A DNA stretch of 33,803 nucleotides from Advenella mandrilli. Lineage in GTDB: Bacteria > Pseudomonadota > Gammaproteobacteria > Burkholderiales > Burkholderiaceae_B. The stretch's first letter is position 1. Each line of letters begins with the position of its first letter. The DNA lies in contig NZ_JAENGP010000021.1 in assembly GCF_016595155.1 (NCBI RefSeq), positions 1-33,803 of the forward strand, read 5' to 3'. Both the position numbers and the translations under genes were made by a program. The notes beneath the pieces are model-generated. The model did no database searches. It had not been told where the DNA came from and was given only the letters and a program-made list of their open reading frames with translations. Below are positions 1-33,803 of the stretch, in pieces.

Positions 1-81
1 GTCGCTCGGCCACCGGCACCGAATAAAGAGAAACATCCATAACGCATCAAAACCTAGTTGAATAAATGGACATCTATATTG

Positions 82-105
82 CTAGAATTTAAAACAGAAT
101 TCTAG
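82..105. repeat. Inverted repeat at the end of the IS3 remnant
   Basis: Perfect 8-bp arms CTAGAATT (82-89) and AATTCTAG (98-105) are separated by 8 bases. The right arm overlaps the stop codon of the truncated OrfB frame. It may be a scar at a deletion junction or a chance palindrome. I see no T-run that would make it a good terminator. Confidence 0.4.
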
Positions 106-600
106 ACGGCACTGGCCGGAGCATTACGGTAAAAACTGGATTCAGAGGCAATATAAATGTCTTGGATAGCGCAGGCTTTATGGCGTCGCGCACCGGCATG
201 AACCGCTTCCTGGATCAGGGTAATGGCTATCTGTTTCATCGTGACGGGAATCAGTCGTCCTCGTTGATGCCCCAGATAGCCCGAGCTTTTTTTGACAAGG
301 TCAATAAGGTAGCAGTTTCAGCCAGTGCCTTCTCCTTGCGTCTAAGTTCTTTTTCCAGCTGCCGGGTCTTTTTGCGCTCGGCGGTCAGTGCCGTTTTACT
401 AACCGGCTCATCAAGCACATCAGCTGATTCAAACGCCGCTTTGCAGGCACAACAAATCCTTTTGCTTGAAACTGTTTTTTCCAAGTATATAACGTCGCCA
501 CATGAATACCACTTTCCCGGCTGATCTGGGCAATACTCTGGTTATTGGGCGGCATCATTTTTTTAACGATCTGCGCTTTAAGGTCGGGACTGTAGGATGA
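102..600 (-). pseudogene. IS3-type transposase remnant (orfA frameshifted, orfB internally deleted)
   Basis: Reading the minus strand from about 600 downwards gives an IS3-type OrfA helix-turn-helix: SYSPDLKAQIVKKMM, then a segment ending ATLYTWKKQFQAKGFVVPAK. The frame then breaks near 439-443, where one A appears to be missing, and continues as AAFESADVLDEPVSK through a basic coiled stretch to AIWGINEDD with its stop at 251-253. A second short frame (239 to 102, 45 codons) starts like an OrfB N-terminus (EAVHAGARRHKACAIQDI) and jumps directly to a more distal OrfB segment (IASESSFYR) before a stop. OrfB has therefore lost internal sequence and most of its catalytic domain. The element cannot move itself. 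It marks the left edge of the low-GC island. Family assignment rests on these motifs only. Confidence 0.75.
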
Positions 601-659
601 GATTGAAAAACTCTATCCGCTCCCTCAAATGGATGAAATGTAAAAATTAAAAGATCGGA

Positions 660-1035
660 CAACTAGTGTGACAGAGGGGGCGTTCCAACTACTTTGACAA
701 ACACGGCATCCGAATAAACGCACAATGAGCGCTAACGTGGTCATGTCAATGTGTGTTGGCGGCAGTACGTCTACATCAAAGCCCACTCTGGATCAACAGC
801 TGGCGGTTAGCCATCAGTAGGCTGATATTACAAGAGAGTCTATTGACCATGATTCATTAGGATTCGATACTAATAAAAAGAAATGTGCAATTCACAAGGT
901 TCAAAAACTGAAGAGTGGTTTTATTTGGATAGTCCATACGACTTTGCAGGTGGAAAATAATAATCTTTTCCCTGACTTGGATAGCACATAACATTAATTT
1001 TTCAGTCATTTCAAATGAAATAGAGGATAGAAATT
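660..1035 (+). promoter_or_regulatory. Leader of the itaconate-type operon, with direct repeat TTGGATAGnnCATA
   Basis: This 376-base gap holds no convincing gene. Two direct repeats, TTGGATAGTCCATA (925-938) and TTGGATAGCACATA (977-990), match at 12 of 14 positions and lie 52 bases apart, about five helical turns. This is a plausible operator pair, perhaps for the IclR protein encoded at the end of the operon. A short inverted repeat, TTTCA-AA-TGAAA (1009-1020), lies just before the ribosome binding site GAGG of the first gene. The left part (660-800) is unassigned and may be further mobile-element debris. No promoter boxes could be set with confidence. Confidence 0.45.
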
Positions 1036-2373
1036 ATGCTTACTACCTTACTGGGTGAACTTATCAGTAAAGTTGTTCAGAGTGGAACCAGTTATGAAGC
1101 TAAGGAAGCAGCTAAGGTTGGAATAATTGATACGGTAGCAACTATGCTGGCTGGCCGCCGAGAAACTCCGGTTCAGGTCTTGCGTCGTGCTTTTAGTCCG
1201 CTAACTTCTGGTCATGCTTTGGAATTTTGTGGTTTTGAAATGACTTCCGCCGAAACAGCGGCATTGATCAATGGAGTAGCTGCTCATGTACTTGATTTTG
1301 ATGATGTGGCCTTACGAGGACATCCGAGTGCAGTTATTACTCCTGCTATTTTCGCTTTAGGATCTGAGATTGGCAGTTCCGGGGATGATTTATTGAATGC
1401 CTATGTAACTGGTTATCAGGTATGGGGCGAATTGGTGGATCGAGAAATGGATATGCATCCTATCAAGGGGTGGCACACTACCAGTGTGTTTGGTGCAGTA
1501 GGAGCGGCAGCAGCATGCGCTGTGCTATTAAAACTTGATGCTATTCATGCAGCCCATGCTATTGGTATTGGAGCAACACAAAGTTCAGGCCTTATGGCTA
1601 ATTTTGGATCTATGAGTAAATCCTTCCAGACAGCACGAGCAGCTCAGGCGGGGATTGTAGCAGCCAAATTAGCAAAAGAAGGCTTCACAGCCGGTCTTGA
1701 TATTCTGGAGCACTCTCAGGGGTTTTTAAAGGCGTTCTCACCCACAGGTAACGTAGATACTGAAACCTTGGTGGAATTGCCGGAAGGTCAATGGTTGGTA
1801 GAAAGTAAAGCGGTCAGTATCAAAAAATATCCGACTTGTTTTTACACGCATCGATCAGTAGATGCCATTCTAGATCTTGTCAAACAAGAGGGGATCAAAC
1901 CGAAAGATGTGATGAAAATCGAGGTGATCATGAGTCATGAGCATGCGACTATTCTACGTAATCACTTCCCGCAAAGTGGACTGGAAGCGAAGTTTAGCAT
2001 TGAGTTTGCTATGGCCTGCGCATTGGTGTACGGCAAGATCGGATTAACTGAGCTAACAGACGATATTGTTCAAAGTAGCGACATAACTAAACTGATGAAA
2101 AAAGTGCATGTCGTCGAAACAATTAATTATTCTGACGAATGGGTTGGTGCTGCAGCAGAGGATCAAGTTTTTATCACACTGGAATCTGGGTTACGGATGG
2201 AAAGTCAACGAGTTAAGTATGCAAAGGGCCATGCTAATAATCCGCTCTCAAGAGCAGATCTTGATGAAAAGTTTCTTGTTTGCTCAGAGGTAGGTGCTGT
2301 ACCTATGGAGAGTTCAGAATTGCTGAAAAAATTGTGGCAACTGGAAAATCATAAAATCAATAATCTTTGGTAA
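1036..2373 (+). CDS. MmgE/PrpD family protein
   Basis: This is a 445-residue protein of the MmgE/PrpD fold, the family of 2-methylcitrate dehydratase and cis-aconitate decarboxylase. Supporting signs are the helical N-terminal domain with AALINGVAAHVLDFDDV (about residues 75-91), the glycine/alanine-rich segment HAIGIGATQSSGLMANFGSMSK (about 175-196), and the KKYPTCFYTHRSVDAI stretch (about 262-277). Length is normal for the family, and GAGG precedes the ATG. It is the first gene of the six-gene forward operon and ends 7 bases before the next start. Family members dehydrate, decarboxylate or epimerise small tricarboxylates and dicarboxylates. The neighbours suggest a branched C5 acid substrate, but the exact reaction cannot be read from sequence. 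A relative sits in the Pseudomonas itaconate locus (recalled from literature). Confidence 0.9.
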   Translation: MLTTLLGELISKVVQSGTSYEAKEAAKVGIIDTVATMLAGRRETPVQVLRRAFSPLTSGHALEFCGFEMTSAETAALINGVAAHVLDFDDVALRGHPSAVITPAIFALGSEIGSSGDDLLNAYVTGYQVWGELVDREMDMHPIKGWHTTSVFGAVGAAAACAVLLKLDAIHAAHAIGIGATQSSGLMANFGSMSKSFQTARAAQAGIVAAKLAKEGFTAGLDILEHSQGFLKAFSPTGNVDTETLVELPEGQWLVESKAVSIKKYPTCFYTHRSVDAILDLVKQEGIKPKDVMKIEVIMSHEHATILRNHFPQSGLEAKFSIEFAMACALVYGKIGLTELTDDIVQSSDITKLMKKVHVVETINYSDEWVGAAAEDQVFITLESGLRMESQRVKYAKGHANNPLSRADLDEKFLVCSEVGAVPMESSELLKKLWQLENHKINNLW

Positions 2374-2380
2374 AAAAATC

Positions 2381-3241
2381 ATGCAATTTATTAGCTATAA
2401 AAATGGTGAAAAGAGCACGTTTGGTGCGATAAATTCTGTAAATGAGATTGTTGATTTAGGTGCTCATCTAGGATGCGAGAATCTTGCTCACGCACTGAAA
2501 CAATCTAGTTTTGATGAACTTAAAAATCTTGCAATAAATAAGTCAACCGATCTTAATTTGAATGCGATTACAGCTTATCGCGCAGTCGTTGCAGATCCGC
2601 AAGGGATATTTTGCGTGGGTTTGAATTATGAAGAACATCGTCGAGAAACAAAACGCACGGCTACCGCGAATCCTACTGTTTTCTTACGCTTGCCCAACTC
2701 TCAGATTGGGCATCAACAACCAATAATTTGTCCACTTGAATCAGATTGCCTGGATTACGAAGGTGAAATAGCGATAGTAATTGGTCTGGGGGGACGCCGT
2801 ATTAAAGCCGAACATGCTTGGCACCATATAGCAGGAATGTCTGCTTATAACGATGCCTCAGTGAGGGATTGGCAAGGGCATAGTACACAGTGGACACAAG
2901 GCAAAAACTTCATGAGTACAGGGGCATTTGGTCCGACACTAGTGACGACCGATGAAATTCGTGAGAATGAAAACTTGGTACTTGAAACATTTCTAAATGG
3001 AAATCTCATGCAATCGGCAAGTACCGACATGATGTTATTTTCTATTTCTGAACTGATTGCTTACATTTCTTCATTCACTGTGCTTACTCCTGGTGATGTC
3101 ATTGTTACTGGTACACCTGGTGGCGTTGGCTTTAAGAAAGAGCCGCCACTTTACATGAAAGATGGGGATGAGGTAACCATTCAAGTTTCCAAAATAGGCT
3201 GTTTGACTAATACCATTTTCAAAGAAATTGAAAAGTTCTGA
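2381..3241 (+). CDS. Fumarylacetoacetate hydrolase (FAH) family protein
   Basis: This is a 286-residue FAH-fold enzyme. The N-terminal part is a typical small domain. The catalytic domain shows GLNYEEHRRE (about 86-95), the metal-binding acidic motif DYEGEIAIVIG (about 127-137), NDASVRDWQ (about 157-165), and the terminal signature TPGDVIVTGTPGGVG (about 237-251). The family uses Mg2+ or Mn2+ to hydrolyse, decarboxylate or isomerise C-C bonds next to oxo-acids, including acylpyruvates and oxaloacetate. It lies 7 bases after the MmgE/PrpD gene and 35 bases before the acyl-CoA dehydrogenase start, so it is co-transcribed. In the Pseudomonas itaconate locus a glyoxalase-like protein occupies the comparable slot. 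Its substrate here is unknown, and an oxo-acid or lactone side-product of C5 metabolism is only an inference. Confidence 0.9.
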   Translation: MQFISYKNGEKSTFGAINSVNEIVDLGAHLGCENLAHALKQSSFDELKNLAINKSTDLNLNAITAYRAVVADPQGIFCVGLNYEEHRRETKRTATANPTVFLRLPNSQIGHQQPIICPLESDCLDYEGEIAIVIGLGGRRIKAEHAWHHIAGMSAYNDASVRDWQGHSTQWTQGKNFMSTGAFGPTLVTTDEIRENENLVLETFLNGNLMQSASTDMMLFSISELIAYISSFTVLTPGDVIVTGTPGGVGFKKEPPLYMKDGDEVTIQVSKIGCLTNTIFKEIEKF

Positions 3242-3276
3242 AATTGTTAACCTTAAAATTTAATGGAGATATAAAT

Positions 3277-4473
3277 ATGAATGATACAAATACAGGTGGT
3301 TCTCAACCGATCACAATGCAAATAGGAGAAGATTACACTGATATTCGTGACTCTGTACGTCGTGTTTGTTCGGATTTTCCCAATGAATATTGGGCAAAAT
3401 TAGATGAAAAAGAAGACTATCCAACTGAATTCATTCAAGCACTGACTAATGCAGGATTTCTTGGTGCGCTTATTCCTGAGGAGTATGGTGGCACTGGCCT
3501 TCCTTTGCGCGCGGCAGCAGTTATTATGGAAGAAGTCTGCGCTGCTGGATGCCATGCGGCAGCTGGTCATGCACAAATGTATATTATGGGTACTATTTTG
3601 CGACATGGCAGTGAGGCCCAAAAAAGAAAATACTTGCCCGATATTGCCTCTGGCAAGTTACGTCTGCAGGCATTTGGTGTTACTGAACCGACTAGTGGTT
3701 CGGACACTACACAGATTAAGACTCGTGCGGTTAAAACTGATACTGGTTATGTACTGAACGGCCAGAAAGTTTGGACCTCCCGTGCGGAACATTCAGACTT
3801 GATGTTGGTGCTTGCACGTACAACACCAGCCAATGAAGTTTCAAAACGTATTGATGGTATTTCTACCTTTCTTATTGATATTAAGAAAAATTTGGGTAAT
3901 GGATTAAAAATACAGCCGATCAAGGCGATGGTAAATCATCATGCCACAGAGGTGTTTTTTGATAATTTGGAAATTCCTGCAGACTCATTGGTAGGGGAGG
4001 AAGGTAAAGGCTTTCGCTATATTTTGGATGGCATGAATGCAGAACGTATGATTACCGCTGCCGAAGCGCTTGGGTCGACACGCTGGTTCATAAAAATAGC
4101 TACTAATTATGCAAACGAACGAGTCGTTTTTGGAAAACCGATTGGTGCTAATCAGGGAATCCAGTTTCCACTTGCGCAAGCGTATATTCAATCTGAGGCG
4201 GCAGATATGATGATTCGCCGTGCAACAGCTCTGTTTGAAGCTAGACAGCCTTGTGGTGCTGAAGCAAATATGGCTCGCTATCTTGCAGCTGAAGCATTGT
4301 GGAACGCAGCAGAAGCATGTATGCAGACACATGGCGGTTTTGGATTGGCACGTGAGTATCATATCGAGCGCAAATGGCGTGAAGCGCGATTGGCCCGTAT
4401 TGCGCCTGTTTCAACTAATTTGATTTTGTCTAATATTGCCCAGCATTCCTTAAAGCTTCCAAGATCTTATTGA
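3277..4473 (+). CDS. Acyl-CoA dehydrogenase
   Basis: This is a 398-residue FAD-dependent acyl-CoA dehydrogenase. I chose the ATG at 3277 (MNDTNTGG) because GGAG stands just upstream; a TTG at 3244 would only add 11 unlikely residues. It shows the N-terminal helical domain, the FAD/substrate loop FGVTEPTSGSDTTQIKTRA (about 131-149), the HHATEVFFDNLEIP segment in the middle beta-domain, and the C-terminal QTHGGFGLAREYHIER (about 350-365). Members oxidise acyl-CoA to 2-enoyl-CoA and pass electrons to ETF. Within this operon a branched C5 dicarboxyl-CoA such as methylsuccinyl-CoA is a reasonable guess, because oxidation would feed the adjacent hydratase. It sits 35 bases after the FAH gene and 28 bases before the hydratase. 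Confidence 0.93.
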   Translation: MNDTNTGGSQPITMQIGEDYTDIRDSVRRVCSDFPNEYWAKLDEKEDYPTEFIQALTNAGFLGALIPEEYGGTGLPLRAAAVIMEEVCAAGCHAAAGHAQMYIMGTILRHGSEAQKRKYLPDIASGKLRLQAFGVTEPTSGSDTTQIKTRAVKTDTGYVLNGQKVWTSRAEHSDLMLVLARTTPANEVSKRIDGISTFLIDIKKNLGNGLKIQPIKAMVNHHATEVFFDNLEIPADSLVGEEGKGFRYILDGMNAERMITAAEALGSTRWFIKIATNYANERVVFGKPIGANQGIQFPLAQAYIQSEAADMMIRRATALFEARQPCGAEANMARYLAAEALWNAAEACMQTHGGFGLAREYHIERKWREARLARIAPVSTNLILSNIAQHSLKLPRSY

Positions 4474-4501
4474 ATATAACTTAATAGGAACCATAAATAT
4501 T

Positions 4502-5383
4502 ATGTCTAACGAATTTAAAAAGTGGCTGGGGAAAACCCAAACAACTGAAGATGAAGTCAGTCTTACACTTGTACGCCGTGCAGCAGCGATGTCAGATATG
4601 GATCCATTGATATTTCAACGCGGTAGCGAATTGCCTCCACATTGGTATTCGATGTTCTTTACACCAAATGCACCTGCCTCTCAAATTGGACCCGATGGTC
4701 ATCCACAAAAAGGAGACTTTCTTCCTCCAATCCCCCTTCCCAGGAGAATGTTTGTTGGACGTGAGGTAAATTTCATCCGCCCATTACTTGTCGGTGATCA
4801 AGCCCGTAAGATATCTGAAATCGCTGCCATTACACCGAAACAGGGCAGATCAGGAAAGTTGGTCTTTGTTCAAGTGAAACATACCATTGAGATTAATGGT
4901 GATCCGTCCTTAGTGGAGTTGCAGAATATTATTTATCGTGAGCCTGCGATTAAGGCTGCCACAGTGAATGAGAATGGAACAGAGCTATTATCGATGATTG
5001 ATCCTGCAGACTATGCCTGGTCTGAGCCTCGTACGATCGAACCGATTCACTTGTTTAGATACAGTGCTTTGACATGGAATGGTCACCGCATTCATTATGA
5101 TGCTGATTATGCGCGAAGTGAGGAAGGATATCCAGGTTGTGTAATGAATGGAGCTCTTACCGTTCACTGGTTGATTGATGAAGCCCTTAGACATCATCCG
5201 GATAGAAAATTGAGCCAGCTAAAAGCTAGGTTATCAAGTCCTTTATTCATGGGAGACTCCGTACACTTGTGTGGCAGTAATTTTCGTGATCAGGGGGATG
5301 CTTCTGTGATGGATGTGGTGGCAGTAAATAAGGATGGGAAAGTATCAGCCTCAGTTGAACTTCATTTCAAAAAAACAATTTAG
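4502..5383 (+). CDS. MaoC/HTD2-type acyl-CoA hydratase (itaconyl-/mesaconyl-CoA hydratase candidate)
   Basis: This 293-residue protein has two hot-dog halves. The N-terminal FAS1-like dehydratase half contains LPPHWYSMFFTP and LPRRMFVGREVNF. The C-terminal MaoC-like half contains LFRYSALTWNGHRIHYDADYA (about 187-207), the usual place of the catalytic Asp/His, followed by GYPGCVMNGAL. This layout is that of mesaconyl-C4-CoA, 3-methylfumaryl-CoA and itaconyl-CoA hydratases, which add water to a C5 enoyl-CoA to give citramalyl-CoA. The direct neighbours, a CitE-type lyase and a class III CoA-transferase, make itaconyl-CoA hydratase (Ich-like) the best reading, but mesaconyl-CoA cannot be excluded. 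It starts at an ATG 28 bases after the dehydrogenase and ends 11 bases before the lyase. Confidence 0.85.
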   Translation: MSNEFKKWLGKTQTTEDEVSLTLVRRAAAMSDMDPLIFQRGSELPPHWYSMFFTPNAPASQIGPDGHPQKGDFLPPIPLPRRMFVGREVNFIRPLLVGDQARKISEIAAITPKQGRSGKLVFVQVKHTIEINGDPSLVELQNIIYREPAIKAATVNENGTELLSMIDPADYAWSEPRTIEPIHLFRYSALTWNGHRIHYDADYARSEEGYPGCVMNGALTVHWLIDEALRHHPDRKLSQLKARLSSPLFMGDSVHLCGSNFRDQGDASVMDVVAVNKDGKVSASVELHFKKTI

Positions 5384-5394
5384 GAATAATTAAC

Positions 5395-6285
5395 GTGAAC
5401 AACTCTACACAACCTTTCTGGCGTTCCTTGCTTTTTTGTCCTGCAAATTCTGAAAAATTTATTGCTCGTGCTCATGAGCGTAAAGCAGATGCAGTTATTC
5501 TTGATCTTGAAGACTCCATTTCAATATTGGAAAAACCACAGGCTCGCGAAAAATTAAAGCAATCCATTGTACGTATCAGTCAAGGCGGCCCAGACGTTCT
5601 TGTACGCATTAATCGTGATTTGGATCTGGCCGTTGCGGATATCGCTGCTGCTGTATGTCCTGAATTATATGGCTTAGTCATTCCCAAAGTTAAAGGTCCG
5701 GAACATTTACAATTGCTGGTTGAGCTTATAGAAATCAATGAGCAAAAATTTAATGTGAAACCCGGTCATACTAAATTGCTTGCTTTGGTGGAAACACCCG
5801 AGGGTATTGCGAGAATTAATGAAATTGCCAAGGCCAGTCCTCGACTGGTGGGAATGGCTGTGGGTGGGGAAGACCTTGCTACCGAACTAGATGCCGAACC
5901 AAATGCAGATAGTCTATACGTTGCAAAAATGCTGGGTGTACTAGCTGCTCGGGCTGCTGGAATTCTTCCTATTGGCGTGATTGGTTCTGTTGCTGATATT
6001 AATAATAATGATCAGCATTACAAAGAAATGCTGGGACGCTCCCGTCGACTGGGTTTTGCCGGTGCGACATGCGTTCATCCTCGGCAAGTAGCAATGATTA
6101 ATGAGGCTTTCAGTCCTGGATCTGCGCAAGTGAATGCAGCAAAGCGAATTGTACAAGCTTATGAGGATGCAAAAAAAAATGGAAAAGGTGCATTCGAATT
6201 TGATGGACGCATGATTGATGCTCCTATTGTCGCTCGGGCTCAGCGCTTGCTTGTGCAGTTGGACCAGCAGAAGAATTTTTCTTAA
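5395..6285 (+). CDS. CitE-type acyl-CoA lyase (citramalyl-CoA lyase candidate)
   Basis: This is a 296-residue TIM-barrel lyase of the HpcH/HpaI-CitE family. Diagnostic parts are RSLLFCPANSEKFIARA (about 10-26), DAVILDLEDSI (about 32-42), LVIPKVKGPEHL, LALVETPEGIARI (about 128-140, catalytic/metal Glu), VGGEDLATEL (about 155-164), and GATCVHPRQVAMINEAF near the C-terminus. Relatives cleave citryl-, malyl- or citramalyl-CoA with Mg2+. Between a C5-CoA hydratase and a CoA-transferase, the likely step is citramalyl-CoA to acetyl-CoA plus pyruvate. It uses a GTG start with AGGA nine bases upstream; this start aligns with the conserved N-terminus and no better ATG is present. It is the fifth gene of the operon. 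Confidence 0.88.
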   Translation: MNNSTQPFWRSLLFCPANSEKFIARAHERKADAVILDLEDSISILEKPQAREKLKQSIVRISQGGPDVLVRINRDLDLAVADIAAAVCPELYGLVIPKVKGPEHLQLLVELIEINEQKFNVKPGHTKLLALVETPEGIARINEIAKASPRLVGMAVGGEDLATELDAEPNADSLYVAKMLGVLAARAAGILPIGVIGSVADINNNDQHYKEMLGRSRRLGFAGATCVHPRQVAMINEAFSPGSAQVNAAKRIVQAYEDAKKNGKGAFEFDGRMIDAPIVARAQRLLVQLDQQKNFS

Positions 6286-6325
6286 TTCTGTATGGTTACT
6301 GGCTTTATCTTTAAGGAATGAAATT

Positions 6326-7477
6326 ATGTCAGACAATAAACCACTGATTGGCTTTGTGGTAGTGGAAATTGGTCATAGCGTAGCAGCCCCATATGCAGGG
6401 ATGATTCTTGCCGATCTTGGGGCAGAGGTTATCAAGGTGGAAAATCCGGAAGGTGGAGATGCTGCGCGTGGTTGGGGACCTCCATTTGTAGATGAAATGG
6501 GACCACATTTCAATGCATTTAATCGTAATAAACAAAGTATTGCTGTTAATCTTGCTAATACTAAGCAACGCGATGCGTTAAAAACCTTGATTCTGGAGCG
6601 TGCGGATGTGGTCATTTGCAACCTGCGAGCAGGCTCTGCAGATCGCCTCGGTTTAGGCTCTGAAGCTTTGCTCAAAGAAAAACCGGCTCTGGTTTACTGT
6701 GAGTTAGGGGCTTTTGGTAGTGGTGGCCTACTATCTCATAAGCCAGGTTATGATCCTCTAATGCAGGCATTTTGTGGAATAATGAGTGTTACTGGTGAAA
6801 ATCAATCTAGACCTCCTATTCGTGTAGGAGTATCAATGGTCGATATGGGTGCTGGTCTGTGGTCTGTAATTGGTATATTAGCGTCGCTTTTAAAGCGAAA
6901 AGAAACAGGTAACGGCACTAGGATCGAAACATCACTTTTTGAAACGGCTGTTGCATGGGTTGCAACGCCAGTTGCAAGACACATGATGGGTGGAGGTAGG
7001 CAATTGCCACAAGGCTCTGGGGCCGCTGGCATTGTGCCTTATCAGGCATTTTTTACAAAGTCAGGCTGGCTGGTTATAGGGGCTGGCAATGATAGATTGT
7101 TCGCTTCTTTGTGTCGTGTAATGGGGTGTCCGGAATTGGCTAATGATCCACGTTTTGTCAATAATGCAGCTAGAGTTGTTAACCAGTTAGAGTTGATTCC
7201 ACTCATTGAGGCATTTGCTGCTCAATTTGAGCGTCATGAGTTGGCTGATTTATTGGATCAGGCTTCAATACCAAATGCGCCGGTACAAACTATTTCGGAT
7301 TTGGTGGAAACTGAACACACACAACAAATAGGCTTGTTGCAAGGACCAAGAGGTCGTGAAACGGTTGGACTTCCTATACGCTTTAATGGCAAAAGGCCCG
7401 ACTTCAATTCGCCTTCACCCTCTTTGGGCGCTGATACAGACCGTTTATTTGGTGCTTATTATGAGCGGCAAAATTAA
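6326..7477 (+). CDS. CaiB/BaiF (class III) CoA-transferase, itaconate CoA-transferase candidate
   Basis: This is a 383-residue class III CoA-transferase. I chose the ATG at 6326 (MSDNKPLIG) because AAGGAA precedes it; an in-frame start further upstream would overlap the lyase gene. It shows the N-terminal CoA-binding signature ending APYAGMILADLGAEVIKVE (about 21-39), NRNKQSIAVNL (about 68-78), the catalytic aspartate in GYDPLMQAF (about 140), and the family's interlocked C-terminal GADTDRLF. Such enzymes move CoA from succinyl-CoA or acetyl-CoA onto carboxylic acids through an Asp-linked anhydride. It is the last gene of the operon and by context activates itaconate or a similar C5 diacid. 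Length is normal. Confidence 0.92.
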   Translation: MSDNKPLIGFVVVEIGHSVAAPYAGMILADLGAEVIKVENPEGGDAARGWGPPFVDEMGPHFNAFNRNKQSIAVNLANTKQRDALKTLILERADVVICNLRAGSADRLGLGSEALLKEKPALVYCELGAFGSGGLLSHKPGYDPLMQAFCGIMSVTGENQSRPPIRVGVSMVDMGAGLWSVIGILASLLKRKETGNGTRIETSLFETAVAWVATPVARHMMGGGRQLPQGSGAAGIVPYQAFFTKSGWLVIGAGNDRLFASLCRVMGCPELANDPRFVNNAARVVNQLELIPLIEAFAAQFERHELADLLDQASIPNAPVQTISDLVETEHTQQIGLLQGPRGRETVGLPIRFNGKRPDFNSPSPSLGADTDRLFGAYYERQN

Positions 7478-7529
7478 CTTACAGATCAAATAAATAATAA
7501 ATGCGGTTGATAACAACCTATACTAGCGC

Positions 7530-7555
7530 TTGAGGAATATTTAAATATTCCTCAA
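7530..7555. promoter_or_regulatory. Perfect 26-bp palindrome after the operon
   Basis: Each half reads TTGAGGAATATTT towards the centre, with no mismatch and no spacer, between the CoA-transferase stop and the IclR start. As RNA it gives an 11-bp stem with a TTAA loop followed by an AT-rich tract, so it could be a weak intrinsic terminator. As DNA, its position 60 bases upstream of the regulator gene would suit an autoregulatory operator. The sequence alone does not decide between the two. Confidence 0.55.
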
Positions 7556-7615
7556 TTATATTTAAATGATTTTTTCAATAGAAGCTTGATTGCGTCATTT
7601 TGATAGGTAATAGCG

Positions 7616-8485
7616 ATGACATACGATGAAGAAATTCCTTTGACTGATTATATTCTGAATGAACCTTACGGGAAGTCTGTTGGGGCAGTTCACCGTGGGC
7701 TGGAAATATTTGAGCTTTTTTCTGTTGAACAGTGTTCACTTACCGTTGGTGAAATTTCCGAAAAACTTGGCTACCCTCAATCAAGTACCTCTGTACTTTT
7801 GCATGGTTTGCATAAATTGGGGTATCTTGCATATGATCGGTATAATCGTACTTTCTACCCTACAGTCCGCGTGTCTTTTCTTGGAATGTGGATGTACCAT
7901 CGAATTTTTAATGATGGAAGCCTCCTGAAACTGATGGAGGACTTGGCGTCAGCCAGTGGACATGTTGTTCTTCTTGCAATTCAGAATGGTTTGTATGCTC
8001 AGTATATGCACATCGTATCAGCTCGTACATCAAGGGTTGGCCTGAAGCCAGGGCTAATGCGTCCGATTTGCCGTGCGGCAGTGGGTAAAGTTCTTTTAAC
8101 CCTAAATGAGGACGAGGAAATACGTCGGATCGTTCGAAACGTCAATATCATGGATAATACATTTGCAGAGCCTGTAGATCCGGATATTTTACTTGAAGAA
8201 ATTTACGAGTGTCGACGAACTGGTTTCGCATATAGCCGATCTTCGGTTACGTCAGGATCTTCAGTTATTGCTACACAGCTCCCTTTGAATGTTGCTGGTG
8301 TACCGTTAGCAATAGGAATTGGGGTTCACTCCTCAGAATTTGAGGATGTCAAATGTCGTATACAAAGCTTGTTAACAAGCAGTTTGGCACAGCATTTTAA
8401 TTCATCAGTAGTTTCTGCCAATATGACCAGCTCCTGGATACCTCCAACGCAGAGTCACTATCGTGTTCCTAAAAAACAGGATTAA
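7616..8485 (+). CDS. IclR family transcriptional regulator
   Basis: This is a 289-residue IclR-type regulator. The winged helix-turn-helix lies near residues 43-85 (LTVGEISEKLGYPQSSTS followed by LLHGLHKLGYL). The effector-binding domain follows, with SARTSRVGLKPGLMRPICRAAVGKVLL (about 140-166) and the late ATQLPLNVAGVPLAIGIGV motif. About 20 extra residues precede the core. It follows the CoA-transferase by 138 bases in the same direction and ends in a shared terminator with the converging SDR gene. By position it is the natural local regulator of the operon and perhaps of the reverse Bug/SDR pair. The TTGGATAG-type repeats upstream of both transcription units are candidate targets (inference). 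The ribosome binding site is weak. Confidence 0.92.
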   Translation: MTYDEEIPLTDYILNEPYGKSVGAVHRGLEIFELFSVEQCSLTVGEISEKLGYPQSSTSVLLHGLHKLGYLAYDRYNRTFYPTVRVSFLGMWMYHRIFNDGSLLKLMEDLASASGHVVLLAIQNGLYAQYMHIVSARTSRVGLKPGLMRPICRAAVGKVLLTLNEDEEIRRIVRNVNIMDNTFAEPVDPDILLEEIYECRRTGFAYSRSSVTSGSSVIATQLPLNVAGVPLAIGIGVHSSEFEDVKCRIQSLLTSSLAQHFNSSVVSANMTSSWIPPTQSHYRVPKKQD

Positions 8486-8518
8486 TACCCTGCCCTGAAG
8501 GAGAGTATTAATCCTGTT
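8475..8518. terminator. Bidirectional terminator between IclR and SDR genes
   Basis: Perfect 14-bp arms AACAGGATTAATAC (8475-8488) and GTATTAATCCTGTT (8505-8518) enclose a 16-base loop. The left arm contains the stop codon of the IclR gene, and the SDR stop lies 6 bases beyond the right arm. An A-run (8471-8476) at the left serves as a U-run for the minus transcript. The placement between convergent genes supports termination. Confidence 0.7.
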
Positions 8519-8523
8519 ACTTG

Positions 8524-9273
8524 TTAATGTGTACTACCTATTGTCAGTCCACCGCAGACAAACAATGTTTGACCTGTGACAAAGCCAGCTTTATCCGATA
8601 TAAAATACTCCACTGCTGCAGCGACATCCTCGGGTTCACCTATACGTTTTATAGGTATTTCATTGATAATGGATTGGGTTTTTGGGCTGTCTTTGGGATT
8701 GCTACGCCAGAATAGCTCGGTGCCAATAGGACCAGGACCCACCGCATTAACAGTAATACCATAGCGTCCAAGCTCTAAAGCCCAAGTTCTAGTCATGCCA
8801 ATTAGTGCTGCTTTTGTTCCAGAATAAATGGTTCTTCCTTCCTTGCCCAGTGCAGAACGGCTAGTAATATTTATTATGCGTCCAAAACTAGCAGCTTTCA
8901 TTGCAGGTAAAACTGCTTGAGCACAAAGTATGGCCGCACGTACATTAATATCAGTGAGACGTTGGAATGCATCTAGGCTAACATCTTCTAAATTCAACGG
9001 ACCACCTACGCCAGCGTTGTTTATTAAATAAAGAATATTATTTGATTCACAAACCTGTTTTAGAACTTTTTGCAGTTGTGAAGCATTAGAAATGTCTACT
9101 TGAATATGCGCAGCCGGGCTAAAGTCAAGAGGAGGAGAGATATCCAGGTTATAGACAGGAATACCATTTTCAACTAAGGACTTTGTGATTGAAGCACCAA
9201 TCCCTCTGCTGCCCCCAGTGACAATAGCCGCAAAATTTTTACTGTTGTCTTGTTTAATATGTTTGTTTGTCAT
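8524..9273 (-). CDS. Short-chain dehydrogenase/reductase (FabG-like)
   Basis: This is a 249-residue classical SDR. It shows the Rossmann motif TGGSRGIGASI (about 19-29), the structural NNAGVGG (about 88-94), catalytic Ser in NITSRSALG (about 138), YSGTKAALIG with the Tyr-x3-Lys pair (about 152-156), and the C-terminal VTGQTLFVCGGLTIG. It should reduce or oxidise a hydroxy/keto group using NAD(P)(H). It lies downstream of the Bug binding protein in the same direction (69-base gap), so the two may be co-transcribed from the promoter near 10,310. It shares the low G+C of the island. The substrate is unknown; a hydroxy-acid related to C5 diacid metabolism is only a context-based guess. Confidence 0.9.
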   Translation of the reverse strand: MTNKHIKQDNSKNFAAIVTGGSRGIGASITKSLVENGIPVYNLDISPPLDFSPAAHIQVDISNASQLQKVLKQVCESNNILYLINNAGVGGPLNLEDVSLDAFQRLTDINVRAAILCAQAVLPAMKAASFGRIINITSRSALGKEGRTIYSGTKAALIGMTRTWALELGRYGITVNAVGPGPIGTELFWRSNPKDSPKTQSIINEIPIKRIGEPEDVAAAVEYFISDKAGFVTGQTLFVCGGLTIGSTH

Positions 9274-9342
9274 GATGTTGATAAAACGTGTTGATAAATC
9301 GACAAATTTAATTGCTATAAGGCTGCGCGTTTGGCTATTAGG

Positions 9343-10308
9343 CTATTCAATCCTGAGGTTGGTCTCTTTTACTAGCTCACCCCATTTTTTGTTTTCAGCA
9401 CGAATGATTTCCGCGAATTTTTCAGGGCTGTACAAAGCAGGCACTGTTCCTTGATTCGTAAAAAATGCCGTTAATTCAGGTGTCTGTAACGTTTTGTTAA
9501 TTGCCTCATTCAAAATCTTTACAATTTCTGGCTTGGTTCCGGCAGGTGCCACAACAGCATTCCAGCCTACTGTTATACACCCCGGTACGATTTCGGTAAC
9601 GGCCGGTACTTCTTGCAGCGAATTAACGCGTTCTTTACTGAAAACACCTAATGCTTTGATTTCACCACTTTTGATGGACTCCAGAGCAGACTCCAGACTA
9701 ACGATGCCTATATCAATGTGATTTCCCATTACTGCCACAAGAGCGGGAGAGCTGCCTTTAAAGGGAATATGTAATATTTCTGTCCCTGTCATATTTTGGA
9801 ACATAGCACCTGCCAGATGGGCAGCACTGCCTTGCCCATATGAGCCGTAAGTGAGACCTTTTTCTTTAACTTTTGCTTGCTCAATGACATCTTGTATTGA
9901 TTGATAAGGTGAGTTTTTGTTCGTTACCATGACAAGGGGAATATCTGCTAACAGAGCAACTGGTGCAAAATCTTTTTCTGCATCGTAACGTACTTTGTAG
10001 ATATGCGGGTTAATTGTCAATGAACTAGAGGCGTACAGAATGGTATAGCCGTCAGGTTTTTGATTGGCCACATAGTCTGTCGCGATCATTGTATTGGCAC
10101 CTGGCTTATTTTCTACAATTACTTGCTGTTTTAATGTATCAATTAATTTAGAGGCCATAAGTCTGCCTAAAGAGTCTGCACCACCACCGGGAGTGTAAGG
10201 CATGATCATTCGAATTGATTCTTTTGGATAGTCGACTGAGTTAGTCGCAAAACAATTAAATGAAAGTAGGGTTCCTACGGTGACAACTGCCGCGCGCATT
10301 ATATTCAT
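9343..10308 (-). CDS. Bug/TctC family periplasmic solute-binding protein
   Basis: This is a 321-residue Bug protein, the extracytoplasmic binding component of tripartite tricarboxylate transporters. An N-terminal signal peptide ends near SFNCFA (about residue 21). The mature part begins with the family hallmarks YPKESIRMIMPYTPGGGADSLGRLM (about 27-51) and continues with VIVENKPGANTMIATDYVA, YGSYGQGSAAHLAGAMF and HIPFKGSSPALVAVMGNHID. No TctA/TctB membrane genes are nearby, which is common for orphan Bug proteins in Bordetella-like bacteria. By location the ligand may be the carboxylate consumed by the operon at 1036-7477. The start is supported by AAGGATGAG upstream of ATG on the minus strand. 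Confidence 0.93.
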   Translation of the reverse strand: MNIMRAAVVTVGTLLSFNCFATNSVDYPKESIRMIMPYTPGGGADSLGRLMASKLIDTLKQQVIVENKPGANTMIATDYVANQKPDGYTILYASSSLTINPHIYKVRYDAEKDFAPVALLADIPLVMVTNKNSPYQSIQDVIEQAKVKEKGLTYGSYGQGSAAHLAGAMFQNMTGTEILHIPFKGSSPALVAVMGNHIDIGIVSLESALESIKSGEIKALGVFSKERVNSLQEVPAVTEIVPGCITVGWNAVVAPAGTKPEIVKILNEAINKTLQTPELTAFFTNQGTVPALYSPEKFAEIIRAENKKWGELVKETNLRIE

Positions 10309-10615
10309 ATCTCATCCTTGTGTAGTTTTGGTTTTGTACTGAGTTTTTATTATCAGGCTGGGTCTATGAACAGTCAATTTGACAGAGTAAGATATCATGG
10401 ACGTGATATTCACTACGGCTTGCCGATAGCAAGTTGCCAAATTATCGCTTGGATAGCCACTTAGGCAAAACGAGAATTCTCCGTGCAAAATTTTCTGATT
10501 TTATTAAAATTCAGAACATATCAGGAAACAAATACGGAACAAAATAAAACAGGCTGAATGCTTACGATTGAATCAGACTCAGAGGGTGTTGGTGACGGCT
10601 CTTTTCATAGATAAC
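10309..10615 (-). promoter_or_regulatory. AT-rich upstream region of the Bug gene
   Basis: No gene is seen in these roughly 300 bases. A further TTGGATAG copy (TTGGATAGCCAC from 10449) lies about 140 bases before the Bug start, resembling the pair in front of the MmgE/PrpD gene. Short arms ATATCA/TGATAT (10392-10397 and 10404-10409) and an imperfect AT-rich palindrome around 10496-10515 are additional possible binding sites. Promoter boxes were not assigned. Confidence 0.35.
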
Positions 10616-11018
10616 GTAAGCGATCCACCAAGCACATAGTTTTCAAGCGGCGAGTTCTGTGACAACCTGTTGAGCACTTACTTTCCAAGGGAGCAGTGCC
10701 TCAATGTCTTCAACCGTTTTAGTAACCGGCAAACGTTCGAGCACATGTTTAAGCCAGGCGTAGGGCTCATGCCCATTGGCTTGAGCGGTTTGCACCAGAG
10801 AATAGATAACCGCGCTGGCGTATTGGCAAACAGCCAGCCCTTTCGCCCAGCTTGCCCTTGGGCACCACCACCGGCAAAGCAGCATCTAGCCATTCACGCA
10901 ATGCGGCCAGCACCGGCAGGCTATGCGTCTGACGGGCCAGTTCGGCAACCGTCAGGTTGTAAGGCGGGAGTAATTTATTAAGTAGCGCTTGTTTACGTTC
11001 ATGGGAATAACGGGCCAT
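10616..11018 (-). pseudogene. Hybrid IS3/IS66 transposase remnant
   Basis: The minus strand starts with an IS3-type OrfA N-terminus, MARYSHERKQALLNKLLPPY (11018 downwards), and after VAELARQ switches without a break to an IS66 TnpC segment (LAALREWLDAALPVVVPKGK). A frame change then leads to RKGWLFANTPA and another to the TnpC C-terminus IYSLVQTAQANGHEPYAWLK and IEALLPWKVSAQ, with a stop at 10643. Sequence between KLGE and the RKGWLF motif, including most of the catalytic part, is missing. GTAAGCG at 10616, typical of IS66 inverted-repeat ends, marks the likely element edge. The remnant bounds the low-GC island on the right and is clearly non-functional. Confidence 0.75.
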
Positions 11019-11266
11019 GATGAGTGTTCTTGACCGCCTGTTTTAGTTGAAATAGGAGGGTGACAACTATCCTGATATAGGGGGAATACTTCACGCTTCC
11101 ATCAAAATTTCGTAAACATAATTGGAGCTGGTTACGATCATTGTATTTGGTTATACTTGCTGTTACAAAAAACAAGCAGTAACTGCGCTGGCCAAGGCAG
11201 AAAACAGCATTCAGTCACGCATCCCATAAGACTGAACATATAACATTTACAGAGACATCAAATAAA

Positions 11267-12934
11267 ATGCGAAATTTCTTCAGATCTTTATCCGGATTTG
11301 GACTCATATTGGGCATCTTGCTTTTTGCCGCATCCTTAACACCCAGCCTGATTCCCCGCAACCAGGTGGTGCAGGGCGTGCTTTCGGGTTTTGCTTTTGC
11401 TGCGGGTTATGGCATTGGCGTTGTGTTACGCAGTGTTTACCGCTATCTTGAGTTGCCAGGCTTGTCTTCAGCCAGTTTAAAGGTGGTAAGGCCGGTTGCC
11501 ATCGTTGCTTGTCTGGGTTTAATAACAACGGCTCTTTATCATGTCAAAACCTGGCAGAATTCAATTCGAAGCGTCATGAATATGGAGCCCCTGGAAACCG
11601 GGTATCCATTAAGTGTCAGTGTTATCGCCATTATCTGTTTTGCAATTTTGTTATTGATATCCCGTGGGCTAATCCTGTTTGGTAAAATGCTGGCAGGCAA
11701 ATTTTATCAACGCTTCCCGCGTCGGGTCTCTCTGGTGGCAGGTGTGGTGCTGGCGGTGTTTCTCATCATTACATTAACCAACGGTGTTTTGGTTGAATAT
11801 ACATTCCGGGCCTTAGACCGGTCTTTTCAGCAATACGATGCACTGTTAGAGCCTGACCGTCCCCAACCGCTTATCGCGGAGCGGGCAGGCAGTATTAATT
11901 CAAAACTGGACTGGCGTGAATTGGGGCGGGCAGGAAGAGAGTTCGTGGCATCGGGCCCTACCGCAGCAGATATTACCGCATTTACCGGTCAAAATGCACT
12001 TGAACCCATACGGCTTTATGCCGGTTTGCAGGTGGCGGACAGTCCCATGGAACGTGCGCGCTTATTGCTGGATGAACTGATACGCGTGAAGGCTTTTGAT
12101 CGCTCAACACTGGTCATCATTACGCCAACCGGCACAGGCTGGGTAGATCCTTCAGCCATGGATGGGCTGGAGTACTTGCTTCATGGTGATGTGGCCAGTG
12201 TGGCTTTACAGTACTCTTATTTGAATAGCCCGATGTCACTGGTTTTCCAGCCTGAAAGCGGCCTGGAATCCGCGCAGGCGCTATTTCGGACGGTTTATGA
12301 CTATTGGAAAGAGCTTCCCGCCAGCCAGCGGCCCGAATTGTATCTGCATGGGTTAAGTCTTGGCGCTTTCAATTCCCAGCGCTCATTCACGTTCCTGGAT
12401 ATTCTGGGTGATCCGATTAATGGCGCTGTCTGGAGCGGACCGCCGTTTCCAAGTGAATTGTGGCGCTCTTTAACGAATAACCGGGAGGCCGGGTCAACAG
12501 AATGGCTGCCGGTTTTTGAGGATGGCAGGTTCGTACGGTTTATGAACCAGGATGGCATGCCCAACGCCAAAGATGTTCCATGGGGTGATTTGCGTTTTGT
12601 TTACTTGCAGTATGCTAGTGATGCCATTACCTTTTTTGAAAAGGGTCTGCTTTATCAGGAAGCCGACTGGATGAAAAAGCCAAGAGGGCCTGATGTTTCA
12701 CCGCTCCTTAAATGGTATCCCGTCGTCAGCATGCTGCAGATACTTATCGACATGCCCTTGTCCGATACGGTGCCCATGGGATATGGTCATGTTTATGCGC
12801 CCGGGCATTATCTGAACGCCTGGATTGAAGTGACCGGGATTGATTCTTGGTTACCGGAACAGATTGATGCGCTTAAAGTGTTGCTGTTGAAGAAAAGCGA
12901 AGGCGGAGAAGGGTATGAGTCCCGTGGCGGATAA
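11267..12934 (+). CDS. Membrane-anchored alpha/beta-hydrolase (Abhydrolase_9/DUF2319-like)
   Basis: This is a 555-residue protein. The N-terminal third is hydrophobic with about four to five membrane segments (near 12-30, 35-55, 75-93, 108-132 and 150-175). A large soluble domain follows, beginning around ALDRSFQQYDALLEPD. It contains FDRSTLVIITPTGTGWVDP (about 281-299) and the nucleophile elbow LYLHGLSLGAFNSQRSF, with Ser in GLSLG near residue 364. A late VPMGYGHVYAPGHYLNAW supplies a likely catalytic His. This matches the two-domain Abhydrolase_9 family, whose substrate is not established. It is transcribed alone, with higher G+C than the island to its left. The region 11,019-11,266 before it holds no other gene. 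Confidence 0.85.
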   Translation: MRNFFRSLSGFGLILGILLFAASLTPSLIPRNQVVQGVLSGFAFAAGYGIGVVLRSVYRYLELPGLSSASLKVVRPVAIVACLGLITTALYHVKTWQNSIRSVMNMEPLETGYPLSVSVIAIICFAILLLISRGLILFGKMLAGKFYQRFPRRVSLVAGVVLAVFLIITLTNGVLVEYTFRALDRSFQQYDALLEPDRPQPLIAERAGSINSKLDWRELGRAGREFVASGPTAADITAFTGQNALEPIRLYAGLQVADSPMERARLLLDELIRVKAFDRSTLVIITPTGTGWVDPSAMDGLEYLLHGDVASVALQYSYLNSPMSLVFQPESGLESAQALFRTVYDYWKELPASQRPELYLHGLSLGAFNSQRSFTFLDILGDPINGAVWSGPPFPSELWRSLTNNREAGSTEWLPVFEDGRFVRFMNQDGMPNAKDVPWGDLRFVYLQYASDAITFFEKGLLYQEADWMKKPRGPDVSPLLKWYPVVSMLQILIDMPLSDTVPMGYGHVYAPGHYLNAWIEVTGIDSWLPEQIDALKVLLLKKSEGGEGYESRGG

Positions 12935-12989
12935 GGTTTTTTGCAGCTGATGTTAGCATCTAGCTGACCCAGACAAACCCATCCTGGCT

Positions 12990-13015
12990 CGCTCCCATGC
13001 TCCTGCGTGGGAGCG
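12990..13015. repeat. REP-like hairpin / terminator
   Basis: CGCTCCCATGC (12990-13000) pairs with GCGTGGGAGCG (13005-13015) around a TCCT loop, with one T-G wobble. The sequence resembles the extragenic palindromes of the CGCTCCCA...TGGGAGCG type scattered in many proteobacterial genomes. It lies between the convergent hydrolase and MFS genes, so it may also act as a terminator, although no strong U-run follows. Confidence 0.55.
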
Positions 13016-13043
13016 CGTACGAGAGTATCCATTATTGTTGGGT

Positions 13044-14234
13044 TTACAACCCCTCCCGATAAGACCGTTCGGAAAACCGCCAGCTCATCAAAATGAGCAA
13101 GACTGTTCCTGCCAGCATTAATCCCCAGGCATAAGTCAAATCCGCAAACACATCACGAACAATGCCGGCAAATAAAGGCAGGAAACTGGCAATCATATAG
13201 CCACCACCCTGAACAAAAGCGGCAAGGTCTCCGGCGCGGGCAGGTTCTTTGCTATGGCTTAAAGTAAGAATAAGCGATAGCGGAAAGATGGCGCCCAGGC
13301 CAATGCCCAGTAAAACAATGGCCGGGTAAACCAACGTTAAGGGTGCAAATATTAAACATAACAAACCCAACGCAAGGCAAAACAAAACCCCAATTAACAA
13401 GAAACGCTGGTCTTTAACACGGTGGGTAAAAACCGAAACGGTTAAACCGGCAAGCACTTCAATTACACTGATGCCACTCAGTAGAAAACCGGCGTTGGCG
13501 GCTTTCATGCCTAAAGAAGTATAAAAAGGGGGCAACCAAGCCAGCACCAGGGTATAGGCACCGGTTGAAATGCCAAAATAAATCATTAATTCCCAGGCAC
13601 GTGGCTGTTTCAGGAAAGAGCCTTGCCTTGTATGCGTATGATTATTGACGCTGACTTCGGCTTGTTTTTGGTTTTTTTTGTCTGTTAGCAGTAGCCAGGC
13701 AAGCAAGGTGAAAAGCGCCGGTATGGTCCAGATAGCCAATGCCGTGGATAAATGGGTGATGTCTTCCAGTTTAACCACCGCTGCAGCCGTAAAAGCCGCA
13801 CCACCCATAATGCCGGTCGTGTACAGCCCCATGACCCGGTTTGCGTGAGTATTAAAAATTCGTTTGATGATACTGGGTGCGAGTGCTTGAATCATGGCAA
13901 TACCTGCTCCGGCCACAACGGCGGTTAATAGTAAACCACCCGTACTTATCCATTGAAAGCGAGCCAGACAGGCCAGGGTAATGAGTAACAAACCCAGTGC
14001 AATGCCTTGCTTTTCTCCCAAAAAACCACGTAGAAATTTGCCCAGCCAGGCAAACACACCCATGACAAAAATGGGCAGGGTGGTTAACAGGCTGGCGGCA
14101 GTGTTGCTCATCTGGGTTGCTGCCTGAATGCTGTCAAGTAGCGGGCTGATCGAAGCCAGCACGGGGCGCAGGTTTAAGGCAACGGCAATAATGGCAAAAG
14201 CAAATAAAAGGGAGGTACGTTGAGAGGAGGGCAT
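13044..14234 (-). CDS. MFS transporter, CynX/NimT family
   Basis: This is a 396-residue, 12-segment major facilitator. The CynX/NimT family signature ALNLRPVLASISPLLDSI appears at the start (about 19-36), followed by regular hydrophobic helices. A central cytoplasmic loop (TDKKNQKQAEVSVNNHTHTR) divides two six-helix halves. The family includes the E. coli cyanate and 2-nitroimidazole transporters; the substrate here is unknown. I prefer the ATG at 14234 (MPSSQRTS) because the alternative 14258 start is a TTG without ribosome binding site. It is divergent from the IclR gene at 14465 with a roughly 230-base gap. A short piece resembling its C-terminus recurs at 17,669. Confidence 0.88.
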   Translation of the reverse strand: MPSSQRTSLLFAFAIIAVALNLRPVLASISPLLDSIQAATQMSNTAASLLTTLPIFVMGVFAWLGKFLRGFLGEKQGIALGLLLITLACLARFQWISTGGLLLTAVVAGAGIAMIQALAPSIIKRIFNTHANRVMGLYTTGIMGGAAFTAAAVVKLEDITHLSTALAIWTIPALFTLLAWLLLTDKKNQKQAEVSVNNHTHTRQGSFLKQPRAWELMIYFGISTGAYTLVLAWLPPFYTSLGMKAANAGFLLSGISVIEVLAGLTVSVFTHRVKDQRFLLIGVLFCLALGLLCLIFAPLTLVYPAIVLLGIGLGAIFPLSLILTLSHSKEPARAGDLAAFVQGGGYMIASFLPLFAGIVRDVFADLTYAWGLMLAGTVLLILMSWRFSERSYREGL

Positions 14235-14464
14235 GCAATCCAAGTAAAGTCGTGACAAGATAAGGGGATTCTACAGGAGAGTGGCAGTCTGGTTTTTAAT
14301 TCTTTTTTAAGTGGAGTTGGCAGGCTCTGGCAATTCGCGATTTTTGAATTTATGTGATCAGGTCCGATTTGGCAGTCTTTGCTAGTCCGAAGTAAGCACA
14401 TCCTTTATACTAGAACTTCCCGGCTCAGAATTTACCTGTACTTATTTGTTCAACTCTACATATA

Positions 14465-15250
14465 ATGACCAAGAAAAAATTATTAGAAGATGACGCGCTT
14501 GTTGTTAAATCAGTGGGCAAGGCCTTTGAGGTATTAAAGTGTTTTGAACAAACCAGTCAAAGTGAAAGAGAGCTAAGCCTGATGGATATTTGCAGGCTGA
14601 CCGGCTTTGATAAAAGCACGGCGCAACGGTTTACACATACTTTGCAAACGTTGGGTTATATCAATAAAAATGAGTCCAGCCGTCGTTATTCATTAAGCCT
14701 GAAAGTGCTGGATCTTGCGTTTCATTTTTTAAGGAACGATGCTTTTATCGAGACGGTGAATCCGCATCTGTTTGAGTTATGCCAGCTTAGCCGCTGTCGT
14801 GTAAGCCTAAGCCTGTTTGATGATACTGAAACGGTTTATGCAGTCCGTCATCAATATAAGTCAGAGTATTATTCTTCTTCATTATTGGGCAAGAGGGTAC
14901 CTATTTACTGTAGCGGCGGTGGCAGGTCAATATTGGCCTGTCTTGATGCCGGACAGCGTGATGATATTCTGGACCGTTCGGAATTCATCGCATTTACCCA
15001 TCATACCGTGCTTGACCGGCAGGTGATTTTGAATGAAATTGAATTGGCGGGAAAAAAAGGCTATGGGCTCACTAAAGAACAGTTTGTTTATGGTGAACTG
15101 GGCCTTGGTGCTGCCTTGCTGGACCGTCATGGATACCCGCTTGCGGCCATCCAGCTGGCCATTAACCAGTCAGAAATAAGCCTGGATGAGTTTGAAAAAA
15201 AATACGCGCCCATGTTGCTTGAAGCCGTGCAAAGAATAGGCGCATATTAA
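14465..15250 (+). CDS. IclR family transcriptional regulator
   Basis: This is a 261-residue IclR regulator. The winged HTH occupies about residues 33-78: ELSLMDICRLTGFDKSTAQR, then LGYINKNESSRRYSLSLKVL. The ligand-binding domain contains GKRVPIYCSGGGRSILA (about 139-155) and the terminal AALLDRHGYPLAAIQLAI. It faces the M20/Bug operon tail to tail and is divergent from the CynX-type transporter. Either could be its target, and regulation of the Bug/amidohydrolase pair is the commoner arrangement. The ATG has no clear ribosome binding site, but the N-terminus aligns well with the family. Confidence 0.9.
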   Translation: MTKKKLLEDDALVVKSVGKAFEVLKCFEQTSQSERELSLMDICRLTGFDKSTAQRFTHTLQTLGYINKNESSRRYSLSLKVLDLAFHFLRNDAFIETVNPHLFELCQLSRCRVSLSLFDDTETVYAVRHQYKSEYYSSSLLGKRVPIYCSGGGRSILACLDAGQRDDILDRSEFIAFTHHTVLDRQVILNEIELAGKKGYGLTKEQFVYGELGLGAALLDRHGYPLAAIQLAINQSEISLDEFEKKYAPMLLEAVQRIGAY

Positions 15251-15271
15251 TTGAAAACAGGCTTGAATCAG

Positions 15272-15285
15272 GCCGGTTAACCGGC
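15272..15285. terminator. Palindrome at convergent IclR/M20 gene ends
   Basis: GCCGGTTAACCGGC is a perfect 14-bp palindrome overlapping the stop codon of the amidohydrolase gene. It gives a short GC stem with a TTAA loop. No U-run is obvious on either side, so termination activity is uncertain. Confidence 0.35.
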
Positions 15286-16458
15286 ATGGCTCAGGTAGCG
15301 TTCTGCCAGATAGGCCCAGAATGCGCCACCATTTACCAGGTTTTTGTCATTAAAATTATAATTAGGGTTATGAACGGCACAGGCACCTTCTTTGTTGCCT
15401 TCACCATTGCCAATAAACAAATAACATCCAGGCACTTTTTCCAGCATGAAGGCAAAATCCTCACTACCCAGCCGGGCAGGTGTCTGAAGCACGACATTGT
15501 CCTGGCCGGCAAACTCAATGGCTGTCTGGCGGGCAAAGTCGGTTTCTGTCTGCGTGTTAACCAGTACCGGGTAGCCCCGTTCGTAGTGGATATCCGCCCT
15601 TACGCCAAAACTTTCGGCTTGTGCGTTGACCAGCGCTTTAATGCGGTTTTCCAGTAAGCTGCGAACCTCGGCATTGAGAGCGCGAACGGAAAGCTCCAGG
15701 ACGGCCTGTTGGGGGATCACGTTATTGATATGGCCGGCATTCATGGCGCCAATGGTGATAACGGCCAGCTGGCTGGGGTTTACTTCACGTGAGACAATGG
15801 TTTGCAGCGCCATAATAATACTGGCTGCCGCCACAATCGGGTCTTTGGCCAGATGCGGGTGGGCACCGTGCCCGCCGACACCGGTAATGGTTATGGTTAC
15901 GTAATCGGAAGAAGACATGGCTGGCCCGTCACGGAACAGCAATTGCCCTTGCGGAAAACCGGGTGCGTTATGCATGCCAAAAATGGCATCGCAGGGGTGA
16001 TCATTGAATAAACCGTCATCCATCATTTTCCTGGCGCCGCCCAGACTTTCTTCGGCGGGCTGGAAAATCAGGTTCAATGTGCCCGAAAACTCACCTTTTT
16101 CAGCCAGGTATTTGGCAGCTGCCAATAGCATGGTGGTATGGCCATCGTGTCCACAGGCATGCATGATATTGTTGTGCACACTGGCATAGGGCAGCCCGGT
16201 GGTTTCCTGCAGGGGCAGGGCATCCATGTCAGCCCGGATGCCCATGGTTTTATGACTGTTTCCTTTTTTTAGCACGCCCACAACACCGGTGGTGCCGTAA
16301 CCCGTATGTACGTCATAGCCCCATTCTTTCAGTAGCTGCTGAACAATGTGGCTGGTTCGTTGTTCTTTAAAGCCAAGCTCCGGGTGTTGGTGGATATCGT
16401 GGCGGATTTTGGCAAATTCGTCAAAATGCGCCTTCATATAGTTTGTGTAGCGGTTCAT
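15277..16458 (-). CDS. M20 family amidohydrolase (hippurate hydrolase-like)
   Basis: This is a 393-residue zinc peptidase/amidohydrolase of the M20D group. Motifs in order are IRHDIHQHPELGFKE (about 18-32), MGIRADMDALPLQET (about 72-86), NIMHACGHDGHTTMLL (about 97-112; metal-binding His and Asp), LIFQPAEESLGGARKM (about 128-143; catalytic Glu pair), and a C-terminal LGSEDFAFML. Relatives hydrolyse N-acyl amino acids, hippurate, or auxin conjugates in the cytoplasm. It follows the Bug gene by 32 bases in the same direction, suggesting uptake and hydrolysis of one substrate class, such as an acylated amino acid. The exact compound is unknown. Confidence 0.92.
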   Translation of the reverse strand: MNRYTNYMKAHFDEFAKIRHDIHQHPELGFKEQRTSHIVQQLLKEWGYDVHTGYGTTGVVGVLKKGNSHKTMGIRADMDALPLQETTGLPYASVHNNIMHACGHDGHTTMLLAAAKYLAEKGEFSGTLNLIFQPAEESLGGARKMMDDGLFNDHPCDAIFGMHNAPGFPQGQLLFRDGPAMSSSDYVTITITGVGGHGAHPHLAKDPIVAAASIIMALQTIVSREVNPSQLAVITIGAMNAGHINNVIPQQAVLELSVRALNAEVRSLLENRIKALVNAQAESFGVRADIHYERGYPVLVNTQTETDFARQTAIEFAGQDNVVLQTPARLGSEDFAFMLEKVPGCYLFIGNGEGNKEGACAVHNPNYNFNDKNLVNGGAFWAYLAERYLSHAG

Positions 16459-16490
16459 TCTTTATCCTGCTATGGCTGAAGTGGTCTGGC

Positions 16491-17495
16491 TTAATTTCCC
16501 TTAAAGCCGGTTTGCTTGATGACATTTTCAGTTTGCCGGATTTCCGCCTGATAAAAGTCGTTGGCTTGTGCAGGCGTCATTGGTTTGGCAACAACACGGC
16601 CATCGGCTCCCAGTGCGTTTCTAACCTCCGGTTCCTGTACGGCAGCGGCAATGGCTTTATTCAGCTTTTCAACAATATGTTCTGGCGTGTCTTTTTTTAC
16701 CAGATAGGAAGAGCCGGTAAAGTAGTTGAAGTCTTCAAAGCCTTTGGCGTCACTCAGGATAGGGTATTCCTGCAGGATTTCGGGCTTTTCTTTTGAAAGG
16801 ACGGCAAGAATTTTATAGCGACCTTCTTTTTCCATATCTTTCATGTTTTTTGAAAATGCCTGGATGGCAAAATCAATCTGCCCGCCTGCCAGGTCCTGCA
16901 TTACGTTAGTGGTTCCACGGTAGGGAACATGGACCAGGTTTGCATCAAGAGTTTGGGACAGCCGGTCCGAGATCAGGTGATAAAGGGAACCAACGCCTAC
17001 CGAACCATAAGTCAGGGGTGTACCGGAAGCCTGTTCTTTGGCCAGTTCAATGAAATCCTCAACACTATTAACCGGTAAATCCTGTTTTACCAACAATACA
17101 AGGTTTGATGTGGTTATAGGATGAACACTGCGAAAATCATTCGGCTTGAATTTGATAGCACTATTGGTTAGGGGGGGCAAAATCAGCTCGTTGGCGGTTC
17201 CCTGAAAGAAATAGCTACCATCAGCCTTGGCATTTAGTACTTTGTTAGCAGCGATGGAACCGGTGGCGCCGCCCAGGTTTTCCACAATGACCTGAACACC
17301 CAGCTGTTTGCCAATAGGGCCGCTTAATACCCGTGCAATCGAATCACTGGGGCCACCCGCCGGATAAGGCACCATCATGGTCACCGGGCCGGTTGGGTAA
17401 TTGTTGTTGGCCATTCCCATGGATGGCATCATGAACAGGCTGCTGCATAGAAGGGTGGTTATCAGGGCTCTGCGGACAGGACTAACTGTTTTCAT
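16491..17495 (-). CDS. Bug/TctC family periplasmic solute-binding protein
   Basis: This is a 334-residue Bug protein. The signal peptide runs to about MGMANNNYP (cleavage near residue 29). Mature hallmarks are TGPVTMMVPYPAGGPSDSIARVL (about 35-57), VIVENLGGATGSIAANKVL, YGSVGVGSLYHLISDRL, VPYRGTTNVMQDLAGGQIDF, and the C-terminal NDFYQAEIRQTENVIKQTGF. It lies upstream of the M20 amidohydrolase as the first gene of a two-gene unit, and AAGGAGAC stands before its start. No TctAB partners are in the window. It is clearly a different subtype from the protein at 9343-10308. It probably binds the amide substrate of the M20 enzyme or a product of it (inference). Confidence 0.93.
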   Translation of the reverse strand: MKTVSPVRRALITTLLCSSLFMMPSMGMANNNYPTGPVTMMVPYPAGGPSDSIARVLSGPIGKQLGVQVIVENLGGATGSIAANKVLNAKADGSYFFQGTANELILPPLTNSAIKFKPNDFRSVHPITTSNLVLLVKQDLPVNSVEDFIELAKEQASGTPLTYGSVGVGSLYHLISDRLSQTLDANLVHVPYRGTTNVMQDLAGGQIDFAIQAFSKNMKDMEKEGRYKILAVLSKEKPEILQEYPILSDAKGFEDFNYFTGSSYLVKKDTPEHIVEKLNKAIAAAVQEPEVRNALGADGRVVAKPMTPAQANDFYQAEIRQTENVIKQTGFKGN

Positions 17496-17585
17496 TTGTG
17501 TCTCCTTGATATTGCGTAATGCTATGGAAAATACAGGTATTTTGAAATTGTGCTTTTACTATATTTGCATATCATACGGATTAAG

Positions 17586-17622
17586 GTATTTTATATCAAT
17601 ACTTAATATCTTAATAAAATAC
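17586..17622. repeat. AT-rich inverted repeat between Bug and oxidase genes
   Basis: Perfect 9-bp arms GTATTTTAT (17586-17594) and ATAAAATAC (17614-17622) flank 19 AT-rich bases. The gap (17496-17781) contains the promoter side of the Bug gene and the 3' side of the oxidase gene. The repeat could be an operator or a weak terminator. Confidence 0.35.
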
Positions 17623-17668
17623 ATTTGACCTGATATTTGTCAGGAAAACAGCGCTTGCCGTTGTTTTT

Positions 17669-17706
17669 TATGTTCCTGCCAGCATCAGCCCCCAGGCATA
17701 AGGCAG
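17669..17706 (-). pseudogene. Fragment of a CynX-type MFS transporter C-terminus
   Basis: The minus strand encodes LPYAWGLMLAGT followed by a stop. This repeats TYAWGLMLAGT near the C-terminus of the transporter gene at 13044-14234 (its DNA near 13,105-13,135). The DNA shares TGTTCCTGCCAGCAT plus CCCCAGGCATAAG. It is probably a leftover of a duplicated or deleted paralogue. The match is short and was judged by eye only. Confidence 0.5.
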
Positions 17707-17781
17707 GGACAGGGGGGGCGCAGCTACCTGTTCAAACGCGCAAGCGTATTTGGGCATACCCAAGTCATCATGTCTGCGGTG

Positions 17782-19056
17782 TCAACGGCAGTATCCAATG
17801 CGCTGGTAACGGCCTCGGCATTCACAATATAAGCGCATAAGAAACGCCTCTCCCAGTTCTTCAGGCTGATTCACGCCCAGCATAGCCATATTGCGGTCAA
17901 TTTCGGCTTTCAGTAGCGCAATGGCATGGTTAACCCCATCCTGTGAAGCCGTGGCCGCGGCAAAATTAAAAGGGCGCCCAAGAAATACAAATTTGGCCCC
18001 TAATGCAAGGGCTTTCAGCACATCACTACCCCTGCGAATGCCACCATCCAGCATAACGGGCAGGTTGCCGGCGGCCTGGATAATATCGGGCAAGACTCGT
18101 AGCGGTGAAACGGCGCCATCAAGCTGGCGGCCACCGTGATTGGAAATAATGATGCCGTCAGCACCTTTGGCTTTGGCAAGGGCGGCATCTTGCGCATTCA
18201 AGATGCCTTTAATGATTAAATGACCAGGCCATTGCTCACGGATTTTTTCGATATGGCTCCAGTCCAGGTGTTCCCGGTTGGAAAAATCCCGTTCTACATT
18301 GCGTGAAATAATGGGGGCACCACGCTCGGCGAAAGAATTTTCAAAATGAGGAACGCCATCCATCAAGGTGCGCAAAAAGGTGCCCAGTAACCAGCGTGGG
18401 TGTGTCAGTCCATCCCAAATTAAGCGGTTGCTGGGCCTTAAGGGGGTTGAAAATCCGGCGCGGATATTGTTTTCGCGGTTGCCGGCCACGGGTATGTCAA
18501 CGGTGATAACCAGTGTCTTTACGCCAGCGGCTTTGACTCGTGCAATGAGTCCATTTATCCGCTGCTGCTCACCCGGTAAATACGCCTGAAACCAGCTGTT
18601 GGGGGCAACCTCCATGATGCTTTCAAGGCGGGTAAGTGAAGAGCCGCTTAAAATAAAAGGGATATTGGCCTGTGCCGCTGCCCGGGCCATGACCTGGTCG
18701 CCGTCATAGGTGGAAAGGGCCGCAATGCCCATGGGGGCGATGCCAAAAGGGCAGCTCCATTCATGGTTGAACAGTGTGGTTGATTGGCTGCGCCGTGCGA
18801 CATTTTGCAGTACGCGTGGCACAAAGCCCCATTCTTCAAATGCATTGAAGTTGTCTTTCCAGCTTTGGCGGGTTTCAACCGAGCCGGCAATGTAACCGTA
18901 AAGTGCTTTGGGTAAATAAGCGCGTGCCTTTGTTTCAAAATCCTCCAGGGAAAGTATGTTTGCCAGTTTGCTTTTGGTGTTGGCACCGTTAAAGGCTGTC
19001 CATGCACTGCTGGATGTGTTTTGCAGGGGTGGGGTGTGATGGGCTGATGCTTTCAT
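17782..19056 (-). CDS. FMN-dependent alpha-hydroxy-acid oxidase/dehydrogenase (LldD-like)
   Basis: This is a 424-residue flavin enzyme of the lactate/mandelate/glycolate oxidase family. Landmarks are LSLEDFETKARAYLPKALYGYIAGSVET (about 34-61), FGIAPMGIAALSTYDGD (about 108-124), TLVITVDIPVAGNRENN (about 185-201), LIIKGILNAQDA (catalytic-side Lys), ADGIIISNHGGRQLDG (about 308-323; catalytic His) and MLDGGIRRGSDV plus FVFLGRPF (FMN phosphate). It oxidises L-2-hydroxy acids to 2-oxo acids. The last roughly 20 residues (LMRLYCECRGRYQRIGYCR) are Cys/Arg-rich and unlike the family, while another frame stays open to about 17,724, so a 3' frameshift is possible. It is divergent from the LysR gene, 108 bases apart. 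Confidence 0.88.
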   Translation of the reverse strand: MKASAHHTPPLQNTSSSAWTAFNGANTKSKLANILSLEDFETKARAYLPKALYGYIAGSVETRQSWKDNFNAFEEWGFVPRVLQNVARRSQSTTLFNHEWSCPFGIAPMGIAALSTYDGDQVMARAAAQANIPFILSGSSLTRLESIMEVAPNSWFQAYLPGEQQRINGLIARVKAAGVKTLVITVDIPVAGNRENNIRAGFSTPLRPSNRLIWDGLTHPRWLLGTFLRTLMDGVPHFENSFAERGAPIISRNVERDFSNREHLDWSHIEKIREQWPGHLIIKGILNAQDAALAKAKGADGIIISNHGGRQLDGAVSPLRVLPDIIQAAGNLPVMLDGGIRRGSDVLKALALGAKFVFLGRPFNFAAATASQDGVNHAIALLKAEIDRNMAMLGVNQPEELGEAFLMRLYCECRGRYQRIGYCR

Positions 19057-19164
19057 GGGCTTACCTGGACAATATGAATATGTTTACGATGAGTCACTGT
19101 AAAATGATTGCTGCTAATAAAAAAGCGATTAATATCGTAATAACTTGTTTTCTTTTATTCAATA

Positions 19165-20064
19165 ATGACATTAAAACAATTGGAAGCATTCTATTGGGCG
19201 GCCAGTAGTCCCAGTTTTGCGGTGGCGGCAGAAAGGGTGAATTTGACGGTATCATCGTTGTCCAAGCGCCTGGCCGAACTGGAGGTGTCACTAGGCCAGC
19301 CCCTGTTTGACCGTAGCGGCCATAAAGCCAGCTTGACCGATGCCGGGGAACGCTTGCTGCCCCATGCCATTGCCTTGTTGCAGCAGGCGCAAGCACTAAA
19401 GGAAATTGTTTTGGCAAACGCGGGTTTACAGGGGCGTTGTCGAATCGGTTCAGGTGAACTGGCGTCCATTACCTGGTTATCGGCCTGGGTGCATCAAGTG
19501 CAAACGCAGCATCCGGCGCTGGCGATCAGTGTGTTAACCGATATTGGCCAGGCGTTAACCGAAAGGCTTGAAAAAGGAGAGCTGGACGTGGCCGTGATTG
19601 CGGGCCATGCCAGGCGATCGGGGCTGACCTCTATCCCTTTGCGCAGTTCCTCATTTGTGTGGTGTGCCCGGCCCGACATTGCCCGCCGTTTGCCGTTACT
19701 GGAGCTCGCCTCATTAGAAAAGCAAACCCTGATCACACTGCCGCGCGGTTCGGGAGCCACGCACATTCTGGATAGTTGGCTGGAAAGTTCAGGCGTGAAA
19801 TTTGGCAAAACTTTGGTATGCAACCAGTGGGGCGTAGTGGCAGGGCTTATCCTGGAAGGGGCCGGTCTTGGGTTTTTACCCCAGGGCCTGGCAAACGGGT
19901 TGGTGCGCCAACAAAAACTGGTGTTGCTCAAAAGCCGTTATGGGCTGGAAAAACTGGATTATTGCCTGCATTATCGTCATGATGATCCAAGGCCGCTTAT
20001 TCCGGCATTAGTCAAAAGCTGTCTTAAGACGGCAGACTTCGAGGCAAGTGGGGTGTTTTTTTAG
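19165..20064 (+). CDS. LysR family transcriptional regulator
   Basis: This is a 299-residue LysR regulator. The N-terminal HTH reads MTLKQLEAFYWAASSPSF, then SSLSKRLAELEVSLGQPLFDR (about 30-50), followed by the usual linker helix. The periplasmic-binding-like effector domain extends from about residue 90 (GRCRIGSGELASITWLSAWV). It is divergently transcribed from the alpha-hydroxy-acid oxidase with 108 bases between starts, the classic layout in which LysR controls the neighbouring gene, probably in response to the hydroxy acid or its product. No strong ribosome binding site is seen, but the start is fixed by the conserved MxLKQLEAF N-terminus. Confidence 0.92.
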   Translation: MTLKQLEAFYWAASSPSFAVAAERVNLTVSSLSKRLAELEVSLGQPLFDRSGHKASLTDAGERLLPHAIALLQQAQALKEIVLANAGLQGRCRIGSGELASITWLSAWVHQVQTQHPALAISVLTDIGQALTERLEKGELDVAVIAGHARRSGLTSIPLRSSSFVWCARPDIARRLPLLELASLEKQTLITLPRGSGATHILDSWLESSGVKFGKTLVCNQWGVVAGLILEGAGLGFLPQGLANGLVRQQKLVLLKSRYGLEKLDYCLHYRHDDPRPLIPALVKSCLKTADFEASGVFF

Positions 20065-20100
20065 GGGGGGTTTTTCCCTGTTCCCAGAAAAATAGTGGAA

Positions 20101-20128
20101 AACGGAAACGCCTTTGGGCGTTTCCGTT
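20101..20128. terminator. Strong hairpin between convergent LysR and DUF4394-like genes
   Basis: AACGGAAACGCC and GGCGTTTCCGTT form a perfect 12-bp stem closed by a TTTG loop, 8 bases beyond the end of the DUF4394-like gene. Its position between convergent stops supports a shared terminator. The U-run is poor on both strands. Confidence 0.65.
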
Positions 20129-20135
20129 CTTAAGC

Positions 20136-20927
20136 TTACATGCCTGGCAGCACGGCAATATCAATGACATTGCCTGGCAGGCCATCTATTTTACCCAGGG
20201 CGTTGGGTTTACCAGTGCCCAGATCCAGTACATGCAGGGTGGAGCCTGTTAGCAGGTAGGCGGTATTGCCACCTTTGCCATCACTGTGAATATCCATGGC
20301 CACTGCTTTCAGGTCATCTGCAATTTTGCCAATCGGTTGCTGAATGCCATCGTTGGGCGGGTTCTGCAACATCAGGCTATTGCTGGCCAGGTCAATGGTA
20401 TGCAGGGCCGTGCTTTTGGTGCCCGCATAAGAGTTGGTGTAAGCGCCGGCCGCGATATTGGGTTTTTTGCCGGCATGAGGGCCATCTGCCGCATAGACGG
20501 TGCTGCCATCCACAGCGACTTCACCTGTTTCTACATTAACCCGAAAGCTGGTGCCGTCGTCAGCCAGCAAACGCAGCTTGTCAGCGGCAGGGTTAAAGTC
20601 AACCACGGCCTGGCCGCTGCCTGGCAATTCCTTGTTCAGTTTCACTGCTTTGCTGGCGGCGCCACTGGACAGATCAATGTTGTATAGCTGATGGTCGTTG
20701 CCCAACGCATAAAGCTTGCCATTGGCGGGGCGTATATCAAAACCGCGCAGAGGGCTTGGGCTGCTGGCAGCCATGTTGGCCGTTATTTTCTGGTTGTTGG
20801 TGTCAATTTTATAAAGTTGGCCATCGGCAGTCAGGGCCAGCAGGGTTGCAGCACTGGCGGTGCCTGCCAAAAGGGCGCTTGTGCCAGCGGTTAAAGTAAT
20901 CGAAAGCAGGGTTTTACGCATGTTCAT
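20136..20927 (-). CDS. Secreted DUF4394-type protein
   Basis: This is a 263-residue protein with a clear signal peptide (MNMRKTLLSITLTAGTSALL, cleavage near ASA at about 24-26). The mature part is a beta-propeller-like domain with repeated L-Y-x-I-D units: LLALTADGQLYKIDTNNQKI (about 29-48), LRGFDIRPANGKLYALGND, HQLYNIDLSSG, VDFNPAADKLRLLADDG, LHTIDLASNSLML and LHVLDLGTG. This matches DUF4394, a secreted domain of unknown function. The ECF sigma and anti-sigma genes lie just upstream in the same direction, so it is a likely member of their regulon. Its 160-base leader carries two hairpins (see below). No enzymatic motif is visible. Confidence 0.85.
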   Translation of the reverse strand: MNMRKTLLSITLTAGTSALLAGTASAATLLALTADGQLYKIDTNNQKITANMAASSPSPLRGFDIRPANGKLYALGNDHQLYNIDLSSGAASKAVKLNKELPGSGQAVVDFNPAADKLRLLADDGTSFRVNVETGEVAVDGSTVYAADGPHAGKKPNIAAGAYTNSYAGTKSTALHTIDLASNSLMLQNPPNDGIQQPIGKIADDLKAVAMDIHSDGKGGNTAYLLTGSTLHVLDLGTGKPNALGKIDGLPGNVIDIAVLPGM

Positions 20928-20958
20928 AAAATTTCTCTCAGTGTTTTTTGGTATGAAT

Positions 20959-20984
20959 GCAAGGCTGAAAAATATCAGCCTTGC
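20959..20984 (-). promoter_or_regulatory. Leader hairpin upstream of the DUF4394-type gene
   Basis: GCAAGGCTGA and TCAGCCTTGC form a perfect 10-bp stem with a 6-base loop, ending about 31 bases before the ATG. There is no U-run after it on the minus strand. It is therefore more likely an mRNA leader element (stability or translation control) than a terminator. Confidence 0.55.
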
Positions 20985-21008
20985 CGGTACTTTGTTAAAG
21001 CACCTGGT

Positions 21009-21070
21009 ATATATACCCGCGAGAGAATGCGTTGGATGTCGCGATTGGAAAATAAATTTCCCAATCGTGA
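21009..21070 (-). promoter_or_regulatory. Possible ECF-type promoter with a stem-loop
   Basis: Arms TCGCGATTGG (21039-21048) and CCAATCGTGA (21061-21070) form a 10-bp stem with one G-T pair, just after the anti-sigma stop. Next on the minus strand comes CATCC (21038-21034), then 18 bases, then TATATA. CATCC at -35 recalls the SigK-type promoters controlled by RskA-family anti-sigma factors in mycobacteria. The resemblance is modest and the assignment is an inference. Confidence 0.35.
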
Positions 21071-21089
21071 CTTTTATGTAAAAACCGTT

Positions 21090-21803
21090 TTAATTGAGAG
21101 CGGCCATGACTGCCCTGCCAATATAAAGTACTTGTCCCGTTGGTCGGTTAATGGGAGAGCCGCCTTCCGGTTCCAGGGTCAGTTCAAACAGCTGTCCGGC
21201 CTGGACGGCCCCAATTTTTTCTACGGGCAGTTGCAGTGGTTTGCCCGGCTCCACCAAACCTAAAGAGCGTGGACCAAGGGCCGGATCAACCAAGGTCCAG
21301 AACTGGATGGAGCGGTTGGCCGGGATGGGTTGATCGTTCAGGGGCTCCAGCAGCAGGCCGCCACTTTGATCAATATGCACGACCCAGCCGGGCTGGGCAG
21401 ATTCACCCGGAGGCTGCAGGACAGCGGTATAACGGTTGGTGGACATGTCGTTTTGCCACAGTTCTGGCAAAATAACAATCAGCAAGGCAAACGCCAGCGC
21501 GGCACTGGCCAAACGCCAGGCGGCCAGGCTTTGCCACCATGTTTTCCATGGGCTGGCCCGTTTGACGGGGGCGTCCAGGCCAAGACTTTTCTGCAGGCGT
21601 GGCCATAATTGGGCCGAGGGTGTTTGTGGCGGCAGCTGGTCGCTAAGTTCAAGAAAATGCTGTTGCCATTGCAGGGCCATTTTGGCGGCGTCTTTATCAC
21701 TTTCAATCAGATCGTGAATTTCCCGGGCTTGCGCTTCATCAAGCAGGCCAAGCAGATATTCGCCAATTAAGGTACGAAGTTCATCGGGGTGTTGGGTATT
21801 CAT
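21090..21803 (-). CDS. Anti-sigma factor, RskA/ChrR-like
   Basis: This is a 237-residue protein starting at the ATG (21803) that overlaps the sigma factor stop as ATGA; a GTG at 21815 is less likely. The cytosolic N-terminus (about 1-85) has the anti-sigma helix ELRTLIGEYLLGLLDEAQAREI. One membrane segment follows (about 93-111, LASAALAFALLIVILPELW), and the outer C-terminal domain has the RskA pattern with IQFWTLVDPALGPRSLGLVE (about 166-185) and ELTLEPEGGSPINRPTGQVLY (about 206-226). It should hold the adjacent ECF sigma factor at the membrane and release it on regulated proteolysis. No zinc-binding HxxxCxxC is present. Confidence 0.9.
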   Translation of the reverse strand: MNTQHPDELRTLIGEYLLGLLDEAQAREIHDLIESDKDAAKMALQWQQHFLELSDQLPPQTPSAQLWPRLQKSLGLDAPVKRASPWKTWWQSLAAWRLASAALAFALLIVILPELWQNDMSTNRYTAVLQPPGESAQPGWVVHIDQSGGLLLEPLNDQPIPANRSIQFWTLVDPALGPRSLGLVEPGKPLQLPVEKIGAVQAGQLFELTLEPEGGSPINRPTGQVLYIGRAVMAALN

Positions 21804-22348
21804 GCTTGCAAACACTCCTGTAAGGCGCGAAGTCCAGCGCGAATACGGCTTTTAATGGTACCCAGTGGGATGGTTAGGCGGCTGGCAATTTGTTCATGGG
21901 TCAGCCCATGATAGAAGGCCAGTAAAATGGGGTGTCTGCGGTTACGGTCGATACCTTGCAAACAGCGGTTTAGCAGTTTCTCTTCACTTTTCTGCTCAAA
22001 CAGTTCGGTGGCCTGGGGGCTATCGTCGGCAAGGCGTTCAATAAACTCATCATCCAGTTCTGTGTAGCGGCCGTGGTTGCGCAATTGATTAAGGGCACGG
22101 TAGCGCAGAATGCTGTAGATCCAGGCACGCCCGCTACCCAGAGCGCGCTGGAAACGTTGGGCATGCCGCCAGATTTGTACAAAAGTGTCGTGCAGGCAAT
22201 CTTCGGCCAGCGCGCGATCGCCAAGCATGCTGATGGCCAGCCCCAGCATTTGCGCGGATTCCTGCTGATACAGGGCTTTGAAGGCTTGCTCATCCTGTTT
22301 TGCACAGGCTTCTAAATGGCTTTCATAATCGAACAGCGATGGCGCCAT
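21800..22348 (-). CDS. ECF sigma-70 factor (SigK-like)
   Basis: This is a 182-residue ECF sigma factor, started at the ATG at 22348 (MAPSLFDYE) with AGGGA upstream; an upstream in-frame start would add 13 odd residues. Region 2 covers about residues 15-80 (FKALYQQESAQMLGLAISML, AEDCLHDTFVQIWRHAQRF, GRAWIYSILRYRALNQLRN). Region 4 covers about 125-175 (RHPILLAFYHGLTHEQIASR followed by IPLGTIKSRIRAGL). The 4-base overlap with the RskA-type anti-sigma gene shows translational coupling. The likely target is the secreted protein downstream, and perhaps the operon itself, though no promoter copy was found upstream. Confidence 0.93.
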   Translation of the reverse strand: MAPSLFDYESHLEACAKQDEQAFKALYQQESAQMLGLAISMLGDRALAEDCLHDTFVQIWRHAQRFQRALGSGRAWIYSILRYRALNQLRNHGRYTELDDEFIERLADDSPQATELFEQKSEEKLLNRCLQGIDRNRRHPILLAFYHGLTHEQIASRLTIPLGTIKSRIRAGLRALQECLQA

Positions 22349-22433
22349 GAAAAGGTATCCCTGAAATATGAAGTGAGGCAGTAACACTAATTAATTATAT
22401 ATTGATTCCTTTCATGAAGGGGGAACCAAATTT

Positions 22434-22814
22434 TCACTCTATATCTTTATTGTGCAAGGCCTGCTGCTTGCTATGATAAAAATACAAATACATCAGACCT
22501 ACCGGCGCAATGAAAATAGCGCATGCCCAGCATAACAGCATTGTTATTAGTTTCGTAAACAGCATGACAATGGCATTAATAAAGAAAACGTTTTGCCCCA
22601 TGATATAGCCAATGATGCTTTCATAAACAAAGCGGGAGTACGGATAAAGCAGTGATGAAATAAGCAGAAAAACAATCATCCCGATTGAGGTAGGCTGAGT
22701 GGTTTGGGACTGCATGAGCAGGAATAAAGCCGGGAAAATAAGACCGAATACAAACTGACGGAGATAGTAGTTTAACGATAGTCCACCCAGGGTTTTAGCG
22801 ATGACAGGATGCAT
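22434..22814 (-). CDS. Small integral membrane protein, unknown function
   Basis: This is a 126-residue protein with four likely membrane helices (about 20-36, 43-60, 75-92 and 94-111) and a short polar tail (YHSKQQALHNKDIE). A conserved-looking patch LLYPYSRFVYESIIGYIMG (about 55-73) links helices 2 and 3. AGGA precedes the ATG. It stands alone, divergent from the aldo/keto reductase and behind it the sigma-factor operon. I do not recognise a named family. Confidence 0.75.
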   Translation of the reverse strand: MHPVIAKTLGGLSLNYYLRQFVFGLIFPALFLLMQSQTTQPTSIGMIVFLLISSLLYPYSRFVYESIIGYIMGQNVFFINAIVMLFTKLITMLLCWACAIFIAPVGLMYLYFYHSKQQALHNKDIE

Positions 22815-22869
22815 GTTTTTTCCTAAAAGTAGTTGAGTATTAAAATACTTGCATGATTATATCGTATCA

Positions 22870-22888
22870 ATTCAAACTATATTTGAAT
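22870..22888. promoter_or_regulatory. Inverted repeat in the divergent AKR/membrane-protein region
   Basis: ATTCAAA (22870-22876) and TTTGAAT (22882-22888) flank CTATA in an AT-rich gap between divergent genes. A plausible -35-like TTGACT lies at about 22,967, before the reductase. The repeat could be an operator; the regulator is unknown. Confidence 0.35.
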
Positions 22889-23018
22889 TTGATGCAAAAT
22901 ATTTCAAATAGTAAAAACTTATGAATTTGTTCTTGTTCTAAGGTTTTTCTAACAAAAACATTTTCCCTTGACTAGAATTTAAAGAACGAATCACATCAAT
23001 AAGTAAAGGAAAGGCAAA

Positions 23019-23969
23019 ATGAAGAAAAGAGCATTGGGAAAAACGGGTATTCATATTTCCCCGCTGGTTTTTGGTGCCAATGTCTTTGGCTGGACGGTAG
23101 ATAAAACACGTTCATTTGAACTGTTGGACCGTTTTGCCGGGGCCGGCTTTGAAACGCTTGATACCGCGGATATGTATTCAACCTGGGCTCCCGGCAATCG
23201 TGGTGGCGAATCGGAAACGATTATTGGTGAATGGATGAAAGCACGTGGTAACCGTGACCGCATTGTGTTAATTACCAAGGTCGGTCTGGAAATGGGCCCC
23301 GGTCAGAAAGGGCTTTCTGCCGCATGGATTGAACGGGCTGTTGAAGATTCGCTGCGCCGTTTGCAGACGGATTATATTGATCTTTATTTTTCACATGTTT
23401 TTGATGAAAATGTTCCCATAGAAGAAACGCTACAGGCGTATGAGCGTTTGCTTAAAGTGGGCAAAATCCGTTCTATTGGTGCTTCCAATCATTCGGCAGA
23501 ACAGCTGGCTCAGGCCTTGAAAGTTGCTGCTGAAAACGGTTTGCCCCGTTATGAAGTATTGCAGCCGCAATACAACCTGTATGACCGGGGCAGCTATGAA
23601 GGTGCCCTGCGTGACCTTGCCATTGCCGAAGGTCTGGGGGTGATTACTTATTACAGTCTGGCCAGTGGCTTTTTAACGGGTAAATATCGCAGTGCCAGCG
23701 ATTTGCAAAAGAGTGCACGTGGTGGCGGTGTGAAATCGTATCTTAATGAACGGGGAATGCATATTTTGGCAACGCTGGATGAAGTTGCTGCCAATCATGC
23801 GGCAACGCCCGCAGAAGTGGCGCTGGCCTGGTTGATGGCGCAAGAAGGGGTTACAGCTCCCATTGCCAGTGCAACCAGCCTTAGCCAATTGGATTGCCTT
23901 ATCCGTTCAGCGCAGCTGGTGCTTTCAGATGAAGAAGTGGCCCGTCTTCATGAAAGCAGCGCGATTTGA
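23019..23969 (+). CDS. Aldo/keto reductase
   Basis: This is a 316-residue NADPH-dependent TIM-barrel reductase. It shows the N-terminal KRALGKTGIHISPLVFGAN, the catalytic Asp/Tyr region LDTADMYSTWAPG (about 47-59), Lys in VLITKVGLE (about 84-92), His in YIDLYFSHVFDE (about 118-129), and the cofactor end PIASATSLSQLDCLIRSA (about 278-295). It reduces aldehydes or ketones with broad specificity, most like the IolS/YhdN-type subgroup. GGAAAGG precedes the ATG. It is transcribed alone. The substrate is not inferable from context. Confidence 0.92.
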   Translation: MKKRALGKTGIHISPLVFGANVFGWTVDKTRSFELLDRFAGAGFETLDTADMYSTWAPGNRGGESETIIGEWMKARGNRDRIVLITKVGLEMGPGQKGLSAAWIERAVEDSLRRLQTDYIDLYFSHVFDENVPIEETLQAYERLLKVGKIRSIGASNHSAEQLAQALKVAAENGLPRYEVLQPQYNLYDRGSYEGALRDLAIAEGLGVITYYSLASGFLTGKYRSASDLQKSARGGGVKSYLNERGMHILATLDEVAANHAATPAEVALAWLMAQEGVTAPIASATSLSQLDCLIRSAQLVLSDEEVARLHESSAI

Positions 23970-23989
23970 CAAAATCCGGTACCCAGTCG

Positions 23990-24016
23990 AAAAATGTAAA
24001 GGGCCCTTGAGCCCTT
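23990..24016 (-). terminator. Intrinsic terminator of the small secreted-protein gene
   Basis: On the minus strand AAGGGC-TCAAGG-GCCCTT forms a 6-bp stem followed by TTACATTTTT, 22 bases after the gene's stop. It probably also serves the converging reductase gene. Confidence 0.6.
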
Positions 24017-24037
24017 GAGGCCCGAGATGGTTTTAAA

Positions 24038-24403
24038 TTATCCCTGGCACGAAGACAGGACAGGCCCTTTAACCAGTTTAACTTTGCCATCGACTTTATC
24101 CCTGGCGTCAACCCTAACTTTAACGCCATTTTTTACCATGGCTTTCAAGGCATCATCGCCACACATGAGTCGTCGCATTTGGTCGATGGGTTTTAAAATG
24201 GCCGTTTGCGGGTGCTTATCCAAATCCCTTCTCATAATGAAGACCTCGTTACCACCTTCCTTGCCTTTATAAGAAAGTTCCCAGCCTTTGGGCGTTGACA
24301 TGGCTTCCATATAAAAAGTTGCAATAAGCGGGCCGGGAAATACGTCAGCGGAAGCAGTGGTGCTGGCTGCCGCCAATAAACAGGCAGCTAAATATTTTTT
24401 CAT
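24038..24403 (-). CDS. Small secreted protein, unknown function
   Basis: This is a 121-residue protein with a signal peptide (MKKYLAACLLAAASTTASA, cleavage before DVFPG). The mature protein is about 102 residues, rich in Lys, with two cysteines (about positions 83 and 119) that could form a disulfide. It includes a WELSYKGKEGGNEVFIMRRD stretch. AGGGGG precedes the ATG. It sits directly downstream of the arsB gene in the same direction with a 32-base gap, so it might be read through from the ars unit, but nothing ties it to arsenic. I do not recognise a domain. Confidence 0.75.
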   Translation of the reverse strand: MKKYLAACLLAAASTTASADVFPGPLIATFYMEAMSTPKGWELSYKGKEGGNEVFIMRRDLDKHPQTAILKPIDQMRRLMCGDDALKAMVKNGVKVRVDARDKVDGKVKLVKGPVLSSCQG

Positions 24404-24435
24404 TTGTATCCCCCTAGGTAACGTTTAATTTTGCA

Positions 24436-25734
24436 CTAGTATATAAGAAAACTTGGGCTTAGTCTCCAGGCCAATGCTGCCAACGTTAGCAATAGAACAG
24501 GCAGTGTGATTACAATACCTACCCTGAAGTAATAGCCCCAGGTAATCGTCAGATTCTTTCGTGCAAGCACATGCAGCCATAGCAAGGTGGCCAGGCTGCC
24601 AATAGGGGTGATTTTAGGTCCAAGGTCACTGCCAATCACATTAGCGTAAATCATGGCTTCTTTAATGGTGCCGGTGGCCAGGCTGGCTTCAATCGACAAT
24701 GCCCCTACCAGCACGGTAGGCAGATTATTCATAATGGATGACAGCAAAGCCGTGAGGAGTCCGGTTCCGATGGTGGCAACCCATAGTCCCTGGCCACCTA
24801 GCCAGTTCAAAAGTGTTGCGATATGATCAGTTAGCCCGGCATTGCGCATGCCATAAACAACCAGGTACATGCCCAACGAGAAGATCACAATAGACCAAGG
24901 GGCTTCGCGTATGACCTTTCGGGTGCTAATAATATGGCCGCGACCCGCCACCACTAACAGGATAGCCGCACCAATACCGGCAATCACGCTAACTGGAATG
25001 CCCGCTTCTTCAAGAACAAAAAAACTAATCAGCAGCAATGCCAGGACACACCAGCCTGCACGGAAGGTGGTAAGGTCATGAATAGCATCCTTTGGGCGTT
25101 TCAGTTGGGTGCGATCATAGGTGGCAGGAATACTGGCGCGAAAATACCAAAGTAAAACCAGTAGCGTTGCCGCCACCGACACAACGGTAACCGGTGCCAT
25201 GACAGCGGCATAGCGGGCAAAGCTGATACCAAAAAAATCAGCGGAAACAATATTGACCAGATTGGAGACAATGAAAGGCAGGCTGGCGGTATCGGCAATG
25301 AATCCGGCGGCCATGACAAACGCCAGGGTAGCGCTGGGGCCAAAGCCCAGGGCCAAGAGCATGGCCATGACAATGGGGGTAAGGATAAGGGCAGCGCCAT
25401 CATTGGCAAAAAATGCGGAAACCGCAGCGCCCAGCAAAATAATCAGGCTGAATAAAACTTTGCCGTTGCCACCGCCCCAGCGGGCGACGTGCAGGGCGGC
25501 CCATTCAAAAAAACCGGCTTCATCCAGCAGTAAGCTAATGATAATAATGGCAATAAAGGTGGCCGTTGCATTCCAGACAATATTCCACACGACTGGGATA
25601 TCGCTAATTTGTATAACGCCAAATAATAATGCCAATAGGGCACCTAAAGAGGCACTCCAGCCAATGCCTAAACCACGAGGTTGCCAAATGACAAAAGTAA
25701 TGGCCACAATAAAAATGGCTAAGGATGCAAACAT
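24436..25734 (-). CDS. arsB: Arsenite efflux transporter ArsB
   Basis: This is a 432-residue membrane protein close to the usual 429 of ArsB. About 12 helices are visible, with the conserved pore-like motifs [20 protein letters not shown] (about 105-124), [19 protein letters not shown] (about 144-162), and [20 protein letters not shown] (about 328-347). It exports As(III) and Sb(III) as an antiporter, or as the channel of an ArsAB pump when ArsA exists; no arsA is in the window. It lies downstream of arsR (114-base gap) in the same direction, while arsC/arsH are divergent. AGGAAA stands before the ATG. Confidence 0.95.
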
Positions 25735-25848
25735 GATATTTCCTGTTGAATAAATTCAGTATGTCAGTGGTTAATATTTAAGATAAAAATACGTCAAGTT
25801 GTTTGGCCTTGAGTAATTGTTAATCTGGCAGGACAGTCGCTTTTCAAT

Positions 25849-26181
25849 TCAACTTTCAGATTTGGCATGCGGTTCAGGTGATGTAACCAGGCAGCTATCT
25901 CCAGCACAGCAATTTTCAGTTAAATAATCCAATAAGGTTGACATGGACTCGAACTTTACCGAGTAAATGACATACCGGCCTTCATGTTTTGACTCCAGAA
26001 GATCGGCATTAATTAACTCTTTCAAATGAAAGGATAGTGAAGAGGGAGGTATCCCTAGCGTTTCTGCAAGTTGTCCGGCCTGCAAGCCGGCAGAGCCGGC
26101 CTGTACCAGTTGTCGATAGGCTTCAAGTCGGGCTTCATGGGCCAGTGCAGATAAGGCTTTTACGGCATCTTTGGTTTCCAT
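25849..26181 (-). CDS. arsR: Arsenic-responsive repressor ArsR
   Basis: This is a 110-residue ArsR/SmtB winged-helix repressor: ALAHEARLEAYRQLVQAG (about 12-29), then the HTH LQAGQLAETLGIPPSSLSFH (about 33-52) and the wing SKHEGRYVIYSV (about 64-75). Instead of the ELCVCDL cysteines of the E. coli type, the C-terminus carries C91, C92 and C97 (NCCAGDSC). This matches the Acidithiobacillus-type three-cysteine As(III) site with a slightly different spacing. It should repress the divergent ars units and leave DNA when arsenite binds. The 8-bp repeat array upstream is its likely control region. Confidence 0.92.
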   Translation of the reverse strand: METKDAVKALSALAHEARLEAYRQLVQAGSAGLQAGQLAETLGIPPSSLSFHLKELINADLLESKHEGRYVIYSVKFESMSTLLDYLTENCCAGDSCLVTSPEPHAKSES

Positions 26182-26212
26182 CAGCGTTCCTGTATTGTCT
26201 TTTTGTTTCTAT

Positions 26213-26244
26213 ATTTCGATATTTCGATATTTCGATATTTCGAT
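26213..26244. repeat. Four tandem copies of ATTTCGAT in the ars divergent promoter
   Basis: Perfect 8-bp units occupy 26213-26220, 26221-26228, 26229-26236 and 26237-26244, followed by the variant ATTTATCGAAT. The array lies 32 bases before the arsR start, between arsR and arsC. Each unit holds a TCGA core, so it could provide repeated ArsR half-sites. Copy-number slippage would move promoter elements by 8 bases, giving variable expression (inference). Confidence 0.75.
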
Positions 26245-26395
26245 ATTTATCGAATTATAGTATACTACCGTGATTGATGCTATTTGATTAACAGAAATTT
26301 AAAATTTTAATTGGTCAGTTGTCCGTTAATATCTCAGTTAATACGCGCAGCTGTACCAAGCTTAAAGTATATGATTGCTCACTACAGGAATACTT

Positions 26396-26824
26396 ATGAA
26401 CAACGTTACCATCTACCATAACCCTAACTGTGGCACTTCTCGTAATACATTGGCCATGATACGCAATGCGGGGATAGAACCCGTCATTATTGAATATTTA
26501 AAAACCCCGCCTACCCGCGAAACCATAAAATCAATGGTTGCCAAAGCTGGGCTTACCGTTCGCGAGGCATTACGGGAAAAGGGTACACCGTATCAGGAGC
26601 TGGGGCTTTCAAACCCGGCGCTTACCGAAGAACAGTTACTGGATGCCATTGAAGCGCACCCCATCCTGATGAACCGGCCGTTTGTGGTGACTTCCATGGG
26701 AGTGAGATTGTGTCGGCCCTCTGAAGTGGTGCTGGAAATTTTGCCAGCCGCGCAGCAAGGCGCTTTTTCCAAGGAAGATGGGGAAGTGGTGATTGATGCA
26801 ACGGGCAAGCGGGTAAACCCATGA
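26396..26824 (+). CDS. arsC: Arsenate reductase ArsC (glutaredoxin-coupled)
   Basis: This 142-residue protein is the usual length for this class. The start at 26396 ([10 protein letters not shown]) has AGGA eight bases upstream; the longer TTG reading would add seven residues. The catalytic Cys is in [16 protein letters not shown] (Cys12). Arginines expected in the active site occur in ALREKGTPY (about 60-68), in [12 protein letters not shown] (about 88-99), and in [15 protein letters not shown] (about 102-116). It reduces arsenate to arsenite using glutathione/glutaredoxin, supplying substrate for ArsB. It overlaps arsH by four bases (ATGA). Confidence 0.96.
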
Positions 26825-27546
26825 AGAAAACATTGCCTAATATAGAGCCATCGGTGTTTGAGATACCTGATTTGGAGAAATTGGGATTAACGCAGGGTAG
26901 TACGCATCCGCCGCGCATTCTCTTGCTATATGGGTCGCTTCGGGAAACGTCATATAGTAAATTACTTACCCTGGAAGCCGAGCGCATTTTGCAGCAGTTG
27001 GGGGCGCAAACGCGTGTATTTGATCCGTATGATTTGCCGGTTACCGATAGCGTGCCCGCTGATCATCCCAAGGTGGTTGAGCTTCGCCAGTTGTCTGAGT
27101 GGTCAGAAGGACAAGTATGGTGCAGTCCGGAGCGGCACGGTACTTTAACGGCAGTATTAAAAAACCAGATTGACTGGTTGCCACTACAAAGTGGTGCCAT
27201 TCGTCCTACACAGGGGCGTACCCTTGCCGTTATGCAGGTAAGTGGTGGTTCGCAGTCTTTCAATGCAGTTAATGCATTGCGTGTTTTGGGGCGCTGGATG
27301 CGGATGGTGACTATTCCCAATCAATCTTCCGTACCCAAAGCCTATCAGGAGTTTGATGAAAATGGCAGAATGAAGCCATCTGCGTATTACGATAGAGTGG
27401 TGGACGTGATGGAAGAACTGTATAAATTCACTTTGCTGATCCGTGATCGTTCTGATTACTTGACCGATCGTTATAGTGAGCGCAAGGAAATAGCACCGCA
27501 ACTGCTCACCACACTGGCTGAAGCCGCAATGAGTCACGAGAATTAA
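26821..27546 (+). CDS. arsH: ArsH, NADPH-dependent FMN organoarsenical oxidoreductase
   Basis: This is a 241-residue flavodoxin-fold protein, about the usual length. It shows [19 protein letters not shown] (about 32-50; FMN phosphate loop), [11 protein letters not shown], the [20 protein letters not shown] block (about 100-119) and [20 protein letters not shown]. Known ArsH proteins oxidise trivalent organoarsenicals and reduce quinones. The start overlaps the arsC stop (ATGA), so translation is coupled. The next gene, an MFS transporter, begins 18 bases after its stop. Confidence 0.95.
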
Positions 27547-27564
27547 CCTGGAAATAACACATTC

Positions 27565-28815
27565 ATGTCCACTTCTCAGGCCAATGTATCCGCAGATATC
27601 CCTAAAGTGTCTGCTAACCCGGATCGTGCCTTGGTGCTTATTACGGCATTGGGTATCGGACAAATATGCGGCTGGGGGTCGCTATATTACAGTTTTCCCC
27701 TGATTGCCGAAGCCATGATGGCAGAACTGGGGTGGTCCAGAACCAATTTATACGGTGCTGCGACGGCAGGCCTGGTGCTGGCTGGGTTTCTTGCCTACCC
27801 GGTAGGGGTGGCTGTTGATAAAGGCTACGGCAGGCGGCTAATGGCTGGCGCGTCATTATTGGCTGGCCTGCTTATTTTTATGTGGTCCCAGGTAAGCAGT
27901 TTGCTAGGGTTTTATTTAATTATTGCCGGTGTGGGGGCGTTGCAGGCGGCTACCTTGTATGAGCCTGCATTTGCAGTCATCGTCCGTCGGGTGGGGCCGG
28001 CCAGGGCAAGGTCTGGTATTACTGCCATTACTTTATGGGGCGGATTTGCCAGTACCGTGTTTATTCCACTGGTTCAGTTTCTGCTGGATCACTGGGGGTG
28101 GCGTGATGCCTTGCTGGTGTTGGCCCTCATTAACGGGGTGCTTTGTGCTGCGTTATATTATGGTTTCATCAGGCCCGAAAAAGATATTGTCCACGTCATC
28201 CCGTCCCACCATGAATGTCAGCAACAAACCGATCAACAGGCCATTAGGGCTTCATTCCGGCAGCCCGTATTTTGGCTTTTAATGCTGGCGCTTACTGCGT
28301 ATGCCGGTGCTTTCACTGCCTTCACTTTTCATATGTATCCGCTGTTTCTTGAGGGCGGATTGTCTACTCAGAATGTGGTTTGGGTAATTGCTACCATTGG
28401 GCCGGCACAGGTGGCGGGGCGCATCCTGATCAGCATGTTTGGGGCAGGCATGTCCATGCGACGCATTGGTACCTTGGTGGTTGTCATTTTTCCCCTTGTG
28501 TTTATTGTATTGGCGCTGCAGCCGTCCAGTTTCTGGATCGTTGCCGCGGCCTGTATTGCCTACGGGGCCAGTAACGGGATTTTTACCATTGTACGCGGGC
28601 TGGTTGTACCCGAAATGCTAAGCACCCGGGCTTATGGTGCACTCAACGGTATTTTGACATTTCCCAGCACCCTGGCCAAAGCCTTTGCACCTTTGGTGGC
28701 AGCCTGGATCTGGTCAAGTACCATGAGTTACGGTGCTGTCAGTTGGGCGATCGCCATTTGCGCAATACTGCTGGCCATCAGTTTTTGGCTGGCGGCCTGG
28801 GTTAGCCGGCGGTAG
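27565..28815 (+). CDS. MFS transporter in the ars operon (ArsK-like candidate)
   Basis: This is a 416-residue 12-helix MFS protein. After a polar N-terminus, helix 1 carries LVLITALGIGQICGWGSLYYSFPLI (about 23-47), and the loop between helices 2 and 3 reads GVAVDKGYGRRLMAG (about 86-100). It is the third gene of the arsC-arsH unit. No GAPDH-like gene accompanies it, so the ArsJ role (1-arseno-3-phosphoglycerate export) is unlikely. An ArsK-type exporter of As(III) or trivalent organoarsenicals is the better guess, given ArsH next door. Substrate assignment rests on context only. The ribosome binding site is weak (GGAAA). Confidence 0.85.
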   Translation: MSTSQANVSADIPKVSANPDRALVLITALGIGQICGWGSLYYSFPLIAEAMMAELGWSRTNLYGAATAGLVLAGFLAYPVGVAVDKGYGRRLMAGASLLAGLLIFMWSQVSSLLGFYLIIAGVGALQAATLYEPAFAVIVRRVGPARARSGITAITLWGGFASTVFIPLVQFLLDHWGWRDALLVLALINGVLCAALYYGFIRPEKDIVHVIPSHHECQQQTDQQAIRASFRQPVFWLLMLALTAYAGAFTAFTFHMYPLFLEGGLSTQNVVWVIATIGPAQVAGRILISMFGAGMSMRRIGTLVVVIFPLVFIVLALQPSSFWIVAAACIAYGASNGIFTIVRGLVVPEMLSTRAYGALNGILTFPSTLAKAFAPLVAAWIWSSTMSYGAVSWAIAICAILLAISFWLAAWVSRR

Positions 28816-28833
28816 GCCCATGAAAATTGATGT

Positions 28834-30048
28834 TTACCTTGCCAAAAATCCAATAATCAGCGCGTTAATCAGGTCAATAAAGAACCCGCAGACCAGCGGC
28901 ACCACAATAAAGGCGCGTGGGGCGTTACCGTATACGCGGGTAACGGCACTCATATTGGCAATGGCAGTGGCCGTGGAACCCAGCGCGATGCCGCCAAAGC
29001 CTGAACACATGACGGCGGCTTCATAATCACGTCCCATGACTTTGAAAACCACCAACAGGATGAAAGCAATCACCAGTAAAATCTGTAGAATCATGGTGAT
29101 GGTAATAAACGTGATCATGGGTTGCAAAACCCACAGTTGCAAGCCCATTAGCGCCATAGTCAGGAAAATACCAAGGCATAAATCAGAGATTAGTGCAATG
29201 CCAGGTTGCATGCTGTGCCAGCGCCAGATGCGGCCGCCTTTGGGAACGACCAGTGCCGTTACCGAACGGATAATAATGCCAGCCAGCAGGCAACCCACAA
29301 AGGCGGGCAGGTTAAGGCCGGTAAAGGCAATTAGGCGAATAATCACACGGCCCATGATCAGGCAGATATTCAGCCAGAAAATGGCCATTAGTACGCCGTA
29401 GTAGTTAAGCCGCTTGTAGGGCTCATCCTGGTAGCGCATCCCAATATCAAGTTCGGGATCGGCTGACGTTTGTATGCGATGTCGCTTGATCAGGAGGCTG
29501 GCAATCGGGCCGCCAATCATACATGCGGCAATCATGCCCATCATATTGGACGCAATACCAATCTCAACGGCATTATCCAGCCCCAGGGTGTCAACAAAAT
29601 GCGAGGCCCAGGCCATAGTGGTACCCACCCCGCCGGTTAATGAGATGGAACCGGCCATTAAGCCAATTCTGGGGTCCATGCCAAAGTATTGCGCAATACT
29701 CATGCCAAGCAGGTTTTGCAACATCATGAAAATTGAGGCAATAATCACCAGGATAATTAATGCCCGACCCCCTTGTTTCAGCGTTTGAATATTAGTGTTA
29801 AGTCCAATGGCTGCAAAGAAATACAGGAGCAGCATGTCGCGTACGCCAAGGGTAAAGGAAATCCGCAGATCCAGTAGATAATAAGCCATGCAAACAAGAA
29901 TGGTGCAGACCAGTCCGCCAATGACGGGTTCTGGAATACTGTATTTCTGTAGCCAGGTAATACGATTGCTTAAGCCTTTGCCAATAAACAAAAGCAGAAT
30001 AGCCAGCGTGAAACTGGCGATGGCATTAATTTCTAAAGAGTGTTGCAA
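28834..30048 (-). CDS. gltS: Sodium/glutamate symporter GltS
   Basis: This is a 404-residue GltS family protein. It shows two inverted halves with the re-entrant motifs SISLTGGVGTTMAWA (about 136-150) and CSGFGGIALGSTATAIANM (about 354-372). It also has the start-side KYSIPEPVIGGLV and many membrane helices. It imports L-glutamate with Na+. The start is a TTG (30048) with AAAGG upstream; no upstream ATG is in frame with the conserved N-terminus. It converges with the ars MFS gene, ending 18 bases away, and no other neighbour hints at regulation. Confidence 0.93.
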   Translation of the reverse strand: MQHSLEINAIASFTLAILLLFIGKGLSNRITWLQKYSIPEPVIGGLVCTILVCMAYYLLDLRISFTLGVRDMLLLYFFAAIGLNTNIQTLKQGGRALIILVIIASIFMMLQNLLGMSIAQYFGMDPRIGLMAGSISLTGGVGTTMAWASHFVDTLGLDNAVEIGIASNMMGMIAACMIGGPIASLLIKRHRIQTSADPELDIGMRYQDEPYKRLNYYGVLMAIFWLNICLIMGRVIIRLIAFTGLNLPAFVGCLLAGIIIRSVTALVVPKGGRIWRWHSMQPGIALISDLCLGIFLTMALMGLQLWVLQPMITFITITMILQILLVIAFILLVVFKVMGRDYEAAVMCSGFGGIALGSTATAIANMSAVTRVYGNAPRAFIVVPLVCGFFIDLINALIIGFLAR

Positions 30049-30154
30049 CGAATTTGCCTTTAACTGATAAGGATTGCAGGTAATGGTTTTATACCTGGAT
30101 AAATTTGTTGCGAATTATAACCCTCAGAAGTTACTTTAGGTGGCGCTGCTGTGT

Positions 30155-30316
30155 TTATTTGGGCCGGTAAACTTCTATTTTTTGCACCGCAACAACTAAA
30201 ATTTCATCAGGCTGGCAGCCATACGTCTTGACCGCTTTTTTTATGGCATCACCCCCGCTTTTGGCAAGGATCTGAACCGTTTTTCCATTGCTGAGTTTTA
30301 ATGTGTATTTATGCAT
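30155..30316 (-). CDS. Small 53-residue protein, unknown function
   Basis: This short frame starts with MHKYTLKLSNGKTVQI and continues through LAKSGGDAIKKAVKTYG to a C-terminal ILVVAVQKIEVYRPK. It looks protein-like: two predicted beta strands, an amphipathic helix, then strands, reminiscent of small ubiquitin-like or DUF-type folds whose names I cannot assign. It lies between gltS and the MFS gene, on the same strand. The ribosome binding site is poor (CTTGAAAAA). Confidence 0.55.
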   Translation of the reverse strand: MHKYTLKLSNGKTVQILAKSGGDAIKKAVKTYGCQPDEILVVAVQKIEVYRPK

Positions 30317-30350
30317 TTTTTTCAAGGTAAGGTTGGCAGGCTGTGGTGTC

Positions 30351-31598
30351 TTAGGCAGACTGGAATTGCTTTTTATCGGGAAGCGTTAATGAGATGATGG
30401 CGGCAAGCAGCAAGAATACACCGGCTGAACCGAAAGAAATCCAGTGGGTATGGAAAGTTTCATAAGCCCAGCCGCCCAGCCATGAGCTGATCATGCCGCC
30501 TACTTGGTGCCCCACATAGGCCAGACCATATAAAACGCCCACCAGTTTAACCCCATAAATATCAGCCAGAATGGCGGAAGAAAGCGCAATGCTGCCAGCC
30601 CAGACCACACCACCCACGGTGGCGACGCCAAAAAGTTGCCAGTTAACGGCAACCATGACAAGCCCGAAAAAGCCCAGCCCGCGCACAAAATAAATAACCG
30701 CTAGCATATAGCGTCGGGGCAGGGTATCGGAAATGCGTCCCAGCACCAGGGTACTGAAAATGGCAATCAGGCCAATCAGGCCGATGCCCAATGCGCTGCT
30801 GGCCGAGTCAAAACCGTGATCCATCAGCATGGGAACGCCATGGGCGCCTAACAGGTTCATGCTATAGCCACAGGCAAAAAGCCCAAGCACGACTTTCCAG
30901 AATGGGGCGGTGCGCAGGGCCTGTTTCAGGCTGAGAGGGGCCGTTTGCAAGGCTGGTTTGGTAGCGGCGGTTTTTTTGGCAGGGGGGCTATTTAACAGGT
31001 CTGCGTTTTCGGGCGGGTGTTCGCGGATAATAAAGAAGGCGGAAAAAATGGTAATAACGGAAAAAACGGCGGCAAAGCCAAGGATGGTTTCTTTCCAGCC
31101 AAACGTTTCATTGGTATAGGTAAACAGGGGCGTCATGATGGCGATGCCCGCCATGGAACCTGTGGATAAAAAGAACAGGGCCATGCCTCTTTGCCTGATG
31201 AACCAGCGGCTGATGACTGGAGTTAGCGCTACCTGGCTGGTAAAGGCCAGTCCGATAGACAGGAAAATGCCATAGGCAAAGAAAAAATTGGTCAAACTGC
31301 TGGCCATGGCCGTCCAGATTGAAGACGCCACCACAATGGCCGTACCCAGCAAAAGAACGAAGCGTGTCCCCCGGGTGCCCACCAGATGGCCGGCAACGGG
31401 CATGCCAAGACCGTAAAAAAGCATGCCGATGGCAATAACTCCAGAGAGCTCACTGCGGGTAAATTGCAAGTCATTGATAATGGGCAAAAAAAACGGGCCT
31501 ATGCCCAGTCGCATGCCCACGGTTAATAAGGTTAAAAGGGTAGCGGCGGCCACAATATTCCAGCCGTAATACCATTGTTGCTTGTGTTGTTTGTCCAT
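30351..31598 (-). CDS. MFS transporter
   Basis: This is a 415-residue 12-helix MFS protein. The start WYYGWNIVAAATLLTLLTVGMR resembles the monocarboxylate/oxalate-formate antiporter (OFA) branch. It has the loop GHLVGTRGTRFVLLLG (about 65-80) and a second-half equivalent LGRISDTLPRRYMLA (about 265-279). A central loop (REHPPENADLLNSPPAKKTA) divides the halves. The substrate is unknown, perhaps a small organic acid. It is divergent from the pirin gene with 192 bases between them. Confidence 0.88.
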   Translation of the reverse strand: MDKQHKQQWYYGWNIVAAATLLTLLTVGMRLGIGPFFLPIINDLQFTRSELSGVIAIGMLFYGLGMPVAGHLVGTRGTRFVLLLGTAIVVASSIWTAMASSLTNFFFAYGIFLSIGLAFTSQVALTPVISRWFIRQRGMALFFLSTGSMAGIAIMTPLFTYTNETFGWKETILGFAAVFSVITIFSAFFIIREHPPENADLLNSPPAKKTAATKPALQTAPLSLKQALRTAPFWKVVLGLFACGYSMNLLGAHGVPMLMDHGFDSASSALGIGLIGLIAIFSTLVLGRISDTLPRRYMLAVIYFVRGLGFFGLVMVAVNWQLFGVATVGGVVWAGSIALSSAILADIYGVKLVGVLYGLAYVGHQVGGMISSWLGGWAYETFHTHWISFGSAGVFLLLAAIISLTLPDKKQFQSA

Positions 31599-31640
31599 TG
31601 ATATTGTAGTTATAAATAAGTTGCTTTAAAGGAAACAAGT

Positions 31641-31684
31641 TTAATGTTAATCAGTCGGTTTGTTAACGTTAATGAGCCGGTTTG
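31641..31684. promoter_or_regulatory. Candidate operator cluster between MFS and pirin genes
   Basis: Direct repeats AGTCGGTTTG (31653-31662) and AGCCGGTTTG (31675-31684) are spaced 22 bases apart, two helical turns. Between them is the 10-bp palindrome TTAACGTTAA (31663-31672), and the near-palindrome TTAATGTTAA (31641-31650) lies beside it. A second exact TTAACGTTAA lies just after the pirin gene (32683-32692). Confidence 0.45.
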
Positions 31685-31790
31685 GGTAAAAATGTATTTG
31701 CTTTTCAGTTAATGGGGAAAAACACCACAGGTAAACCCCGAAGATTTCATCTATCATGAGTGATGCCTTTAATCTTACAGGAAAACTGTC

Positions 31791-32666
31791 ATGCCAGAGA
31801 TCGTTATTGAAACACGTCCCCATGATCTTGGTGGTGGATTTGAGGTGGGCCGGGTACTGCCTTTTCGCAAGCACCGCTCGGTGGGTCCCTTTGTTTTCTT
31901 TGACCGGATGGGCCCTCATGAACTGGCAGCCCCCATTCCACCAGAACGGGATGTGCGGCCTCATCCGCATATTGGCTTGTCTACCGTGACCTATCTGTTT
32001 GAAGGCGAAATGACGCATCGGGACAGTCTGGGCTATAAGCAGCTTATCCAGCCCGGCGAGCTGAACTGGATGACAGCGGGTTCTGGCATTAGCCATTCAG
32101 AGCGTTTTGATGGCATGCGTCCGGCGGGTGGGCGGCTGGATGGCATTCAGGCCTGGGTTGCCTTGCCCGAAGAATTTGAAGAAATCAAGCCATCTTTTGT
32201 TCATTATAATGAGTTTGAGTTGCCGGTCATGACAGAAGAGGGGATATGGGCCAGGCTTATTGCCGGTAGCGCTTTTGAGCTGGAAAGCCCGGTAACGGTA
32301 CATTCGCCGTTATTTTATCTGCACATGGAAGTGACGGCGGGCAAACGGGTACCGTTGCCCCAGGATTATGCCGAAAGGGCTGTTTATATTAATAGCGGCA
32401 AACTGCAGGTAAAAGGGCAAACGTATGTCGCTGGCCAGATGCTGGTTTTTGCCAAGGACAGTTTGCCTGTCGTGCAGGCACTGGAGAACGCCAGCCTAAT
32501 GCTTCTGGGGGGAGAACCTCTTGGGCCACGGCATATATGGTGGAACTTTGTTTCTTCCCGCAAAGAACGAATAGAACAGGCAAAGGAAGATTGGAAAGCC
32601 GGGAAAATTCCACTTCCTCCCGATGACCATGTTGAGTTCATTCCTTTACCGGAAACAATAGCATGA
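31791..32666 (+). CDS. Pirin family protein
   Basis: This is a 291-residue bicupin of the pirin family. The N-terminal cupin keeps the metal ligands: two His in RPHPHIGLSTVTYLFEG (about 57-73) and the later His/Glu in GSGISHSERF (about 98-107). The C-terminal cupin (HSPLFYLHMEVTAGKRVPLP onwards) is the regular degenerate one. Pirins are Fe-binding proteins, some with quercetinase activity and some acting as redox sensors of transcription. AGGA precedes the ATG. It is divergent from the MFS gene, so the two may share control. Confidence 0.93.
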   Translation: MPEIVIETRPHDLGGGFEVGRVLPFRKHRSVGPFVFFDRMGPHELAAPIPPERDVRPHPHIGLSTVTYLFEGEMTHRDSLGYKQLIQPGELNWMTAGSGISHSERFDGMRPAGGRLDGIQAWVALPEEFEEIKPSFVHYNEFELPVMTEEGIWARLIAGSAFELESPVTVHSPLFYLHMEVTAGKRVPLPQDYAERAVYINSGKLQVKGQTYVAGQMLVFAKDSLPVVQALENASLMLLGGEPLGPRHIWWNFVSSRKERIEQAKEDWKAGKIPLPPDDHVEFIPLPETIA

Positions 32667-32706
32667 TAATGTTATTCTGGATTTAACGTTAAGGATAATA
32701 AAGTCA

Positions 32707-32730
32707 ATCACCCCGCCCTGAAGGGCGAGG
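32707..32730. mobile_element. Left end of an IS200/IS605-like element carrying iscB
   Basis: The hairpin CGCCC-TGAA-GGGCG (32714-32727) begins the element. Subterminal hairpins of this kind are how IS200/IS605-type transposases recognise ends. The boundary lies about 40 bases after the pirin stop. No tnpA is seen between the end and iscB, and the right end is outside the window. Confidence 0.5.
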
Positions 32731-32989
32731 CTTGTGGGGTTAACGCTTCACAGGTCTGAGATTGTCCAGACCGAGCGCCTTGGCGCACCGTTGTACGTAA
32801 GTTCGTAGACCCACCTTGGGATGCTTCCTCAGTCCCAGGCCCTGGAAATCACCACTGCAGACACGCTTCGGGTAAGCACGAAACGGGCGGTGATCGAAAG
32901 CCCCAGGCTTTCAACTGGCGTACAACCTGGTCGAGGGGAGATGTCCGCAAGGACACGTTACCGCCGTAAGGCGAGAAAGGAGTAATCCA
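32711..32989 (+). ncRNA. Putative omega-RNA of the IscB nuclease
   Basis: This 279-base, strongly structured leader lies directly upstream of iscB, as omega-RNAs of IscB systems do. By eye it folds into a series of stems: GGTCTG/CAGACC (32753-32758, 32767-32772), GCGC-CTTG-GCGC (32775-32786), GAAAGCC-CCA-GGCTTTC (32896-32912), TGTCC-GCAA-GGACA (32942-32955) and CGCC-GTAA-GGCG (32962-32973). Two of the loops are GNRA type. The last hairpin runs almost to AAGGAG, the ribosome binding site of iscB. In known IscB systems the guide is the 5' end of the RNA, drawn from sequence just outside the element's left end (about 32,690-32,710). No fold calculation was run. Confidence 0.65.
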
Positions 32990-33803
32990 TTGGTTATTTT
33001 TGTCGTAGATAGGCACGGCAAACCGCTGATGCCCTGCCATCCGGCACGGGCACGGCAGTTGTTGCGTCAACGGCGGGCGGTGATTCACCGTCATATGCCG
33101 TTGGTGATCCGGTTAAAGGATCGCCGCCGGGATGAGAGTGCCCTCCAGCCGGTGCGCGTCAAACTGGACCCCGGCAGTAAAACAACGGGCGTGGCAGTGG
33201 TTCGGGCGTCAAGCACTGTTGACCCGGCGACCGGTGAAATTCAGCGCCAAGCAGCAGTGCTCGCCTTGATCGAGCTGGTGCATCGTGGACGCCAGATTAG
33301 CGAAGCGCTGACGGCCCGTCGACAGATGCGCCGTCGTCGTCGCGGGGAATTACGCTACCGCGCACCCCGCTTCTTAAACCGCACCAAACCTAAAGGCTGG
33401 CTAGCGCCATCCTTACAGCATCGGGTGGATACCACGGCAGCCTGGGTTACACGCCTCTCTCGTTGGGCGCCGATCACGGCCTTGAGCTCAGAGCTGGTGC
33501 GTTTCGATATGCAGCAACTGCAAAAGCCGGAAATTTCTGGCGTCGAGTATCAACAAGGCGCCTTGGCGGGGTACGAGGTGCGTGAATATTTGCTGGAAAA
33601 ATGGGGGCGCAAATGCGTGTACTGCGATGCGACGCAAACGCCGTTACAGATTGAGCACCTTCAACCCCGGGCACGTGGCGGTTCAAACCGGATCAGTAAC
33701 CTGGCCCTGGCGTGTGGCCCATGCAACCTGAAAAAGGCTGCCCAACCCTTGAGCACTTTTTTGGCTAGGGATCCTTTACGGTTGGCGCGGATTCAAGCGC
33801 AAG
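32990..33803 (+). CDS. iscB: IscB-type RNA-guided nuclease (partial, runs off window)
   Basis: The frame opens with TTG (32990) seven bases after AGGAG and stays open to the window end (271 codons), so the C-terminus is missing. The N-terminal PLMP domain is explicit (DRHGKPLMPCHPARARQLL, residues 7-25). RuvC-I is KLDPGSKTTGVAVV with catalytic D60. The arginine-rich bridge helix is RRQMRRRRRGELRYR (about 110-124), hence the RRXRR annotation seen in databases. RuvC-II carries E168 in SSELVRFD. The HNH insert runs from about 205 with two Cys pairs (C209/C212, C242/C245) and catalytic H223 in QIEHLQPRARGG. The order PLMP-RuvC-bridge-RuvC-HNH is the IscB architecture, the probable ancestor of Cas9. 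RuvC-III should follow beyond 33,803. All visible catalytic residues are intact. Confidence 0.93.
   Translation, partial: MVIFVVDRHGKPLMPCHPARARQLLRQRRAVIHRHMPLVIRLKDRRRDESALQPVRVKLDPGSKTTGVAVVRASSTVDPATGEIQRQAAVLALIELVHRGRQISEALTARRQMRRRRRGELRYRAPRFLNRTKPKGWLAPSLQHRVDTTAAWVTRLSRWAPITALSSELVRFDMQQLQKPEISGVEYQQGALAGYEVREYLLEKWGRKCVYCDATQTPLQIEHLQPRARGGSNRISNLALACGPCNLKKAAQPLSTFLARDPLRLARIQAQ

Follow-up and report, generated by a model that had tools for sequence, protein, structure and literature searches.

An IscB (OMEGA) element with its omega-RNA, inserted 5' of an ATGA in Advenella mandrilli

The right edge of the Advenella mandrilli DNA analyzed here (33,803 bases, hereafter the window) holds a reading frame that a preliminary description took for an IscB (OMEGA) nuclease gene, running off the end of the DNA behind an apparently structured leader. 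What is this unit, where does it end, and how is it placed with respect to the genes around it? Window positions 32990 to 33802, on the forward strand, correspond to the first 271 codons of iscB, open from a TTG and cut by the contig end at 33803. The product scores 362.7 bits against the NCBIfam model NF040563 (cut-off, 175) and contains the Pfam domains RRXRR and HNH, and among solved structures, those of IscB match it best, namely TbaIscB (9k30; E = 6.5e-36) and OgeuIscB (7xht; E = 1.3e-18). All of the hallmarks listed beforehand are in place: PLMP at residue 12, RRQMRRRRR from residue 110, cysteines 209, 212, 242, and 245, and, assigned by sequence motif, the RuvC-I D60 (codon 33167 to 33169), RuvC-II E168 (33491 to 33493), and HNH H223 (33656 to 33658). 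The TTG start at 32990 is indeed preceded by a good ribosome binding site (AAGGAG, 32977 to 32982). The accompanying claim that callers restricted to ATG would miss the gene did not hold, as the translation permits a start at M14 (33029) instead, which would trim the PLMP domain.

The leader was proposed to be a structured omega-RNA, and comparison with the covariance model bears this out. The HEARO family RF02033 matches window positions 32703 to 32946 (forward strand) with 90.2 bits, close to the gathering score of 83, spanning the whole model (positions 1 to 211 of 211), and the match sits 5' of the nuclease gene, as is typical of HEARO RNA. RNAalifold predicted 52 consensus pairs for 20 aligned leaders, with 37 of the 52 changing on both sides in at least one sequence; the single-strand fold of the leader is only modestly better than that of shuffled sequences (z = -2.38; 6 of 200 shuffles fold equally well or better). 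Since both parts exceed the cut-offs of curated models and IscB structures are the nearest solved ones, the original assignment stands: judging from the sequence, the window unit is an IscB nuclease gene with its omega-RNA, belonging to an already known kind. It shares with IscB (NF040563; OgeuIscB 7xht and TbaIscB 9k30) the PLMP motif, the RuvC split by HNH, the arginine-rich bridge, and the upstream omega-RNA, and differs in its TTG start and in being read for its first 271 residues only. A relative, the IsrB of Desulfovirgula thermocuniculi (DtIsrB), presented in its report (PMC9581776) as a nickase without an HNH, differs from the window protein, which has this domain. The nuclease itself is one of many, and the added value lies in an element with mapped empty sites.

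The frame stops at 33803 because the window is the entire contig C12 of genome G000 (38 contigs), and the break is probably one of assembly, since a second copy of the element, on contig C17 and 93% identical, ends in the same bases. Indeed, C12 and C17 (93.2% identity over 1,102 aligned columns) both end in exactly 127 identical bases, and contigs C10 and C21 both open with element right halves that again have exactly 127 identical bases in common, a symmetry to be expected, we infer, of an assembler working with 127-base words. Three iscB copies are present in the genome, on C12, C17, and C31, the one on C17 being truncated at the same residue as that of the window. A rightward extension, suggested in the preliminary description, could be achieved in part: the window edge is the end of the contig, but the right part was found on C10, with 205 bases, as reckoned on C31 coordinates, unread between the two. 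C10 was chosen as the right part of the window copy by its empty site and its reading frame, and iscB continues there on the minus strand, from 35338 downwards, to end at the start codon (ATG) of a sixA-like gene. The RuvC-III motif, expected farther along the protein, is present in the sister copy C31 (KTHALDAACVG), that of the window copy falling in the unread gap. No stop, which had been named beforehand as evidence against the unit, precedes the element end in the recovered right part, read there in the frame of C31, and both the window copy and the C17/C21 copy are open across all of their read parts.

The insertion site could be defined by comparison with two relatives of the same genus, G001 and G002. 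To the left of the element, and outside it, lies an intact pirin-family gene (31791 to 32666, forward strand; Pfam Pirin and Pirin_C), in a region whose DNA is about 83% identical in both relatives. In these genomes, immediately after pirin comes the gene that C10 carries beyond the right end, which encodes a histidine phosphatase (Pfam His_Phos_1) and is here termed sixA-like. With a slash marking the junction, the empty site reads ...AACATTAAGGATAAAAAA/ATGAAAACC in G002, with one extra A in G001, and the occupied site reads ...AACGTTAAGGATAATAAA/GTCAATC in the window and ...CGCAAGTTG/ATGAAAACC on C10. Therefore, the element (GTCAATC...CAAGTTG) was inserted without duplication between an AAGGAT and the start codon (ATG) of the sixA-like gene. 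Its left end is at 32703 (forward strand), the same base as HEARO position 1, and AAGGAT (32691 to 32696) presumably serves the interrupted gene as Shine-Dalgarno sequence. As read from these junctions, this Shine-Dalgarno sequence remains on the far side of the element, and the ATG after the right end is the start of the sixA-like gene.

The recovered right halves also define the end of iscB. The frame crosses the right-end hairpin and reaches the final bases of the element, a feature by which the window clade differs from IscB (NF040563), and the stop TGA is composed of TG from the element and A from the target, so that it overlaps the ATG of the host gene. The C17/C21 copy has the same placement, here in front of a UDP-glucose dehydrogenase gene, and both G001 and G002 hold the corresponding empty site. 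Of the five insertions in the genome, all but the C31 iscB copy, which lay outside the comparison, gave an empty site, each 5' of ATGA; no HEARO match was detected in G001 or G002. These empty sites allow the guide, the target, and the ATGA motif to be written down and tested directly. The guide is likely the flank before 32703, presumably positions 32683 to 32702 on the forward strand (the length being our estimate), which the empty sites join directly to ATGAAAACC, and the TAM is likely ATGA. HEARO RNAs were reportedly placed beside ATGA or GTGA when first described. The likely TAM agrees with the DtIsrB report (PMC9581776), according to which this protein prefers an NTGA TAM and cleaves both TTGA and ATGA targets, TTGA being favored at 60 C.

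Elements of the IS200/IS605 type are marked by subterminal hairpins, the lack of target duplication, and a fixed short target. In agreement with this, the window element has a left-end hairpin (CCCCGCCCTGAAGGGCGAGG, 32711 to 32730, forward strand) almost identical to the hairpin at the right end on C10, as well as empty sites and an ATGA target. A profile search detected no Y1 transposase in genome G000, 5 of 14 control genomes giving a match, and none in the close relative G002. Y1_Tnp matches were obtained in 12 of the 13 other genomes searched, weak ones in G012 and G014, none of them linked to acting on these ends. Because a Y1 transposase was not found in its genome, we call the element non-autonomous and do not file it as an insertion sequence.

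Taken together, these data make it quite probable that the locus holds a HEARO-type IscB (OMEGA) element, its read parts lacking a transposase gene, that inserts precisely 5' of ATGA; we extend this estimate to a guide drawn from the flank, cutting of the empty allele, and stop-start reinitiation. The left flank would serve the omega-RNA as guide, and IscB would cut the empty allele, in which this flank is followed by the ATGA TAM, with repair from the occupied copy restoring the element; movement would need a Y1-type transposase acting in trans. Ribosomes may reinitiate at TGATGA, where the iscB stop lies over the host start, and so keep the host gene translated. Since the element sits in the leader of the sixA-like gene and would take the ribosome-binding region of that gene as guide, one could also imagine a domesticated regulator, with the omega-RNA and IscB controlling the gene or its operon instead of serving the element. 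We regard this as very improbable, as all nuclease motifs within the read part are conserved, copies occupy three loci, and G001 and G002 have no HEARO match.

The other copies in the genome show how the element decays. In the C31 copy, a stretch of 190 bases between two 11-base repeats is gone, and with it the 3' part of the omega-RNA, the iscB start codon, and PLMP; in the window, where this stretch is present, the repeats (CGGGCGGTGAT) lie at 32884 to 32894 (forward strand) and 33074 to 33084. Two 44-base mini-elements (G000:C31:69444-69487 and G000:C11:177689-177732) consist of the left end fused to the right end via the shared hairpin. The first has an empty site in G002, and the second has empty sites in G001 and G002, with an alignment gapped left of the junction. 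A wide search for the mini-element pattern across 12 genomes returned one copy, already known. These losses, in one of three iscB copies and in two insertions reduced to 44 bases, together with the lack of a Y1 transposase in the genome, would fit a dying remnant without function. Such a reading is unlikely for the window and C17/C21 copies, whose frames are open as read, whose catalytic residues are conserved, and whose omega-RNA is paired. Separately, two matching solo ends (TTGACATCCTCCCCGCCCTGAACGACGGGGTTTTACGCGCAAATCC) of another element type, possibly TnpB-type, were noticed at G000:C23:11514-11548 and G000:C11:165626-165660.

Returning to the element that we favor, does its position at a start codon extend beyond this locus? 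We considered an IscB lineage in a start-codon niche, in which the RTGA TAM would amount to "start codon plus A," copies lie behind the Shine-Dalgarno sequence and in front of the ATG, with that region as guide, and the right end keeps the gene translated, either by the overlap of the iscB stop (window clade) or by a terminal Shine-Dalgarno sequence (cyanobacterial, actinobacterial, and other branches). This proposal is tentative, and we incline somewhat against it as a whole. A competing reading is an ordinary IscB element with the RTGA tetramer as its only rule, in which starts would be overrepresented because in-gene insertions disappear whereas those in transcribed leaders last, without any adaptation to start codons; we give it slightly less than an even chance. 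Within genome G000, the C31 copy and both mini-elements speak for the latter, as they lie at ATGA sites that open only short frames (16, 18, and 7 codons); intact copies are at start codons in two of two cases versus none of three for decayed copies, numbers too small to lean on.

A protein scan for relatives kept 80 of 106. Outside genome G000, 46 elements had a HEARO-defined left end, and the right-end motif, with two mismatches allowed at most, could be located in 29; the remaining 17 were left uncounted. ATGA adjoins this motif in 27 of the 29; in the remaining two (L129 and L134), the script misplaced the end, and the true end also precedes ATGA. An open frame of at least 80 codons starts at the ATG in 22 of the 27 elements, compared with 827 of 2,917 control RTGA sites in the same flanks, and a Shine-Dalgarno match of at least 4 bases ends the left flank in 16 of 27 versus 674 of 2,917. 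Both features occur together in 13 of 27 elements and at 213 of 2,917 control sites (P = 1.3e-8, the copies not all being independent). Among the 48 genome loci read, the stop is completed at the junction or is the TGA of ATGA itself in 12 (L025, L026, L027, L030, L031, L032, L033, L035, L060, L066, L081, and L100); L068, whose right end is unplaceable, also overlaps ATGA, and in the remaining loci, the stop lies elsewhere, mostly earlier inside the element. The IscB elements of Cupriavidus, Polaromonas, Herminiimonas, and Alcaligenaceae (L025, L027, L032, L060, and L124 to L126) resemble that of the window in their ends, their junction stop codon, and their insertion before an ATGA at the head of a gene-length frame or an annotated gene, except that the second copy in L124 stops earlier and the left end of L060 is off its contig. 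Their host genes are others than those of the window; therefore, so are their presumed guides.

Annotated gene starts were assessed on plasmids, in 27 of 76 matching records, with one place each plus one neighboring copy, two of the records being unannotated. The control, one 50-kb plasmid stretch, had 30 gene starts among 161 gene-sparing RTGA sites, about 19%. In the first batch, 12 of 16 copies were at an annotated start (binomial P = 1.5e-6), with the boundary uncertain by one ATG codon in 4 of these 12 (L124b, L130, L135, and L138) because the sequence is ATGATGA. In the second, mostly cyanobacterial batch, which includes the near-duplicate pair L158 and L159, 1 of 10 copies was exactly at an annotated start and another was at an ATGG start; taken alone, this batch has no excess over the control, in keeping with an RTGA-only rule. 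Both batches together give 13 of 26 (P = 2.9e-4), or 11 of 24 (P = 0.002) without two near-duplicate insertions of the first batch. The first-batch and overall counts argue against the RTGA-only rule, for which gene avoidance predicts about 19%, but the excess over this expectation could still be accounted for if transcribed copies persist. In two phyla, on a Deinococcus plasmid (L131) and a Trichormus plasmid (L137), an IscB element was seen between genes of the ParA and ParB families, at the annotated start of the latter.

The termini were also compared for a second device compatible with host translation. In several distant branches (e.g., L052, L056, L063, L069, and L137), a GAGG-like sequence lies 5 to 7 bases before the ATG at the element end. 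GTGAGGTTTTT/ATGA is common to L049 and L069, and TTACCGAG is common to L048, L056, and L137; since differing sequences follow these shared ones, the motif is the element's own in the five copies. Several related elements, five Marinobacter copies among them, lack both devices: their right ends show no overlap of stop and start and no 4-base Shine-Dalgarno match. A clean dichotomy between the two devices fails on this third group, and because of it we treat adaptation of the ends to keep the host gene translated as a hypothesis. The interesting part of the find is the putative start-codon niche. No start-codon insertion by IscB or HEARO was described in the titles and abstract openings searched, a literature outside of which most subscription journals fall. 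Start-codon sites and termini that might permit translation of the host gene suggest a low-cost life in operons for a programmable nuclease element and, if true, the niche would also yield natural guides and TAMs for a whole IscB clade. The precise insertion at a start codon, together with an overlapping stop completed by the target, is the part that a specialist may find worth testing.

Further observations were made alongside. Group II introns lie inside the IscB omega-RNA in the Cupriavidus necator C39 plasmid p1 (L168, 1756 to 4510) and in Microvirga massiliensis (L065, 1223 to 3936, where the 5' part was recognized by eye), in different hosts but at about the same conserved loop (ATGCTTC/CTYAGT). 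Both carry reverse transcriptase/maturase frames, split into two frames in the Cupriavidus copy, and the guide RNA of these elements would need splicing to be whole; no title on a group II intron in IscB or omega-RNA was among the literature matches listed. Finally, a manganese yybP-ykoY riboswitch (75.1 bits) was identified on the minus strand of L019 (G000:C10), at positions 1097 to 1272.
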